NCBI GenBank assembly: GCA_021739635.1
Contig: JAIPBH010000001.1
Coordinates: 293,209 to 357,208, forward strand
Direction of reading: 5' to 3'
Source of the DNA: Flavobacteriaceae bacterium
GTDB lineage: Bacteria > Bacteroidota > Bacteroidia > Flavobacteriales > Flavobacteriaceae
Length of the DNA: 64,000 nucleotides
Part shown: one piece after another, positions 1 to 64,000 of the stretch
How the letters are laid out: the number at the start of each line of letters is the position of its first letter
How positions within the stretch are numbered: position 1 is the first letter of the stretch
Notes under the pieces: generated by a model
What the model was told of the DNA's origin: nothing
What the model saw: only the letters and a program-made list of their open reading frames with translations
The model's database searches: none
Translations under genes and position numbers: made by a program

Positions 1-973
1 TAGGGGCTTTAGCTCCTGGACTTTCTTTTGGTGTATAAGTAAATTTAAAAACCTCTTTATTAAGAAACGGTGCACCATATCTTTGAAACTGAAATTCAGT
101 ACCACGACCTGCGTTTATATTAGTGCCTTCAAATAATCCTAAGCTTGGATACAAATTTATTGCTTGATCATTTGGAAGATTGGGTGAAGGCTTGATTGGT
201 AAGCTATATGTAGTTTGGTGTGTATAATTTTTAATAGGAATAATAATTAGTTCACAGGTAATTCCATTGTTAAGCCATTTTTCTCCATTAATCATTTGTG
301 CATATTCTCCTATAGTCATACCATGTACTAAAGGAATTGGATGCATACCCAAAAAGCTTTTGTTTTCTATTTCTAAAGTTGGTCCGTCAACATATTGCCC
401 GTTTGGATTGGGTCTATCTAAAATTAACAAAGGAATTTTAGCTTCTGCACAGGCTTCCATAACGTAATGTAGTGAGGAAATATAGGTGTAAAAACGAACA
501 CCAACATCTTGAATGTCAAAAATAACAATATCAATGTTTTTAAGTTGTTCAGGTTTAGGTTTTCTGTTATCGCCATGTAGTGATAAAATTGGCAGACCAG
601 TTTTTGCATCTATACCATCTTTAACATGTTCTCCAGCATCTGCGTTTCCTCTAAAACCATGTTCAGGAGCAAATACTGTTTTAACATCTACTTTTAGAGA
701 TAGTAGTGAATCAACCAAATGGGTATAAAGTCTTGTTTCTTTGCTCTCAGCTCTTAGTTCTCTAAAAATAATACTGGTTTGATTGGCAACAATACCAACC
801 CTTTTCCCTTTTAATAAAGGTAAATAGGCTTCAATTTGGTTAGCTCCTACAATAGGCTCTGTTTTTTTAATTTTGATAGCTTCTTTATTTGTTCCACCAT
901 TAGAAAAGTTTCCACAAGAAATCACCACAAAAAGAAATAATAAAACTGTATTTTTGAAAATATTAAATATCAT
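1..973 (-). CDS. namZ: DUF1343 exo-beta-N-acetylmuramidase NamZ-like lipoprotein (partial, C-terminus off window)
   Basis: Translating the minus strand from the ATG at 973 gives an open frame of 324 codons running off the left edge. It begins with a lipoprotein signal (hydrophobic core, then VVISCGN with Cys20). The body has DUF1343 motifs: GIVANQTS, FAPEHGFRG, DIQDVGVRFYTYISS, LDRPNPNG, and NLYPSLGLFEGTN with GRGTEFQFQ. Family members (YbbC/NamZ) remove terminal MurNAc from peptidoglycan fragments for cell-wall recycling; the lipobox suggests membrane anchoring. Its start codon lies only 6 bp from the start of the divergent permease gene. Family assignment is firm; the enzymatic role follows from the family. 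Confidence 0.9.
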   Translation of the reverse strand, partial: MIFNIFKNTVLLFLFVVISCGNFSNGGTNKEAIKIKKTEPIVGANQIEAYLPLLKGKRVGIVANQTSIIFRELRAESKETRLYTHLVDSLLSLKVDVKTVFAPEHGFRGNADAGEHVKDGIDAKTGLPILSLHGDNRKPKPEQLKNIDIVIFDIQDVGVRFYTYISSLHYVMEACAEAKIPLLILDRPNPNGQYVDGPTLEIENKSFLGMHPIPLVHGMTIGEYAQMINGEKWLNNGITCELIIIPIKNYTHQTTYSLPIKPSPNLPNDQAINLYPSLGLFEGTNINAGRGTEFQFQRYGAPFLNKEVFKFTYTPKESPGAKAP

Positions 974-979
974 ACTAAA

Positions 980-2215
980 TTGAATTACGAGTATTTTATA
1001 GCTAAACGTATTATTGGTAGTAAAGCGTATAAAAGTAGCATTTCGGCTCCAATAATAAAAATTGGTATTTCTGCTATTGCTATAGGTATTGTGGTGATGA
1101 TGATTGCTATTGCAACTGGTATTGGTTTGCAACAAAAAATTCGTGATAAAGTGGTGGCTTTCAACGGCCATGTTATTATCTCTAATTTTGATAGCAATAA
1201 TTCCCAAGAAAGTATTTTCCCAATTTCAACCAAACAAGATTTTTATCCAGAATTTAAATCGGTTGATGGCATTAAACATATCCAAGCTGTAGCAACAAGA
1301 TTTGGCGTAATAAGAACTGAAACTGATTTTGAAGGAGTGGTTTTAAAAGGTGTTGGATCTGATTACAGTTGGGATTATTTTAAAGATTTTTTGGTTGAAG
1401 GACGTTTGCCAGATTATTCTAAAAAGAGAAATCAAGAAGTTTTAATGTCTCAGTATATTGCTAACCGTTTAAAGTTTAATGTTGGAGACACATTTCAAAT
1501 GATATTTGCCAAAGATGATCCTGATAAATTACCAAATATCATTACTTATAACATTGTTGGAATTTATAATTCAGGTTTTCAAGATTTTGATGCAACTTAT
1601 GTTATTGGAGATATTCGTCATTTACAACGCATCAATAATTGGGAAGATAACCAAGTAGGCAGTTTTGAAGTTTTTATTAATGATTTCAACCAATTGCAAC
1701 AAAAAGGTGTTGAGATTTATAATAACACACCTTCAACATTCAATACACAAACCATTAGTGAAAAATATACTTCCATTTTTGAATGGATAAAAATATTTGA
1801 CAAAAACATCTATGGCATAATTGGTATCATGATTTTGGTTGCTGGCATTAATATGATAACGGCGTTGTTAGTTTTAATACTAGAACGTACCCAAATGATA
1901 GGAATTTTAAAAGCCTTAGGAAGCAATAATTGGAGTATTAGAAAACTGTTTTTATACAACGCCTCATATTTAATCCTTTTAGGATTATTCTGGGGAAATC
2001 TTATAGGTTTAAGCTTATTGTTTGCTCAAAAATATTTTAAATTATTTCCCTTAGATCCAGCCATTTATTACGTAAGTGAAGCACCAGTTTATATCAATTT
2101 TGTTTACATTATTGCATTAAATATATGTACACTCATATTGTGTTTAATCATGCTTTTAGTACCATCATACATTATTACAAAAATATCACCAGTTAAAGCC
2201 ATCAGATTTGAATAG
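980..2215 (+). CDS. ABC transporter permease, FtsX/LolC-LolE-like
   Basis: 411-residue membrane protein with the MacB/FtsX layout: one membrane helix near residues 25-50, a periplasmic domain of roughly 220 residues, and three C-terminal helices (about 275-300, 325-350, 370-400) ending in SPVKAIRFE. The family moves lipoproteins or other substrates out of the inner membrane with a separate ATPase, which is not adjacent here. The start is TTG at 980; the N-terminus NYEYFIAKRI looks like that of relatives and no in-frame ATG lies nearby. The divergent namZ gene starts at 973, so the leader and promoter must lie inside namZ. LolE-type is more likely than a macrolide exporter, but the substrate is not shown. 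Confidence 0.85.
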   Translation: MNYEYFIAKRIIGSKAYKSSISAPIIKIGISAIAIGIVVMMIAIATGIGLQQKIRDKVVAFNGHVIISNFDSNNSQESIFPISTKQDFYPEFKSVDGIKHIQAVATRFGVIRTETDFEGVVLKGVGSDYSWDYFKDFLVEGRLPDYSKKRNQEVLMSQYIANRLKFNVGDTFQMIFAKDDPDKLPNIITYNIVGIYNSGFQDFDATYVIGDIRHLQRINNWEDNQVGSFEVFINDFNQLQQKGVEIYNNTPSTFNTQTISEKYTSIFEWIKIFDKNIYGIIGIMILVAGINMITALLVLILERTQMIGILKALGSNNWSIRKLFLYNASYLILLGLFWGNLIGLSLLFAQKYFKLFPLDPAIYYVSEAPVYINFVYIIALNICTLILCLIMLLVPSYIITKISPVKAIRFE

Positions 2216-2246
2216 TATTTTTATGCTTTTCATATAAATAATCAAG

Positions 2247-2729
2247 CTATTTTAACTCTATGCTTTCTATTTCAATTTTAAAAGATTCTTCTTTTTTATT
2301 ACCTATTAAAAAGGCAATGAGTTCCATTTGTTTTCCGGGATAATTTTCAGCATCTAATTTTTTGCCTCTAAAGGCTGGGTACATACTTGAGAAAGGAATT
2401 GTTATGGTTTCCCAATTACCTGATGTGTTAAAAGAAGCCACATAAGAATAATAATCACTATCATTCGTTTTAATTCTGAATTGATATGCCTTGCCATCAC
2501 CTTTTAATTTAATGCAAACTTTTGTGAAACCATCGGTTTGTTTGGTTTTAAACCGGTATTGTACCATAGAGAATCCTCCATTATTTTCTAAAGACACTTT
2601 TCCATGAAAAACGCCTGTGGCTTTATCACTTAAATAAAAAGCACCGTTTGAGCGCCCGCCCATAACCACATCATCAACTATGTTCCAATTAGAAATATCA
2701 CTCTTTGAATTAAAATTAAAAATAGTCAT
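2247..2729 (-). CDS. CIA30 family protein
   Basis: 160 residues matching the CIA30 (complex I intermediate-associated protein 30) family, a galactose-binding-like beta sandwich: opening FNFNSKSDISNWNIVDDVVMGG, then GVFHGKVSLENNGGFSMVQY, and a later GNWETITIPFSSMYPAFRG. No signal peptide or membrane segment is seen, so it is probably cytoplasmic. In eukaryotes the family acts in respiratory complex I assembly; the role of bacterial members is poorly defined and none is claimed here. It follows the DUF2721 gene on the same strand after a 41-bp gap. Confidence 0.85.
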   Translation of the reverse strand: MTIFNFNSKSDISNWNIVDDVVMGGRSNGAFYLSDKATGVFHGKVSLENNGGFSMVQYRFKTKQTDGFTKVCIKLKGDGKAYQFRIKTNDSDYYSYVASFNTSGNWETITIPFSSMYPAFRGKKLDAENYPGKQMELIAFLIGNKKEESFKIEIESIELK

Positions 2730-2770
2730 GTTGTTTTGTGATAAGGTTTTTAAAATACTTAAAGAAATAC

Positions 2771-3166
2771 TTAGTTATTTTCAATATCACTAATGTGATG
2801 TTCTAACGCTTTTACTGAAATTTGAATTTCTTTAATTAATAAAGCAAGCGAGATAATTAATAAAATAAGGGCAATACCAAAAACCCAAACAGCTATGATT
2901 TGCTGTTGAATGTAAATTAAAAACATGGTGAGTACACATAGCAAAAGACTTGAAATTCCAAAAATTTGCATAGACCTGGTTAGGTATAACCTTTGTTTAA
3001 TATTTTTAATTTGGTCTATTAATATTTTATCTTTTTTTTGAAGATATTTATCATGCAAACTTCTTATAACTGAAGCATAAGCTAAAAAGCGGTTAGTGTA
3101 AGCAAGCATTATTAATGATATGGCCGAAAACAATAATGCTGGTGTTGTTAGGGTTAATTGTTCCAT
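2771..3166 (-). CDS. DUF2721 membrane protein
   Basis: 131 residues. A first membrane helix is followed by the family stretch AYTNRFLAYASVIRSLHDKY, a basic cytoplasmic segment (residues 40-60), and two hydrophobic segments (about 68-85 and 92-112). It resembles the uncharacterised DUF2721 family of small inner-membrane proteins. It begins 4 bp after the hemG-like gene ends on the same strand, so the two are probably co-transcribed. Function unknown. Confidence 0.8.
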   Translation of the reverse strand: MEQLTLTTPALLFSAISLIMLAYTNRFLAYASVIRSLHDKYLQKKDKILIDQIKNIKQRLYLTRSMQIFGISSLLLCVLTMFLIYIQQQIIAVWVFGIALILLIISLALLIKEIQISVKALEHHISDIENN

Positions 3167-3170
3167 AGGT

Positions 3171-3698
3171 TTAAAGTGTTAATAGTTTTTCGCCAAAGGC
3201 ATGCACTCTATCCCATTTAGTATATTCAATTTCAGCATCTCTGTTGGTTGGTCCATGGGTCATCCACATAATGAGCTGAATCATAATTCTATCAAAAAAG
3301 GTGTACTTTTTATAATCTATCTTTCCTGCAAATACAGCTACATATGTTGGTTTCCAAGTGATAGTTTTAAAAAACTTAACCACATAGGTATTTGTTTCGG
3401 GAGAACTTTTTTCAGGTTTTCTAGCTACTAAATTCACTGAAAAGAATACAGATGTTTTGGCTTCAAGTTCTTCTTTGTGAGTATTTATAAACTCAATTAT
3501 TTTTTTGTTATGAACACCATAACGTATGCTAGAACCAATAACAATTTTGTTATATGAACTAATATCTCCATGAAAATCATCAATAGAAAATAAGTCAACT
3601 GGTTGGTTGTGCTCTTTTAGTTGTTTTGTAAGGGCATTACAAATTTTTAAGGTCTGTCCATCTACTGATGAATAGATAAGAAGAAGGTTTGTTTGCAT
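3171..3698 (-). CDS. hemG: Flavodoxin-domain protoporphyrinogen IX dehydrogenase (HemG-like)
   Basis: 175 residues with a flavodoxin fold: phosphate-binding loop LLIYSSVDGQTLKI at the N-terminus, then KIVIGSSIRYGVHNKKIIEFI, FFSVNLVARKPEK and a C-terminal MTHGPTNRDAEIEYTKWDRV, all typical of HemG. HemG oxidises protoporphyrinogen IX to protoporphyrin IX in haem synthesis, passing electrons to menaquinone at the inner membrane. The other haem genes are not in the window. Its length matches the family. The other possibility is a generic flavodoxin, but the C-terminal motif favours HemG. Confidence 0.85.
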   Translation of the reverse strand: MQTNLLLIYSSVDGQTLKICNALTKQLKEHNQPVDLFSIDDFHGDISSYNKIVIGSSIRYGVHNKKIIEFINTHKEELEAKTSVFFSVNLVARKPEKSSPETNTYVVKFFKTITWKPTYVAVFAGKIDYKKYTFFDRIMIQLIMWMTHGPTNRDAEIEYTKWDRVHAFGEKLLTL

Positions 3699-3826
3699 GT
3701 TTTTTAATATGACTTAAAGTTAAACATTTATTGCCTTTTAAGCAATAATGAAGAACAAGTAATATTAAATTTTATGTAATTTTTATAAGGTTTTTAAATT
3801 TTAATAATACATTAAAACGAGATTTT

Positions 3827-4726
3827 TTATTTCAAATCAATCAAATAACCTATTGAAACACTAAAAAAATTTGTTGATTTTAGTTCCGGCTCTGTTTCAA
3901 CACGAGAAGGGAAATTAATATTATAACCTATCTCAAAATCCCATGATTTGGTTGATAAATTTAAAGGAATACTTACTTGAGTGTTTAATAAATCAAAAAT
4001 GTCATTATAAACATATTCAACCGTAGTTATATCTCCTATTACATTTAGTTGTTCTAAAGCCGTTGTTTGTTGTGCTGCAATAAAACTAATTTGTGGCCTT
4101 AATTTTAAAGTGAAATTCTTTTCATTAGTTAACGTTAAGTTTGCGTAAGTGCGAGACATAACTTGGAATGATTGATCTGTTCCAAATAAATAAGAAGATG
4201 TCAGTTTTGTACCAAGTGTTCTTGACTTATTCCTTATTCCCAGACTTAAATCTATTGAGTTTGTAAAAGTATCCCAGCCGTTGGAATAAAAATATCTAGT
4301 GTATCCAACATTATAATTAAAAAGTTTATCCTTACCAATGGTGTTGTAATATCCAACAGATATATTTGTGAAATCCCAATTAGGGCTGAAGATTTCGTAA
4401 TACATACCGGAAATACTCACATTAAATCCTGATGCACTGTAATAAGATATTTGTGGAACAATATTAAACTGATCAATTCCAGAATCACGACCAGAAAAAA
4501 ATGTATTACTATTAAAGGATACGTTTGTATAAATAAAATTATAGGTATTAAAAGAATCTAAAATATCATTAATAAATTGCTGATCATTAAAAAAGAGTTC
4601 GTCAAGAAGTGTATCTATGTCATCTTCTTTTGGCTCTTGGGCATATATATTAACAGAGGTTGCTACTGTAAACAGCAGCAACCAAAATGCTAATAAATGT
4701 TTGTTAAATAAGGAATGAGTTTTCAT
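3827..4726 (-). CDS. Predicted outer-membrane beta-barrel protein in an ECF operon
   Basis: 299 residues, no recognised family. A signal peptide (hydrophobic residues 12-28, cleavage around IYAQ-EP) precedes an acidic segment and then alternating polar/aromatic strands (for example FNVSISGMYYEIF, WDFTNISVGYYNTI) to the C-terminal SVSIGYLIDLK, as in outer-membrane barrels. It begins 11 bp after the Spy-like gene and is the last gene of the probable sigma/membrane protein/Spy-like/barrel operon. The placement suggests an envelope-stress target or sensor, which is inference. Confidence 0.6.
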   Translation of the reverse strand: MKTHSLFNKHLLAFWLLLFTVATSVNIYAQEPKEDDIDTLLDELFFNDQQFINDILDSFNTYNFIYTNVSFNSNTFFSGRDSGIDQFNIVPQISYYSASGFNVSISGMYYEIFSPNWDFTNISVGYYNTIGKDKLFNYNVGYTRYFYSNGWDTFTNSIDLSLGIRNKSRTLGTKLTSSYLFGTDQSFQVMSRTYANLTLTNEKNFTLKLRPQISFIAAQQTTALEQLNVIGDITTVEYVYNDIFDLLNTQVSIPLNLSTKSWDFEIGYNINFPSRVETEPELKSTNFFSVSIGYLIDLK

Positions 4727-4737
4727 TTTTAGAGATT

Positions 4738-5244
4738 TTAATTACCTCTGTTACCATTGCCAGTTCTAGTTCCATCAATATTTCTAGTTTTGTCTCCACT
4801 ACCTCCAAACCCTTCGCTATTTTTCATTTCACCTTGACCTGATAATTGTCTGGTTTGTTGCATATGTTCTTGTAGCACTTGTCTTTGTTCTTGAGTCAAT
4901 GATTGTCTGAATTGTTCTCTTATTTGACTTAATTGCCCTTCTTGACTTTGAACCATTTGTTTTTGAGCATCAGTGAAAGTTTCTCTCAAACGTAATTTTA
5001 TTTGTTCTTTGGTTTGAGTTTTGTCTTGTAAAATTGCTAACTGTTCATTTGTTAAAGTAGTTTTGAGTTGTTCTCTGGTTTTTAACATTAACTGACGTTG
5101 TGTTTCCAACATGTCTTTTTGTTGAAGAGTTAATTGTTTCATAATAGGTGTGTAGTCATCTGTTTGAGCAAAAAGAGTACTGCCTGTTGTTAAAAGCATA
5201 ATTAAACTAAATAATGCAATTACTTTTTTTAAATGTGTTTTCAT
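4738..5244 (-). CDS. Secreted Gln-rich Spy/CpxP-like protein
   Basis: 168 residues with a clear signal peptide (cleavage after TLFAQ). The mature part is helical, rich in Gln and Lys/Arg, and repeats an LTxxQ-like motif four times: LTLQQKDML, LTNEQLAIL, FTDAQKQM and LTQEQRQVL. LTxxQ repeats mark the periplasmic Spy/CpxP/metal-sensor class. The C-terminal 30 residues are Gly/Asn-rich and probably disordered. It sits between an ECF sigma/membrane-protein pair and a barrel gene, a good position for a periplasmic stress sensor or chaperone. The similarity is of motif type only; it may be convergent. Confidence 0.6.
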   Translation of the reverse strand: MKTHLKKVIALFSLIMLLTTGSTLFAQTDDYTPIMKQLTLQQKDMLETQRQLMLKTREQLKTTLTNEQLAILQDKTQTKEQIKLRLRETFTDAQKQMVQSQEGQLSQIREQFRQSLTQEQRQVLQEHMQQTRQLSGQGEMKNSEGFGGSGDKTRNIDGTRTGNGNRGN

Positions 5245-5314
5245 GATTTTATGTATTTAAATTATTTATATGTGTTTATTATTTAGAACCTAAAAGTTTA
5301 AAATAGTTTGAAAA

Positions 5315-5818
5315 TTATATTACAATATTTTCAATTAGATTTTTGTTTAAGTAATCATCAACTAAAGAGTCTTCTACAAATAGAGAATTAATAAAAATGT
5401 TTTCTAATTGTTGTTCAGATAACTCGGCTTCAATAACAACTTTATTGATAAGATAATAATCTAAATAATTGTCTATGTCTTTATCTGGAACCATAAGTGA
5501 CGATATTAAAAAATCACTATCAAAGAAATCAGGGTTCATCGTATTAAAATATTCAGTATTTGTAATCTGATTATTAATTTTTTGGTTATTATTTTTCATC
5601 CATATGGTTATGGCAAATAATAGAATGATGCTTGCAGCAATAGGATAAGCAATCGTTGTTCTCAACCAAAAAATAGATTGTTTTGGCTTATCTTGTTTTA
5701 AAACCTTATTAAGAATATCTTCTTTTGATTTTGAAAAGAAATCTTCAGGAATATTCATTCCAAGCTTGTCTTTATGTAATCTTGAAATATCTTTTTTGTG
5801 TTGGTTTGATTTTTTCAT
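5315..5818 (-). CDS. Single-pass membrane protein, probable anti-sigma factor
   Basis: 167 residues: a charged N-terminal cytoplasmic part (1-50), one membrane helix (about 51-72, AYPIAASIILLFAITIW) and an acidic periplasmic domain. It lies 51 bp after the ECF sigma gene on the same strand, the usual place for an anti-sigma factor. No zinc-binding ASD motif (HxxxCxxC) is present and I recognise no family, so the anti-sigma role rests on topology and position. Confidence 0.55.
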   Translation of the reverse strand: MKKSNQHKKDISRLHKDKLGMNIPEDFFSKSKEDILNKVLKQDKPKQSIFWLRTTIAYPIAASIILLFAITIWMKNNNQKINNQITNTEYFNTMNPDFFDSDFLISSLMVPDKDIDNYLDYYLINKVVIEAELSEQQLENIFINSLFVEDSLVDDYLNKNLIENIVI

Positions 5819-5869
5819 GATATTTTTTATTATAATTTTATTAGAACTAAGTTTTATTAAATAGTTTGT

Positions 5870-6415
5870 TTAGCATTCTGCTAATATTTTTTCTTCTATA
5901 GTTTTAACAGCGCTGTAGTAAGCAGATTTTAGTGTGTTCTCACTTATTTTTAAAAGGTCTGATATTTCATGAAAACTTAAATCATCAAAATATTTCATTT
6001 GAAACACACGTTGCTGCTTATTTGAAAGATTAGAAATTATTTCGTTTAGTTTTAATTGTAGTTCATTACCATTAAAAAAACTATCCTGAGTTAAATTTTT
6101 AATGTAAGAGTTGTTGTCTTGTTCTATAGAAACTGAAGTTTTTATTTTATTTCTTTCTAAAAAGCGAAGAGACTCATTATAAGCTATTCTGTACATCCAG
6201 GTATGTAAGGAGCTTTTTTCTTCAAAATTATTAATGCCTTTAAATATTCGTATAAAGGTTTCTTGCATGACGTCGTTTGCATTATCATGCGTAATAACTA
6301 TTTTTCGAATATGCCAATACAAGCGTTCTTGATACAAATCGAGTAAATCCCTAAAGGCTTCGTTTTTAAGCTTTGGATTTTTAAGTTTTTTAATAAGGAC
6401 AACTTCTTCTTTCAA
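5870..6415 (-). CDS. ECF-type RNA polymerase sigma factor
   Basis: 181 residues with sigma region 2 (DVMQETFIRIFKGINNFEEKSSLHTWMYRIAYNESL, residues about 48-84) and region 4 (SNKQQRVFQMKYFDDLSFHEISDLLKISENTLKSAYYSAVKTI). It heads the probable four-gene envelope operon read toward 3827. The 107-bp gap to the divergent DUF2851 gene shows no TGTAAC/CGTC promoter of the kind found at the second ECF locus, so this sigma is probably not autoregulated through that signal. Confidence 0.9.
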   Translation of the reverse strand: MKEEVVLIKKLKNPKLKNEAFRDLLDLYQERLYWHIRKIVITHDNANDVMQETFIRIFKGINNFEEKSSLHTWMYRIAYNESLRFLERNKIKTSVSIEQDNNSYIKNLTQDSFFNGNELQLKLNEIISNLSNKQQRVFQMKYFDDLSFHEISDLLKISENTLKSAYYSAVKTIEEKILAEC

Positions 6416-6522
6416 AATATGAAGATTTAATTATTAGACCTTACTTTTGGAAAATAGTTTATTTTTAAAATCAATAAATTTTATTTATTTAAAATTATAT
6501 AGGTTTTTATTAGTTTAGTGAT

Positions 6523-7800
6523 ATGCAAGAAGATTTTTTACATTATATATGGAGGTATAAAAAATTTGAGTTATCAAATTTAAAAACTACTGATAATGAT
6601 TCTGTTTCTATTGTTTCTCTAGGTGATTATAATCAAAACTCAGGGCCAGATTTTTTTAATGCGCAACTAAAAATTGGTAATCAACTTTGGGCTGGAAATG
6701 TTGAGATTCACGTAAAATCATCTGATTGGTTTTTGCACAATCATGAATCAGATTCAAATTATGATAATGTAATTCTTCATGTGGTTTGGGAACATGATAC
6801 TGATGTGTTTAGAAAAGATAATACACGTATTCCTACTTTGGAGTTAAAGGACTATGTTTCAAAGGAAGCTTTAAAAAATTATGAAAAATTGTTTTCTAAA
6901 TCTCAAAAATGGATTAATTGTGAGCATGATTTCTCAAGTGTTGATGATTTTGTAATTAATAATTGGCTAGAGCGTTTATATTTTGAACGTCTTGAAAGAA
7001 AATCAGAAAGTATAAAGCAACTTTTAAGCAATACTAAAAATGATTGGGAAGCGGTGTTATTTAAAATGCTAGCTAAAAATTTTGGTTTAAAAGTAAATGG
7101 CGATGCATTTTTAAGCATGGCAAATTCGATTGATTTTTCAATGATAAGGAAATTGCAATCCAATCAAACAACTTTAGAATCTTTATTTTTTGGTCAGTCA
7201 AATTTATTGGAAGATGAAATACAAGACGCGTATTATTTAAAATTGGCGAACGAATATCAATTTTTAAAACAAAAATTTAAACTTTCAAATCAAAATGTAG
7301 AGACTATTCAGTTTTTTAGATTGCGACCACCAAGTTTTCCAACCATTAGATTATCCCAATTGGCAAGTTTGTACAATCAAAATCAAAACTTGTTTTCAAA
7401 AATTATTGAATTAAAAACAGTTAAAGAATTTTATAGTCTTCTTTCTGTTGAAACGTCATTGTTTTGGGAGTCACATTATACATTTAATAGAGCATCAAAA
7501 TCTTCAAAAAAGAAACTCACAAAATCATTTATAGATTTATTGTTGATAAACACCATCATTCCAATTAAGTTTAGTTATGCGCTTCATGTTGGGAAACAGA
7601 TTGATGAAGATATCATAAATTTGGTTCAAGAAATAGCTTCAGAGAAAAATAGCATTATAGAAAAATTCGAAACATTAAAGTCCGTTTCTATTTCTGCTTT
7701 GCAATCTCAGGCTTTAATTCAACTTAAAAACGAATACTGCAATAAAAACAAGTGCTTACAATGTGCTATTGGTAGTGCAATATTGAAAGGAAATTGCTAA
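6523..7800 (+). CDS. DUF2851 family protein
   Basis: 425 residues of the Bacteroidota DUF2851 family: N-terminal MQEDFLHYIW, then GDYNQNSGPDFFNAQLKIGNQ and WAGNVEIHVKSSDW. The core resembles an old nuclease-like fold (GPDFxNA...GxVEIH), but no activity is established. The C-terminus has a cysteine cluster (CNKNKCLQC and a final GNC), perhaps metal binding. No signal peptide. It is divergent from the ECF operon and stands alone. Confidence 0.85.
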   Translation: MQEDFLHYIWRYKKFELSNLKTTDNDSVSIVSLGDYNQNSGPDFFNAQLKIGNQLWAGNVEIHVKSSDWFLHNHESDSNYDNVILHVVWEHDTDVFRKDNTRIPTLELKDYVSKEALKNYEKLFSKSQKWINCEHDFSSVDDFVINNWLERLYFERLERKSESIKQLLSNTKNDWEAVLFKMLAKNFGLKVNGDAFLSMANSIDFSMIRKLQSNQTTLESLFFGQSNLLEDEIQDAYYLKLANEYQFLKQKFKLSNQNVETIQFFRLRPPSFPTIRLSQLASLYNQNQNLFSKIIELKTVKEFYSLLSVETSLFWESHYTFNRASKSSKKKLTKSFIDLLLINTIIPIKFSYALHVGKQIDEDIINLVQEIASEKNSIIEKFETLKSVSISALQSQALIQLKNEYCNKNKCLQCAIGSAILKGNC

Positions 7801-7896
7801 TTTGCGGCATGAATAGCCTAATAAATAAAATTTGTGTTTATGCAAATTACTATTGGTAAATTGCATCTTTCAAATGGATACCATAAAAATTAACAG

Positions 7897-8124
7897 ATGA
7901 ATATTTTTTACAGAATCTTATTGTATTTTCAAAAACGTGGTTATTACGTTTGTCAACGAATTGCAGATAGATTAGGTATTAGAGCAAGAATTGTTCGTAC
8001 AACTTTTATGTACTTAACTTTTGTAACCGTTGGGTTTGGATTCGCAATCTATTTATTTATTGCTTTTTGGATGGGTATTAAAGATTTATTATACACAAAA
8101 CGCTCATCGGTATTTGATTTATGA
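7897..8124 (+). CDS. Small PspC-domain membrane protein
   Basis: 75 residues. A PspC-like core (VCQRIADRLGIRARIVRTTFMYLTF followed by a hydrophobic helix, residues about 38-60). PspC proteins sit in the inner membrane and in enterobacteria activate the phage-shock response; small single-domain versions are common in Flavobacteriaceae. Its stop overlaps the start of the channel gene by 4 bp (ATGA), so the two are probably translationally coupled. No psp regulators are nearby. Confidence 0.8.
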   Translation: MNIFYRILLYFQKRGYYVCQRIADRLGIRARIVRTTFMYLTFVTVGFGFAIYLFIAFWMGIKDLLYTKRSSVFDL

Positions 8125-9140
8125 ACCCACTTTTAATATTACTAAAGAAAAAAGTTTATACAGCTATATTTTTATTGCTTATTGTAGTAACCTTTGGTGT
8201 TTTAGGGTTTAGAATGATTTCAAATTATTCGTGGATTGATGCACTTTACATGACAGTAATAACCATAACTACTGTTGGTTTTGGTGAGGTTGTTCCGTTA
8301 GATAATCAATCCAAAATTTTTACAATTTTTCTTATTTTAATAAGTATTGTAGTAGTTGGTTATGCAATATCTATTATCACAGAATATATTTTAAGCAAAA
8401 ATAATGTTGATGAATTAAAACAAAAAAAGATGCAAAAACTTATTGATAGTTTTAAAAACCACATCATTATTTGTGGTTATGGAAGAAATGGTAAACAAGC
8501 CGCAAGAAAATTGGCGGCACATAAAAGATCATTTGTTGTAATTGAAAGAGATAAAGATGTTATAGAAAGACTTAAGTTTGACAATGTACCTTATGTAATA
8601 GGAAATGCTAATGAAGATGAAATTTTATTACAAGCAGGAGTTGATAGAGCTTCATGTTTTATTTCGGCTTTACCAAGTGATGCTGATAATCTTTTTGTAG
8701 TGCTTTCAACAAGGCAGATGAATAAAAACATCAATATTATTAGTCGGGCATCACAAGAATCTTCCTATGAAAAATTAAAATTTGCAGGAGCTAATAATGT
8801 AATTTTACCTGATAAAATTGGAGGTGATCATATGGCATCTTTGGTGGTTGTTCCAGGATTAATGGAATTTCTTGATAACCTGTCTATTGTTGGTAAATCA
8901 GATATAAATATTGAAGAAGTTGCCGTAGAAAAATTATACAATACAAAAGAAATTAAAACTATTAAAGATTTAGATTTAAGAAGAAAAACAGGCTGCACGG
9001 TTATAGGTTATAAGACTGATAAAGGAGAGTATATTGTAAATCCTGAAGCTAATCTTAAATTAGTGCCAAATTCTAAAATTATTGTTCTAGGAAGACCAGA
9101 GCAAATAGAAGGGTTAAATTCTCAGTACAACATAGATTAG
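8121..9140 (+). CDS. Two-helix K+ channel with RCK (TrkA-N/TrkA-C) domains
   Basis: 339 residues: TM1 (about 12-31), pore loop with K+ selectivity filter TVGFGE at residues 51-56, TM2 (about 66-90), then an RCK N domain with a Rossmann GYGRNG motif (119-124) and an RCK C domain ending near 335. This is the MthK/Kch plan, a potassium channel gated by ligands bound to the cytoplasmic ring. The start ATG overlaps the PspC stop. The ligand is not evident from sequence. Confidence 0.92.
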   Translation: MNPLLILLKKKVYTAIFLLLIVVTFGVLGFRMISNYSWIDALYMTVITITTVGFGEVVPLDNQSKIFTIFLILISIVVVGYAISIITEYILSKNNVDELKQKKMQKLIDSFKNHIIICGYGRNGKQAARKLAAHKRSFVVIERDKDVIERLKFDNVPYVIGNANEDEILLQAGVDRASCFISALPSDADNLFVVLSTRQMNKNINIISRASQESSYEKLKFAGANNVILPDKIGGDHMASLVVVPGLMEFLDNLSIVGKSDINIEEVAVEKLYNTKEIKTIKDLDLRRKTGCTVIGYKTDKGEYIVNPEANLKLVPNSKIIVLGRPEQIEGLNSQYNID

Positions 9141-9247
9141 AGAATGTTTTATTTTAACAACAGTTTCTTTAAAAAACCAAATTTTTTTAGCATCTTGCTG
9201 CTTTTTAATAACAATCTTTCAATAAATTATTAATTAACTCCAACCTT

Positions 9248-10927
9248 ATGAAGAAATATTTTCTTTCAATTTTTACTTTAATTATACCATTTGTAACGTT
9301 TGCTCAAGAAGTTGTAGAAAAAGGCCTTGACGAAAAAGTAAATGATGCCTTTATGCCTTTTGCAACTTGGTGGGAAGGATTTATTTTAACAACAATTCCT
9401 ATTGGAGAGTATAGAATCCCTTTTGTTGTACTTCTTTTAGTTCTTGGCGCAACCTTTTTTACCATTTATTTCAAGTTTCCAAGCATAACCAAATTTTGGA
9501 CGGCTATACAAACTGTTAGAGGTAAGTATGTAGACATAGAAAAGCATGGTGTTGATAAATTATATAATAACGATGAAGCCTTAGCTGTTGAAGATATTCC
9601 CAATACCATTAGAGACGAAAGTGCTCATGGTGAAGTATCTCATTTTCAAGCTTTGGCAACAGCAGTTTCGGGTACTGTAGGACTAGGTAATATTGCAGGA
9701 GTGGCAGTTGCTATTGGTTTAGGTGGGCCAGGAGCAACCTTTTGGATGATTGTTTGTGGGTTATTAGGAATGTCAACCAAGTTTGTTGAATGTACGCTTG
9801 GCGTAAAATACAGAGATATAGGAGAAGATGGTACTGTTTATGGCGGACCCATGTATTACCTTTCTAAGGGCATGAAAGAAATAGGTTTTGCTGGTTTTGG
9901 AAAAGTGTTAGCCATATTATTTGCTGTACTTTGTGTTGGTGCATCTTTTGGTGGTGGTAATGCTTTTCAATCAAACCAAGCTGCTGTTCAGTTAAGCACT
10001 TTATTTAATTTACATGGTGGTTCTACGGGTGTTATTATAGGTATTGTATTGGCTGCGTTAGTTGGTGTAGTAATCATTGGAGGTATTAAGCGTATTGCAA
10101 GCATTACTGAAAAAATTGTGCCTTTTATGGCTGGACTTTATATTTTGGCCTCATTAGTAATAATTTTTGCCAACTTTAGCGATATTGGCTTGGCGTTCTC
10201 ATTAATAATTGATGGAGCCTTTACACCAATGGCAGGATTAGGAGGACTTGTTGGTGTTTTAATTGTTGGTTTTCAAAGAGCTGCATTTTCAAACGAGGCT
10301 GGAGCTGGATCGGCCGCTATTGCCCATTCTGCTGTAAGGACAAAATATCCTGCTTCAGAAGGTATTGTAGCATTACTAGAACCTTTTATTGATACCGTTG
10401 TTATTTGTACCATGACGGCTTTAGTTATTATTTTCTTCAACATCAATGGTACTGATGTTCAATCAGTATTTAATTACACGGCAGAACATGGTAGCAGCGT
10501 TATTTTAAATTCTAATGGAAATACCATAAGTGGTGTAGATTTAACCTCTATGGCTTTTGATTCTGTAATTCCTCATTTTTCTTACGTATTAACTATTGCT
10601 ATTGTACTATTTGCTTTTTCAACTATGATTTCTTGGTCTTATTATGGTTTACAAGCATGGAAATATTTGTTTGGAAAAGGGAAAATGGCAGATTTAGTTT
10701 ATAAAATTTTATTCTTGATTTTTGTCGTTATTGGAGCAGCTGCAACTTTAGATGCTGTAATTAAATTTTCAGACGCCATGATTTTAGCTTTAGTATTCCC
10801 TAATATGATTGGATTATTTTTCTTATTTCCTAAAGTAAGACAAGAAATGAAACGATATTTAAATGCTATTTCAATTAAAAAGGAAGCAATTCTTGATGGT
10901 GCTGAAGATATTACAAAACATATGTAA
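9248..10927 (+). CDS. Alanine/glycine:cation symporter (AGCS family)
   Basis: 559 residues with many membrane segments and AGCS signatures: SGTVGLGNIAGVAVAIGLGGPGA, GGPMYYLSKGM, and AAFSNEAGAGSAAIAHSA. Such carriers import alanine or glycine with Na+ (AlsT/DagA). It has an extra N-terminal signal-like segment (residues 1-19, ending TFAQ) before the usual first helix, as seen in Bacteroidota members. The next gene starts 18 bp downstream, with a terminator-like hairpin across its start. Confidence 0.92.
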   Translation: MKKYFLSIFTLIIPFVTFAQEVVEKGLDEKVNDAFMPFATWWEGFILTTIPIGEYRIPFVVLLLVLGATFFTIYFKFPSITKFWTAIQTVRGKYVDIEKHGVDKLYNNDEALAVEDIPNTIRDESAHGEVSHFQALATAVSGTVGLGNIAGVAVAIGLGGPGATFWMIVCGLLGMSTKFVECTLGVKYRDIGEDGTVYGGPMYYLSKGMKEIGFAGFGKVLAILFAVLCVGASFGGGNAFQSNQAAVQLSTLFNLHGGSTGVIIGIVLAALVGVVIIGGIKRIASITEKIVPFMAGLYILASLVIIFANFSDIGLAFSLIIDGAFTPMAGLGGLVGVLIVGFQRAAFSNEAGAGSAAIAHSAVRTKYPASEGIVALLEPFIDTVVICTMTALVIIFFNINGTDVQSVFNYTAEHGSSVILNSNGNTISGVDLTSMAFDSVIPHFSYVLTIAIVLFAFSTMISWSYYGLQAWKYLFGKGKMADLVYKILFLIFVVIGAAATLDAVIKFSDAMILALVFPNMIGLFFLFPKVRQEMKRYLNAISIKKEAILDGAEDITKHM

Positions 10928-10945
10928 CTAATTAATACATTTTAT

Positions 10946-11809
10946 ATGAAATCCCATTTCAAGTTTTCTAAAAGTCAACGAAATGGGATTTTTTTATTGA
11001 TAATCATCATTATTGTTTTACAAAGCATTTATTTTTTTGTTGATTTTCCTCATTCTGAATATTCAATAAATTCTAAGGAATTGAAAAAGTATCAACAAGA
11101 AATAGATTCATTAAGGAACATTGGACAATTAGAAAAAACCCCAAAAATATATCCATTTAACCCTAACTATATAACTGATTATAAAGGATATACATTAGGA
11201 ATGAATAATGAAGAAATTGATAGGCTTTTAAAATTCAGAAATAAAGGTGAGTGGATTAATTCTGTAAAACAATTTCAAGAAGTTACCAAGGTTTCAGATT
11301 CCTTACTCAATCAGATTTCGCCCTATTTTAAATTTCCAGAATGGGTAACAAATTCAACATCAATTACACCATTGTCATTTAACAAAATACCAAAAACATT
11401 TGCTCAAAAACAAGATTTAAATATCGCAACAGCAAAACAACTTCAAACAGTTAATGGTATTGGAGAATATTATTCTGAAAAAATTATCAACCTTAGAAGT
11501 AAATTTATTGGAGGTTTTATTGCAGATGTTCAATTGCAAGATGTTAACGGATTAACACCTGAAGTTATTGAAAAAATAACCAATGAGTTTACTGTTAAAA
11601 CACCAAGAAAAATACAAAAAATTAATGTGAATACAGCAACTGTTGATCAACTTGTAACGATTCAACACATAGATTATGATACGGCTCATCATATTATTGA
11701 ACAACGACAATTACTAGATGGATTTAAATCTCTAGACGAATTAACAAAAGTTAAAGACTTTCCAGTAAATAAAATCGAGATAATTAAATTATATTTGTCG
11801 CTCGATTAA
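10946..11809 (+). CDS. Membrane-anchored helix-hairpin-helix (ComEA-like) protein
   Basis: 287 residues: N-terminal MKSHFKFSKSQRNGIF followed by one membrane helix (about 14-32), then repeated helix-hairpin-helix segments, such as DLNIATAKQLQTVNGIGEYYSEKI (about 155-180) and INVNTATVDQLVTIQHI (about 226-243). ComEA-type proteins bind DNA on the outer face of the membrane during uptake; this one is longer and multi-repeat. The conserved N-terminus supports the ATG at 10946 even though a terminator-like hairpin overlaps it. DNA binding is inferred from the domain. Confidence 0.8.
   Translation: MKSHFKFSKSQRNGIFLLIIIIIVLQSIYFFVDFPHSEYSINSKELKKYQQEIDSLRNIGQLEKTPKIYPFNPNYITDYKGYTLGMNNEEIDRLLKFRNKGEWINSVKQFQEVTKVSDSLLNQISPYFKFPEWVTNSTSITPLSFNKIPKTFAQKQDLNIATAKQLQTVNGIGEYYSEKIINLRSKFIGGFIADVQLQDVNGLTPEVIEKITNEFTVKTPRKIQKINVNTATVDQLVTIQHIDYDTAHHIIEQRQLLDGFKSLDELTKVKDFPVNKIEIIKLYLSLD
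10949..10995 (+). terminator. Terminator-like hairpin inside the start of the next gene
   Basis: AAATCCCATTTC (10949-10960) pairs perfectly over 12 bp with GAAATGGGATTT (10980-10991) across a 19-nt loop, followed by a run of T (10989-10995). It has the form of an intrinsic terminator for the symporter gene, but the left arm begins directly after the ATG at 10946, so it also encodes codons 2-17 of the helix-hairpin-helix protein. It may terminate or attenuate read-through. Confidence 0.6.
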
Positions 11810-11830
11810 AAAAACAAAAAAAGCGCGTGT

Positions 11831-12997
11831 ATGAATAGTATGTACTTCACAGAAGAACATAAACTTTTTAGAGAGAGTATTCAAGATTTTTTAAAAAAAG
11901 AAGTAGTCCCACATATTGAAAAGTGGGAAAAAACAGGAACCATAGAAAGATTTATTTGGAAGAAATTTGGAGACATGGGCTTTTTTGGAATTTCATATCC
12001 TGAAGCTTATGGAGGTCTAAATCTCGATCTTTTTTATGCAGTTATTTTGTTAGAGGAACTCCAAAAAATAAATTCAAGTGGTTTTGCTGCAGCTATTTGG
12101 GCTCATGTGTATTTAGCGATGACTCATTTAAACAAAGAAGGAACTCATGAAATAAAACAACAGTATTTAGCACCTAGTATTTCTGGTGATAAAATTGGTT
12201 GTTTATGTATAACTGAACCCTTTGGTGGAAGTGATGTTGCTGGTATGCGAACTACCGCAGTAAAAGATGGAGATCACTATATAATTAATGGCTCAAAAAC
12301 ATTTATAACCAATGGCGTTTATAGTGATTATTTGGTAGTAGCCGCCAAAACAAAACCAGAACTTGGCAATAAAGGAATCAGTATTTTTGTTGTTGATAGA
12401 GAATCAAAAGGATTGTCGGCAACCAAATTAGATAAGTTAGGTTGGAATGCTTCCGATACAGGCGAAATTGCATTTGACAATGTTAAAGTACCTAGTAAAA
12501 ACCTTTTAGGTGAAGAAAATGCTGGTTTTGGTTACATCATGCAACATTTTGCATTAGAGCGTTTAATCATGGGAATCAATGCTCACGCTCGTGCAGAATA
12601 TGCTTTAGAGTATGTTTTAGAATATATGTCTCAAAGAGAAGCCTTTGGAAAAACAATAGATAAATTTCAAGCTTTAAGACATAATATTGCAGATTTATAT
12701 TCAGATATGGAAGTATGCAAAGAGTTTAATTACTCTGTAGCTTATAGATTGAATAATAATGAATATATGGTTAAAGAAGCCACCATGTCTAAACTAAAAT
12801 CAACTAAAATGGCTGATGAGGTTATCTACCAATGCCTACAATTTATGGGTGGTTACGGATATATGGAAAATTACCCCATGGCACGTCTTTTTAGAGATAG
12901 TAGGTTAGGACCCATAGGTGGAGGAACATCAGAAATACTTAGAGAAATACTGGCTAGAATTATTATTGATAAAAAAGAATACAAACCAGTTACATAA
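11831..12997 (+). CDS. Acyl-CoA dehydrogenase
   Basis: 388 residues with acyl-CoA dehydrogenase motifs: CITEPFGGSDVAGM (FAD/substrate region, about 126-139), NGSKTFITNG, QREAFGKTIDKFQALRHNIAD and QFMGGYGYMENYPMARLFRDSR. The position where medium-chain enzymes carry the catalytic base (just before GTSEI) is Gly364. Glu243 in ALERLIMG instead matches the base position of the isovaleryl-/long-chain subgroup. It oxidises an acyl-CoA, passing electrons to ETF. Substrate unknown; branched-chain or long-chain is an inference from the Glu position. Confidence 0.88.
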   Translation: MNSMYFTEEHKLFRESIQDFLKKEVVPHIEKWEKTGTIERFIWKKFGDMGFFGISYPEAYGGLNLDLFYAVILLEELQKINSSGFAAAIWAHVYLAMTHLNKEGTHEIKQQYLAPSISGDKIGCLCITEPFGGSDVAGMRTTAVKDGDHYIINGSKTFITNGVYSDYLVVAAKTKPELGNKGISIFVVDRESKGLSATKLDKLGWNASDTGEIAFDNVKVPSKNLLGEENAGFGYIMQHFALERLIMGINAHARAEYALEYVLEYMSQREAFGKTIDKFQALRHNIADLYSDMEVCKEFNYSVAYRLNNNEYMVKEATMSKLKSTKMADEVIYQCLQFMGGYGYMENYPMARLFRDSRLGPIGGGTSEILREILARIIIDKKEYKPVT

Positions 12998-13012
12998 TTT
13001 TTTAAATATTAA

Positions 13013-13042
13013 TTGTTAATTATCAATTAGTTTATATATTTG
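13013..13042 (+). promoter_or_regulatory. rpsU promoter, -33 TTG / -7 TATATTTG
   Basis: TTG at 13013-13015 and TATATTTG at 13035-13042, separated by 19 bp, followed by CA. This fits the Bacteroidota housekeeping consensus (TTG, about 19 bp, TAnnTTTG) and lies 36 bp before the rpsU start. Confidence 0.75.
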
Positions 13043-13062
13043 CAAACCGAAATTTAAAAGAG

Positions 13063-13070
13063 AGGAGGTT
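13063..13070 (+). promoter_or_regulatory. Strong Shine-Dalgarno site of rpsU
   Basis: AGGAGGTT 8 bp before the ATG at 13079, complementary to the CCUCC core of the 16S 3' end. It stands out because the other core genes here have A/T-rich starts without such a site. In Flavobacterium johnsoniae bS21 helps hide the anti-Shine-Dalgarno sequence, and rpsU keeps a strong site for autogenous control. Confidence 0.85.
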
Positions 13071-13078
13071 AAGACACT

Positions 13079-13276
13079 ATGTTAATAATACCAATAAAAG
13101 AAGGAGAAAACATTGATAGAGCGCTAAAGCGTTTTAAAAGAAAGTTTGATAAAACAGGCATTAAACGTCAGTTACAAAATCGTAAACAATTTACAAAGCC
13201 ATCTGTAGAACGTAGAGCTCAAGTTCAAAAAGCGCAATACATTCAAGGATTAAGAGATGCAGAAGACAATATTTAA
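13079..13276 (+). CDS. rpsU: Ribosomal protein bS21
   Basis: 65 residues, highly basic, opening MLIIPIKEGENIDRALKRFKRKFDKTG, the bS21 signature. It belongs to the 30S platform next to the 3' end of 16S rRNA. In Bacteroidota bS21, with bS6 and bS18, sequesters the anti-Shine-Dalgarno sequence. The gene has its own promoter, a strong ribosome-binding site and its own terminator, so it is a single-gene unit. Confidence 0.97.
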   Translation: MLIIPIKEGENIDRALKRFKRKFDKTGIKRQLQNRKQFTKPSVERRAQVQKAQYIQGLRDAEDNI

Positions 13277-13299
13277 TTGTTTTTAATCTTATATAATAT

Positions 13300-13329
13300 A
13301 ATTCCCACTTTATGTGGGAATTTTTTTTT
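13300..13329 (+). terminator. rpsU intrinsic terminator
   Basis: AATTCCCAC (13300-13308), short loop, GTGGGAATT (13314-13322), then a run of T to 13329, 24 bp after the rpsU stop. Confidence 0.85.
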
Positions 13330-13388
13330 GCGTACAACTTATATGCAAATAAAACTTTGTACATTTAGCAAAAGCCTTAATTAAAAGC

Positions 13389-14276
13389 ATGTCATTCAAC
13401 GCATTTTTAGATTATTTACTGTTAGAAAAAAACTATTCTAAACTAACAGCTGTTGCCTACAAAAATGATTTAGAGAATTTTGAAGATTTTATTAAGCACG
13501 AGTACGGTTCTAATAATATAAAATCCGTTAACTATCCTCAAATTAGAAACTGGATAGTTAATTTGGTTGAAAGTAATATTTCAAATAGAAGCATCAATAG
13601 AAAAGTATCATCGTTAAATACGTATTATAAATTTCTTTTAAAAGTTGGCGAAACTCAAATAAATCCATTAGCAAAGCATAAGGCATTAAAAACAAGTAAA
13701 AAAATTCAAATACCTTTTTCAGAAACTGAAATAAATATGGTTCTAGATGAATTGCATTTTGATGATGATTTTGAAGGCATAAGAAACAGATTAATAATAG
13801 AACTTTTTTATTCAACAGGCATAAGAAGAATAGAGTTAGTTGAATTAAAACTCACAAGTATTGATTTTGGTGCTAAAACCTTAAAGGTATTAGGAAAGCG
13901 AAATAAAGAACGAATAGTTCCATTAATAAACCCAGTATTAGAAACTTTGGTTAAGTACCTAAAAGTTAGAAGTGTAATAAAATGTGTGGATGACAATAAC
14001 TTATTTTTAACAAAAAATGGCGTTAAAATATATGAAACACTTGTTTACAGAATAATAAATGAGTATTTTAGTATGGCATCTACAAAGGTAAAAAAGAGTC
14101 CACATATATTGAGGCATTCTTTTGCAACACATTTACTTAATCAAGGTGCCGATTTAAATGCTGTTAAAGAACTCTTAGGACATTCAAGTTTAGCTGCCAC
14201 TCAAGTTTATACACATAATAGTATAGCAGAGTTGAAAAAAGTACATATAAACGCACATCCTAGAAGTAAAAAATAA
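13389..14276 (+). CDS. xerC: Tyrosine recombinase XerC
   Basis: 295 residues: an N-terminal SAM-like DNA-binding domain (1-100) and a catalytic domain with Arg146 (STGIRRIEL), Lys170, HILRH (His239, Arg242), His265 (LLGHSSLAATQVY) and nucleophile Tyr274. Length and gene context (before hpf and the tuf cluster, as in other flavobacteria) point to the chromosomal Xer recombinase that resolves chromosome dimers, not to a mobile-element integrase. XerC versus XerD cannot be settled from sequence alone. Confidence 0.88.
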   Translation: MSFNAFLDYLLLEKNYSKLTAVAYKNDLENFEDFIKHEYGSNNIKSVNYPQIRNWIVNLVESNISNRSINRKVSSLNTYYKFLLKVGETQINPLAKHKALKTSKKIQIPFSETEINMVLDELHFDDDFEGIRNRLIIELFYSTGIRRIELVELKLTSIDFGAKTLKVLGKRNKERIVPLINPVLETLVKYLKVRSVIKCVDDNNLFLTKNGVKIYETLVYRIINEYFSMASTKVKKSPHILRHSFATHLLNQGADLNAVKELLGHSSLAATQVYTHNSIAELKKVHINAHPRSKK

Positions 14277-14313
14277 ACAGCAATGATTATTGTCTAACCT
14301 AAAAATTAAAAGT

Positions 14314-14619
14314 ATGAAAGTTAACACGCAATCAGTGAATTTTACAGCAGATAAAAAACTGATAGATTTTATTCAAAAGCGTATGGATAAGTTGGATTTG
14401 TTTTATGATAAAGTCATTTCTTCAGATGTTTATTTGAAAGTTGAAAACACCAGTGATAAAGAAAATAAAATATTTGAAGCAAGAGTAAGTGTGCCAGGAG
14501 ACAGTTTTGTTGTAAAAAAGCAATGCAAAACCTTTGAAGAAGGTGTAGATATGGCTGCAGCTTCCTTAGAAAGACAATTAAAAAAGAGAAAAGAAAAATT
14601 AAGGACACATTTGCAATAA
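14314..14619 (+). CDS. hpf: Ribosome hibernation promoting factor, short form (HPF/RaiA)
   Basis: 101 residues from the ATG at 14314. A TTG at 14290 would add 8 residues, but MKVNTQSVNFTADKKLIDFIQKRMDKL is the usual family start. The beta-alpha-beta-beta-beta-alpha core and basic C-terminal helix (ERQLKKRKEKLRTH) fit the short HPF/RaiA family, which binds the 30S decoding site in stationary phase. It lies 37 bp after xerC, probably co-transcribed. Confidence 0.9.
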   Translation: MKVNTQSVNFTADKKLIDFIQKRMDKLDLFYDKVISSDVYLKVENTSDKENKIFEARVSVPGDSFVVKKQCKTFEEGVDMAAASLERQLKKRKEKLRTHLQ

Positions 14620-14637
14620 AAATTATTGAAAAATGTT

Positions 14638-14666
14638 TTGATTAAAAAAATAATTCTATACATTTG
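14638..14666 (+). promoter_or_regulatory. tRNA-tuf operon promoter
   Basis: TTG (14638-14640), 18 bp, TACATTTG (14659-14666) followed by CAG: a Bacteroidota-type promoter 50 bp before tRNA-Thr. The transcript would begin at or next to the hairpin at 14668. Confidence 0.7.
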
Positions 14667-14667
14667 C

Positions 14668-14696
14668 AGTCCGTTAGAAATAGCGGGCTTTTTTTT
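14668..14696 (+). terminator. Terminator-like hairpin at the 5' end of the tRNA operon
   Basis: AGTCCGTTA (14668-14676), GAAA tetraloop, TAGCGGGCT (14681-14689), nine pairs including two G-U, followed by T to 14696. It may end the xerC-hpf transcript, or act as an attenuator/leader hairpin, because the tRNA promoter's -7 box ends only 2 bp before it. Confidence 0.65.
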
Positions 14697-14716
14697 GTGA
14701 AAAAAAGAAAGAAAAA

Positions 14717-14790
14717 GCCGATGTAGCTCAGCTGGCTAGAGCAGCTGATTTGTAATCAGCAGGTCGTGGGTTCGAGTCCCTCTATCGGCT
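14717..14790 (+). tRNA. tRNA-Thr(TGT)
   Basis: 74 nt cloverleaf: acceptor GCCGATG pairs with TATCGGC, anticodon loop ttTGTaa, T-loop TTCGAGT, discriminator T, CCA not encoded. First tRNA of the Thr-Tyr-Gly-Thr group before tuf. An identical copy lies at 31426-31499. Confidence 0.96.
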
Positions 14791-14824
14791 CAAGTTCTTT
14801 AAATAGAGTGAATAGTTTTTAATT

Positions 14825-14906
14825 GGGGAGATACTCAAGCGGCCAACGAGGACAGACTGTAAATCTGTTGGTTTCACCTTCGCAGGTTCGAATCCTGCTC
14901 TCCCCA
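14825..14906 (+). tRNA. tRNA-Tyr(GTA)
   Basis: 82 nt with the long variable arm of a class II tRNA. Acceptor GGGGAGA pairs with TCTCCCC, anticodon stem ACAGA/TCTGT around loop ctGTAaa, T-arm GGTTCGAATCC, discriminator A, no encoded CCA. Confidence 0.95.
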
Positions 14907-14936
14907 CATTTTAAACATTGGATTTTATAATTAATT

Positions 14937-15009
14937 GCGGGAGTAGCTCAGTTGGTAGAGCGTCAGCCTTCCAAGCTGAATGTCGCCGGTTCGAACCCGG
15001 TCTCCCGCT
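14937..15009 (+). tRNA. tRNA-Gly(TCC)
   Basis: 73 nt. Acceptor GCGGGAG pairs with CTCCCGC, anticodon loop ctTCCaa in stem TCAGC/GCTGA, T-arm GGTTCGAACCC, discriminator T, no encoded CCA. Confidence 0.96.
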
Positions 15010-15019
15010 CTTTTTTTAA

Positions 15020-15091
15020 GCCGGTGTAGCTCAGGGGTAGAGCGTTTCCTTGGTAAGGAAGAGGTCACGGGTTCAATTCCCGTCATTGGCT
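15020..15091 (+). tRNA. tRNA-Thr(GGT)
   Basis: 72 nt. Acceptor GCCGGTG pairs with CATTGGC (two G-T pairs), anticodon loop ttGGTaa, T-arm GGTTCAATTCC, discriminator T. It lies 63 bp before tuf, as thrT does before tufB in E. coli. Confidence 0.95.
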
Positions 15092-15154
15092 CTATCAAAG
15101 TTTTAAAAAATTGACACTAATATTATTATATAACTAAGATTAAATAAATTAAAC

Positions 15155-16342
15155 ATGGCAAAGGCAAATTTTGATCGTTCCAAACCACATTTAAACATTG
15201 GTACAATTGGACACGTAGATCACGGTAAAACAACTTTAACAGCTGCTATTACAATGGTATTAGCTAAGGCTGGATTATCAGAAATGAGAAGTTTTGATTC
15301 TATTGATAACGCTCCTGAAGAAAAAGAAAGAGGTATTACTATTAATACATCTCACGTTGAGTATTCAACTGCAAATCGTCACTATGCCCACGTTGACTGT
15401 CCAGGTCACGCCGATTATGTAAAAAACATGGTTACTGGTGCTGCTCAAATGGATGGTGCTATTATTGTTGTTGCTGCTACTGATGGTCCTATGCCACAAA
15501 CTCGTGAGCACATCTTATTAGGTCGCCAAGTAGGTATTCCTAGATTAGTTGTATTCATGAACAAAGTGGATATGGTTGATGATGAGGAATTATTAGAGTT
15601 AGTAGAAATGGAAATCAGAGATTTATTATCATTCTATGAATATGATGGTGATAACACTCCTGTAATTTTAGGTTCTGCTTTAGGAGGATTAAATGGAGAT
15701 GATAAATGGGTTCCAAAAATCATGGAATTAATGGAAGCGGTTGATAACTGGATTGAATTACCTCCTCGTGATGTTGATAAGCCATTCTTAATGCCAATTG
15801 AAGATGTATTCTCTATTACTGGTCGTGGTACTGTTGCTACTGGTCGTATAGAAACAGGTATCGCTAATACTGGTGATGTTGTTGATATTATCGGTATGGG
15901 TGCTGAAAAATTAACTTCTACTATTACAGGTGTTGAAATGTTCCGTAAAATATTAGATAGAGGTGAAGCTGGAGATAACGTAGGTATCTTATTAAGAGGT
16001 ATTGAAAAAACTCAAATCTCTAGAGGTATGGTTATTTGTAAAAAAGGTTCTGTAACTCCACACGCTAAATTTAAAGCTGAGGTTTATATCTTGAAAAAAG
16101 AAGAAGGTGGACGTCATACACCATTCCATAATAACTATCGTCCACAGTTTTATGTTCGTACAACTGACGTAACTGGTACTATTTCTTTACCATCTGGAGT
16201 AGAAATGGTTATGCCAGGTGATAACTTAACAATTACTGTTGAGTTAATTCAACCAATAGCAATGAACTTAGGTTTACGTTTTGCAATCCGTGAAGGAGGT
16301 AGAACTGTTGGTGCTGGACAGGTAACTGAGATATTAGACTAA
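15155..16342 (+). CDS. tuf: Elongation factor Tu
   Basis: 395 residues with GTPase motifs [23 protein letters not shown] and NKVDM, then the two beta-barrel domains ([31 protein letters not shown]). EF-Tu delivers aminoacyl-tRNA to the ribosome. Codon use is strongly biased, as expected for an abundant protein. It follows four tRNA genes and precedes tRNA-Trp, secE and nusG, the widely conserved order. Confidence 0.98.
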
Positions 16343-16366
16343 TTTAGTTTAAACAAATAGTAAGCT

Positions 16367-16393
16367 AAGGTATTCCGTTTTTCGGAATACCTT
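16367..16393 (+). terminator. Stem-loop between tuf and tRNA-Trp
   Basis: AAGGTATTCCG (16367-16377), 5-nt T loop, CGGAATACCTT (16383-16393): a perfect 11-bp stem. There is no T run after it, so it may be a processing or mRNA-end-stabilising hairpin, or a weak terminator, separating tuf from tRNA-Trp. Confidence 0.6.
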
Positions 16394-16404
16394 GACTTAT
16401 GTTT

Positions 16405-16478
16405 ACGGGTTTAGCTCAGTTTGGTAGAGCACTGGTCTCCAAAACCAGGTGTCGGGAGTTCGAGTCTCTCAACCCGTG
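16405..16478 (+). tRNA. tRNA-Trp(CCA)
   Basis: 74 nt. Acceptor ACGGGTT pairs with AACCCGT, anticodon stem CTGGT/ACCAG around loop ctCCAaa, T-loop TTCGAGT, discriminator G, no encoded 3' CCA. Located between tuf and secE, as usual in Bacteroidota. Confidence 0.96.
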
Positions 16479-16589
16479 CTTGGAAATATTAATTTTCTTT
16501 TTGAATTATAAATTTTAAAAGATATATACGAGACAATAATTTTATTAATAAATAAGATTTTAATCCGTTAAAAATAAAGAAAAATATAA

Positions 16590-16784
16590 ATGGCTGGAAT
16601 TGTAAATTATATCAAAGAATCATTTGGAGAACTTAAAAATAATGTAAGTTGGACACCAAGAGCAGAAGCTCAAAGTTTAACTGTTTTAGTTGCAGTTTTT
16701 TCTATTGTGTTTTCTTTGGCAATTTGGGGCGTTGATACCGTTTTTACTAAAGTAATAGCATTTTACTTTCAATTAATCAATTAA
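16590..16784 (+). CDS. secE: Preprotein translocase subunit SecE
   Basis: 64 residues: amphipathic N-terminal part (YIKESFGELKNNVSWTPRAEAQ) and one membrane helix (about 30-55). This is the short single-helix SecE that clamps SecY. The canonical position before nusG supports the call despite the short length. Confidence 0.93.
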   Translation: MAGIVNYIKESFGELKNNVSWTPRAEAQSLTVLVAVFSIVFSLAIWGVDTVFTKVIAFYFQLIN

Positions 16785-16801
16785 CAGTAAAATTAAATTC
16801 T

Positions 16802-17356
16802 ATGTCTGAAGTAACTGGTAAAAAGTGGTATGTTGTTAGAGCTGTAAGTGGTCAAGAAAATAAAATTAAGTCCTATATCGAAAATGAAATTGCTCGTTTA
16901 GGTCTTCAAGATTATGTTGATCAAGTATTAGTTCCTACAGAAAGAGTTATTCAAATTCGTAACGGAAAAAAAATAAATAAAGAAAAAGTTTTCTTTCCAG
17001 GATATATAATGATTCAAGCCAACTTAACAGGAGAGATTCCTCATATTATAAGATCAGTAACAAATGTTATTGGTTTTTTAGGTGAAACTAAAGGAGGAGA
17101 TCCTGTGCCATTAAGACAATCTGAAGTCAATAGAATGTTAGGTAAGGTTGACGAATTAACTGTTGATGCCGATGCAAATGTATCAATACCTTTCACAAAA
17201 GGAGAAACAGTTAAAGTAATTGATGGTCCATTTAATGGATTTGATGGAACTATTGAAAAGATAAATGAAGAAAAGCGTAAGCTTGAAGTAATGGTTAAAA
17301 TTTTTGGAAGAAAAACACCATTAGAATTAAGCTATATGCAGGTTGAAAAAGTATAA
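16802..17356 (+). CDS. nusG: Transcription termination/antitermination factor NusG
   Basis: 184 residues: NGN domain (KKWYVVRAVSGQENKIKSYIE; VFFPGYIMIQANLTGEIPHIIRSVTNVIGFLG) and C-terminal KOW domain (KGETVKVIDGPFNGFDGTIEKI). It binds RNA polymerase and links it to Rho or the ribosome. It starts 17 bp after secE. Confidence 0.97.
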   Translation: MSEVTGKKWYVVRAVSGQENKIKSYIENEIARLGLQDYVDQVLVPTERVIQIRNGKKINKEKVFFPGYIMIQANLTGEIPHIIRSVTNVIGFLGETKGGDPVPLRQSEVNRMLGKVDELTVDADANVSIPFTKGETVKVIDGPFNGFDGTIEKINEEKRKLEVMVKIFGRKTPLELSYMQVEKV

Positions 17357-17376
17357 TAATTGTTACACTAAATATC

Positions 17377-17411
17377 GATATGCTCTTCAGCTTCAATTTA
17401 AGAAGCATATC
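17377..17411 (+). promoter_or_regulatory. Structured leader before rplK, possible L1 autoregulatory site
   Basis: GATATGCT (17377-17384) pairs with AGCATATC (17404-17411). A further CTT/AAG step continues the stem past a single bulged A at 17403, with a 12-nt loop. It lies 17 bp before the rplK start. In other bacteria L1 represses the rplK-rplA mRNA at a bulged stem here, so this is a candidate; the binding is inferred. Confidence 0.5.
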
Positions 17412-17428
17412 AAACTAAATTATTAAAA

Positions 17429-17866
17429 ATGGCAAAAGAAATTGGTAAAGTAGTTAAACTACAAGTTAAGGGAGGTGCTGCGAATCCATCGCCACCGGTT
17501 GGACCCGCTTTAGGAGCTGCTGGAGTTAATATCATGGAGTTTTGTAAGCAGTTTAATGCTAGAACACAAGATAAACCAGGTAAAGTATTACCTGTGGTTA
17601 TCACGGTTTACAAAGACAAATCATTTGACTTTGTAATTAAAACTCCTCCAGCTGCAGTACAATTATTAGAAGCGGCCAAGTTAAAAAAAGGTTCAGGAGA
17701 ACCAAACAGAAAAAAAGTAGCTAAAGTTTCATGGGACCAAATTAAAACAATAGCAGAAGACAAAATGGTAGATTTAAACGCATTTACTATTGAATCTGCT
17801 ATGAGAATGATTGCTGGTACTGCAAGGTCTATGGGTATTACCGTAACCGGAAACGCTCCTAATTAA
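17429..17866 (+). CDS. rplK: Ribosomal protein uL11
   Basis: 145 residues, opening with the Pro-rich [34 protein letters not shown] typical of L11 and ending in the rRNA-binding domain ([17 protein letters not shown]). Forms the GTPase-associated centre of the 50S subunit. First gene of the L11-L1-L10-L12 group. Confidence 0.97.
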
Positions 17867-17886
17867 TCTAATAAAGACATTAAGAA

Positions 17887-18576
17887 ATGGCAAGATTAAC
17901 AAAAAAGCAAAAAGAAGCTTTAGCAAAAATAGAAAAAGGAAAACTTTATTCTATTAATGAAGCATCAGAATTGGTTAAACACATAACCTTTACAAAATTT
18001 GATGCATCTGTTGATATCGCAGTTAAATTAGGAGTTGATCCTAGAAAAGCGAATCAAATGGTAAGAGGTGTCGTATCATTACCTCACGGTACTGGTAAAG
18101 ACATGAAGGTTTTAGCATTAGTTACTCCTGATAAAGAAGCAGAAGCAAAAGAAGCTGGTGCTGATTATGTAGGATTAGATGACTATCTTGATAAAATTAA
18201 GAATGGTTGGACAGATGTTGATGTAATTATTACTATGCCTAGTGTAATGGGTAAATTAGGTCCGTTAGGACGTGTATTAGGTCCTCGTGGTTTAATGCCA
18301 AACCCAAAAACAGGTACAGTAACTATGGATGTTGCAAAAGCAGTTGCTGAAGTAAAAGCTGGTAAAATTGACTTTAAAGTTGATAAAACTGGTATTGTAC
18401 ATGCACCAATAGGAAAAGCATCATTTAGTGCTGATAAACTTGCAGGAAATGCAAATGAACTAATTCATACATTAATTAAATTAAAGCCAACTGCAGCTAA
18501 AGGTACTTATGTTAAGAGTATTCATATATCTAGCACTATGAGTCCAAGTGTTGCTGTTGATCCTAAAGTTAGTTAA
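17887..18576 (+). CDS. rplA: Ribosomal protein uL1
   Basis: 229 residues with L1 motifs: [34 protein letters not shown] and [24 protein letters not shown]. Forms the mobile L1 stalk and is usually the translational repressor of its own operon. It begins 20 bp after rplK. Confidence 0.97.
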
Positions 18577-18595
18577 TTAGTTAAAAACTTTTATT

Positions 18596-19111
18596 ATGAC
18601 AAGAGAAGAAAAATCACAAGTAATTGAAGAGTTAACTTTACAATTAGCTGATAATGCTAATATTTATTTAGCAGATATTTCAGGATTAAACGCAGGTAGC
18701 ACTTCAAGTTTACGTCATGCTTGTTTTAAAGCAAACGTAAAATTAGCAGTAGTAAAAAATACATTACTTGAAAAAGCAATGGAAGCTTCAGATAAAGATT
18801 TTGGAGATTTACCATCAGTTTTAAAAGGTAACACTTCAGTAATGTATTCTGAAACTGGTAATGCTCCAGCCAAAATTATAAAAGCGTTTCGTAAAAAATC
18901 TGATAAACCTTTATTAAAAGGGGCTTTCATTTCAGAAGCGATTTATATTGGTGATGAGCAATTAGATGCCTTAGTTGATATCAAATCTAAAGAAGAGATG
19001 ATAGGAGAGGTTATAGGATTACTACAATCTCCAGCTAAAAACGTTATATCTGCACTTAAATCAAGTGGAGGTAAACTAGCAGGTATCTTAAAAACGTTAT
19101 CTGAAAAATAA
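18596..19111 (+). CDS. rplJ: Ribosomal protein uL10
   Basis: 171 residues (MTREEKSQVIEELTLQL, then VVKNTLLEKAM). It anchors the L7/L12 stalk. Only 19 bp separate it from rplA, so there is no room for the separate L10 leader that many bacteria have upstream of rplJ; any autoregulation would have to use another site. Confidence 0.96.
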   Translation: MTREEKSQVIEELTLQLADNANIYLADISGLNAGSTSSLRHACFKANVKLAVVKNTLLEKAMEASDKDFGDLPSVLKGNTSVMYSETGNAPAKIIKAFRKKSDKPLLKGAFISEAIYIGDEQLDALVDIKSKEEMIGEVIGLLQSPAKNVISALKSSGGKLAGILKTLSEK

Positions 19112-19179
19112 GATAACTTTAATTAGCGCACTTTATTACAATTATATTAAAATTAAAAATTTATTAAAACGATAGAAAA

Positions 19180-19557
19180 ATGGCAGATTTAAAAGATTTC
19201 GCAGAACAATTAGTTAACTTAACAGTAAAAGAAGTAAATGAGTTAGCTACTATTTTAAAAGAACAGTATGGTATTGAGCCTGCTGCTGCAGCTGTAGCTG
19301 TTGCTGCTGGTCCTGCTGCAGGTGGTGATGATGCTGCTGAAGCTCAAACTGAATTTACAGTAATATTAAAAGCAGCAGGTGCTTCTAAATTAGCTGTAGT
19401 TAAATTAGTAAAAGAATTAACTGGTTTAGGTTTAAAAGAAGCTAAAGAATTAGTTGATAATGCACCAAGCCCAATTAAAGAAGCAGTTTCTAAAGACGAA
19501 GCTGAAGGGTTAAAATCATCTTTAGAAGAAGCTGGAGCTGAGGTTGAGCTTAAGTAA
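19180..19557 (+). CDS. rplL: Ribosomal protein bL12
   Basis: 125 residues: N-terminal dimerisation part (1-30), Ala/Gly-rich hinge (about 34-53), C-terminal domain [40 protein letters not shown]. It recruits translation GTPases. It starts 68 bp after rplJ and is followed by a strong hairpin before rpoB. Confidence 0.97.
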
Positions 19558-19580
19558 GCTTAACAACCAAACAATACAAA

Positions 19581-19616
19581 GGTTTAGGTCTGAAGGTTAA
19601 CTTCAAGACCTAAACC
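19581..19616 (+). promoter_or_regulatory. rplL-rpoB intercistronic hairpin (attenuator/processing site)
   Basis: GGTTTAGGTCT (19581-19591) pairs perfectly with AGACCTAAACC (19606-19616), and inside it GAAG pairs with CTTC around GTTAA. The 15-bp stem has no strong T run. E. coli has an attenuator and RNase III site at the same place, lowering rpoBC relative to rplJL; a like role is inferred. Confidence 0.6.
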
Positions 19617-19681
19617 ATTTTGCGTATATAATCATTAGATACGCTTTAACTATTATTTTTTAATCATAATTCCGTCCATTG

Positions 19682-22600
19682 ATGTTATCAACACAAGCTG
19701 AAAGATTAAATTTCTCATCTATTGTAAATAGAACAGAATATCCAGATTTCTTGGATATTCAGATTAAATCCTTCCAGGATTTTTTCCAATTAGAAACAAA
19801 ATCTGAAGAAAGAGGAGATGAAGGTCTTTATAATACCTTTATGGAAAACTTTCCTATTACAGATTCACGTAATCAATTCGTATTAGAATTTTTAGATTAC
19901 TTTGTAGATCCACCAAGATATGCTATTGATGAGTGTATTGAAAGAGGTCTTACATATAGCGTTCCGCTAAAGGCAAGGTTAAAATTGTATTGTACAGATC
20001 CTGAGCATGAGGATTTTGAAACTATTGTGCAAGATGTGTATTTAGGTACAATTCCTTACATGACACCAAGTGGTACTTTTGTTATCAATGGTGCTGAGCG
20101 TGTAGTTGTATCACAATTACATCGTTCACCAGGTGTTTTCTTTGGACAATCATTCCACGCTAACGGAACAAAATTATATTCTGCTAGGGTAATTCCATTT
20201 AAAGGTTCTTGGATTGAATTTGCTACAGACATTAATCAGGTAATGTATGCTTACATTGATAGAAAGAAAAAATTACCTGTTACAACATTGTTCAGAGCTA
20301 TTGGTTTTGAACGTGATAAAGATATTTTAGAGATTTTTGATCTTGCTGAAGAAGTAAAAGTATCAAAATCTGGATTAAAGAAAGTTTTAGGTCGCAAGCT
20401 TGCTGCTCGTGTTCTTAATACTTGGCATGAAGACTTTGTTGATGAAGACACTGGTGAAGTAGTATCTATTGAGCGTAATGAAATTGTGCTTGATCGTGAT
20501 ACTATTCTTGATAAAGATAATGTAGAAGAAATAATTGAAGCAGATGTTCAAACTATTCTTTTACATAAAGAAAGTGCGCAACAAGGTGATTACGCCATCA
20601 TTCATAATACGTTACAAAAAGATCCAACAAACTCTGAAAAAGAGGCTGTTGAACATATATACAGACAACTACGTAATGCTGAGCCGCCAGATGAGGAAAC
20701 AGCACGTGGTATTATAGATAAATTATTCTTTAGTGACCAACGTTACTCTTTAGGTGAAGTGGGGCGTTACAGAATGAACAAAAAATTGAATCTTGATATT
20801 GGAATGGACAAACAAGTTTTGACCAAAGAAGATATCATTACCATCATAAAATATTTAATCGAACTTATCAACTCAAAAGCAGAGATTGATGATATTGACC
20901 ATTTATCTAACCGTCGTGTACGAACAGTAGGTGAGCAATTATCGCAACAGTTTGGAGTTGGTTTAGCACGTATGGCTAGAACTATTCGTGAGCGTATGAA
21001 CGTTCGTGATAACGAAGTATTTACACCTATAGACTTAATTAATGCGAAGACATTATCTTCAGTTATTAATTCATTCTTTGGTACGAACCAGTTATCTCAG
21101 TTCATGGATCAAACCAATCCATTGGCTGAAATTACACATAAGCGTCGTTTATCTGCGCTAGGACCAGGAGGTTTATCACGTGAAAGAGCAGGTTTTGAGG
21201 TACGTGACGTTCACTATACTCATTACGGTCGTTTATGCCCTATTGAAACACCTGAAGGACCAAACATTGGTTTGATTTCTTCACTATCGGTATTTGCAAA
21301 AGTAAACTCAATGGGATTCATTGAAACACCATATCGTCCCGTTGATAATGGTGTAGTTGATATAAAGAATGAGCCAATTTATTTAAGTGCTGAAGAAGAA
21401 GAAGGTAAGTTAATCGCTCAAGCAACTGTAAAAGTTGATTCAGTTGGTAAAATATTACATGATAAAGTTATTGCAAGAATGGAAGGCGACTTCCCAGTAA
21501 TTGATCCGTCAGGTCTTCATTTTACTGATGTTGCACCAAACCAAATTTCATCTATTTCGGCTTCATTAATTCCTTTCTTGGAACATGATGATGCTAACCG
21601 AGCCTTGATGGGATCAAACATGATGCGTCAGGCAGTACCTTTATTATTGCCTCAAGCTCCTATTGTTGGAACAGGATTAGAACGTCAAGTAGCTTCAGAT
21701 TCTCGTGTACTTATTAATGCAGAAGGTGATGGTGTAGTTCAATATGTGGATTCTACAGAAATTGTTATTAAATATAACCGTACTGAAGATGAAGCAAAAG
21801 TAAGTTTTGATAGTGATGTTAAAACATATCCACTTGTAAAGTTCAGAAAAACTAACCAAGGAACTTCTATCAACTTAAAACCAATTGTGGTTAAAGGTGA
21901 TAAAGTAACTAAAGGACAAGTTCTATGTGAAGGCTATGCAACTCAAAAAGGTGAGTTAGCATTAGGTAGAAACATGAAAGTTGCTTTTATGCCATGGAAA
22001 GGTTACAACTTTGAGGATGCTATTGTAATTTCTGAAAAAGTAGTTCGTGAAGACATCTTTACATCTATTCATATTGATGAATATTCTTTAGAAGTTAGAG
22101 ACACTAAATTAGGGAATGAAGAATTAACCAATGATATTCCAAACGTTTCAGAAGAAGCTACTAAAGATTTGGATGAAAATGGTATGATTCGTATTGGTGC
22201 TGAAGTAAAACCTGGTGATATTCTTATAGGAAAAATTACTCCAAAAGGAGAAAGTGATCCAACACCAGAAGAAAAATTACTACGTGCTATCTTTGGTGAT
22301 AAAGCAGGTGATGTAAAAGATGCGTCTTTAAAAGCATCTCCATCATTAAACGGTGTAGTAATTGACAAAAAATTATTTGCTCGTGCCGTTAAAGATAAAC
22401 GTAAAAGAGCTCAAGATAAAGATGATATTGTACATCTTGAAGCTATTTATGATGCTAAATTTGAAGATTTAAAAAACGTTTTAATTGAAAAACTTTTCAA
22501 TATTGTAAACGGTAAAACATCTCAAGGAATTTATAATGATTTAGGTGAAGAAGTATTACCAAAAGGTAAAAAATTCACACTTAAAATGTTAAATGCTGTT

Positions 22601-23494
22601 GATGATTACGCGCATTTAGTATCTGGAAAATGGACTACAGATGATCACACAAATGATTTAGTTGCTGATTTAATTCACAATTATAAAATTAAAGAAAACG
22701 ATTTACAAGGTTCTTTAAGACGTGAAAAGTTTACTATTTCTGTTGGAGATGAATTACCAGCTGGAATTATTAAACTAGCTAAAGTTTATATCGCTAAAAA
22801 ACGTAAGTTAAAAGTAGGTGATAAAATGGCAGGTCGTCACGGTAACAAAGGTATTGTAGCTCGTATAGTTCGTCATGAAGATATGCCATTCTTAGAAGAT
22901 GGAACACCAGTTGATATTGTATTAAATCCACTTGGAGTACCATCACGTATGAATATAGGTCAGATATATGAAACTGTTCTTGGTTGGGCTGGACAAAAAT
23001 TAGGTCGCACATATGCAACACCTATTTTTGATGGTGCTACCTTAGATCAAATTAATGAATTAACAGATGAAGCTGGAATTCCAAGATTTGGTCATACATA
23101 CTTATATGATGGTGGAACTGGTGAGCGTTTTGATCAACCAGCTACAGTTGGGGTTATCTATATGTTGAAATTAGGACATATGGTTGATGATAAAATGCAT
23201 GCTCGTTCAATAGGACCTTACTCATTAATCACACAACAACCTTTAGGTGGTAAAGCACAATTTGGTGGTCAACGTTTTGGTGAGATGGAGGTTTGGGCAC
23301 TTGAAGCTTATGGTGCTTCGGCTACATTACGTGAAATATTAACAGTAAAATCTGATGACGTTATTGGTAGAGCTAAAACGTATGAAGCCATTGTTAAAGG
23401 TGAGCCAATGCCAGAACCTGGACTACCAGAGTCTTTCAACGTGTTAATGCATGAATTGAAAGGTCTTGGATTAGACATAAGACTAGAGGAATAA
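19682..23494 (+). CDS. rpoB: RNA polymerase subunit beta
   Basis: 1270 residues from ATG 19682; the TTG three bases earlier is a less likely start. Conserved segments include [33 protein letters not shown], the rifampicin pocket with the usual sensitive residues (D of FMDQ, H of THKRR, S of LSALG), then [48 protein letters not shown], and [27 protein letters not shown] near the end. Catalytic core subunit. Confidence 0.98.
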
Positions 23495-23513
23495 ACAAAT
23501 AGTTAGCAGTAAG

Positions 23514-23573
23514 CAGTGTTCAGTAAACAGTCCAACTGCGTACTATATACTGAACACTGAACACTGAATACAG
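23514..23573. repeat. Inverted/direct repeat element between rpoB and rpoC
   Basis: CAGTGTTCAGTA (23514-23525) is a perfect 12-bp inverted match to TACTGAACACTG (23548-23559). A smaller CAGT/ACTG hairpin sits in the loop, and after the right arm GAACACTGAA is partly repeated. It fills most of the 95-bp rpoB-rpoC gap. ACTGAACACTG-type repeats of this sort occur in flavobacterial intergenic DNA. It could be a processing hairpin or an inserted short repeat. Confidence 0.65.
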
Positions 23574-23589
23574 AATACTATAAGAAATT

Positions 23590-26500
23590 ATGGCAAGAAA
23601 ACAAGATAAGAATACAGTACAGAGATTTAATAAAATCTCCATTGGTTTAGCATCACCAGAGTCTATTTTAGCAGAATCTAAAGGTGAAGTTTTAAAACCA
23701 GAAACTATCAATTATCGAACTCACAAACCAGAGAGAGATGGTTTGTTCTGTGAGCGTATTTTTGGTCCTGTAAAAGACTACGAATGTGCTTGTGGAAAAT
23801 ATAAAAGAATTCGCTACAAAGGTATCGTTTGTGACCGATGTGGTGTTGAAGTAACAGAAAAGAAAGTACGTCGTGATAGAGTTGGACACATCAATTTAGT
23901 TGTGCCAATTGCTCACATTTGGTATTTTCGTTCGTTACCAAATAAAATAGGGTATTTATTAGGATTACCATCTAAGAAATTAGATATGATTATTTACTAC
24001 GAACGTTACGTAGTAATTCAACCAGGTAATGCTAAAAATGTTGATGGAGAACCATTACAACAAATGGATTTCTTAACTGAAGAAGAATATTTAAATATTC
24101 TTGAAACACTTCCGCAAGAAAACCAATACCTAGATGATCATGACCCTAACAAGTTTCTTGCTAAAATGGGTGCTGAATGTTTAATTGAGTTATTATCAAG
24201 AATTGATTTAGAAGCTTTGTCTTATGAATTACGTCATAAAGCCAACACTGAAACTTCTAAACAACGTAAAACAGAAGCATTAAAACGTTTACAAGTTGTT
24301 GAGTCTTTACGTGAATCAAATCAAAATAGAGAAAACAGACCAGAGTGGATGATTATGAAAGTAATTCCTATCATCCCGCCAGAATTACGTCCTTTAGTGC
24401 CGTTAGATGGTGGTCGTTTTGCTACGTCAGATTTAAATGATTTATACAGAAGAGTAATCATTCGTAACAACCGTCTTAAAAGATTGGTTGAGATTAAAGC
24501 TCCTGAAGTAATCTTACGTAACGAAAAACGTATGCTTCAAGAATCTGTAGATTCATTATTTGATAACACACGTAAATCGTCTGCTGTAAAAACAGATTCA
24601 AATAGACCGCTTAAATCATTATCTGATTCATTAAAAGGAAAACAAGGTCGTTTCCGTCAAAACTTACTTGGAAAACGTGTTGATTATTCTGCACGTTCAG
24701 TAATTGTTGTTGGGCCAGAATTAAAATTATTTGAATGCGGATTGCCAAAAAATATGGCTGCAGAGCTCTACAAACCTTTTGTTATTAGAAAACTAATTGA
24801 AAGAGGTATTGTAAAAACCGTAAAATCAGCTAAAAAAATTATTGATAAAAGAGAACCAGTGGTTTGGGATATCTTGGAAAATGTTCTTAAAGGACATCCA
24901 GTATTACTAAACCGTGCTCCTACGTTACACAGACTTGGTATTCAAGCATTCCAACCTAAATTAATTGAAGGAAAAGCTATTCAGTTACATCCTTTAGTAT
25001 GTACTGCGTTTAACGCGGATTTTGATGGTGACCAAATGGCAGTTCATTTACCACTTGGACCAGAAGCTATTTTAGAATGTCAGTTATTAATGTTGGCTTC
25101 TCATAATATCTTAAACCCAGCAAACGGTTCACCAGTAACGGTTCCTTCTCAAGACATGGTACTTGGCTTATATTATATGACCAAAGAACGTAAATCTACT
25201 CCTGAAGCACCAGTTAAAGGTGAAGGTTTAACTTTTTACGCACCAGAAGAAGTAGAGATTGCATTTAATGAAAAGAAAGTTGATTTAAATGCGTCAATTA
25301 AAGTTAGAACATTAGATATCAATGCTGATGGTAAACTACAGCCAATGATTATTCAAACAACCGTTGGACGTGTTTTATTTAACGAAAAAGTACCACAAGC
25401 AGCAGGATATATTAATGAAGTACTTACTAAAAAATCTTTAAGAGATATTATTGGTAATATTTTAAAATACACATCTGTTCCAGAAACAGCAGAATTCCTT
25501 GATGAGATAAGAACATTAGGATTTAAATTTGCATTTCAAGGTGGACTATCATTTAGTTTAGGTGATATTATTATTCCACCAGAAAAAACACAAATGATTG
25601 CTTCTGCTAACAAGCAAGTAGATGGCATTATGGCTAACTATAACATGGGTCTCATTACAAACAATGAGCGTTATAACCAAGTTATTGATATCTGGACTTC
25701 TACAAACGCAGCCTTAACCGAGTTGTCTATGAAACGTATTCGTGAGGACCAACAAGGATTTAACTCTGTGTATATGATGCTTGATTCTGGAGCTCGTGGA
25801 TCTAAAGAACAGATTCGTCAGCTTACAGGTATGCGTGGATTAATGGCGAAACCTAAAAAATCAAACGCAGGTGGAGGAGAAATTATTGAAAACCCAATTC
25901 TTTCAAACTTTAAAGAAGGTCTTTCAATTTTAGAATACTTCATTTCTACTCACGGTGCTCGTAAAGGTCTTGCCGATACAGCTCTTAAAACTGCCGATGC
26001 TGGTTATTTAACCCGTCGTTTGGTTGACGTTTCTCAAGATGTTATTATTAACACTGAAGACTGTGGAACTTTAAGAGGTGTTGAAGTTGAAGCATTAAAG
26101 AAAAATGATGAAGTTGTAGAAACTCTTGAAGAAAGAATTGTAGGTCGTGTAGCATTGAATGATGTTTACAATCCACTTACTGAAGAGTTATTAGTTAGAT
26201 CTGGTCAATTAATTGAAGATGATATTGCTAAAGCCATTGAAGAATCTCCAATTGAAAGTTTAGAAGTACGTTCAGCATTAACTTGTGAAGCTACAAAAGG
26301 AATTTGTGCTAAATGTTACGGTCGTAATTTAGCAACTGGAAAAATGGTTCAACGTGGAGAAGCTGTTGGTGTTGTAGCCGCACAATCTATTGGAGAACCA
26401 GGTACACAGTTAACACTTCGTACATTCCACGTTGGTGGTATTGCAGGTAACATTTCAGAAGAAAATAAACTAGCAGTGAAGTTTAGTGGTGTTGCAGAAA

Positions 26501-27891
26501 TTGAAGATCTTAAAACTGTTAAAGGTGAAGATAATGAAGGAAACCCAATTGATATTGTAATTTCTCGTACATCAGAATTAAAACTTACCGATAAAAAAAC
26601 AGGAATTACTTTAAGTACCAATAACATTCCTTACGGTTCAACAGTATTTGTTAAAAATGGTGATGAATTAAGTAAAGGTGATGTGGTGTGTTCATGGGAT
26701 CCATATAACGGTGTTATTATTTCTGAATTTGCTGGTAAAGTTTCTTATGAGAATATCGAACAAGGGATGACTTACCAAGTTGAAATTGATGAGCAAACAG
26801 GTTTCCAAGAAAAAGTAATATCTGAAGCAAGAAATAAACGATTAATACCAACGCTTCATGTAGAAGATGGTAAAGGCAATATTTTACGTTCATATAACTT
26901 ACCAGTTGGTGCGCATTTAATGATTGATGATGGAGAAAAAATTAAAGTTGGTAAAATTTTAGTTAAAATTCCTCGTAAGTCAGCAAAATCTGGAGATATT
27001 ACAGGAGGTTTACCACGTGTAACAGAATTGTTTGAAGCACGTAACCCTTCTAACCCAGCTGTTGTAAGTGAAATAGATGGTGTTATCTCATTTGGTAAAA
27101 TTAAAAGAGGTAATCGTGAAATAGTTGTAGAGTCTAAATTAGGTGAAGTAAAAAGATACTTAGTTAAATTATCTAGTCAAATTCTAGTTCAAGAAAATGA
27201 TTATGTAAAAGCAGGTATGCCACTTTCTGATGGTTCTGTAACTCCAGATGATATTTTAGATATTAAAGGGCCTTCTGCAGTACAACAATACTTAGTAAAT
27301 GAAGTACAAGAAGTTTATCGTTTACAAGGTGTTAAAATCAACGATAAACACTTTGAAGTTGTTGTGAGACAGATGATGCGTAAAGTTAGAATCATTGATT
27401 CTGGTGATACACTTTTCTTAGAAGATCAATTAGTTCATAAATCAGATTTTATTGAAGAAAACGATAAAATATTTGGTTTAAAAGTTATTGAAGACTCTGG
27501 AGATTCTGCTAATATGAAATCTGGACAAATCATTACAGCTAGACAATTAAGAGATGAAAATTCTATTTTGCGTAGAGAAGATAAAAAACTAGTTATAGCT
27601 AGAGATGCTCAACCAGCAACTGCTACACCTATTTTACAAGGTATAACTAGAGCTTCACTTCAAACAAAATCATTTATTTCGGCAGCTTCTTTCCAAGAAA
27701 CTACAAAAGTTTTAAACGAAGCAGCAGTTGCAGCTAAGATAGATGATCTTGAAGGACTAAAAGAAAACGTAATTGTTGGACATAGAATACCAGCCGGAAC
27801 AGGTTTGCGTAGATATAGCAACATTATAGTTGGTTCAAAAGAAGAGTTTGATGAAATGATGCAAGCTAGAAAAGAAGTAAATTATAATTAA
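23590..27891 (+). CDS. rpoC: RNA polymerase subunit beta'
   Basis: 1433 residues. N-terminal zinc site ([23 protein letters not shown]), active-site magnesium loop NADFDGDQM, bridge-helix/trigger region [18 protein letters not shown], second zinc site ([13 protein letters not shown]), and C-terminal [23 protein letters not shown]. Normal length for Bacteroidota. Transcribed with rpoB across the repeat-bearing gap and closed by an intrinsic terminator. Confidence 0.98.
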
Positions 27892-27897
27892 ATAGTT

Positions 27898-27930
27898 AAG
27901 ATTCCCAATAAAATTGGGAATCTTTTCTTT
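27898..27930 (+). terminator. rpoC terminator
   Basis: AAGATTCCCAAT (27898-27909), 3-nt loop, ATTGGGAATCTT (27913-27924), then T-rich. Ends the rplKAJL-rpoBC transcript 6 bp after the rpoC stop. Confidence 0.85.
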
Positions 27931-27948
27931 TAACTAATACCTATTACC

Positions 27949-28266
27949 ATGGCAGAAGATAATAAAGCACCTAAACCTGGACAAATTAACATTGAATTGG
28001 ATGAAGCAGTAGCTGAAGGTACGTATTCAAATTTAGCTATTATTAATCATTCAGTATCAGAGTTTGTTGTTGATTTTGTAAATATTATGCCTGGAGTTCC
28101 TAAAAATAAAGTGAAGTCTAGAATTATTTTAACACCACAACATGCCAAGCGTTTGCTAAAGGCTTTAGGGGAAAATATATCAAGATTTGAAAGCGCTCAT
28201 GGTGAAATTAAAGATTATGAGCAACCTCCAATTCCTTTAAATTTTGGACCAACTGGACAAGCTTAA
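27949..28266 (+). CDS. DUF3467 family protein
   Basis: 105 residues: GQINIELDEAVAEGTYSNLAIINHSVSEFVVDFVNIMPGVPKNKVKSRIILTPQHAKRLLKAL, the DUF3467 core. No signal peptide. The family is a small conserved protein of unknown function in bacteria and archaea. It has a terminator on either side, so it is probably its own unit after rpoC. Confidence 0.9.
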   Translation: MAEDNKAPKPGQINIELDEAVAEGTYSNLAIINHSVSEFVVDFVNIMPGVPKNKVKSRIILTPQHAKRLLKALGENISRFESAHGEIKDYEQPPIPLNFGPTGQA

Positions 28267-28302
28267 AAAAAATCCCTTTGAAACTTCAAAGGGATTTTTT
28301 TT
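28264..28302. terminator. Bidirectional terminator between DUF3467 gene and prfC
   Basis: AATCCCTTTGAA (28271-28282) pairs with TTCAAAGGGATT (28285-28296), with an A run before and a T run after. It can end both converging transcripts. Confidence 0.85.
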
Positions 28303-28327
28303 AAATAAAATTTTTTAAAAGATAAGA

Positions 28328-29914
28328 CTAAAATTCTGAGGTAAAGTGAAATTTTATACTTGGGTATTTTTGCTCAGTCATCTGTAATGAAAAGGCAGAA
28401 TCAGCTAAAAATACTAACTGATTTTGTTTGTCCATTGCCAGATAACGTTGTTTAACTCTAATAAATTCTTTGTATTCATCCGTTTTTGAACCTTTTGGGT
28501 CAACCCAACAGGCTTTATATACATTTAGGTTTTCATACGTGCATTTGGCTCCATATTCATGCTCTAATCGGTATTGAATCACTTCATATTGAAGCGCGCC
28601 AACCGTTCCAATAACTTTTCTTCCATTAAGTTCTAAAGTGAATAATTGAGCAACGCCTTCATCCATTAACTGGTCTATGCCTTTAAAAAGTTGTTTAGAT
28701 TTTAGTGGATCAGCATTATTTATATATCTAAAATGTTCAGGTGAAAAACTTGGAACACCTTTATAATTTATAACTTCACCTTCTGTTAAAGTATCACCAA
28801 TTTTAAAATTTCCAGTATCATGTAAACCTACAATATCGCCTGCATATGAAATATCAACTATTTCTTTTTTTTCAGCAAAAAAGGCATTAGGGCTGGAGAA
28901 TTTTAGTTTTTTACCATGTCTAACATGTAAATAAGGCGTGTTTCTTTTAAAAACACCAGAAACTATTTTAACAAAAGCCAAACGGTCACGGTGATTAGGA
29001 TCCATATTGGCATGAATTTTAAACACAAATCCCGTAAATTTATCTTCATCGGGGTTTACTAAACGTTCTTCACTTTGTTTGGGTCTGGGTTGAGGCGCTA
29101 TCTGAACAAAGCAATCTAATAATTCTCTAACACCAAAATTATTTAAGGCAGAACCAAAAAATACAGGTTGTTGATGGCCATCTAAATAGGCTTGTTTATC
29201 AAATTCTGGATAAATACCATCAACCAATTCTAAATTTTCACGTAATGCAATTGCTGCTTTATCACCAACAATTTTATTAAGTTCAGAAGATTCTAAATCA
29301 GAAATTTCTATAGTTTCTTCAATGTTTTTTCTGCTGTCTCCACTAAAAAGGTTGATATTCTTTTCCCAAATATTATAAATACCTTTAAAGTCATAACCCA
29401 TTCCTATAGGGAAACTTAAAGGCACTACTTTTAAACCCAACTTTTGTTCTACTTCATCTAGTAAGTCAAAAGCATCTTTTCCTTCTCTATCTAATTTATT
29501 AATAAAAACAATAATTGGAATATTACGCATTCTGCAAACCTCTACCAATTTTTCAGTTTGTTCTTCAACACCTTTAGCAACATCAATCACAACAATAACA
29601 CTATCAACAGCTGTAAGGGTTCTAAAAGTGTCTTCAGCAAAATCTTTGTGACCTGGTGTATCTAAAATATTTATTTTAGTTCCTTCATATTCAAAAGCTA
29701 AAACAGAGGTAGCTACAGAAATTCCACGTTGACGTTCAATTTCCATAAAGTCACTCGTGGCACCTTTTTTAATTTTATTACTTTTTACAGCTCCAGCTTC
29801 TTGAATAGCTCCGCCAAAAAGTAACAATTTTTCAGTTAAAGTTGTTTTACCTGCATCAGGATGTGATATAATTCCGAAGGTTCTTCTACGTTGTATTTCT
29901 TTAATAAAACTCAT
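28328..29914 (-). CDS. prfC: Peptide chain release factor RF3
   Basis: 528 residues. GTPase motifs [31 protein letters not shown] and NKLDREGKD, with the RF3-type continuation ([29 protein letters not shown]). RF3 is the GTPase that recycles RF1/RF2 from the ribosome. Monocistronic, convergent with the DUF3467 gene, with a TATCTTTG promoter box 23 bp upstream. Confidence 0.96.
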
Positions 29915-29936
29915 AATCTTTATTGCAAATCGGTTG

Positions 29937-29944
29937 CAAAGATA
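29937..29944 (-). promoter_or_regulatory. prfC -7 box TATCTTTG
   Basis: Read on the minus strand, TATCTTTG followed by CA, 23 bp before the prfC start, fits the Bacteroidota TAnnTTTG box. A good -33 element is not visible. Confidence 0.5.
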
Positions 29945-30039
29945 CTATTATTAACTTCAATAAGAATAATTGATAATGTAGCTTTTTAAATTTATCATAA
30001 GATTGATGATTTTATGAATTTACTTGGTATTTTTACTTT

Positions 30040-30582
30040 ATGATAGAAGAAAAAGTAATTCTTGTTAACGAAAACGACGAACAAATTGGTGTCATGCCAA
30101 AAATGGAAGCCCATGAAAGAGCCCTTTTGCATCGTGCCTTTTCAGTTTTTGTTTTTAATGATAAAAATGAATTGATGCTACAACAACGAGCAGCACATAA
30201 ATACCATTCCCCATTGTTATGGACCAATACATGTTGCAGCCATCAACGTGTTGGCGAAACCAATATACAAGCCGGAAAACGCCGCTTGATGGAAGAAATG
30301 GGTTTTGTTGTAGAATTAGAAGACATCATTTCATTTATATACAAAGCACCCTTTGATAACGGATTAACCGAGCATGAATTTGACCATGTGCTTATTGGAA
30401 AATTCAACCAAGAGCCAATAATTAATCTAGATGAAGTAGCCAGTTGGAAATGGATGCCTTTGGAAAATGTAAAGAATGATATGGTTTTACATCCTGAAAT
30501 TTATACAGAATGGTTTAAAATTATTTTTGAAAAATTTTATCAACATATAAATATTCTAGGAAATGAAGGTAACGGTAAGTAG
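30040..30582 (+). CDS. idi: Isopentenyl-diphosphate delta-isomerase, type 1
   Basis: 180 residues, Nudix fold. Active-site Cys in TNTCCSHQRVGE, Nudix-like segment AGKRRLMEEMGF, catalytic EHEFDHV. Interconverts IPP and DMAPP for isoprenoids. Its last 20 bp overlap the start of the pterin-synthase gene in another frame, so the two are probably translated together. Confidence 0.95.
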   Translation: MIEEKVILVNENDEQIGVMPKMEAHERALLHRAFSVFVFNDKNELMLQQRAAHKYHSPLLWTNTCCSHQRVGETNIQAGKRRLMEEMGFVVELEDIISFIYKAPFDNGLTEHEFDHVLIGKFNQEPIINLDEVASWKWMPLENVKNDMVLHPEIYTEWFKIIFEKFYQHINILGNEGNGK

Positions 30583-30973
30583 GAGAGCGCACTTTAATGC
30601 AGCTCATAGATTATATAGAAAAGACTGGACTTTTGAAAAAAACGATGAAGTTTTTGGGTTATGCAACAATCCAAATTTTCATGGACATAATTATGAATTA
30701 ATTGCAAATGTTACAGGTGAAATTGATCCAGAAACAGGTTATGTTATTGATGTTAAAATTTTAAAAGACCTTATAAAGTCTGAAATCGAAGATGCCTTCG
30801 ATCACAAAAACTTAAATTTAGACGTTCCAGAATTTAAAGACCTAAATCCTACTGCTGAAAATATTGTAGTTATTATTTATGATAAGATTAAAGCAAAGCT
30901 TGATTCAAAGTTTGATTTGGAAGTTGTTCTTTACGAAACTCCAAGAAATTTTGTGACCTATTCTGGTAAATAA
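30563..30973 (+). CDS. 6-pyruvoyl-tetrahydropterin synthase-family enzyme (PTPS-like/QueD family)
   Basis: 136 residues. Zinc ligands His15 (FNAAHRL), His40 and His42 (NFHGHNY), catalytic Cys34 (GLCNNPNFHGHNY), and DHKNLNLDVPEF. The Cys-to-His spacing (Cys-x5-HGH) matches animal PTPS (CNNPNGHGHNY) better than QueD, which has Cys-x3-HGH. Annotation pipelines often call this 6-carboxytetrahydropterin synthase. The ATG at 30563 overlaps idi by 20 bp. Confidence 0.85.
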   Translation: MKVTVSRRAHFNAAHRLYRKDWTFEKNDEVFGLCNNPNFHGHNYELIANVTGEIDPETGYVIDVKILKDLIKSEIEDAFDHKNLNLDVPEFKDLNPTAENIVVIIYDKIKAKLDSKFDLEVVLYETPRNFVTYSGK

Positions 30974-31064
30974 ATTTTAATGAGATTGTAAAAATTAAAA
31001 ACAGTACCTTATTGGTTACACATAAATTAGTGCTAAAATTATATCACTATTAGAAGTTAATGCG

Positions 31065-31072
31065 TAATTTTG
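31065..31072 (+). promoter_or_regulatory. Promoter box TAATTTTG
   Basis: TAATTTTG followed by CA, 22 bp before the 89-residue gene at 31095, fits the -7 box; the -33 element is unclear. Confidence 0.45.
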
Positions 31073-31094
31073 CATGTAAATTAAAAATTAAAAT

Positions 31095-31364
31095 ATGGCA
31101 AATGTTAGAAACCTAAAAAAAGACATTAATTATGTTTTAGGTGATATTATTGAAGCAGCTTATGTTTGGGAATATACAAACACCAATAAAGACAATAAAA
31201 AGAGTGAGGCTATTGTAGATGAAGCTATAAACACTTTTGATGCATTAATTGCAAAAGTTAATGACAAAAATGTTGAAAATAAAAAAGCACATTTTAAAGC
31301 TATTAGTTCTGAACTAGAAGAAAAGGGAAGAGCATTAATTGAAAAAATTAATAAGCTAGGATAA
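31095..31364 (+). CDS. Conserved small helical protein of unknown function
   Basis: 89 residues, opening MANVRNLKKDINYVLGDIIEAAYVWEYTNT and ending with helical, Lys/Glu-rich sequence (EEKGRALIEKINKLG). No signal peptide or membrane segment. Looks like a short flavobacterial protein family without assigned function. Stands alone between the pterin gene and tRNA-Thr. Confidence 0.75.
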   Translation: MANVRNLKKDINYVLGDIIEAAYVWEYTNTNKDNKKSEAIVDEAINTFDALIAKVNDKNVENKKAHFKAISSELEEKGRALIEKINKLG

Positions 31365-31381
31365 TTTTTTTTAACGGATTG

Positions 31382-31411
31382 TTGTAAATATCAATTTTGC
31401 TATTATATTTG
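31382..31411 (+). promoter_or_regulatory. Promoter of the second tRNA-Thr
   Basis: TTG (31382-31384), 19 bp, TATATTTG (31404-31411), then GCATCCGTTA, similar to the same region before the tRNA-tuf operon. Lies 14 bp before the tRNA. Confidence 0.75.
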
Positions 31412-31425
31412 CATCCGTTAAAAAC

Positions 31426-31499
31426 GCCGATGTAGCTCAGCTGGCTAGAGCAGCTGATTTGTAATCAGCAGGTCGTGGGTTCGAGTCCCTCTATCGGCT
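31426..31499 (+). tRNA. tRNA-Thr(TGT), second copy
   Basis: 74 nt, identical base for base to 14717-14790. Own promoter upstream and terminator just after, so a single-gene unit. The duplication probably raises tRNA-Thr(TGT) dosage. Confidence 0.97.
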
Positions 31500-31502
31500 C
31501 TT

Positions 31503-31540
31503 AAAAAAAAAGACCTTTCAATTGAAAGGTCTTTTTTTTG
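31503..31540. terminator. Bidirectional terminator after tRNA-Thr
   Basis: AGACCTTTC (31511-31519), AATT loop, GAAAGGTCT (31524-31532), between an A run and a T run. Serves both the tRNA and the converging DUF4369 gene. Confidence 0.85.
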
Positions 31541-31555
31541 TATTCAATTATAAGA

Positions 31556-32263
31556 TTAATTCTTTGAATTTTCTTTCTTAATGTTATCAATAAAATTTTG
31601 AAATTCTTTACCATACTTTGAGTTTTTTACTTCTGGAGTTAATGAAACATTTATGGTATCTAAAAACTTAATTTGAGCATTGTAAATTTCTGTAAGCGCT
31701 AAATAAGGAGCAACTTCACTGTCTTTATGGTTTAAAGCAAAATTTACTGTATATAAGTATTTTCTTTTTAACAAGTTATCAAACTCATTTTGTATGCTAT
31801 TAAATTTTGATGTATCTCCATTTTTTTGAGCTTCAAAACTTTCTTTGATTAAATTTAAGTTTTTCTCATTAAAACGAGATGCCATCAATCTGTATTCTTC
31901 TAAAGTTTTTTGTTGTTTCGAACCATTAATTTTGGCATCAAACGAAAAGTTTTTTAAAGTAGTATTTATTTCTGTAATTCCTTTATCTGCAAAAAACAGA
32001 ATTCTATCATCTTCACTATTGCTGTTTTTATCTAAATAGAGAAAAAACACTTCAGGAGACTCTAATTTACTATGTAATTCAAATTGGGAATTTCCATTAA
32101 TAGTTACAGAATCTATCATAACTAAAGCTGTGTCTTTAACCTTTTTAAGATAAACGCTACCTTTTTTAAGGCCTTTTATATTACCAATTACAGTTAAGTC
32201 GTGTTGCTCTTTTTCACAAGAAAATATTAAAAGCAAGACCAATAAAGTAGATATTTTTTTCAT
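31556..32263 (-). CDS. DUF4369 lipoprotein
   Basis: 235 residues. Lipoprotein signal (lipobox IFSC, Cys16), then the DUF4369 domain: LTVIGNIKGLKKGSVYLKKVKDTALVMIDSVTINGNSQFELH. Members are envelope lipoproteins of Bacteroidota, often at the N-terminus of thioredoxin-family proteins; no thioredoxin domain follows here. Function unknown. Confidence 0.85.
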   Translation of the reverse strand: MKKISTLLVLLLIFSCEKEQHDLTVIGNIKGLKKGSVYLKKVKDTALVMIDSVTINGNSQFELHSKLESPEVFFLYLDKNSNSEDDRILFFADKGITEINTTLKNFSFDAKINGSKQQKTLEEYRLMASRFNEKNLNLIKESFEAQKNGDTSKFNSIQNEFDNLLKRKYLYTVNFALNHKDSEVAPYLALTEIYNAQIKFLDTINVSLTPEVKNSKYGKEFQNFIDNIKKENSKN

Positions 32264-32341
32264 TTAAAAAATTTAATTTTAGTGCGCAAATATCAGATAA
32301 TTATAAGTTTTAAAAAAATTAAGTGAATACAATATTTATAA

Positions 32342-33652
32342 TTAGCTAACGGATGCCAATTCCATTAAAATGGTACATAAAATAGCACCTACAGTTCCAA
32401 TAGCATAACCACAAACAGCTAATAAAACACCAACAGTGGCTAGTGATGGATGAAAAGCGGCTGCTACAATTGGTGCTGATGCTGCACCACCAACATTTGC
32501 CTGACTCCCAACTGCTAAAAAGAAATATGGAGCCTTAATAAGTTTAGCAACTAAAATTAATAATCCAGCATGAATAGTCATCCAGACCATGCCAATAAAA
32601 ATTAAGCCTGTATTGTCAAAAATTAGTGTTAAATCCATTTTCATTCCAACAGTTGCAACAAGAATATAAATAAATACACTTCCATATTTACTTGCACCTG
32701 CGCCTTCATAATTTTTAGCTTTTGTAAATGATAATACTATGGCTATTAATGTTGCAATGCTTATCATCCAAAAGAATTCTGAGTCTAAAAAAGTAAATAT
32801 ATTTCTTGTTCTTGGAGATTCAATGTTTCCAACTAATTTACCAAAGTATGGCGATAAATATCCAGCAAAAAAATGTGAAATACTTACTGTTCCAAAAGCA
32901 ATTGCTGCGATAATCATGAGGTCTTTTAAGGATGGATTTCGTTTCACTTTATTAGTAAATGTTGATACTTTCTCTTTTAAAGCTTCAATAGCTGAATTGT
33001 CTGCATTCAACCACTTATCAATTTTATTAGAATTTCCTATACCTATTAATAAAACGGCCATCCAAATATTAGCTACAACAATGTCAACAAACACCATACC
33101 TCCATATAGTTTTTGGTTGTATCCATAAATTTCCAACATAGCAGTTTGATTTGCTCCGCCACCAATCCAACTTCCTGCCAAGGTTGATAAGCCTCTCCAA
33201 ACAGCATCTGGCCCAACACCACCAACGGTTTCAGGAGAAATCATTGAAATTAATAATATGGCAATGGGTCCTCCAATGATGATGCCAATGGTTCCTGTAA
33301 AAAACATAATTAAAGCTTTCCATCCTAAATTAAAAACAGCTTTTAAATCAATGCTTAAAGTCATTAAAACCAAAGCTGCTGGCAACAAATATCTACTAGA
33401 TACATAATACAAATTTGAACTGTGTTTTGATATTTCACCTGAGGCATTTAATGTTTCCCATTCTGGTGCAATGAGTCCAATAGTAGTAAATAATGATGGT
33501 AGCATGTAGGCTACAAATAAACCAGGAACTATTTTATAGAATTTAACCCAAAATCCTGATGTTTTTGATTCTGTATAAAAAACGAATCCTAAGGCGAGCA
33601 TTAGTAAACCAAATACAATTGTGTCGTCAGTAAAAAGTGGCGTATTATCCAT
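32342..33652 (-). CDS. DUF819 family membrane protein
   Basis: 436 residues, about 11-12 membrane segments, with DUF819 features: LSTLAGSWIGGGANQTAM and AVGSQANVGGAASAPIVAAAFHPSLATVGVLLAVCGYAIGT near the end. The symmetry resembles ion- or solute-coupled carriers, but the substrate is unknown. 78 bp separate it from the DUF4369 gene downstream on the same strand. Confidence 0.88.
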   Translation of the reverse strand: MDNTPLFTDDTIVFGLLMLALGFVFYTESKTSGFWVKFYKIVPGLFVAYMLPSLFTTIGLIAPEWETLNASGEISKHSSNLYYVSSRYLLPAALVLMTLSIDLKAVFNLGWKALIMFFTGTIGIIIGGPIAILLISMISPETVGGVGPDAVWRGLSTLAGSWIGGGANQTAMLEIYGYNQKLYGGMVFVDIVVANIWMAVLLIGIGNSNKIDKWLNADNSAIEALKEKVSTFTNKVKRNPSLKDLMIIAAIAFGTVSISHFFAGYLSPYFGKLVGNIESPRTRNIFTFLDSEFFWMISIATLIAIVLSFTKAKNYEGAGASKYGSVFIYILVATVGMKMDLTLIFDNTGLIFIGMVWMTIHAGLLILVAKLIKAPYFFLAVGSQANVGGAASAPIVAAAFHPSLATVGVLLAVCGYAIGTVGAILCTILMELASVS

Positions 33653-33830
33653 ATTATATTATTTTGTTTAAAAATACCAAAATAATATAATATAAATTAG
33701 TATTAAGATTTTGTTAAAATGATAATTTGGCACAATCATTGAAATATAATAATTGTTACATTCAAAATGAATAGTTTATTGAGTGGTTACTTTAAACTTA
33801 AGAGTGTAATTATATTTTTGGTTGGTTAGT

Positions 33831-33860
33831 AAAAGCATCCTAATTTTAGGATGCTTTTTT
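33831..33860. terminator. Terminator after the alpha/beta hydrolase gene
   Basis: AAAAGCATCCTAA pairs with TTAGGATGCTTTT. The better T run is on the plus strand (33853-33860), although the minus gene ends at 33860, so it is probably bidirectional. The rest of the 207-bp gap shows no gene. Confidence 0.7.
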
Positions 33861-34783
33861 TATTTTATAAAATTTAATAATTCATCAATGAGTTGAGGCG
33901 CTATTTTTCTATTTGGCTCATTGTATGATTTTGAGTTTTCTAAATTATCACCATCAATGGCGACTAATACATGATTCATATTATCAAGTAATTTTAAAAT
34001 AGAACTTGGTACGGCTTCATTTAGTTGAACAGCTTCTTTAGTTTCTACCTGCAAATCTTTAGTGCCATTAATTAATAGTATTGGCATTTTAAGTTTTTTT
34101 ATTTCTTCTGTAGGGTTGTATTGCATCCAATTCATCATGAAAGACTGAATATCTTTATTGAAAACTGAGGCTAATTCCATTGGGAAATCATCTGTTTTAA
34201 TTCCTTTTCTTAAACTATCAACCACTCGTTTTGCATCATTTGATAATATAGGATATGTTTTAGCAATTTGCTCAAGAATAATATTGTCAATAGATTGAGC
34301 TGGTCCAGAAATAGAAATAAATCCATCCACTTTGTCTTTAGCTGCTAGCATTCCAACCAAACTACCTTGACTATGACCAATTATATATATGTGATTAAAG
34401 TTTCCATCTTTTTTGAAGTACTCAATAACAGAAGTAGCATCTGTAACAAAATCGTCAAAAAGTATGTTACGGTCTATTCTGCCTGTTTTAATTTGTTTTA
34501 CAACACGTTTATCATACCTAAAGGTTGCAATATTGTTATTGGTTAAATCTTCAGCTAATTTTTTTAATGAATTATTATTTAAAAAACTTTGGTTTCCATT
34601 TCTATCTGTTGGACCAGAACCGCCAATAATAATGGCTAAATGTGGTTTTGTTATATTATTTGGGGTTAAAAGTGTTCCATCAATAAAGTTATTAACTTGA
34701 ATATCTTGTGAATTAAAAGACATGTTTTGAGAGTATGATTTTATAAAACACAATACTGAAAATATTAAAATTTTAGTTTTCAT
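33860..34783 (-). CDS. Secreted alpha/beta hydrolase
   Basis: 307 residues. Signal peptide (MKTKILIFSVLCFIKSYSQ). Catalytic Ser138 in GHSQG, with an oxyanion-type IIIGGSGPTDRNGNQ earlier, an Asp in LLINGTKDLQVE and a likely His in NMNHVLVA. Resembles exported peptidase/esterase-like hydrolases of the S33/DLH type. Substrate unknown. No partner gene nearby. Confidence 0.82.
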   Translation of the reverse strand: MKTKILIFSVLCFIKSYSQNMSFNSQDIQVNNFIDGTLLTPNNITKPHLAIIIGGSGPTDRNGNQSFLNNNSLKKLAEDLTNNNIATFRYDKRVVKQIKTGRIDRNILFDDFVTDATSVIEYFKKDGNFNHIYIIGHSQGSLVGMLAAKDKVDGFISISGPAQSIDNIILEQIAKTYPILSNDAKRVVDSLRKGIKTDDFPMELASVFNKDIQSFMMNWMQYNPTEEIKKLKMPILLINGTKDLQVETKEAVQLNEAVPSSILKLLDNMNHVLVAIDGDNLENSKSYNEPNRKIAPQLIDELLNFIK

Positions 34784-35013
34784 TTTTTTAAATAATAGGT
34801 TTCTGGATTAAACTGTAATGATATCTGATTTATTATTATGGCAAGTAAAAATATATTAAAGTTGAAGATATTTTTGTTTTTTTTGAACTAAATATTAAGT
34901 AGTTATTATAATATTTTTATAGGAATAATATATCAATTTACATATAAATGTTAAAATATAATGTATTACATCGAAAAAATATACATTTAATCGGTTTAAA
35001 ACAATTTTTATGT

Positions 35014-35021
35014 TACTTTTG
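35014..35021 (+). promoter_or_regulatory. -7 box of RNA copy 1 (TACTTTTG)
   Basis: TACTTTTG fits TAnnTTTG and lies 4 bp before the conserved transcribed part. The equivalent TATTTTTG is at 35335-35342. The spacing is kept although the bases between differ. Confidence 0.5.
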
Positions 35022-35025
35022 GTGT

Positions 35026-35169
35026 GTACTAAATAACATACTTTTTAGTTCAATGGATTAATTAATTAATATTTGCATTTTGTAATAGTTATAGTAACCC
35101 TAAATCTATCTTCAAAATAAAAAAAAGCAAATTGACGAAAAACCGAGATTGAGGGATCTCGGTTTTTTT
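35026..35169 (+). ncRNA. Candidate small RNA, copy 1
   Basis: About 145 nt between a TAnnTTTG box and an intrinsic terminator. The 5' part can fold (ACTAAA at 35028-35033 with TTTAGT at 35044-35049). The middle has TTAATTAATTAAT and an A-rich run. The end is AACCGAGAT/ATCTCGGTT with a 6-nt loop, then seven T. No start codon leads to a meaningful frame. I recognise no known RNA family. Confidence 0.65.
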
Positions 35170-35334
35170 ATGCATTAAATTTAAGTAGTTTAATTAAGCA
35201 ACTTTTAAAACTATTTTTCTGTTTTCATTAGGTTGTTTTTAATATAAAAATAATCAATTTTCGTATAAATGTTAAAATAAAACGCATTTCATCGAAAAAA
35301 TATTCATTTAATCGGTTTTAAACAAATTTTATTA

Positions 35335-35342
35335 TATTTTTG
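35335..35342 (+). promoter_or_regulatory. -7 box of RNA copy 2 (TATTTTTG)
   Basis: TATTTTTG, at the same offset as the box of copy 1. Confidence 0.5.
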
Positions 35343-35346
35343 AAGC

Positions 35347-35490
35347 GTACTAAATAACATACTTTTTAGTTCAATGGATTAATTAATTAATATTTGCATT
35401 TTGTAATAGTTATAGGAACCCTAAATCTATCTTCAAAATAAAAAAAAGCAAATTGACGAAAAACCGAGATTGAGGGATCTTGGTTTTTTT
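35347..35490 (+). ncRNA. Candidate small RNA, copy 2
   Basis: Same as copy 1 apart from one T-to-G (near 35416) and a C-to-T in the terminator stem, which keeps pairing as G-U. Its T run abuts the alkB stop (35490-35492); the hairpin may also end alkB, since the minus-strand side has five T. Confidence 0.65.
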
Positions 35491-36083
35491 TATGCAATAA
35501 TTCTAAAGGTTAAATTAATTCGTTCTCCAATTTTTCTTTTAGTTTTTGGTAATTGATGCAACCAATTTTTTTGTGTGTCACCTTTCATTAATAAAAGACT
35601 ACCATGATTTAATATAATCTTTGTTTTTAAATTAGGTTCATATTTATGTTTAAAATGAAAAATGCGTTCAGCTCCAAAAGTAACAGACGCAATAATTGGT
35701 TTATTGCCTAATTCTTTTTCATTATCGGCATGCCATCCGTTACTATCTTGTCCATTTCGGTATAAATTTGCTAAACAAGTTGTAAATTTTGCATCAATTA
35801 CTTTTTCAATAGCATCTTTTATTTCTAACAACTCTTTTGTGAATGGTTTTGGATGCATTGTTATATTTGAATAGGTATAAGACAGTTTATTACTAGCGTA
35901 TAAAGCTGTTAATCGCGGTTGTAGATATGTTTTTCCAAAAACTGTAATAGTGTCTTTTTGCCATTCAACAGTATTTAAAAGAGTTTTAAAATAGTTATTT
36001 GATAATTTATCATTGAAAAAATGTGGATAATACATAACATCAGCATCTTTCATATTTAAATTTATTTCACTTTCAAAGCGCAT
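35490..36083 (-). CDS. alkB: AlkB-family 2-oxoglutarate/Fe(II) dioxygenase
   Basis: 197 residues. Iron ligands His118 and Asp120 (NGWHADNE) and His176 (NWLHQLPKT), with 2-oxoglutarate contacts at Arg187/Arg194 (RINLTFR). The family oxidatively removes alkyl lesions from DNA or RNA. Cytoplasmic. Divergent from the VanX-like gene by 39 bp. The upstream Met1 is taken; Met11 is possible. Confidence 0.92.
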   Translation of the reverse strand: MRFESEINLNMKDADVMYYPHFFNDKLSNNYFKTLLNTVEWQKDTITVFGKTYLQPRLTALYASNKLSYTYSNITMHPKPFTKELLEIKDAIEKVIDAKFTTCLANLYRNGQDSNGWHADNEKELGNKPIIASVTFGAERIFHFKHKYEPNLKTKIILNHGSLLLMKGDTQKNWLHQLPKTKRKIGERINLTFRIIA

Positions 36084-36122
36084 GTACTTTTATTTTCTAA
36101 ATTAGCTTAAATTGATATCAAT

Positions 36123-36788
36123 ATGAAATATAAATTACTTTTGGTTTTATTTTTTGTTTACTCTTATATGTTTTCTCAATTACCTGAAGGCTTTGTGTAT
36201 GCAGAACACGTTATTCCAGATTTAAATGTTGAGTTAAGATATTATACATCATATAATTTTGTTGGTAGTCCTATAAACGGTTATCAAACAAATTCTCTTA
36301 TACTAACAAAAGAAGCAGCTAACGCTTTAAAACAAGTTCAAGTAGAATTGCTAAAACAAAATTTGTGTTTAAAAATTTATGATGGATATCGTCCGCAACG
36401 TGCTGTAAATCATTTTATAATTTGGGCAAGAAATTTGAATGACACCATTAATAAACATATATTTTATCCAAATGTAAATAAAAGTGATTTGTTTAATGAG
36501 GGATATATTGCAACACATTCGGGCCATAGTAGAGGTAGTACTTTAGATGTAACAATCATTGATGGTAATACGGGCATTCCTTTAGATATGGGAAGTCCGT
36601 ATGATTTTTTTGGTGAAGAATCTTGGGTTGATTATCAAGATATTTCAGAAAAACAAAAAGCAAATAGACAAATATTACAAGATGTAATGTTAAAGTATGG
36701 CTTTAGAAATTATCCAAAAGAGTGGTGGCATTTTACTTTAAGGCAAGAACCTTTTCCTGAAACTTATTTTGATTTTGTTATTGAATAA
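36123..36788 (+). CDS. D-alanyl-D-alanine dipeptidase (VanX/DdpX family)
   Basis: 221 residues, M15D metallopeptidase. Signal peptide (to MFSQ). Zinc site His135 and Asp142 (SGHSRGSTLDVT) and Glu200/His203 (EWWHF), the same spacing as VanX. Cleaves D-Ala-D-Ala, here probably in the periplasm for cell-wall recycling. No van ligase or regulator genes are nearby, so vancomycin resistance is not implied. Confidence 0.92.
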   Translation: MKYKLLLVLFFVYSYMFSQLPEGFVYAEHVIPDLNVELRYYTSYNFVGSPINGYQTNSLILTKEAANALKQVQVELLKQNLCLKIYDGYRPQRAVNHFIIWARNLNDTINKHIFYPNVNKSDLFNEGYIATHSGHSRGSTLDVTIIDGNTGIPLDMGSPYDFFGEESWVDYQDISEKQKANRQILQDVMLKYGFRNYPKEWWHFTLRQEPFPETYFDFVIE

Positions 36789-36826
36789 AAAAAACTGCTT
36801 TTATTACAAAAGCAGTTTTTAATGTT
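36787..36826. terminator. Bidirectional terminator
   Basis: AAAAACTGCTTTT (36790-36802) pairs with AAAAGCAGTTTTT (36808-36820), 13 bp, 5-nt loop, between VanX-like and DUF6249 genes that converge. Confidence 0.85.
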
Positions 36827-36846
36827 TTTTGATTGGTGAAATAATA

Positions 36847-37188
36847 TTATTTATCTAGGTTTTTGGTCATGTTAAACCCAACAAATAACCCAATACCTGC
36901 CATTAAAAATATGGTTCCTGGATAGGCCACATCTTCATCAACACCTAAGTTGTATTGTAAAATTGATGCAATAAATACACCAAGGCCAATAGCCATTAAT
37001 AATAAGGCTAAATTTAATAAAAGCACTTTCCAAATAGGTGAACGGTTATTTCTATCACCCATAAAAATGCTGGCATCTGCACCTTTTTCAATAAGTGCTA
37101 AACGTTCTTTGTTTCTTGTAGATAAGTATAAATATACAATGCCGAAAATAGCAAGAAATAAACTGATTGGTATTAAAATGTCTTCCAT
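36847..37188 (-). CDS. DUF6249 membrane protein
   Basis: 113 residues: a membrane helix at the N-terminus (about 3-22), the segment NKERLALIEKGADASIF, and two helices (about 54-75, 90-105) near the C-terminus. This is the DUF6249 type, function unknown. It is divergent from an ECF sigma gene and shares the same kind of promoter, so it is probably under that sigma factor. Confidence 0.8.
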   Translation of the reverse strand: MEDILIPISLFLAIFGIVYLYLSTRNKERLALIEKGADASIFMGDRNNRSPIWKVLLLNLALLLMAIGLGVFIASILQYNLGVDEDVAYPGTIFLMAGIGLFVGFNMTKNLDK

Positions 37189-37234
37189 AATTGTTTGTTT
37201 TTAATTGATTATATTTCATGTGTTCATAGCTTAT

Positions 37235-37261
37235 GACGACATCTTTTATATTTAGGTTACA
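37235..37261 (-). promoter_or_regulatory. ECF promoter for the DUF6249 gene
   Basis: Minus-strand TGTAACC (37255-37261), 14 bp, GTCGTC (37235-37240). It matches the plus-strand promoter at 37294-37320 in sequence and spacing. The form TGTAAC-N17-CGTC fits ECF-type promoters (AAC in -35, CGTC in -10). Confidence 0.7.
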
Positions 37262-37293
37262 CATAACACTAAATAATTTTTTTTGAAATGTTT

Positions 37294-37320
37294 TGTAACC
37301 TAAAACTAATCAATGTCGTC
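37294..37320 (+). promoter_or_regulatory. ECF autoregulatory promoter of the sigma gene
   Basis: TGTAACC (37294-37300), 14 bp, GTCGTC (37315-37320). Same as its divergent partner. The arms TTTAGGTTACA and TGTAACCTAAA form an 11-bp inverted repeat. Transcription would start near 37327, downstream of the ATG at 37313. Confidence 0.7.
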
Positions 37321-37330
37321 TTACTATCAA

Positions 37331-37912
37331 ATGACCACCAACAACGACATATATTATATTAATTTAATTATTGAAGGCAACTCAAATGCATTTAGCGTTT
37401 TGGTTGACCGTTATAAAGATTTGGTATTTTCACTGGCGTTGAAAATGGTTAAGAATAGGGAAGAAGCAGAAGAAATTGCTCAAGACACTTTTGTTAAAGT
37501 TTTTAAGTCATTGAGCAAATTTAAAGGCGATTCAAAATTTTCAACTTGGATTTATAAGGTAACTTATAATACCTGTTTAGATAGATTAAAGAAAAACAAG
37601 CGAGAACAACACGTAGTTTCAATCGATGAGTTTAATTTAAATCAAATAAAAAGTCTAGATAATGCCCTTGATTTGATGGAAGCTGAAGAACGAAATAAAA
37701 CAATTCAAGATTGTATTAACCTTTTGCCAAGTGATGATGCCTTTTTGCTAACCTTATTTTATTTTGATGAACAATCTTTAGAAGAGATAGCTAAAGTTGT
37801 AGATTTAACTCCAAATAATGTAAAAGTAAAGTTGTTTAGAAGCCGAAAAAAACTGGCTACTATTTTAAAAGAACGATTAGAACCTGAAATAATTGAAGTA
37901 TATGAATCATAA
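37331..37912 (+). CDS. ECF-type RNA polymerase sigma factor (autoregulated)
   Basis: 193 residues from ATG 37331 (MTTNNDIYYINLIIEG). The ATG at 37313 gives six more residues but overlaps the promoter's -10 element, so it is probably not in the transcript. Region 2 (VLVDRYKDLVFSLALKMVKNREEAEEIAQDTFVKVFKSLSKFKGDSKFSTWIYKVTYN) and region 4 (LLPSDDAFLLTLFYFDEQSLEEIAKVVDLTPNNVKVKLFRSRKKL) are clear. The 3' end overlaps the downstream gene by 11 bp. Confidence 0.9.
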   Translation: MTTNNDIYYINLIIEGNSNAFSVLVDRYKDLVFSLALKMVKNREEAEEIAQDTFVKVFKSLSKFKGDSKFSTWIYKVTYNTCLDRLKKNKREQHVVSIDEFNLNQIKSLDNALDLMEAEERNKTIQDCINLLPSDDAFLLTLFYFDEQSLEEIAKVVDLTPNNVKVKLFRSRKKLATILKERLEPEIIEVYES

Positions 37913-38318
37913 TACAGATAAGCAAATAGAAAAATTGGTAGATAAAATAATGAAAGAAACATCTTTAGGATCTCCTTCTTTTAATTTTACTGATATGGTT
38001 ATGGCACAAGTTTTAGAAGTTAAAACAAGTCAGGTTACTGTTTATAAACCATTAATTTCAAAATGGATTTGGTATGTTATTTTTACCATTATGATTGGTT
38101 TAATTGTGTATTTAACTTTTAATGATTCAAAACCTGCTTCAATTGGATGGTTTGATAAATTAAACTTAAACACATTACCAAGTTTAAATTTTTCAAAAGC
38201 AATTGAGAATGTTCATTTTTCAAAAACTTCAGTTTATGCTTGTGTTTTATTAACGGTGATGCTTTTTATACAAATTCCAATTTTAAAACATTATTTGAAT
38301 AAAAAATTGGAAGTATAA
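37902..38318 (+). CDS. Probable anti-sigma factor, two-helix membrane protein
   Basis: 138 residues from ATG 37902 (a TTG at 37893 would add three). Cytoplasmic N-terminus (NTDKQIEKLVDKIMKETSLGSPSFNFTDMVMAQV), a membrane helix (about 48-67), a short periplasmic part and a second helix (about 108-126). Overlap with the sigma gene by 11 bp suggests coupled translation. Anti-sigma role is inferred from context; no known ASD motif. Confidence 0.6.
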   Translation: MNHNTDKQIEKLVDKIMKETSLGSPSFNFTDMVMAQVLEVKTSQVTVYKPLISKWIWYVIFTIMIGLIVYLTFNDSKPASIGWFDKLNLNTLPSLNFSKAIENVHFSKTSVYACVLLTVMLFIQIPILKHYLNKKLEV

Positions 38319-38344
38319 ATAAAACTTTAAATTGAGAAGAAACC

Positions 38345-39583
38345 TTAGTACCAGCGTTTCTTTTTCTTTTTTGAAGATTCACTTTTTCTGCCTTTTTTGT
38401 ATTTGCTTTTTCCAGGAGTTTTATGAATCTCTTTTTTTGCTTTTGGATCTAAAGGATATGGATGCTCTTCAATAACATCTATTTGAAGTTGAATAAGTTG
38501 TTGTATAGTTGCCACATAAGGTTTTTCATCAGCAGAACATAAAGAATATGATGTACCCGTTTTTCCAGCGCGAGCCGTTCTACCAATTCTATGTACATAG
38601 GTTTCGGGTATGTTTGGCAAATCAAAGTTAACTACAGCATCTAAATTATCAATATCAATACCACGAGCAGCTACATCGGTAGCAATTAGGATATTAACCT
38701 CTTTATTTTTAAATTGGTTTAAAGCAGCTTGTCTGTCATTTTGGGTTTTATCGCCATGTAAACTAACTACTTTATAGTTGTTTTTTAAAAGAGTTTGTTC
38801 TAATTTATCAACTCCAAATTTGGTGCGTCTAAAAATAATAATACTGCCTTTTATGGTATTTCTTAGTAAATGTAAACACAATTCTATTTTGTTCTTTTTT
38901 GGCACATAATACAATACTTGATTAACGTTTATTGAAGTAGATGAATTTGCAGCGACTTCTACACGCTCAGGATTTGTTAAAATAGTATTTGCTAATTGTT
39001 CAACTTTATAAGGAATAGTTGCCGAAAACAACAAAATTTGTTTTTCTTTTGGGCATAAACGTTCTATTTTTTTTACATCATCAATAAAACCCATGTCAAG
39101 CATTAAATCGGCTTCATCTAAAACTAAGGTTTCAATAAAGTCAAGGTTTATAACATCTTGTTTATGTAAATCAAGTAAACGTCCAGGTGTAGCAATTAAA
39201 ATATCAACACCTTTTTTTAGAATATCTATTTGAGGTTCAATGGATGTGCCACCAAAAACTACGGTAGTTCTTAAGTTAGTGTAGGTGCAATACTTTTGAA
39301 AATTTTCATCAATTTGAACTGCCAATTCTCGTGTAGGGCTTACTACTAAAGCACGTATTTTTTTACCACGTTTTGAGGCATCTTGCTTATCAAACAATTG
39401 TTGTAAAATGGGTAAAGCAAAGGCGGCAGTTTTGCCCGTTCCGGTTTGAGCAGAGACAATCACATCTTTTTTTGCCAATACTAAAGGGATGGTTTTTTCC
39501 TGTACCAAAGTTGGGTTGTCATAACCAGCTTCGGCAACGGCTCTTAAAATGGGTCTGTTAAGTTGTAAGTCTTTAAATGACAT
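38345..39583 (-). CDS. DEAD-box RNA helicase
   Basis: 412 residues from ATG 39583 (MSFKDLQLNRPILRA). The longer frame to 39664 is rejected because a TATCTTTG promoter box lies at 39600-39607. Motifs: Q-motif GYDNPTLVQ, I AQTGTGKT, Ia PTRELA, II DEAD, III SAT, V ATDVAARGID, VI HRIGRTARAG; a basic C-terminal tail (KSKYKKGRKSESSKKKKKRWY). Unwinds or remodels RNA. Resembles RhlE-type helicases. Confidence 0.93.
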   Translation of the reverse strand: MSFKDLQLNRPILRAVAEAGYDNPTLVQEKTIPLVLAKKDVIVSAQTGTGKTAAFALPILQQLFDKQDASKRGKKIRALVVSPTRELAVQIDENFQKYCTYTNLRTTVVFGGTSIEPQIDILKKGVDILIATPGRLLDLHKQDVINLDFIETLVLDEADLMLDMGFIDDVKKIERLCPKEKQILLFSATIPYKVEQLANTILTNPERVEVAANSSTSINVNQVLYYVPKKNKIELCLHLLRNTIKGSIIIFRRTKFGVDKLEQTLLKNNYKVVSLHGDKTQNDRQAALNQFKNKEVNILIATDVAARGIDIDNLDAVVNFDLPNIPETYVHRIGRTARAGKTGTSYSLCSADEKPYVATIQQLIQLQIDVIEEHPYPLDPKAKKEIHKTPGKSKYKKGRKSESSKKKKKRWY

Positions 39584-39599
39584 GAATGATAATTTGCTG

Positions 39600-39607
39600 C
39601 AAAGATA
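39600..39607 (-). promoter_or_regulatory. Helicase gene -7 box TATCTTTG
   Basis: Read on the minus strand, TATCTTTG followed by CA, 17 bp before the ATG at 39583. Confidence 0.55.
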
Positions 39608-39699
39608 CATAAAAGTTGAATGGCTAATTTTTAATATATTTTTAAGGTATTTGGTTGAAAACATTTTCTAATTTTACCATTCAATTATAATTTTCATCC

Positions 39700-40557
39700 A
39701 TGGTACAATACAACCCAAAAGACTGGATAGTTTTTATTTTTAAATTTCACAAATCGGATACCTTTCGCAAACTCATTCCTATGATGATTTTTATCGGGCT
39801 CTATACCTATGGCGTTGGATATTTGGAGCTTGAATATTGGAAACTGTCTGAACAAAACCATTTATCAAACATTACCGTTATGCACAGTATGTTGGGTTTT
39901 GTTATTTCGTTATTGTTGGTGTTTAGAACCAATACTGCTTACGACCGCTGGTGGGAAGGTAGAAAACTTTGGGGTGCATTGGTAAATAACAGTCGAAATT
40001 TAGCCATGAAACTGAGTGTTATTTTAAAAGAAGAGCACGATAGGGCGTATTTTAGAAAACTCATTCCAGGCTATGCTTCTATACTTTCTAAACATTTAAC
40101 CGATGTAGAAACCAGTTTGCAATTGTATGAAGGTATTGATTTAGACCACCATAAGCACCGACCAAACCAAGTGGCTACCATGATGTTTAAAAAAATTAAC
40201 GATTTACATGAACAACATAAAATTTCTGGCGACCAACTTATTTTTTTAAATACTGAATTACAATCGTTTACCGATATTTGTGGGGCTTGCGAGCGGATTA
40301 AAAACACGCCTATTCCATACTCTTACAGTGCGTTTATTAAAAAATTCATCTTTTTTTATATCATGACTTTGCCTTTTGGTTACGTATTTAGCTTAGGGTA
40401 TTATTCGATACCTGTTGTTATTTTTATTTTTTATGTATTAGCAAGTTTAGAGCTAATTGCCGAAGAAATTGAAGACCCTTTTGGCTTTGATGCCAACGAC
40501 TTACCTATTGAAAAGATTTCGGCAAATATTAAAAAGCATGTGGAGGAAATAATTTAG
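39700..40557 (+). CDS. Bestrophin-like chloride channel protein
   Basis: 285 residues with bestrophin features: RTNTAYDRWWEGRKLWGALVNNSRNLA (about 77-103), membrane helices near 24-42, 61-79, 210-232 and 236-252, and the acidic EEIEDPFGFDANDLPI near the end. Family members form anion channels; bacterial ones may carry other ions. Local GC (about 38% in the stretch I counted) is higher than in neighbours, shared with the radical SAM gene after it. Confidence 0.88.
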   Translation: MVQYNPKDWIVFIFKFHKSDTFRKLIPMMIFIGLYTYGVGYLELEYWKLSEQNHLSNITVMHSMLGFVISLLLVFRTNTAYDRWWEGRKLWGALVNNSRNLAMKLSVILKEEHDRAYFRKLIPGYASILSKHLTDVETSLQLYEGIDLDHHKHRPNQVATMMFKKINDLHEQHKISGDQLIFLNTELQSFTDICGACERIKNTPIPYSYSAFIKKFIFFYIMTLPFGYVFSLGYYSIPVVIFIFYVLASLELIAEEIEDPFGFDANDLPIEKISANIKKHVEEII

Positions 40558-40671
40558 ATGTCGTTTAACTTTATTTATATGAAATTCTTTTAATGTTTTA
40601 TATCAGTCCTGATAACTATCACGATAAACGAAGTTAGGTTTATTTTCTGATAAATTCAAACAAAAAAACTT

Positions 40672-42882
40672 TTACAACATCAACAACCCATGTTCTCGTA
40701 AAACCATCATTGGTTTTGAAAACCAAAACAATTCAAAATCTTCAAATTGGGTTTCAAAATGTTTTTTTAATTCTGAAAAGGATAGTAGTTGTGGGTTATT
40801 CGGACTTAACTTTTCCAATACATTTAAAAACCAAGTGCCATGATGTTTATCTAAAGTGATTGTAAAGGTATCCGAGGTGCTATGGAAAGTGGCTTGTAAC
40901 GTATAATACGTATGTCCTTTTTTGGTTTTGGAAGTTTCTGTTACCAAAGGTTTGGTGCCCAACCACAGTATTTTAGCCGTGGGTTTGATATTGAAATGTA
41001 TATTAGTTTCTAAACAATTATGGATATAATCGGGTTGAATCGTGGTTTTTGGGATTTTAAAATCAAACCATTCTTCCAAGGGCAATTCAAAGCCAATACC
41101 GTGCATGTAATTAAAAAGCGACTTTTTTAATCCGAAACTAAATTGGTTATGGTCTATGCCCGTGGTGTCTGTAAATTCAATATCGTTATTGGCAAACATA
41201 ATGGTTTTGGTGTTTGGGATGATGTGGTATTCGGATGGATTCAATCCAATCGGGCTGTGAGCCGTTAAAGCGAATTGATGCCAAAACCCCGATTGCAACA
41301 CGCCGATTTCAAAGAGTTGACGCACCATTTCTAAACTATCAATCGTTTCCTGTATGGTTTGCGTGGGGTAGCCATACATTAAATAAGCGTGCACTATGAT
41401 GTTGGCTTCGGTAAAATTTCGGGTGACTTGAGCCACTTGTTCCACAGTCACGCCTTTATCTATCAACTCCAATAACCTATCGGAAGCGACTTCCAATCCG
41501 CCAGAAACCGCAATACAACCTGAGGCCTTCAATAACAAACACAAATCTTTCGTGAAGTTTTTTTCAAACCGAATGTTGGTCCACCAGGTTACTGTAAGTT
41601 CTCGTTTTAATATTTCAAGTGCCAGCGCTTTCATTAACGATGGAGGCGCTGCTTCATCAACAAAATGGAAACCAGTTTCATTGGTTTGGGCTATAAGTTG
41701 TTCCATGCGGTCAACTAAAAGTGTCGCAGCAATGGGCTCGTAGATTTTGATATAATCTAACGAAATATCGCAAAACGTGCATTTGCCCCAATAGCAACCG
41801 TGCGCCATGGTGAGTTTGTTCCATCGGCCATCGCTCCACAAACTGTGCATGGGGTTGGCAATTTCTATGACTGAGATATATTTATCTAACTGTAAATCGG
41901 AATAATCTGGTGTGCCAACGGCGCTTTGTTTATAATCTGGTTTGGTGCTGTTGTTTTTATAAATGACTTGTCCGTTTTCTAAGAGGAATGTGCGTTTGAA
42001 GGATATGGCTTCTTTTTCAGCACTTCGACTGCGCTCAGTGTGACAGGCGTTTTCGTAGAGTAATTGAATTGGTAATTCGCCATCATCCAGCGTAATAAAA
42101 TCGAGAAAATCAAAAACTCTAGCGTCTGTAACCGATCGTAATTCGGTATTTGGGAAACCACCACCCATCGCAATTTTTATGTTGGGGTAATTGGCTTTTA
42201 TATATTGGGCGCATCGAAAGGCACTGTATAAATTTCCTGGAAACGGCACTGAAAAACAAACCAATTTGGGTTGCATGGTTTTTAATGTTTCTTCAAGAAT
42301 TTTTAAAGTAATGTTATCAATATATGTGGGTTGACCTTGTAATTGTTTGTATAATGCATCAAACGAATTGGCACTTTGACCTAAGCGTTCGGCATACCGA
42401 CTAAACCCAAAATTATCATCTATGCATTCTACAATAAAATCTGATAAATCTTCCAAATACAAGGTGGCTAAATGTTTTGCTTTATCTTGCATGCCCATAG
42501 AACCAAAAGCCCAATCGAGGTCGTCTAATTGGTTGAAACGCGACGCTTGTGGTAAAAAAGTATCTTTACAAATGTGTCTGGCAAAGGTTGGTTTTTTGCC
42601 TTGTAAAAAGCTAATTACATCATCTAAAGGTTGTATATAAGCATCTCTTAAAGTATAAATTCTTTGAGCATTTTCAGAAATGATGCAGTTGTTTTTAGAC
42701 GCCAATTCAAAAAGCTCTTCAAATGTTTTTTTGGAAAATAATTCTAAAATCACTTCAATACCTAAATCCATTTGAAAAGACGATATGTTTTTAGTATTTA
42801 AAAACCCTTTTAAATAGCAAGTCGCAGGATAGGGCGTATTTAATTGCGTAAACGGCGGCGTGATGAGTAAAAGGTCTTTCAA
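40672..42882 (-). CDS. B12-binding-type radical SAM protein
   Basis: 736 residues. N-terminal B12-binding-like domain (LLLITPPFTQLNTPYPATCYLKGFL; CFSVPFPGNLYSAFRCAQYI; KIAMGGGFPNTELR), radical SAM core around residues 345-560 with cysteines Cys363, Cys368 and Cys371 (GCYWGKCTFC; the first gap is four rather than three residues), GYPTQTIQETIDSLE, and a C-terminal domain. Role unknown: methyltransferase or RiPP-type modification are possibilities. Residues about 279-288 come from a repeat inserted in frame. Confidence 0.85.
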   Translation of the reverse strand: MKDLLLITPPFTQLNTPYPATCYLKGFLNTKNISSFQMDLGIEVILELFSKKTFEELFELASKNNCIISENAQRIYTLRDAYIQPLDDVISFLQGKKPTFARHICKDTFLPQASRFNQLDDLDWAFGSMGMQDKAKHLATLYLEDLSDFIVECIDDNFGFSRYAERLGQSANSFDALYKQLQGQPTYIDNITLKILEETLKTMQPKLVCFSVPFPGNLYSAFRCAQYIKANYPNIKIAMGGGFPNTELRSVTDARVFDFLDFITLDDGELPIQLLYENACHTERSRSAEKEAISFKRTFLLENGQVIYKNNSTKPDYKQSAVGTPDYSDLQLDKYISVIEIANPMHSLWSDGRWNKLTMAHGCYWGKCTFCDISLDYIKIYEPIAATLLVDRMEQLIAQTNETGFHFVDEAAPPSLMKALALEILKRELTVTWWTNIRFEKNFTKDLCLLLKASGCIAVSGGLEVASDRLLELIDKGVTVEQVAQVTRNFTEANIIVHAYLMYGYPTQTIQETIDSLEMVRQLFEIGVLQSGFWHQFALTAHSPIGLNPSEYHIIPNTKTIMFANNDIEFTDTTGIDHNQFSFGLKKSLFNYMHGIGFELPLEEWFDFKIPKTTIQPDYIHNCLETNIHFNIKPTAKILWLGTKPLVTETSKTKKGHTYYTLQATFHSTSDTFTITLDKHHGTWFLNVLEKLSPNNPQLLSFSELKKHFETQFEDFELFWFSKPMMVLREHGLLML
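42020..42046. repeat. HTERSRS-type repeat inserted in the radical SAM gene
   Basis: GCACTTCGACTGCGCTCAGT followed by GTGACAG. Read in the gene it translates as CHTERSRSAE; in the opposite frame as VTLSAVEV, the well-known translations of a repeat found throughout flavobacterial intergenic DNA. Here it sits in frame in a coding gene, in a linker before residue 290. Confidence 0.75.
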
Positions 42883-43138
42883 AATGATGTATTAAAATTT
42901 AAAGCAAATATAATTTAAAACTTGTATTTGCATGAAATTGAAGAAACGTGTTATTGCTTTATTTGAAATGACCTTGTTTTTGTTTTTGTTATTGAAGCTG
43001 AAATTCTTATTAAGCATGAAAAAATGAGTTTTTATTACTAGGAGAAATGAAAAAGTACTCTCAAGAAACAAAGAGATTGCCGCATCATGCCAGAAAAATC
43101 ATAATTTGCAATAATGTACATATAATTGATTTATAGTT
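42883..43138. other. Intergenic stretch without a convincing gene
   Basis: 256 bp of AT-rich DNA before the repeat at 43139. A 23-codon frame follows AGGAG near 43038, but with poor spacing and no known match, so it is not annotated. The downstream dus gene ends at 43232. Confidence 0.6.
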
Positions 43139-43223
43139 TGCGTTAGGGATAGCAGTGGAAAGCCCGCAGTGAGGTACGAACGAGGACTTGTAACGTATAG
43201 CCCGACCTTTTTAGGGAACGCCC
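43139..43223. repeat. GC-rich structured intergenic repeat element
   Basis: 85 bp of about 54% GC, against a background near 32%. Ends GCGTT (43140-43144) and AACGC (43217-43221) pair; between them are AAGCCCGCAGTGAGG, GGACTTG and ATAGCCCGACC. I recognise this as an element repeated in many flavobacterial genomes (GCGTTAGGGAT...AGCCCGACC...GGGAACGCCC). Probably a folded RNA or REP-like repeat. Confidence 0.7.
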
Positions 43224-43231
43224 AAAAATGG

Positions 43232-44179
43232 TTACTTCTCGTTATTTAAAATTTCGGCAACGGCTTGTGTATATGCTCTGGGATTACTGACTTTTTTGAT
43301 TTTTTTATAGGTTTTTTGAGGATTTGAAAACGACTGAGAAAAGTATTCCCAAAAGCCTAACATTTTCATTTTAATGGGTGTTGGTCCAGAAAGTGCTGCA
43401 TCATACTCCTGATAAATAGTATCATGAAACGCACTAAAAATTTTCCATCTGTTTGCAGGATATTCTGTGGTATTGTTTTTTATCATATTTGGTAAAAATG
43501 GGTCTGCAATGAGGCCACGTCCAATCATAAAATGGTCAATACTTGGAAATCGGTTTTGCATGTCTTTAAACTTGGCAACCGTAGTAATGTCGCCATTATA
43601 ATATAGCTTATGTTTAGTGTTATTTACACAACGTTGAAATGCTTCCAGATTAACGGGCCCTTTATAAAGTTGTTTTCCAATACGCGCATGTATGGCAATG
43701 TTTTTAAGCGGATATTTGTCTAGAATAGGGAATACTTCTAGAATTTCATCTGGATTTTCGTAACCCATACGCATTTTCATGGAAACAATAACATCTGTTT
43801 CATTATGTGCACGATTTAGTATGTGGTTAATTTTTTGAGGATTGCATATAAGACCAGAACCCATGCCTTGTTTGGTAACCATTGGGTATGGGCAACCTAA
43901 ATTCCAGTTTAGTTCTTTGTAGCCTAATTCTCTAATATATTTAATCACAAACAGAAACTCATCGGCATCATTGGTCATAACTTGTGGGATGACCTCTAAT
44001 GTGGTATTGTTTTCGGGTAATAAATCACGTTGGTAGGATGATTTAATCACCATTTTTCCATCTAAGCGAATATATGGAGCGTAAAATGTGTCAATACCTC
44101 CAAAGTATTTGTTAAAGGCATTTCGAAACCTAAAATCGGTAAAGCCTTGTAATGGAGACGATAAAAGTGTAACGCTCAT
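43232..44179 (-). CDS. tRNA-dihydrouridine synthase
   Basis: 315 residues, TIM barrel with FMN. MSVTLLSSPLQGFTDFRFRNAF, substrate/catalytic NLGCPYPMVTKQGMGSGL (catalytic Cys in LGCPYP), VSMKMRMGY, AIHARIGKQLY, YNGDI and MIGRGLIADPFLP. Reduces uridine to dihydrouridine in tRNA D-loops. Which Dus subtype is not certain. The repeat element lies just beyond its 3' end. Confidence 0.9.
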   Translation of the reverse strand: MSVTLLSSPLQGFTDFRFRNAFNKYFGGIDTFYAPYIRLDGKMVIKSSYQRDLLPENNTTLEVIPQVMTNDADEFLFVIKYIRELGYKELNWNLGCPYPMVTKQGMGSGLICNPQKINHILNRAHNETDVIVSMKMRMGYENPDEILEVFPILDKYPLKNIAIHARIGKQLYKGPVNLEAFQRCVNNTKHKLYYNGDITTVAKFKDMQNRFPSIDHFMIGRGLIADPFLPNMIKNNTTEYPANRWKIFSAFHDTIYQEYDAALSGPTPIKMKMLGFWEYFSQSFSNPQKTYKKIKKVSNPRAYTQAVAEILNNEK

Positions 44180-44229
44180 AATCTTTTTTGGTTGAGCAAA
44201 GATAGAAGAAAAATTAGGAGCTAAAGAAC

Positions 44230-44871
44230 CTATATGGTTTTAATATATGAGCTAAATAATACTCTTTTTTTAGGCGGAATGGCTTCACTATTTGCAACAA
44301 TTTTTAATAAGTTTTGGTCTTTATTTTTAGAATGAACTAAACGAAATAGGTTTGCAACAGAAATGCTATTTTCAAGTCTTTTAACTAAAATAAAAGTATC
44401 ATGAAAATTGACATAACCTTCTTCAAGAATACTTAAGTAAGTGCCACCAAAACCATGTTCGATAAATTGTTTAAGCACGGTTTGTGTGCCAAATTTATAT
44501 CCTAATTTATAACAAGGTTCTCTGTATTGAGAAATTTGTACCAATGCTTCACCAACTTTATAGATATCGCCTAAATAAACCTGTGTTTCATCAAACCCAG
44601 AAACGGTTAAGTTTTCGCCGAACATACCCCAATTCCATTCTAAATTTGGATATAGGTTTTTCCAGTAAGGATATTGTTCTGCAGAAAACATATAGCATGC
44701 TTTATAAAAACCACCATGATGAATGCGGTCTGTTACTTCGTCATGTTTCACATCGGCTTTGCCTATAAAAATTGGGCTGTTTGTTGGTGTTTTATAAATA
44801 CCCGTGGTTTCTTCTTTTCCGTTCCAAATAATGGTGGTTGGATTGGCTAGATTTGTTGAGATGATTTTCAT
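44230..44871 (-). CDS. MOSC domain protein
   Basis: 213 residues of the YiiM type: TGIYKTPTNSPIFIGKADVKHDEVTDRIHHGGFYKACYMFSAEQYPYW, WGMFGENLTVSGFDE, VQISQYREPCYKLGYKFG (conserved Cys). MOSC proteins bind molybdenum cofactor; YiiM reduces N-hydroxylated compounds. C-terminal helices follow. Alone in its locus, 50 bp upstream of dus on the same strand. Confidence 0.88.
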   Translation of the reverse strand: MKIISTNLANPTTIIWNGKEETTGIYKTPTNSPIFIGKADVKHDEVTDRIHHGGFYKACYMFSAEQYPYWKNLYPNLEWNWGMFGENLTVSGFDETQVYLGDIYKVGEALVQISQYREPCYKLGYKFGTQTVLKQFIEHGFGGTYLSILEEGYVNFHDTFILVKRLENSISVANLFRLVHSKNKDQNLLKIVANSEAIPPKKRVLFSSYIKTI

Positions 44872-44976
44872 CTGTTAATATTTATTGTTTTTTAGAGGTG
44901 AGATGGAGTTCGCCCATTCTCATATTGGTTGGTGTCAACTTAATTATTATGGCTCATTTCATAAAATAAAAGTAAT

Positions 44977-45012
44977 AAAAAAACCACTTTGATTTAGCAA
45001 AGTGGTTTTTAT
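44977..45012. terminator. htpG terminator (bidirectional)
   Basis: AAAAACCACTTTG (44979-44991) pairs with CAAAGTGGTTTTT (44998-45010), 13 bp, 6-nt loop, 39 bp after the htpG stop. Confidence 0.8.
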
Positions 45013-45049
45013 ATATTAAAGATAGCTGAATATTAATCAGCAAGACTGC

Positions 45050-46960
45050 TTACTTTATCATTTCGTAACTACGTTTGATAAAGTTTGTTAATTCTTCTCC
45101 TTTTAACAAGCCTTGAGATAAACGCGCTAAATCTAAACTTTGGTTAATTAAACGTTCTTGTTTGTTTTTGGTTTTGGTTTCTAAAATGTCTCCAACCAAT
45201 TTTGAATTGGTATTAACTACCAAATTGTACATTTCAGGAAAACCTCCCATTCCAAACATACCGCCGCCGCCAGTTTGTTGCATCTCTTTCATACGGCGCA
45301 TAAATTCGGGTTGTGTAATGATGAATGGAGAAGCATCACTATCCATAGCTTCTAATTGCACCATGAATTTTTCTGAAGGGATGACTTCTTTTAATAATGC
45401 CTCTAAAGCTGTTTTTTGCTCCTCAGTTAATTTAGAAATCTCAGTGTCATCTTTTTGGATTAATTTGTTAATGTGATCACCGTCAACACGTGCAAAAGAA
45501 ATATTTTCTTTAGTGCTTTCCAGTTTCTGAATCAAATGAGATACAATTGGCGAATCTAATAACAATACTTCATAACCTTTCGCTTTAGCAGTTTCAATAT
45601 AACTGTGTTGAGCATCTTTATCTGAAGCATAAAGAATGACTAACTTACCATCTTTATCAGTTTGATTAGCTTTAATTTTGTTGAATAATTCATCATAAGT
45701 ATAGTATGTGCCATCAACTGTAGGATACAACGCAAAATCACCAGATTTTTCAAAGAATTTCTCTTCTGAAAGCATTCCATATTCAATCACAATTTTAATA
45801 TCGTTCCACTTAGCTTCAAAGTCTTCACGATTAGAATTGAATAGCGATTTTAATTTGTCGGCTACCTTTCTAGTGATGTACGACGATATTTTTTTAACAG
45901 CACCATCAGCTTGTAAATATGAACGTGATACGTTTAATGGAATATCTGGAGAATCAATCACACCACGAAGCATGGTTAAAAATTCTGGAACAATGCCTTC
46001 TACATTGTCAGTAACAAACACCTGATTTTGGTATAATTGGATTTTATCTTTTTGAATGTTCATATCCTGACCTAATTTTGGGAAATATAAAATTCCGGTA
46101 AGGTTGAATGGATAATCTACATTTAAGTGAATATTAAATAAAGGCTCTTCAAATTGCATTGGGTACAATTCTCTGTAAAAATCCTTGTAATCCTCATCTT
46201 TTAAATCAGCAGGTTGTTTTGTCCAAGCTGGGTTTGGGTTGTTAATGATATTATCAACGGTTATTTTGCGCTGAGGTTCTTTGGTTTCTTTACCATCTTT
46301 ATCTGTAATGGTTGAAGGTTCATGCTCTGGGTCATTAATTTCTTTAGTTCCAAATTTAATTGGAATAGGCATAAACTTGTTATATTTTAAAAGAAGTGTT
46401 CTAATGCGAGATTCTTCTAAAAACTCTGTAGAATCTTCAGCAATGTGAAGAATAATCTCAGTTCCTCTGTCTGTTTTATCATGAGCTTCTAAAGAAAACT
46501 CAGGACTTCCATCACAAGTCCAGTGAGCAGCAGGTGCATCTGTGAAAGATTTTGTGATTATTTCTACTTTTTCAGCTACCATAAAAGCTGAATAAAATCC
46601 AAGTCCAAAATGACCAATTATACCAGAATCTTTGGCTGAATCTTTATATTTGTCTAAAAATTCTTCAGCACCAGAAAATGCAATTTGATTTATGTATTTT
46701 TCAACTTCTTCTGCTGTCATACCTAAACCTTGGTCAATAATATGAAGCTTTTTCCCTTTTTTATCTACTTTAATTTCAATTTGAGGATTACCATATTCAA
46801 CTTTGGCATCACCAACGCTTGATAAGTGCTTTAATTTTAAAGTAGCATCTGTAGCGTTACTAATTAATTCACGAAGAAAAATTTCGTGATCACTATAGAG
46901 GAATTTTTTAATAAGTGGAAAAATATTTTCAACCGATACATTAATATTTCCTTTTGTCAT
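45050..46960 (-). CDS. htpG: Chaperone HtpG (Hsp90)
   Basis: 636 residues from ATG 46960 (MTKGNINVSVENIFPLI). The longer frame to 47089 adds 43 unlike residues and is rejected. GHKL ATPase motifs: ELISNATDA, DQGLGMTAEEV, GHFGLGFYSAFMV, plus middle domain (GVIDSPDIPLNVSRSYLQ) and C-terminal dimerisation. Helps client proteins fold under stress. Diverges from fabH by 180 bp. Confidence 0.95.
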   Translation of the reverse strand: MTKGNINVSVENIFPLIKKFLYSDHEIFLRELISNATDATLKLKHLSSVGDAKVEYGNPQIEIKVDKKGKKLHIIDQGLGMTAEEVEKYINQIAFSGAEEFLDKYKDSAKDSGIIGHFGLGFYSAFMVAEKVEIITKSFTDAPAAHWTCDGSPEFSLEAHDKTDRGTEIILHIAEDSTEFLEESRIRTLLLKYNKFMPIPIKFGTKEINDPEHEPSTITDKDGKETKEPQRKITVDNIINNPNPAWTKQPADLKDEDYKDFYRELYPMQFEEPLFNIHLNVDYPFNLTGILYFPKLGQDMNIQKDKIQLYQNQVFVTDNVEGIVPEFLTMLRGVIDSPDIPLNVSRSYLQADGAVKKISSYITRKVADKLKSLFNSNREDFEAKWNDIKIVIEYGMLSEEKFFEKSGDFALYPTVDGTYYTYDELFNKIKANQTDKDGKLVILYASDKDAQHSYIETAKAKGYEVLLLDSPIVSHLIQKLESTKENISFARVDGDHINKLIQKDDTEISKLTEEQKTALEALLKEVIPSEKFMVQLEAMDSDASPFIITQPEFMRRMKEMQQTGGGGMFGMGGFPEMYNLVVNTNSKLVGDILETKTKNKQERLINQSLDLARLSQGLLKGEELTNFIKRSYEMIK

Positions 46961-47140
46961 GTTATATATGTTTAAATTATGATTATTAATATGGTTCATC
47001 AATAGACAAAAAAAGTACCAAGAGTTAAAAGGTGACAAACTGGCACAATCTAAAATTTTATTAAATTGATTAAAAGCTATTTTAATCATTGTTTTTTAAA
47101 GTTTAAATTTTGTACTTTGCTTAAACAAATTAAACGTATT

Positions 47141-48145
47141 ATGTACAATTCAAAGATTATAGGCTTAGGTAAATATCTTCCTGATAACGTTGTTACGAAT
47201 GATGATTTATCAAATATGATGGATACTAATGATGAATGGATACAAGAACGAACTGGTATACAAGAAAGACGTTGGATAGAAGAAGGATCTGAAGATACAT
47301 CAGCAGTTATGGGTGCAAAAGCAGCGAAAATTGCTATTGAACGAGCCGGTTTAACCAAAGATGATATTGACTTTATTGTGTTTGCTACCTTAAGTCCAGA
47401 TTATTATTTTCCTGGTTGTGGTGTGCAAATTCAAGATTTGTTAGATATGCCAACGGTTGGAGCTTTAGATGTTAGAAATCAATGTTCTGGTTTTGTGTAT
47501 GCTATTTCTGTAGCAGACCAGTTTATTAAAACAGGCATGTATAAAAATGTTTTGGTAATAGGAGCAGAATATCATAGCAACGGTTTAGATAAAACAACAA
47601 GAGGACGAGGCGTTACAGTTATTTTTGGTGATGGCGCAGGTGCTTGTGTACTTTCAAGAGAGGAAGATACCACCAAAGGTATTCTATCAACTCATTTGCA
47701 TAGTGAAGGTAAATATGCTGATAAATTAATTGTAGCCTCACCAAGTATTGCTCACTGGGTTCCAGAAATTATTGAAGCTGGAGAAGAAGATATATCCTAT
47801 TTCCCTTATATGGATGGTACTTTTGTGTTTAAACATGCGGTTGTTAGGTTTAGTGAAGTGATTATGGAAGGCTTAATTAAAAATAATCTTAAAAAAGAAG
47901 ATATTGATATGTTGATTCCACATCAAGCAAATTTGAGAATCGCTCAATTTATTCAAAAGAAATTTGGATTGAGTGATGAACAAGTATTCAATAATATAAT
48001 GAAGTATGGTAATACTACAGCTGCATCTGTAGTTATTGCTTTAACTGAAGCTTGGGAGCAAGGTAAAATTAAAGAAGGAAATCATGTGGTTTTAGCAGCT
48101 TTTGGAAGTGGCTTTACTTGGGGAAGTGTTATTATTAAATGGTAA
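47141..48145 (+). CDS. fabH: 3-oxoacyl-ACP synthase III (FabH)
   Basis: 334 residues from ATG 47141 (MYNSKIIGLGKYLPDNVVTN); the upstream frame start at 47066 is rejected. Catalytic Cys115 (VRNQCSGFVYAIS), His in IPHQANLRI and Asn in KYGNTTAASV form the KAS III triad. Starts fatty acid synthesis by condensing acyl-CoA with malonyl-ACP. No plsX or rpmF neighbour, so it may be a second, specialised copy. Confidence 0.92.
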   Translation: MYNSKIIGLGKYLPDNVVTNDDLSNMMDTNDEWIQERTGIQERRWIEEGSEDTSAVMGAKAAKIAIERAGLTKDDIDFIVFATLSPDYYFPGCGVQIQDLLDMPTVGALDVRNQCSGFVYAISVADQFIKTGMYKNVLVIGAEYHSNGLDKTTRGRGVTVIFGDGAGACVLSREEDTTKGILSTHLHSEGKYADKLIVASPSIAHWVPEIIEAGEEDISYFPYMDGTFVFKHAVVRFSEVIMEGLIKNNLKKEDIDMLIPHQANLRIAQFIQKKFGLSDEQVFNNIMKYGNTTAASVVIALTEAWEQGKIKEGNHVVLAAFGSGFTWGSVIIKW

Positions 48146-48162
48146 GAATCTTTAAAAATCAA

Positions 48163-48197
48163 AAAACCCGAAATATTAAATATTTCGGGTTTTTTTT
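48163..48197 (+). terminator. fabH terminator
   Basis: AAAACCCGAAATA (48163-48175) pairs with TATTTCGGGTTTT (48181-48193), 13 bp, followed by T to 48197. Confidence 0.85.
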
Positions 48198-48535
48198 AGC
48201 TATTAATCAACTCCAACTAACACTTTAATGGAAGTCTATATAATTAAGACGTAATAGTTGTCTTTTTATTGCATTGCTAAATGTATTTAACATTTTTTAA
48301 CTTTTTTAAACAAAAAAACCCGAAATAAGACATTCCGAGTTTTAAAAGCTCTTTTTAAATACTAACTTAACGTTTTTGAATTTTGATAGCTGACTAATTC
48401 TAAAAAATTATAAATAGCGTTTTTGAAAAATGATTAGTATATACCGTTAACGTATGGATTTTATTTTTATTATTAAAAAAAATAATTTTAACATTTTTTA
48501 ACATTTGTAAACCATTAGGTTAGTTTAAAAATATT
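48198..48535. other. Intergenic stretch with degenerate repeats
   Basis: No coding frame. Contains a decayed copy of the fabH-type hairpin (AACCCGAAAT...ATTCCGAGTT, two mismatches, 48318-48342) overlapped by a short hairpin GAGTTT/AAGCTC with T run (48337-48356). A motif TTTAACATTTTTTAAC occurs twice, near 48284 and 48487. Nothing else supported. Confidence 0.5.
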
Positions 48536-48568
48536 AAAACCCAAAGCAAAAAACTTTGGGTTTTGTTA
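48536..48568. terminator. Terminator after the receptor gene
   Basis: AAAACCCAAAG (48536-48546) pairs with CTTTGGGTTTT (48554-48564), 7-nt loop. Runs of four A and four T flank the stem, so it works on either strand; it lies 63 bp beyond the end of the receptor gene. Confidence 0.65.
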
Positions 48569-48626
48569 TTTAATAACCTTGCATTACACTAACCATCAAC
48601 TATAATAAGAAGGCTATTAAATTTTT

Positions 48627-51110
48627 TTAAATGAACCCTCCGCCACCAGATTTTTCATTGCTATCTCTGTTTTTGCGTTGTAAGGCTCTATATTTTCCAC
48701 CACCAAAACGGTATGAGAGTCCTATGTTCCATGCATTGCTTTCCCAATGAAATTCTCCTTTTGAAGGAAACGGTCTATCTCCTTCAAACTCAAATTTCAT
48801 GGTGTTAAAAATATCATTATAGTTAAAGCTAAAAGTAGCTCTGTCATCTTCTAAGAAGCTATAGCGTAAACCTGTATTTACCATAAACATAGGTAATCTG
48901 TTCATTTGTAACCCATTTTCTTTTCCTCTATACATGGTAAATAATGAAAGATTAAGTTTTTTAGTTGCTTTAAAGTTATTGAATACTCTAAAATTCCAAA
49001 CTAAGTTATCTACTTCAATAGTTGATATTAAAATGTCATTGGCAGTAGCGGTTTCAATAGGTGCATTTAAAGTTTCAGTAATTCCTTTTTGTTTTTTAGA
49101 ATACAAATCAAAGCTTGCATTAAAGTTCCACCAGCTTGTTGGTTTATAATTTGAATTTAATTCCACGCCATAAGCAGTAGTATTATCAAAATTATCAAAA
49201 CTCAAAATAGTTTTGTTTAAATCAATTCTGTCAATAAATAGTGCTCTGTTGATTTCGTCTTCTATAATTCTGTAAAATACACCACCAGTAATACTGCCTT
49301 TTTCTAATTTTCTTGTATAATTTATTTCAAAAGAATTTGTGAATTGTGGTTGCAATTGGGTATTTCCAAAAGATGATATTAAAGGTGTACTCCATTCTCT
49401 AATTGGGTTTACTTGCTCTAAACCTGGTCTATCTACACGACGACTAAAACTTGCTTGATATGAATTTTTTTCAGTTGGTGAATAGGTGAAAAAAGCCGAT
49501 GGATATACTTGGAAATAATCATTTTTAAACGGACTTGTTTCTGTTGAATTATCAAATGTTTTAATAGCTTTTGCGTCTTCAGTAACAGTTTCTGCTCTGA
49601 CACCAAGTTGAAGCGTCCATTTTTCAAATGATTTACTATAGGTAGTATATGCAGAATAAATGTCTCTTTTATAAGTAAAGTCTGTGCTTGGAGTAGTTAT
49701 AAATTCATCTCCATTATTCTCAATGTCATCTTGATTTTCATTAAAAGATAAACCTGTAGAACTATAGTCAATATTGGTTTCAAATAATCTGGCTTCTAAA
49801 CCAACTTCTAGTTTTGCTTTTTCTGAAACAGGGTTTACATAATCTATATTGGCAACGGTTTGGTCTCTTTTGGTATAAACATAATCTGTGTAATTTGGAG
49901 GAAATGAAAAATTAAAGAAATTAAAATTAGAAACTTCATCATTTTTGAACTTGCTATAATCAACTTCAATATCCAGTTTTTCACCTTCTTTTGCAAAGGT
50001 ATGATTAAATACACCATTGTATTGAGATGATAGATTATCATTCTCATTATCAAATAATTGCGATTGTATAGGTTGGTTTATATATTGTACGCCCGTAGAA
50101 CCTGCTCCTTTGCCATCATACTTGTTTTGGTTAGTAAAGAATGAAAAGGTATTGTTATCATTCATATAAAAATCTAAACCAGCTTTGTATAAATGAGATT
50201 TATTATCGTTATTAAAATTAAATAATTGTAAAGAGTTATCATCTAAACGTTTAACTTGACCATAATTATTAGACTTTCCAATGTTGTTGCCATAGTTTCC
50301 GTAAATATTAAATTTTCCATTTCTATAGTTTAAATCTACAGAACTATTAAAGCGAGCGTTAATATCTTTGGTTAATCCTAAATTTAAATTTCCATTAAAT
50401 CCAACATTTGTGTTTTTATGAAGTATAATATTGATCATGCCACTCATGCCTTCAGGATTATATTTTGCCGAAGGATTTGTAATGAGTTCAATACTTTTAA
50501 TAGACGTAGAAGGTATTTGTTTTAATAACTGAGCTACAGGAATATTTGATAGCTTTCCATCAACCATAACGCGTACGTTTTCATTGCCACGTAAACTAAT
50601 ATTTCCAGTTTGCTGATCAATACTAACCGATGGAATATTATTCATAATATCTGAAGCAGTTGGTCCAGCTGTAGTTAAATCTTTACCAACAGTAATAACT
50701 TTTCTATCAACTTTTTGTTGAATAGTTGAAACTTCTGCAACAACAGTAACTTCATCTAATTTAGCAACATCTTCTTCAAGTAAAATATCACCTAAATTAA
50801 TGTCGTATGCTTTATTTCCAACATCAATAGTTTTTTGAATGGTTTTATACCCGATATATTGAATAGTTACTGTGGCTTTTCCTTCAGGTATTTTAGAAAT
50901 ATTAAAGGTTCCGTCATCTAATGTGATGCCGCCAGTAAGGGTTTCATTTGCTTCATCTTTAATAATAACATTAACGTAGGGTAAAGGTTCATGTAGTGAA
51001 GCATCTAAAATTTTACCAGAAATGGAACCTGTTTTGGGCTCGTTACTTAATGGTTGAGCATTTGTTAGAGCACAAAAAAGTAATGTGCACAGCAGTACAA
51101 AATTTTTCAT
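48627..51110 (-). CDS. TonB-dependent receptor-like outer-membrane protein
   Basis: 827 residues. Signal peptide (MKNFVLLCTLLFCALTNAQ), carboxypeptidase-regulatory-like beta domain (ISGKILDASLHEPLPYVNVIIKDE; about 28-115), plug domain (ASDIMNNIPSVSIDQQTGNISLRGNENVRVMVDG), then a long beta-barrel (OMP_b-brl_3 type) ending in NIGLSYRFGGGKY plus a Gly-rich tail. No SusD partner. Substrate unknown. A possible ECF promoter lies 64 bp upstream. Confidence 0.88.
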   Translation of the reverse strand: MKNFVLLCTLLFCALTNAQPLSNEPKTGSISGKILDASLHEPLPYVNVIIKDEANETLTGGITLDDGTFNISKIPEGKATVTIQYIGYKTIQKTIDVGNKAYDINLGDILLEEDVAKLDEVTVVAEVSTIQQKVDRKVITVGKDLTTAGPTASDIMNNIPSVSIDQQTGNISLRGNENVRVMVDGKLSNIPVAQLLKQIPSTSIKSIELITNPSAKYNPEGMSGMINIILHKNTNVGFNGNLNLGLTKDINARFNSSVDLNYRNGKFNIYGNYGNNIGKSNNYGQVKRLDDNSLQLFNFNNDNKSHLYKAGLDFYMNDNNTFSFFTNQNKYDGKGAGSTGVQYINQPIQSQLFDNENDNLSSQYNGVFNHTFAKEGEKLDIEVDYSKFKNDEVSNFNFFNFSFPPNYTDYVYTKRDQTVANIDYVNPVSEKAKLEVGLEARLFETNIDYSSTGLSFNENQDDIENNGDEFITTPSTDFTYKRDIYSAYTTYSKSFEKWTLQLGVRAETVTEDAKAIKTFDNSTETSPFKNDYFQVYPSAFFTYSPTEKNSYQASFSRRVDRPGLEQVNPIREWSTPLISSFGNTQLQPQFTNSFEINYTRKLEKGSITGGVFYRIIEDEINRALFIDRIDLNKTILSFDNFDNTTAYGVELNSNYKPTSWWNFNASFDLYSKKQKGITETLNAPIETATANDILISTIEVDNLVWNFRVFNNFKATKKLNLSLFTMYRGKENGLQMNRLPMFMVNTGLRYSFLEDDRATFSFNYNDIFNTMKFEFEGDRPFPSKGEFHWESNAWNIGLSYRFGGGKYRALQRKNRDSNEKSGGGGFI

Positions 51111-51173
51111 TTTTTGATTGATTGATTTTTTTTGGTTAATAATTAACAGAACTGATTAGGTTCTTATAATGCA

Positions 51174-51198
51174 GACGACTAAATTTATGTTATGTTAC
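51174..51198 (-). promoter_or_regulatory. Possible ECF promoter of the receptor gene
   Basis: Minus-strand GTAAC (51194-51198), 14 bp, GTCGTC (51174-51179). One base shorter in spacing than the pair at 37.2-37.3 kb. It lies 64 bp before the receptor start. Confidence 0.5.
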
Positions 51199-51232
51199 TC
51201 ATATTTTTATTCTTAACACTTTTTTAACAAAC

Positions 51233-51595
51233 ATGAAAAAGAAAACTTTAGTAATTGGAGCCTCATTAAACCCTGATAGATATTCACATTTGGTAATACA
51301 TAAACTTGTAAATCATGAGTTTGAAGTTGTAGCTTTTGGTTTAAAATCAGGAATTGTTGCAGGAGTTATTTTAGATACTGAATTAAAACATTATGAAAAC
51401 ATTCATACAGTAACTCTATACATAAATCCTAAAGCACAAAAAATGTATTATGATTACATTTTAGCATTAAAACCACAGCGAGTTATTTTTAATCCAGGAA
51501 CTGAAAATCCTGAATTTTATAAAATTTTAGAAGAACATAATATTTTTTATGAAGTTGCCTGCTCTTTAGTGTTACTTTCTACAAATCAATATTAA
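51233..51595 (+). CDS. CoA-binding domain protein
   Basis: 120 residues, Rossmann-like CoA_binding_2 fold: KTLVIGASLNPDRYSHLVIHKLVNHEFEVVAFGLKSG, then INPKAQKMYYDYILALKPQRVIFNPGTENPEF. Like YccU. The last 24 bp overlap the convergent symporter gene. Role unknown. Confidence 0.85.
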   Translation: MKKKTLVIGASLNPDRYSHLVIHKLVNHEFEVVAFGLKSGIVAGVILDTELKHYENIHTVTLYINPKAQKMYYDYILALKPQRVIFNPGTENPEFYKILEEHNIFYEVACSLVLLSTNQY

Positions 51596-53008
51596 TCCTA
51601 AAAAGCTTAAAAATCCATTTAAAATCAAAACAAAAAAGCCAAAATCAAAGCCAAACCACTTAATGCTATTTATACTTATAAAATAAGATAAAATAGGAGA
51701 AGCAATGGCCACAATTGGAACTAATTTATCTCTGACTTTTAATTTTGTAAATAATCCAAACGCATACAGACCAAGTAAGGGTCCATAAGTATAACCAGCA
51801 AAAAGAAATAATTTAGAAATAATACTTTCATCTTTTATAAGATACTTAAAGGATATTATAACCAATATTAAAACAAAAGAAATGGCTATATGAATGTTTT
51901 TTCTTATGGATATTTGTTTTTCTGAATTATACTTTTTTTCTATATCTAAAATATCTATACTAAAAGAAGTTGTAAGAGAAGTTAAGGCACTATCGGCACT
52001 ACTATATGCTGCAGCAATTAACCCAATGATAAAGAAAGAAAGTACACCAGCACCTAAATAGTTTTTAGCTAAAATGGGATATAAATCATCTTTATGTACA
52101 TCAATACCTAGCTGTTGTGCATAAACTGTTAAAAGTAACCCTAAACTTAAAAACAAAAAGTTAACAATAGTCAATACAATGGTGAACCAAAACATGTTTT
52201 TTTGAGCATCTTTCAATGACTTACAAGTCAGGTTTTTTTGCATATTGTCTTGATCTAAACCTGTCATCACTATGGCAATAAATGCTCCAGAAATAAACTG
52301 TTTCCAAAAATAATTACCTAGTTTATAGTCATCAAAAAAGAAGGTTTTAGATAAGTTGTTATCCAAAATATAACCTAATAAGTTTTTGCTATTTAATCCT
52401 AACTCTTCGCTTACAAAATAAATAGTCACAACAACCGCTATTAGCATAAATAGTGTTTGAAAAATATCTGTCCAAATAATAGTTTTTATTCCAGATTTAA
52501 AGGTGTAAAGCCAAATTAGTAAAACTGTAATCGTTACAGTTTGCCAAAAGGCAATTCCTATTTCATTAAAAATTATTATTTGTAAAACGTTTGCAACTAA
52601 ATACAATCTAAAGCTAGCAATAATTATTCTTGATATTAAGAAAAAGGACGCGCCGGTTTTGTATGAACTTTTTCCAAAACGTGTTTCTAAATAAGTGTAA
52701 ATTGAAGTTAAATTAAGTTTATAATACAATGGTAATAATACAGTTGCAATAACTAAATAACCAACAATATATCCTAAAACTACCTGCATATAGCTAAACT
52801 GTGAAGCTTCAACCCAACCAGGAACAGAAATAAAAGTTACTCCAGAAAGTGATGCACCTATCATTCCAAAGGCAACTACATACCAAGGAGCTTGTTTATT
52901 GGCCTTAAAAAAAGTATCATTATCTTTTTTTTTACTTGTGAAATAAGATATCAAAATAAGAACTCCAAAATATGATACAATAAGTAATATGATTTTTGTA
53001 GCTGTCAT
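51572..53008 (-). CDS. Sodium:solute symporter (SSS family)
   Basis: 478 residues from ATG 53008 (MTATKIILLIVSYFGVLILISYFTS); the longer frame to 53029 adds seven residues and is less likely. About 13 membrane helices, with SSS features near the N-terminus (MIGASLSGVTFISVPGWVEASQFSYMQVVLGYIVGYLVIA) and later (SSADSALTSLTTSFSIDI). Na+-coupled uptake of an unknown small solute. Convergent 24-bp overlap with the CoA-binding gene. Confidence 0.9.
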   Translation of the reverse strand: MTATKIILLIVSYFGVLILISYFTSKKKDNDTFFKANKQAPWYVVAFGMIGASLSGVTFISVPGWVEASQFSYMQVVLGYIVGYLVIATVLLPLYYKLNLTSIYTYLETRFGKSSYKTGASFFLISRIIIASFRLYLVANVLQIIIFNEIGIAFWQTVTITVLLIWLYTFKSGIKTIIWTDIFQTLFMLIAVVVTIYFVSEELGLNSKNLLGYILDNNLSKTFFFDDYKLGNYFWKQFISGAFIAIVMTGLDQDNMQKNLTCKSLKDAQKNMFWFTIVLTIVNFLFLSLGLLLTVYAQQLGIDVHKDDLYPILAKNYLGAGVLSFFIIGLIAAAYSSADSALTSLTTSFSIDILDIEKKYNSEKQISIRKNIHIAISFVLILVIISFKYLIKDESIISKLFLFAGYTYGPLLGLYAFGLFTKLKVRDKLVPIVAIASPILSYFISINSIKWFGFDFGFFVLILNGFLSFLGLILICRK

Positions 53009-53134
53009 GTATTTAAATTCAACTGTCAAATTACATATTTAAAAACGCTATTTCCAAATGAGAGATAATAAATGTTTATAAAATAAAATAATATTGAATT
53101 TAACAGTTTATATTAAAATTGTAAATTCGCCCAC

Positions 53135-53752
53135 ATGGAATTTTCATCAAAATTATTAGAACGAGCAGTAAATGAAATGTCGCAACTTCCAGGAATTGGA
53201 AAGCGTACAGCATTACGCTTGGTTTTACATATGCTTAAGCAACCAAAAGAACAAATAGTGGCATTGTCTCAGGCGTTACAAACTATGAGAAACGACATAA
53301 AATTTTGTAAATCTTGCCATAATATAAGTGATGTAGAGTTATGCGAAATATGCTCAAACCCAAGTAGAAATGAACAAATAATATGTGTTGTTGAAGATGT
53401 TAGAGACGTCATGGCTATTGAAAATACAAGTTCTTTTAAAGGGTTATACCATGTTTTAGGAGGAAAAATTTCACCAATGGATGGCATTGGTCCGCATGAT
53501 TTAAATATAGAATCTCTTATAAATAAAGTTAAACAAGGATATATTAAAGAACTTATTTTTGCCTTAAGCTCAACAATGGAAGGTGATACTACTAATTTTT
53601 ATATTTTCAAGCAAATTCAAAATTATAATGTTGTAACATCAACTATTGCCAGAGGAATTTCTGTAGGCGATGAGTTAGAATATGCTGATGAAATTACCTT
53701 AGGAAGAAGCATTTTAAACCGAATTCCTTTTGAATCAACCTTAAAACTATAA
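53135..53752 (+). CDS. recR: Recombination mediator RecR
   Basis: 205 residues. Helix-hairpin-helix [17 protein letters not shown], four-Cys zinc finger [16 protein letters not shown] (about 58-73), Toprim domain ([34 protein letters not shown]) and C-terminal [20 protein letters not shown]. Acts with RecO/RecF to load RecA at gaps. Only 8 bp separate it from the glycosyltransferase gene. Confidence 0.97.
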
Positions 53753-53760
53753 GCTCTCAC

Positions 53761-54864
53761 TTGAAACTTTCTGTAATAATCTTAAACTACAATGTACGCT
53801 ACTTTTTAGAGCTCTGCTTGAAAAGTGTTCAGCAAGCCATTAAAACTATAGATGCTGAAATTATTTTAGTAGATAATAATTCAAAAGATGATAGTTGTCA
53901 AATGGTTAAAGACTTATTTCCTGAAGTTATTTTAATTGAAAATAAAGAAAATTCTGGGTTTTCAAAAGGCAATAATATAGGTTTTGAAAGCGCTAAAGGC
54001 GAATATATTTGTATTTTAAATCCCGATACAGTTTTGCCTGAAGATATTTTTGTGAAACTTTTTGGTTTTTCATTAAGCATAAAAAATTTAGGTATTGTTG
54101 GTTGTAAATTAATAAATGGTAGAGGCGAGTTTTTACCCGAAAGTAAACGCAATATACCATTTGTAAAAGCAGCTGTAAAAAAAATATTAGGAGACACAAG
54201 TGATTACTATGCAACTCATTTAAAGGACAATGAAACAGGAAAAGTATCTGTTTTAGTTGGTGCTTTTATGTTTATGAAGTATGATGTTTTTAATGCAGTA
54301 AATGGATTTGATGAAGATTATTTTATGTACGGTGAAGATATTGATTTATCATATAAAATATTAAAAGCTGGCTATGATAATTACTATTATGCAGATGCAA
54401 CATTAATACATTTTAAAGGTGAAAGCACTTTAAGAGATAAATTGTATGCCAAACGGTTTTATGGAGCTATGCAAATTTTTTATCAAAAGCATTTTAAAAG
54501 ACATGTAATTTTTAATCTATTAGTCTGGTTTGGAATTAGAATGGTTTATTTTTTTAGAAAAATTCCGGTTATTAACAGAAAAAAAGTAGAAAGATTCTTT
54601 TTTATTTCTAATGAAATGAATCCAGAATTGAAAAAAACTTTAAAAAGTGAAGTTATTTTAAAGTCAAGTTTAGATGAAAAACTTCCAAATAATTCAGAAA
54701 TCATATTTGATAATAATGTGTTAGCATTTAAGGATATTATTCAAAAGATAGAATTATTAAGCGAAAATAGGTTAGTAACATTTAAAATTTTACCAAAGGA
54801 TTCTAATTTCATCATAGGAAGCGATAATGCCATATCACGAGGAGAAATTTTAAACTTTAAGTAG
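53761..54864 (+). CDS. Family 2 glycosyltransferase
   Basis: 367 residues from TTG 53761 (MKLSVIILNYNVRYFLELCLKSV). GT-A motifs ILVDNNSKDDS, NSGFSKGNNIGFESAKGEYICILNPDT (NPD as the DxD-like site) and NGFDEDYFMYGEDIDLSYKI. Transfers a sugar onto an envelope polysaccharide or lipid; acceptor unknown. About 100 residues after the GT domain, with a membrane-facing helix near 255-270, have no known match. Confidence 0.9.
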   Translation: MKLSVIILNYNVRYFLELCLKSVQQAIKTIDAEIILVDNNSKDDSCQMVKDLFPEVILIENKENSGFSKGNNIGFESAKGEYICILNPDTVLPEDIFVKLFGFSLSIKNLGIVGCKLINGRGEFLPESKRNIPFVKAAVKKILGDTSDYYATHLKDNETGKVSVLVGAFMFMKYDVFNAVNGFDEDYFMYGEDIDLSYKILKAGYDNYYYADATLIHFKGESTLRDKLYAKRFYGAMQIFYQKHFKRHVIFNLLVWFGIRMVYFFRKIPVINRKKVERFFFISNEMNPELKKTLKSEVILKSSLDEKLPNNSEIIFDNNVLAFKDIIQKIELLSENRLVTFKILPKDSNFIIGSDNAISRGEILNFK

Positions 54865-54905
54865 TTTTAATTATAAATAGTGTAATGAAACTTGCGATTT
54901 TTAAG

Positions 54906-54913
54906 TAATTTTG
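54906..54913 (+). promoter_or_regulatory. E2 gene -7 box TAATTTTG
   Basis: TAATTTTG followed by CA, 37 bp before the ATG at 54951. No convincing -33 element. Confidence 0.45.
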
Positions 54914-54950
54914 CAAATGAAAACAAAAAACTGAGTATTACTATATAGAT

Positions 54951-56273
54951 ATGGCAAGATTTGAACTTAAGTTACCAAAAATGGGCGAAAGTGTTGCAGA
55001 AGCAACAATCACAAGTTGGTTAAAAGAAGTAGGTGATACTATAGAACTTGATGAAGCAGTTCTAGAAATTGCTACAGATAAAGTTGATAGTGAAGTACCT
55101 AGTGAAGTTGATGGTGTTTTAGTTGAAAAGTTTTTTAATGTAGATGATGTTGTACAAGTTGGTCAAGTAATAGCAATTATAGAAACCGAAGAAGAAGATG
55201 CTTCACTATCAACAATTATAAAGAGTCAAGATGCCGAAGAAGTTTCTTCGGAAAATATATTACAAGTTCAAGAAACCATATCTGTGGCTCAAGAAACAGT
55301 TTCGTCTATTTCATCAAGTGAAGAGCGTTTTTATTCTCCATTAGTTAAAAACATTGCAAAAGAAGAAGGTATTTCTCAAACAGAGTTAGATAGTATTCAA
55401 GGCACAGGAAAAGACGGAAGAGTTACCAAAAATGATATTCTAGATTTTATAGATAGCAAAGTCACAAGCAAACCCAAAGAGCAACTAGTTCATAAAGAAA
55501 TTATTCAACAAGTTAAATCTGTTGAAACTCCTATAGTTGAAAAAACAGTAGTAATTTCAAGTGGAAATGATGAAATTATTGAGATGAGCAGAATGGGTAA
55601 AATCATAGCGCATCATATGGTTGAATCTGTTCAAACATCGGCACACGTTCAAAGTTTTATTGAGGCCGATGTTACTAAAATATGGAATTGGAGAAACAAA
55701 GTTAAAGATGCTTTTGCCAAGCGAGAAGGTGAAAATTTAACATTTACACCTATTTTCATGGAAGCTATTGCTAAAGCACTTCGTGATTTTCCAATGATGA
55801 ATATTTCTGTTCAAGGAGATACAATCATAAAAAAGAAAAATATCAATTTAGGAATGGCTGCATCTTTAGCTGATGGAAATTTAATTGTACCTGTAATTAA
55901 AAATGCAGACCAACTTAATTTGGTTGGAATGACTAAACAGGTTAATGATTTAGCTAACAGAGCTAGAATTAATAAGTTAAAACCAGACGAAATTCAAGGT
56001 GGCACCTATACCGTAACCAATGTTGGAACTTTTGGAAGTATTATGGGAACGCCTATAATCAATCAACCGCAAGTAGGTATTTTGGCACTTGGAGCCATTA
56101 GAAAAGTGCCTGCAGTTATAGAAACCTCAGAAGGAGATTTTATAGGAATAAGATATAAAATGTTTTTATCACATTCATATGATCACCGTGTGGTTAATGG
56201 AGCTCTTGGCGGACAATTTGTAAAAGCTGTTAAAGATTACCTAGAAGCTTGGGATAGCAATAGGGAAATTTAG
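54951..56273 (+). CDS. 2-oxo acid dehydrogenase E2 (dihydrolipoyl acyltransferase)
   Basis: 440 residues: lipoyl domain (1-78; lipoyl-Lys in EIATDKVDSE), linker, E3/E1-binding domain (about 125-162, FYSPLVKNIAKEEGISQTEL...GTGKDGRVTKNDIL), and catalytic domain with SHSYDHRVVNGALGGQFV (His of DHRVVNG). Which oxo acid is not certain; the branched-chain type is likely. E1 and E3 are not adjacent. Ends 4 bp into the convergent gene. Confidence 0.92.
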   Translation: MARFELKLPKMGESVAEATITSWLKEVGDTIELDEAVLEIATDKVDSEVPSEVDGVLVEKFFNVDDVVQVGQVIAIIETEEEDASLSTIIKSQDAEEVSSENILQVQETISVAQETVSSISSSEERFYSPLVKNIAKEEGISQTELDSIQGTGKDGRVTKNDILDFIDSKVTSKPKEQLVHKEIIQQVKSVETPIVEKTVVISSGNDEIIEMSRMGKIIAHHMVESVQTSAHVQSFIEADVTKIWNWRNKVKDAFAKREGENLTFTPIFMEAIAKALRDFPMMNISVQGDTIIKKKNINLGMAASLADGNLIVPVIKNADQLNLVGMTKQVNDLANRARINKLKPDEIQGGTYTVTNVGTFGSIMGTPIINQPQVGILALGAIRKVPAVIETSEGDFIGIRYKMFLSHSYDHRVVNGALGGQFVKAVKDYLEAWDSNREI

Positions 56274-56905
56274 TTCAATTCGGGGAAATATGTTTTTAAT
56301 GTTTTAATAAGTGTTTCCTTATTGTTTATTTGGTGATAAACAGAATCTTGAATTTTTAAAATAAATTTCGTTTTTGAAGAGTCATCTTTAATATCTAACA
56401 ATTTAAAAACGTTATCTTTATTATTACTGAAATTGTTGGTTTTAAAAATAATGTTATTGCTTGTCAATATGTTTTTTGCAACCTTACAAATATCACAATT
56501 ATCAGTTTCAAAAAGATTCACAGTTTTACTTTTTAAAGCCTCATTAAAATTTTTTTCAATCCCATCATTGTCTTTAGAAAAGTTTAAATCTTCAGTATAT
56601 TTATTTACTATAAATTGAGAATCATATTTTCCTTCTTTGTCAACTAATTTAATAAGTGTAATAAGTAGCTTTTCACTTTTAGGATTAATGGTTTCTAAAA
56701 CTGGCCGGTTACTACTGCGTCTAAAATCATTAGTAGTAATTCTTAAAAACACAGAATAGCTTATTGTATCTGTATTTTTTGCAAAAAGTTCTAAACGTTT
56801 ACCATGTTCTTTTTCTATTAACTTTACATAAGGATGATTGTTTTTTTGAGAAAATCCATTTTGAAAGATAAAAAGTGACATTAAACAAACTAAAAACTTA
56901 AGCAT
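56270..56905 (-). CDS. Secreted protein with glutaredoxin-like C-terminal domain
   Basis: 211 residues. Signal peptide (to NGFSQ). Residues 129-205 resemble a glutaredoxin/thioredoxin fold: VNLFETDNCDICKVAKNIL with Cys137 and Cys140 (CDIC), then strand-helix NNIIFKTNNFSNNKDNV. The N-terminal half has no match. Periplasmic redox role is possible but unproven. Stops overlap with the E2 gene. Confidence 0.6.
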   Translation of the reverse strand: MLKFLVCLMSLFIFQNGFSQKNNHPYVKLIEKEHGKRLELFAKNTDTISYSVFLRITTNDFRRSSNRPVLETINPKSEKLLITLIKLVDKEGKYDSQFIVNKYTEDLNFSKDNDGIEKNFNEALKSKTVNLFETDNCDICKVAKNILTSNNIIFKTNNFSNNKDNVFKLLDIKDDSSKTKFILKIQDSVYHQINNKETLIKTLKTYFPELN

Positions 56906-56946
56906 GATAGATTCTATTTATGTAAATTTAAGTAAAATTTTAAAAG

Positions 56947-56954
56947 TATATTTG
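56947..56954 (+). promoter_or_regulatory. Exonuclease gene -7 box TATATTTG
   Basis: TATATTTG, 18 bp before the ATG at 56973; no clear -33 element. Confidence 0.45.
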
Positions 56955-56972
56955 TAAAAAGTATAACAAAAA

Positions 56973-57746
56973 ATGAATCTTAATCTTACCAAACCCATTT
57001 GTTTTTTTGATCTTGAAACAACAGGCGTTAATATTTCAAAAGATCGCATTGTTGAAATTTCTATTTTAAAAATTTTTCCAAACGGAAAAGAAGAAACAAA
57101 AACATGGTTGGTAAATCCAGAAATGCCAATACCTAAGGAAGTGATTGCTATTCATGGAATTACTGATGAAGATGTTGCAGATAAACCAAAATTTAAAGAA
57201 ATAGCTAAAGAAATACATAATCTTATAAAAGACTCAGATTTAGGTGGATACAATTCAAATAAATTTGATATACCCTTATTAGCTGAAGAAATGTTACGTG
57301 CCGATATAGATTTTGACATGAAAAATCGCGTTTCGGTTGATGTTCAAACTATTTTTCATAAAATGGAACAACGAACACTTAGTGCAGCTTATAAATTTTA
57401 TTGTGAAAAAGAATTAGAAGGCGCTCATGGAGCAGAAGCAGATACTAAAGCAACTTTTGAAGTTTTAAAAGCTCAAATAGCTAAATATGATGACATTGAA
57501 AATGATATTAAGTTTTTAGCAGATTTTAGTTCAAGAAAACAATTTGCAGATTTCGCTGGCTTTATTGCATTTAATAAAGATGGCCAAGAATGTTTTTCTT
57601 TTGGAAAACACAAAGGAAAACTCGTTACCGAAGTTTTAGAATCAGAACCAGGTTATTTTGGTTGGCTTCTCAATGCAGATTTTCCATTATACACCAAAAA
57701 GGTGCTCACAGCCATAAAACTTAGAAACTTTAATAATAAAATATAA
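56973..57746 (+). CDS. DnaQ-like 3'-5' exonuclease
   Basis: 257 residues. DEDDh active site: Asp13/Glu15 (FFDLETTGV), Asp in GGYNSNKFDIPLL, His and Asp in GAHGAEADTKATFE. The C-terminal 70 residues resemble the ExoX C-terminal domain (CFSFGKHKGKLVTEVLESEPGYFGWLLNADF). Related to DNA polymerase III epsilon and ExoX. Not the replicative epsilon with certainty; may be a repair or RNA nuclease. Confidence 0.88.
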   Translation: MNLNLTKPICFFDLETTGVNISKDRIVEISILKIFPNGKEETKTWLVNPEMPIPKEVIAIHGITDEDVADKPKFKEIAKEIHNLIKDSDLGGYNSNKFDIPLLAEEMLRADIDFDMKNRVSVDVQTIFHKMEQRTLSAAYKFYCEKELEGAHGAEADTKATFEVLKAQIAKYDDIENDIKFLADFSSRKQFADFAGFIAFNKDGQECFSFGKHKGKLVTEVLESEPGYFGWLLNADFPLYTKKVLTAIKLRNFNNKI

Positions 57747-57803
57747 TTTAGAAAAGCACAAATAATAAAGTTTAAAAGAAGTCTAATTTTTCAATAATTA
57801 ACA

Positions 57804-58415
57804 ATGAAAATTATTTGCATAGGCCGAAATTATACAGAACATATCAAAGAATTGGAAAATGAAAAACCAACAGATCCTGTAATATTTTTAAAACCAGATA
57901 CTGCTATTTTGGTAAAAAAACAGCCATTTTTTATACCAGATTTTTCAAATGATGTCCATCATGAAGTGGAAATTTTAGTCAGAATAAATAAAATTGGAAA
58001 GTATATTGATAAAAAATTTGCTCACAAATATTATGATGAAATTGGCTTAGGAATTGATTTTACCGCACGAGATTTGCAAAATAAGTTAAAAGAAAAAGGA
58101 TTGCCTTGGGAAAAAGCCAAAGCTTTTGATGGAGCAGCTGTGATTGGAGATTGGTTGCCAGTAAGTGAATTTAAAGATGTAAATACTATTAATTTTTCAT
58201 TACAAAAAAATGACACTATTGTTCAAACAGGAAATACTAGTCATATGCTTTGGAAAATTGATGAATTAATAGAATATATCTCAAAATATTTTACTTTAAA
58301 GATTGGAGATATTATCTTTACCGGAACTCCAGCAGGAGTTGGCAAAGTAATTGCAAATGATAAGCTTAAAGGATTTATAGAAAACAAACAAATGTTTTCA
58401 ATAACAGTAAAATAA
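57804..58415 (+). CDS. Fumarylacetoacetate hydrolase family protein
   Basis: 203 residues. FAH motifs: ICIGRNYTEHIKELENEKPTDPVIFLKPDTAI, HHEVEILVRI (metal-binding EVE), GIDFTARDLQNKLKEKGLPWEKAKAFDGAAVIG, IFTGTPAGVG. The family cleaves C-C bonds in oxo acids or acts on oxaloacetate/acylpyruvates. The stop overlaps the Hpt start by 1 bp, giving a three-gene operon with cinA. Confidence 0.92.
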   Translation: MKIICIGRNYTEHIKELENEKPTDPVIFLKPDTAILVKKQPFFIPDFSNDVHHEVEILVRINKIGKYIDKKFAHKYYDEIGLGIDFTARDLQNKLKEKGLPWEKAKAFDGAAVIGDWLPVSEFKDVNTINFSLQKNDTIVQTGNTSHMLWKIDELIEYISKYFTLKIGDIIFTGTPAGVGKVIANDKLKGFIENKQMFSITVK

Positions 58416-58756
58416 TGGAACAGTACTACAAATTATATAGAGTAAAAGAATTAGCCGATAATGATCAAGATTTCATTAACGCATTAGCTGCAGCATTTTT
58501 AGAGGAAGTTCCTGAAGATGCAGAGCGATTAAAAAAAGCAGTTGCAGAAAAAGATTATTACAATGCCTATCAAGCTGCTCATAAAATGAAACCAACAATT
58601 GATTTATTTGAATTGGGTGTACTTGATATTTTAATTGAAGTTCAAGATTGGGGAAAATTTGAAAAACGAGATTTAGATATCACGTCTCAACTAAATATTG
58701 TATTGTCTGCCGTAGATAATGCAGTAGCTGAAATAAAATCAGACTTTAATTTATAA
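58415..58756 (+). CDS. Orphan Hpt-domain protein
   Basis: 113 residues, four-helix Hpt fold. Phosphorylatable His56 in AAHKMKPTIDLFEL. Accepts a phosphate from a response-regulator receiver. No histidine kinase or receiver lies nearby. It overlaps the previous and next gene by 1 bp each. Confidence 0.85.
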   Translation: MEQYYKLYRVKELADNDQDFINALAAAFLEEVPEDAERLKKAVAEKDYYNAYQAAHKMKPTIDLFELGVLDILIEVQDWGKFEKRDLDITSQLNIVLSAVDNAVAEIKSDFNL

Positions 58757-60006
58757 TGCTTGCTGAAATAATTACTATAGGAGACGAACTCCTCATTGGG
58801 CAAGTTGTTGATACCAATTCTGCATTTATAGCCAAAGAGCTTAATAAAATGGGAGTTTCTGTGTATCAAATCACTTCTGTTCAAGATGATAAAAATCACA
58901 TTTTAACAGCTTTTAAAGAAGCAGAAAGTCGTGTAGAAATCATTATTATAACAGGTGGATTAGGTCCAACAAAAGATGATATTACAAAAAAAACAATTGC
59001 TGAATATTTTAATGACACCTTAGTTTTAAACCAATCTGTATTAGACAATATTGAAAATATTTGGAAACTTTACGTTAGGCAAACCCTTTTACAAGTCAAT
59101 AAAGACCAAGCACTTGTTCCATCAAAAGCAAAGGTTTTAATGAACGTTAATGGAACTGCGCCTGGTATGTGGATAGAAAAGGACAATAAAGTGTTTATAT
59201 CACTTCCTGGAGTACCATTTGAAATGAAGGCATTAATTCAAAATGAAGTCTTACCAAAACTCACAAAAAAGTATCATTTACCATTTATTTTACATAAAAC
59301 ATTGTTGGTTTATGGTTTGGGTGAAAGTACTTTGGCGGCAAACATTGAGACGTGGGAAGATGCCTTGCCAAGCTTTATTAAACTCGCTTATTTACCAGAT
59401 TTGGGTAAAGTTCGTTTGCGTTTATCAGCTAAAGGCTTTGATAAAGAGCTAATTAAAACAGAAGTGGAGAAACAAATAGATACTTTACTGCCTTTAATAA
59501 AAGACAATTTTTTTGGTTATGAAGACGAAGAAGGAGCTGTAGAATCAATAATTGCAAATGAGTTAACCAAATTAGGAAAAACATTAGCTGTTGCAGAAAG
59601 CTGTACTGGAGGAAAAATAGCTGAACGATTTACTATTCATGCTGGAGCATCAAACTATTTTAAAGGAAGTATAGTTAGTTATGCAACGGATTCAAAAATT
59701 AATGTTTTAGGAATCTCAAAAGATGTAATTGATACGTATTCGGTAGTTAGTGCTCAAGTTGCTGAAGCCATGGCGACCCAAGTTTTGCAATTATTTAATT
59801 CAGATTTTTCAGTGGCTACAACAGGAAATGCTGGGCCATCAAAAGGAGATTCTGATGCCGAAGTTGGAACTGTTTTTATTGCTATAGCTACAAAAAATGC
59901 TGTTTATTCAGAAAAATTTATGCTAGGAAACGGACGTTCAAAAGTGATAAATAAAGCAGTAAATAAAGCCTTTGAAATGCTTCTAAAAGAAATTTTTAAA
60001 AATTGA
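58756..60006 (+). CDS. cinA: CinA family nicotinamide-nucleotide amidohydrolase
   Basis: 416 residues: N-terminal MoCF domain (IGDELLIGQVVDTNSAFIAKELNKMGV; ITGGLGPTKDDITKKT) and C-terminal CinA/PncC domain (VAESCTGGKIAERFT; TGNAGPSKGD). Recycles NMN from DNA ligase activity; linked to competence and DNA damage in other bacteria. Third gene of the FAH/Hpt/cinA unit. Confidence 0.95.
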   Translation: MLAEIITIGDELLIGQVVDTNSAFIAKELNKMGVSVYQITSVQDDKNHILTAFKEAESRVEIIIITGGLGPTKDDITKKTIAEYFNDTLVLNQSVLDNIENIWKLYVRQTLLQVNKDQALVPSKAKVLMNVNGTAPGMWIEKDNKVFISLPGVPFEMKALIQNEVLPKLTKKYHLPFILHKTLLVYGLGESTLAANIETWEDALPSFIKLAYLPDLGKVRLRLSAKGFDKELIKTEVEKQIDTLLPLIKDNFFGYEDEEGAVESIIANELTKLGKTLAVAESCTGGKIAERFTIHAGASNYFKGSIVSYATDSKINVLGISKDVIDTYSVVSAQVAEAMATQVLQLFNSDFSVATTGNAGPSKGDSDAEVGTVFIAIATKNAVYSEKFMLGNGRSKVINKAVNKAFEMLLKEIFKN

Positions 60007-60017
60007 TAAAAATTAGA

Positions 60018-60047
60018 TTGTCATAAATTAAAGATTTTGTATATTTG
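60018..60047 (+). promoter_or_regulatory. Promoter of the rpmB operon
   Basis: TTG (60018-60020), 19 bp, TATATTTG (60040-60047), then CACC, 41 bp before the rpmB start. Confidence 0.75.
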
Positions 60048-60088
60048 CACCTCGTTTTTAAACAACAAAAATTTAAAGTTATAAAATA

Positions 60089-60325
60089 ATGTCAAGAGTT
60101 TGTGAACTTACAGGAAAGAAAGCAATGGTTGGTAACAACGTATCGCATGCATTAAATAGAACTAAACGCAAGTTTAATGCTAATTTAATTAAGAAACGTT
60201 TTTACATTCCGGAAGAAGATAGCTGGGTAACTTTAAAAGTATCAACATCTGCTTTAAAAACTATTAATAAAATAGGTATAGCTGCAGCAATTAAAGATGC
60301 AAAATCTAAAGGTTTTTTAAAATAA
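60089..60325 (+). CDS. rpmB: Ribosomal protein bL28
   Basis: 78 residues ([33 protein letters not shown]). Only one Cys remains of the zinc-finger pair, so this is the zinc-free form. First gene of rpmB-rpmG-DUF4295. Confidence 0.97.
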
Positions 60326-60350
60326 TAGCTGCATTTAATAAGTAAAAGAA

Positions 60351-60533
60351 ATGGCAAAGAAAGGTAACAGAATACAAGTAATTTTAGAATGTACTGAGCA
60401 TAAAGAATCTGGACAACCAGGAACTTCAAGATACATTACCACTAAAAACAAAAAAAATACGCCTGATAGAATGGAGATTAAGAAATTTAATCCAATCTTA
60501 AAGCGTATGACAGTTCACAAAGAAATTAAATAA
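60351..60533 (+). CDS. rpmG: Ribosomal protein bL33
   Basis: 60 residues ([48 protein letters not shown]). It has one Cys and no CxxC pairs, so it is the zinc-free type. It starts 25 bp after rpmB. Confidence 0.97.
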
Positions 60534-60579
60534 TTAGAGATTTTCGCTTTAGTGAAAATGTCAAATAACATATAAAGTC

Positions 60580-60732
60580 ATGGCAAAGAAAACAGTAGCA
60601 ACGTTACAAACTTCATCAAAAAGATTATCAAAAGCAATAAAAATGGTAAAATCTCCAAAAACAGGAGCTTACATGTTTGTTGAAGCAATTATGGCACCAG
60701 AACTAGTAAATGATTTCTTAAACAAGAAATAA
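60580..60732 (+). CDS. DUF4295 small protein (ribosome-associated, proposed bL38)
   Basis: 50 residues, read directly: MAKKTVATLQTSSKRLSKAI to FLNKK. Highly basic. It always seems to follow rpmG in Bacteroidota, and I recall that the F. johnsoniae ribosome structure reported an added large-subunit protein (bL38) which I believe is this one. Too short for many gene finders, so easily missed. Confidence 0.85.
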   Translation: MAKKTVATLQTSSKRLSKAIKMVKSPKTGAYMFVEAIMAPELVNDFLNKK

Positions 60733-60756
60733 TACTTACTTTTTACATAATATTTT

Positions 60757-60787
60757 AAAGCCACTTTATTTAAAGTGGCTTTTGTTT
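60757..60787 (+). terminator. Terminator between DUF4295 and ftsY
   Basis: AAAGCCACTTTA (60757-60768) pairs with TAAAGTGGCTTT (60771-60782), T-rich after. The tight loop would open to about four nt. It may reduce read-through into ftsY. Confidence 0.75.
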
Positions 60788-60909
60788 TATATTTACATCT
60801 AGTTATTAATGACAATTTTTCAGCTTAAGTTTTAAGGCAAGAAAATTGTTATAATGATTTGGGTTTACAATAAGGATTTAAAGCGTTTAAATCATAATAA
60901 ATAATTTAA

Positions 60910-61863
60910 ATGAGTTTTTTTAAAAAGATATTTTCATCAGAAAAAAAGGAAACACTAGATAAAGGTTTAGAAAAAACTAAAACAACTTTTTTTAACAAAC
61001 TAAGTAAAGCAGTAGCAGGAAAATCTAAAGTTGATGATGAAGTTTTAGATAATTTAGAAGAAATTTTGGTATCTAGTGATGTCGGAGTTAATACTACTTT
61101 AAAAATAATTGAGCGTATTGAAACTAGAGTTTCTAAAGATAAATATTTAGGAACGGATGAGTTAAATCAAATTCTTCGTGAAGAAATAGCTGGTTTATTA
61201 TCAGAAACCAATAGTGGAGAAGATTCAGAGTTTGTAATTCCTGAAAACAAAAAACCATACGTTATAATGGTTGTTGGTGTAAATGGAGTTGGTAAAACCA
61301 CAACCATTGGAAAACTAGCGTATCAATTTAAAAAGCAAGGTTTTAATGTGGTGTTAGGTGCAGCCGATACGTTTAGAGCTGCTGCCATAGATCAACTTCA
61401 AGTCTGGGCAGATAGAGTAAACGTGCCGTTAGTAAAACAATCTATGGGAAGTGATCCTGCTTCAGTAGCTTTTGATACACTTAAAAGTGCTGTCACTCAA
61501 AATGCCGATGTAGTTATTATTGATACAGCAGGACGATTACATAATAAAGTAAACTTAATGAATGAGCTCACAAAAGTAAAACGCGTCATGCAAAAAGTTG
61601 TTGATGATGCTCCTCATGAGGTTTTATTAGTATTAGATGGTTCTACCGGTCAAAACGCTTTTGAGCAAGCTAAACAGTTTACGGCAGCAACTGAGGTTAC
61701 TTCGTTAGCCGTTACAAAACTAGACGGAACTGCTAAAGGTGGTGTTGTTATTGGTATTTCAGATCAATTTAAAATTCCTGTAAAATATATAGGTGTTGGC
61801 GAAGGTATTGAAGACCTTCAAGTATTTAATAAGTTTGAGTTTGTTGATTCGTTTTTTAAATAA
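60910..61863 (+). CDS. ftsY: Signal recognition particle receptor FtsY
   Basis: 317 residues. Short N-terminal part, then the NG domain: GVNGVGKTTTIGKLA, GAADTFRAAAIDQLQVWADR, DTAGRLHNKVNLMNEL, TKLDGTAKGG. Docks SRP-ribosome complexes to SecYEG. Lacks the long acidic N-terminal A domain of E. coli FtsY, as usual in Bacteroidota. Confidence 0.97.
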   Translation: MSFFKKIFSSEKKETLDKGLEKTKTTFFNKLSKAVAGKSKVDDEVLDNLEEILVSSDVGVNTTLKIIERIETRVSKDKYLGTDELNQILREEIAGLLSETNSGEDSEFVIPENKKPYVIMVVGVNGVGKTTTIGKLAYQFKKQGFNVVLGAADTFRAAAIDQLQVWADRVNVPLVKQSMGSDPASVAFDTLKSAVTQNADVVIIDTAGRLHNKVNLMNELTKVKRVMQKVVDDAPHEVLLVLDGSTGQNAFEQAKQFTAATEVTSLAVTKLDGTAKGGVVIGISDQFKIPVKYIGVGEGIEDLQVFNKFEFVDSFFK

Positions 61864-61887
61864 AATTCACGTTAAGTATGTAATCGC

Positions 61888-62958
61888 TTAATTTATTAAA
61901 TCATTAATCTTTTCCCAAAGGTTATTATCGAATTCAGTTGGACCAAGTTCATCTTCATCGCCGCTATCACCCATGCGCATAATTACCATTTTTTTGCTAG
62001 GAATGATGTATAATTTTTGGTCAAAAGCACCCAATCCTGCAATTAAATCATCGGGCGCATTTGGTATTAATTTTCCAGTAAACAAGGTTTCAGAGCCTGG
62101 AATTTTATAATTGCTTTTTCCATTCAACCAATACAAATAGCCGTACGATTTATTTAAATCTTGCGATGTGGTAGTCATATCATTAAAATAATCTCTATCA
62201 GCCAAGATAGTTGTGTCATCCCAAACACCTTCATTTAAACTTAATAATCCAAATCGTGCCATACTTTTGGCATTACTAAAATAAAGATTTAAATCACCAG
62301 TTTTCACCCAACTTCCTGTCATGCCAATCTTATCACGTATTTTGGCATTAAAATAAGTTTTAAAATCTTGTCCAACTGCACCAGTAATAATGTTGTCTAA
62401 TACTGTGTAAGCACCTTGGTGGTAATACCAATACGTGTTTGGTTCATTTTTATACAGAAAACATTCTGGGTCGGTGCAAAAGTTTTGTGGTACGGTATAA
62501 TCTAGTCCTGTAGTCATAGTCAAGTGGTTACGCACCGTAATTTTAGACTCTTGTTCGGGTGATAAAGACGACCAACCAATTCCCATGTAATTTGAAGACG
62601 GATTATCAATTGATAAAAAACCTTCTTCTTGTGCTATACCAACAGTAAATGCGGTTAAGGTTTTTGCAGCCGAGTTCCAAGAATGAATACTCGATGAACC
62701 AAAATTGCCAAAATATTTTTCAACAATTATTTTGCCATTATGTAAAATAATAAAAGCATCGGTGGCATTTGCTTCCAAAAAATCATAAAGCGGTTGTTCA
62801 GCACTGGCATTCCAACCTAAATCTTCAATAGATTTTGTTTCCCAATTATTAGAATTTAAAGGTGGAAAATAAAGTGTATCATTATCAGATGAATCATCTT
62901 TTGAACAACTTAAAAACGATAATATAATAACTAAAACGGAAATATATTTTGGTTTCAT
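61888..62958 (-). CDS. Serine hydrolase lipoprotein (class C beta-lactamase fold)
   Basis: 356 residues. Lipobox FLSC (Cys18). SxxK motif Ser96-Lys99 (NSAAKTLT). The second motif, usually YxN, reads YHQGAY, so the Asn is missing; the late segment GLGAFDQKLYIIPSKKMVIMRMG matches the family. Likely an esterase or peptidase on the outer envelope, rather than an antibiotic resistance enzyme. Convergent with ftsY. Confidence 0.82.
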   Translation of the reverse strand: MKPKYISVLVIILSFLSCSKDDSSDNDTLYFPPLNSNNWETKSIEDLGWNASAEQPLYDFLEANATDAFIILHNGKIIVEKYFGNFGSSSIHSWNSAAKTLTAFTVGIAQEEGFLSIDNPSSNYMGIGWSSLSPEQESKITVRNHLTMTTGLDYTVPQNFCTDPECFLYKNEPNTYWYYHQGAYTVLDNIITGAVGQDFKTYFNAKIRDKIGMTGSWVKTGDLNLYFSNAKSMARFGLLSLNEGVWDDTTILADRDYFNDMTTTSQDLNKSYGYLYWLNGKSNYKIPGSETLFTGKLIPNAPDDLIAGLGAFDQKLYIIPSKKMVIMRMGDSGDEDELGPTEFDNNLWEKINDLIN

Positions 62959-63119
62959 AACGTAGGTTTTAAAATTTAGGCTTTACAAATATATAAAAGG
63001 TTTAATAATAATTAGTTATGAGATTTAAAAGTTTAAAATGCACTTTATATAAGTATTTAACAGAATAGGTAAACTTCATCAAATTGTTAATCATTATTCT
63101 TAAATCGTTAATCATTGCT

Positions 63120-63127
63120 TATCTTTG
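63120..63127 (+). promoter_or_regulatory. rimO -7 box TATCTTTG
   Basis: TATCTTTG followed by CACAC, 17 bp before rimO; no clear -33 element. Confidence 0.5.
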
Positions 63128-63144
63128 CACACTTAAATTTTGGT

Positions 63145-64000
63145 ATGAGAACGAAATCGCTTAAAAAGAATAAAATTAACGTAGTAACACTTGGTTGTAG
63201 TAAAAATGTTTATGACAGCGAAGTGCTTATGGGGCAATTAAAAGCTAGTGGTAAAGAGGTTGTTCATGAAGAAGAAGGTAATATTGTTGTTATTAATACC
63301 TGCGGATTTATAAATAATGCCAAAGAAGAGAGCATCAATACTATTTTAGAATTTATGCAGAAAAAGGAAGATGGTGAAGTTGATAAAGTGTTTGTAACAG
63401 GCTGTTTAAGTGAGCGTTATAAGCCAGATTTACAAAAAGAGATTCCTAATGTTGATGCTTATTTCGGTACTACCGAATTGCCAAGTTTATTAAAAGCTTT
63501 AGGTGCAGATTACAAACACGAATTAATTGGAGAACGATTAACAACTACGCCAAAAAACTATGCCTATTTAAAAATTGCCGAAGGCTGTGATAGGCCATGT
63601 AGTTTTTGTGCTATTCCACTAATGCGTGGAAAACATAAAAGTACACCTATTGAAGAATTGGTCATCGAAGCAGAAAAATTAGCTGCCAAAGGAGTTAAAG
63701 AATTAATTTTAATAGCCCAAGATTTAACATATTATGGGCTAGATTTATATAAAAAGCGAAACCTAGCAGAATTACTTGAAACATTAGTAAAAGTTGATGG
63801 TATTGAGTGGATACGTTTACATTATGCATTTCCAACTGGTTTTCCAATGGATGTATTGGATGTTATGAATAAAGAATCAAAAATTTGTAATTATTTAGAT
63901 ATTCCACTACAACATATTTCTGATAGTATTCTAAAAAGCATGCGTCGTGGAACAACTAAAGAGAAAACCACTCAACTTATAAAGCAATTTAGAACCGCTG
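63145..64000 (+). CDS. rimO: Ribosomal protein uS12 methylthiotransferase RimO (partial, 3' end off window)
   Basis: First 285 codons from ATG 63145. UPF0004 domain with Cys18, Cys53 and Cys87, then the radical SAM site CDRPCSFC (Cys148, Cys152, Cys155) and LHYAFPTGFP, LDIPLQHISDSIL. Adds a methylthio group to Asp of uS12. The ftsY-rimO neighbourhood is typical of Bacteroidota. The TRAM domain is beyond the window. Confidence 0.95.
   Translation, partial: MRTKSLKKNKINVVTLGCSKNVYDSEVLMGQLKASGKEVVHEEEGNIVVINTCGFINNAKEESINTILEFMQKKEDGEVDKVFVTGCLSERYKPDLQKEIPNVDAYFGTTELPSLLKALGADYKHELIGERLTTTPKNYAYLKIAEGCDRPCSFCAIPLMRGKHKSTPIEELVIEAEKLAAKGVKELILIAQDLTYYGLDLYKKRNLAELLETLVKVDGIEWIRLHYAFPTGFPMDVLDVMNKESKICNYLDIPLQHISDSILKSMRRGTTKEKTTQLIKQFRTA

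Follow-up and report, generated by a model that had tools for sequence, protein, structure and literature searches.

The window, a 64,000-nt stretch of DNA from a Flavobacteriaceae bacterium, carries two tandem units that are almost certainly copies of a conserved structured small RNA (sRNA) family, widespread among marine relatives in a large Flavobacteriaceae clade. Our preferred reading, which we put at even chances, is that this sRNA is a co-induced decoy (target mimic) for a second sRNA, encoded between sodA and purF. A wider circuit is proposed more tentatively, at somewhat less than even chances: in roughly half of the family genomes sampled, an often-repeated sRNA with a ~40-nt near-invariant seed would silence a gene for a 42-aa protein and others, and the sRNA described here, together with an otherwise dissimilar sRNA-like unit (the C4 unit), both under the target's operator, would copy the leader and lift the silencing.

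Two tandem sRNA units in a gene-free gap

The gap without genes spans 34784-35489, in agreement with the 706 bp given by the initial annotation. It is flanked by a hydrolase-like gene (33860-34783) and an AlkB-like gene (35490-36083), both on the minus strand; protein names here and below come from reading translations, except where a family search is cited. The tandem copies first described are real, direct repeats at 34932-35169 and 35253-35490 with 93% identity across 238 nt and a spacing of 321. Of the 138 positions compared in their transcribed parts, two are substituted (T/G at 70, C/T at 135), and the terminator tract of copy 2 has one T more than that of copy 1; in the 90 nt upstream (34936-35025 in copy 1), 15 positions differ. 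The divergence first reported, 2 of 144 against about 14 of 90, therefore holds for the two transcribed substitutions, and has to be amended for the extra T and the upstream count. As had been noted, the C-to-T change in the terminator of copy 2 preserves pairing by turning G-C into G-U.

Both copies fold more stably than their dinucleotide shuffles (z -2.97 and -3.17). A TAnnTTTG box precedes each copy, as claimed, and a box of this type begins at -12 in 97/100 homologues. A consensus scan of 34784-35600 gave no excess of sigma-70-type promoters (10 vs 7.3 expected) and 0 intrinsic terminators. The proposed intrinsic terminator thus escapes the scan, although its hairpin and T-run are evident by reading the sequence and are retained in homologues; the consensus rule missed it, we think, because the T-run is base-paired to a run of A within the stem. 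With its own promoter, a terminator (by reading and in homologues), conserved structure and no open frame that reaches 60 aa, each unit has the sequence features expected of an independent small RNA (Table 1).

Table 1. Positions of the sRNA copies and their elements in the window
Feature	Position	Strand	Details
Predicted operator, copy 1	34948..34994	+	ATGTTAAAA 34948-34956, ATTACATCGA 34965-34974, second box TTTAATCGG 34986-34994
Promoter box (TAnnTTTG), copy 1	35014..35021	+	TACTTTTG
Small RNA copy 1	35026..35169	+	144 nt; start predicted by the promoter box and end by the terminator
5' hairpin, copy 1	35026..35051	+	From folding; 99.4% of cells paired in the structure-fitted alignment A6
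33-nt core, copy 1	35044..35076	+	GGAUUAAUUA invariant in 97/97 rows
Middle domain, copy 1	35071..35132	+	Closing stem 35071-35076 with 35127-35132
Proposed decoy site, copy 1	35098..35110	+	CCCTAAATCTATC; 13 pairs (2 G-U) with the seed of the sodA-purF sRNA
Terminator hairpin, copy 1	35138..35169	+	Fixed apex UUGAGGGA at 35149-35156
Predicted operator, copy 2	35269..35315	+	ATGTTAAAA 35269-35277, ATTTCATCGA 35286-35295, second box TTTAATCGG 35307-35315
Promoter box (TAnnTTTG), copy 2	35335..35342	+	TATTTTTG
Small RNA copy 2	35347..35491	+	145 nt; anatomy as copy 1
Core, copy 2	35365-35397	+	Closing stem 35392-35397 with 35448-35453
Proposed decoy site, copy 2	35419..35431	+	CCCTAAATCTATC
Terminator hairpin, copy 2	35459..35491	+	One G-U replaces G-C; apex 35470-35477

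Distribution of the RNA family

Searched against Rfam at gathering score, the whole window yielded tRNAs only, and five homologue loci yielded one tRNA and nothing else. Up to E 10, the interval 34700-35600 gave ten sub-threshold matches, none of them to 6S RNA, Flavo-1 or tmRNA, which bears out the original placement of the unit outside known families. These permissive matches were rejected, all being sub-gathering and mostly terminator-like; the top Bacteroides match, BTnc060, reached 24.2 bits (E 0.22) vs a gathering score of 228.9 and aligns mainly to the terminator. The window's tRNAs include a cluster at 14717-16479, in the order Thr, Tyr, Gly, Thr and Trp, and another tRNA-Thr(tgt) ~15 kb away, at 31426-31500.

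The unit is present in all 7 genomes of its own genus. The initial annotation had proposed a covariance search of Flavobacteriaceae, and the model that we built from 12 sequences of the genus (R1) matched 99 of the 299 family genomes sampled, in 80 of 236 genera. At least 100 bits were scored by 85 of the 102 match rows; two of the 99 genomes, G181 and G219 (36 bits), are doubtful. A second model, R2, was built from 100 matches. It matched 6/246 genomes in a sample of the order, all of the same family and including G496, where the match is a terminator at a gene end, and 4/198 in a sample of the class, namely the source genome and three chance-like matches. We accepted G225 as a distant homologue and rejected the out-of-clade matches G496, G573, G598 and G660, which mostly reflect a resemblance between terminators or hairpins and lack the fixed apex; G660 has 13 letters in common with the core. 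The core pattern occurs in at least 119 stretches of named species genomes. Among the matches listed are Winogradskyella, Algibacter, Psychroserpens, Gelidibacter, Bizionia, Olleya, Lacinutrix, Tamlana, Mangrovimonas, Flavivirga and relatives, and none from Flavobacterium, Polaribacter, Tenacibaculum or Maribacter.

Conservation of structure and core

To read covariation from an alignment made without structure, we used A7 (97 sequences). RNAalifold retained two helices on A7, the closing stem AUUUGC/GCAAAU and the terminator, with two-sided changes in 10 of their 18 pairs. In these helices 99.7% of cells pair, vs at most 62% in slid versions, and 99 cells are two-sided vs 27 in shuffles (0/500 as high). 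The structure-fitted alignment A6, which is biased towards its structure, has changes on both sides in 24/40 pairs (206 cells; 0/500 shuffles as high), and its helix 4 is just 70% paired. Conserved RNA structure, which had been claimed from the two copies, is thus supported by compensatory changes, in homologues far outside the strain.

The terminator apex letters UUGAGGG are invariant in 97/97 A7 sequences, and the stem beneath varies, with U-A, G-C and A-U at one pair. Within the core, UUUAGUUCAAUGGAUUAAUUAAUUAAUAUUUGC, the letters marked in Table 1 are invariant and most of the remaining letters are conserved in more than 90% of sequences. The core contains AUG GAU UAA (35053-35061 and 35374-35382), that is, a start, one sense codon and a stop, perhaps by accident; it also contains a 14-nt palindrome, ATTAATTAATTAAT.

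Synteny and duplication history

We examined 175 loci, made up of the 95 sources of A6 and 80 named loci, with species partly overlapping. There was synteny on both sides: the nearest upstream gene is hydrolase-like at 94 loci, an AlkB-like gene lies next downstream on the opposite strand at 116, and 159 loci have a same-strand gene for an M15-dipeptidase-like protein downstream, which at many starts ~60 bp past the RNA. At all 7 loci of the source's own genus, the RNA is preceded by the hydrolase-like gene and followed by the AlkB-like gene. Such a frequent same-strand neighbour, often so close, would suit a cis element of the dipeptidase-like gene (a leader, attenuator or terminator region); we consider this very improbable, since the AlkB-like gene intervenes at its 116 loci, the window included, and the RNA closes with a conserved terminator-type hairpin.

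One copy was found at 170 loci and two at 5, copy number at the 80 named loci being counted by exact core only. All 5 two-copy loci belong to the source's own genus, where 5 of 7 genomes have two. As the duplication was seen in one genus only, the RNA is conserved and its occurrence in pairs is not, and the initial description of "conserved paired RNAs" is not supported. A tree of the genus copies, with modest support, groups the downstream copies of G004, G005 and G006 with both source-genome copies and the single G003 copy (97/95); the upstream copies of G005 and G006 pair together (91/86), as do both source-genome copies (97/92). In the 12 genus sequences, column pair 55-90 is U-A in six and A-U in six. 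From this modestly supported tree, one duplication within the genus would have been followed by loss in some genomes and by homogenisation or renewal in the source genome. The near-identity of the source-genome copies suggests either local homogenisation or a recent duplication, and the paralogue types appear older in three relatives.

That the two copies stand in tandem might point to a repeat or mobile element, an explanation that we find scarcely credible. The next match in the source genome after the two copies had E 0.01 (35.6 bits), that is, no full third copy was found; phage and plasmid collections gave no match to the unit; the neighbours are constant, and the RNA covaries.

A predicted upstream operator is shared with other transcripts

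In the homologues, TGTTAA sits 77-78 nt ahead of the start in 97/100 and a CATCGA-type box at -62/-63 in 84/100. Patterns for the second operator box and for a further upstream box matched only 3/100 and 22/100 homologue promoters, respectively, so these two boxes rest on reading by eye. The two-box operator pattern has four sites in the source genome (0 for the reversed pattern): at both sRNA copies, upstream of a secreted leucine-rich-repeat (LRR) protein gene (contig C23, ~23480-23530, minus; L027) and upstream of one further ORF, which comes after a response-regulator and histidine-kinase pair. Across the family, TGTTAAAW-N(5-9)-YRTTTCRTCGA occurs in 119/299 genomes, with 3 matches for the reversed control. 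We fetched 30 operator loci and assigned 13 to the sRNA, 2 to LRR genes, 8 to small-protein leaders (of which L271 was recognised by eye and L256 and L277 by a later protein search), 1 to an sRNA-like unit and 6 to other contexts. As judged from sequence, the predicted operator thus also precedes a 42-aa protein gene, the secreted LRR gene and a second sRNA-like unit, which is new here. Its binder may be a LytTR protein, a candidate that we considered from the spacing of the boxes.

The 42-aa protein (for example MNIATNLPELPTNDESKFKETLKENLEFFKGLVYLTKKIFML) was found at E of 0.01 or less in 122/299 genomes, the weakest of these matches being unsure. It had no match in NCBIfam up to E 1 and a single match in Pfam, at E 0.19. 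Of 29 loci of its gene, 22 have a CoA-transferase-like gene upstream and 28 have an ABC-ATPase-like gene downstream. In the source genome the gene lies at C9:50297-50422 on the plus strand (L326 / L286), under the shared operator, and a metalloprotease-like ORF follows it. A 29-aa relative-like ORF sits at the operator in L254 and L255.

The second sRNA-like unit, the C4 unit (L283, minus, ~600-720), has the operator upstream and a terminator-like end. A unit resembling it was seen in L276/L320.

A proposed partner sRNA lies between sodA and purF

The other operator transcripts contain CCCAAAUCUACC. The related pattern CCNAAATCTAYC has 10 sites in the source genome vs 8 for its reverse, so the count is uninformative; the locations are informative. 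We analysed seven of the ten: two lie in the sRNA copies, two in the C4 unit, one in the 42-aa leader at C9 and two at C12. The C12 sites are antisense to a tandem pair of minus-strand units (L287, ~153570-153850), ~70 nt each and spaced 200 bp apart, between SOD-like and PurF-like genes. Each has a 40-nt seed between a TAnnTT-type box and a terminator. The same layout of box, ACCAUAACAUAAGUAGGUUAAGUU(C/U)AUGGUAGAUUUGGGGC and terminator, with few changes, was seen in the loci read, and the seed includes AAGUUCAUGGUAGAUUUGGGG. The gene neighbours are PurF-like upstream at 26/28 loci and superoxide-dismutase-like downstream at 24/28. Rfam searches of seven partner and related loci gave at best 36.3 bits vs a gathering score of 47.

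The seed complement CCAAATCTACCATNAACTTAA, a count that takes in leaders as well as antisense units, occurs in 153/299 family genomes, one to four times each (reversed control 0). The distribution of the RNA is nested within this one: the complement is present in 95 of the 99 genomes with the RNA vs 58 of the 200 without it, and two or more sites occur in 84 of those 95 vs 16 of those 58. The R1-matched genomes without the exact complement are G021, G281 and the weak matches G181 and G219. This co-occurrence may be due in part to shared descent.

The leader of the 42-aa gene is complementary to the partner seed through the start codon; at most 2/200 shuffles were as good for 25 of 29 leaders, the exceptions being L334, L338, L341 and L351. 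The LRR leader AAUUAAUCCCAAAUUUA pairs with the seed too (9/1500 shuffles as good). The C4 unit carries the motif CCCAAAUCUA twice, and the second occurrence covers most of the seed and enters the terminator-like hairpin.

Predicted pairing of the sRNA with the partner seed at a candidate decoy site

The best ungapped helix between the RNA and the seed, through CCC(U/C)AAAUCUA(U/C)C, had -17.2 kcal/mol, equalled by 1/1500 shuffled RNAs and 0/1500 shuffled seeds. In 94/100 homologues the best helix falls on the same columns, and for 83/100 at most 1/100 shuffles was as good, the sequences being related and so not independent. Against the reversed seed, the homologues had a median of -7.8 and an extreme of -18.1. 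Two other measures were weaker: by length with G-U allowed, 207/5000 shuffles reached 13, and once bulges and loops were permitted, the two copies were equalled by 56 and 47 of 2000 shuffles. The C4 unit gave a better helix than the sRNA copies (-23.7), and the cofold gain with the seed was -10.1 kcal/mol for the RNA, -28.2 for the 42-aa leader and -31.5 for the C4 unit. The site lies partly within weak intramolecular helices, and the frequent U/C change in CCC(U/C)AAAUCUA preserves both the pairing to the seed G and the inner hairpin. The RNA thus has what a target mimic should have in its sequence, a complementarity to the seed that exceeds chance, though more weakly by two measures, at a site that copies the leader.

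Since each copy has a site that would bind the second sRNA, the sRNA may be a decoy that frees the target. The upstream operator TGTTAAAA-N7-TGYATTTCATCGA, with its second box ~20 nt on, is presumably bound by an activator, which would drive the sRNA, the 42-aa gene, the secreted LRR gene and the second sRNA-like unit together. The middle domain of the sRNA would display the near-invariant segment CCC(U/C)AAAUCUA as a copy of the partner's site in the 42-aa leader. The sodA-purF sRNA would bind the leader of the 42-aa mRNA and silence it; when the operator is active, the sRNA would titrate the sodA-purF sRNA and help to release its targets, with the second copy adding dose. The RNA family and its structure, the shared operator, a complementarity beyond shuffles, the synteny and the nested distribution are computed results; transcription, the activator, silencing and titration are the steps of this scheme that we infer.

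The CCC(U/C)AAAUCUA motif might instead be the site of an RNA-binding protein common to the co-regulated transcripts, in the manner of Csr/Rsm, with the sodA-purF sRNA as competitor or regulator. Its presence in the 42-aa leader, the C4 unit and the sRNA, all under one operator, would agree with this. We nevertheless hold a protein site to be improbable, because it would not need such extended complementarity: an exact antisense sRNA-like unit exists, and the complementarity runs far past the motif, through the start codon.

The core, the most conserved stretch, plays no part in the decoy mechanism, and we count this against the decoy reading. An alternative that gives the core a role is a conventional trans-acting sRNA in which the core is the main working part, through short mRNA seeds or protein binding, and CCC(U/C)AAAUCUA is a target or cross-talk site for the sodA-purF sRNA. 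The core is the longest near-invariant stretch and is unpaired apart from its ends, and the terminator apex is fixed as well, all of which fits this alternative. However, the core complement AATYCATTGAAC occurs in the source genome at the two copies only, with no other 12-nt complement, so no long antisense target of the core is evident, and we rejected the core as a long antisense seed. Tested directly, the sRNA pairs with the LRR and 42-aa leaders no better than shuffles do (338/1500 and 350/1500 as good), and both were rejected as direct targets. A trans-acting core also leaves the shared operator and the shared motif unexplained, and we regard it as a possible but unlikely account.

Relation to known systems

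Bacterial sRNA sponges and target mimics are known, such as the chbBC decoy of ChiX in enterobacteria. The decoy proposed here would be alike in that the RNA copies the sRNA's target site and would be expressed alongside the genes that it frees; the mimic here is a separate 144-nt structured RNA with an extra core, the partner sRNA is usually repeated, and titration is a prediction. The sRNA, operator, partner sRNA and small-protein target would form a complete circuit, directly testable in common marine bacteria. Seeds and cores that are near-invariant across 30-40 nt in many genera are unusual for sRNAs and need explaining, and the covariance models of the sRNA could enter Rfam.

RNA regulation in the Bacteroidota has been studied mostly in Bacteroides. 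FopS and GibS are paralogous multi-copy sRNAs of that genus, as described in PMC11697453. Both systems are multi-copy in Bacteroidota, and the sodA-purF partner has the FopS/GibS layout of a 5' single-stranded seed followed by a terminator and would likewise act at the translation start. The sRNA of the window differs by its 5' hairpin, closing stem and middle stems and is single-copy at most loci; with these further helices, it is not of the FopS/GibS type as described there (a 5' seed, then a terminator alone). No FopS match was found among the Rfam matches up to E 10 in 34700-35600, and Rfam may lack FopS.

A text search of open-licence papers found no description of the sRNA unit, the partner sRNA or the 42-aa protein, and turned up Rfp18, a structured sRNA of Flavobacterium psychrophilum that is widely conserved in Flavobacterium according to PMC9723704. 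Rfp18 comes from the same bacterial family and is likewise conserved and structured; the two are compared here by description and distribution. In 299 genomes of g128, a very large genus taken from its size to be Flavobacterium, R2 gave 4 weak matches, none of which has the core, apex or operator. These (L376-L379) were rejected as matches that mostly reflect terminators or hairpins and lack the fixed apex.

OmrA/OmrB and PrrF1/PrrF2 are tandem sibling sRNAs. They resemble the window's pair in being adjacent, near-identical sRNAs with the same kind of control, whereas the duplication here is found in one genus and other loci have a single copy. OmrA/B are also named in PMC11697453. In the source genome, the proposed decoy and the proposed silencer both occur as tandem pairs.
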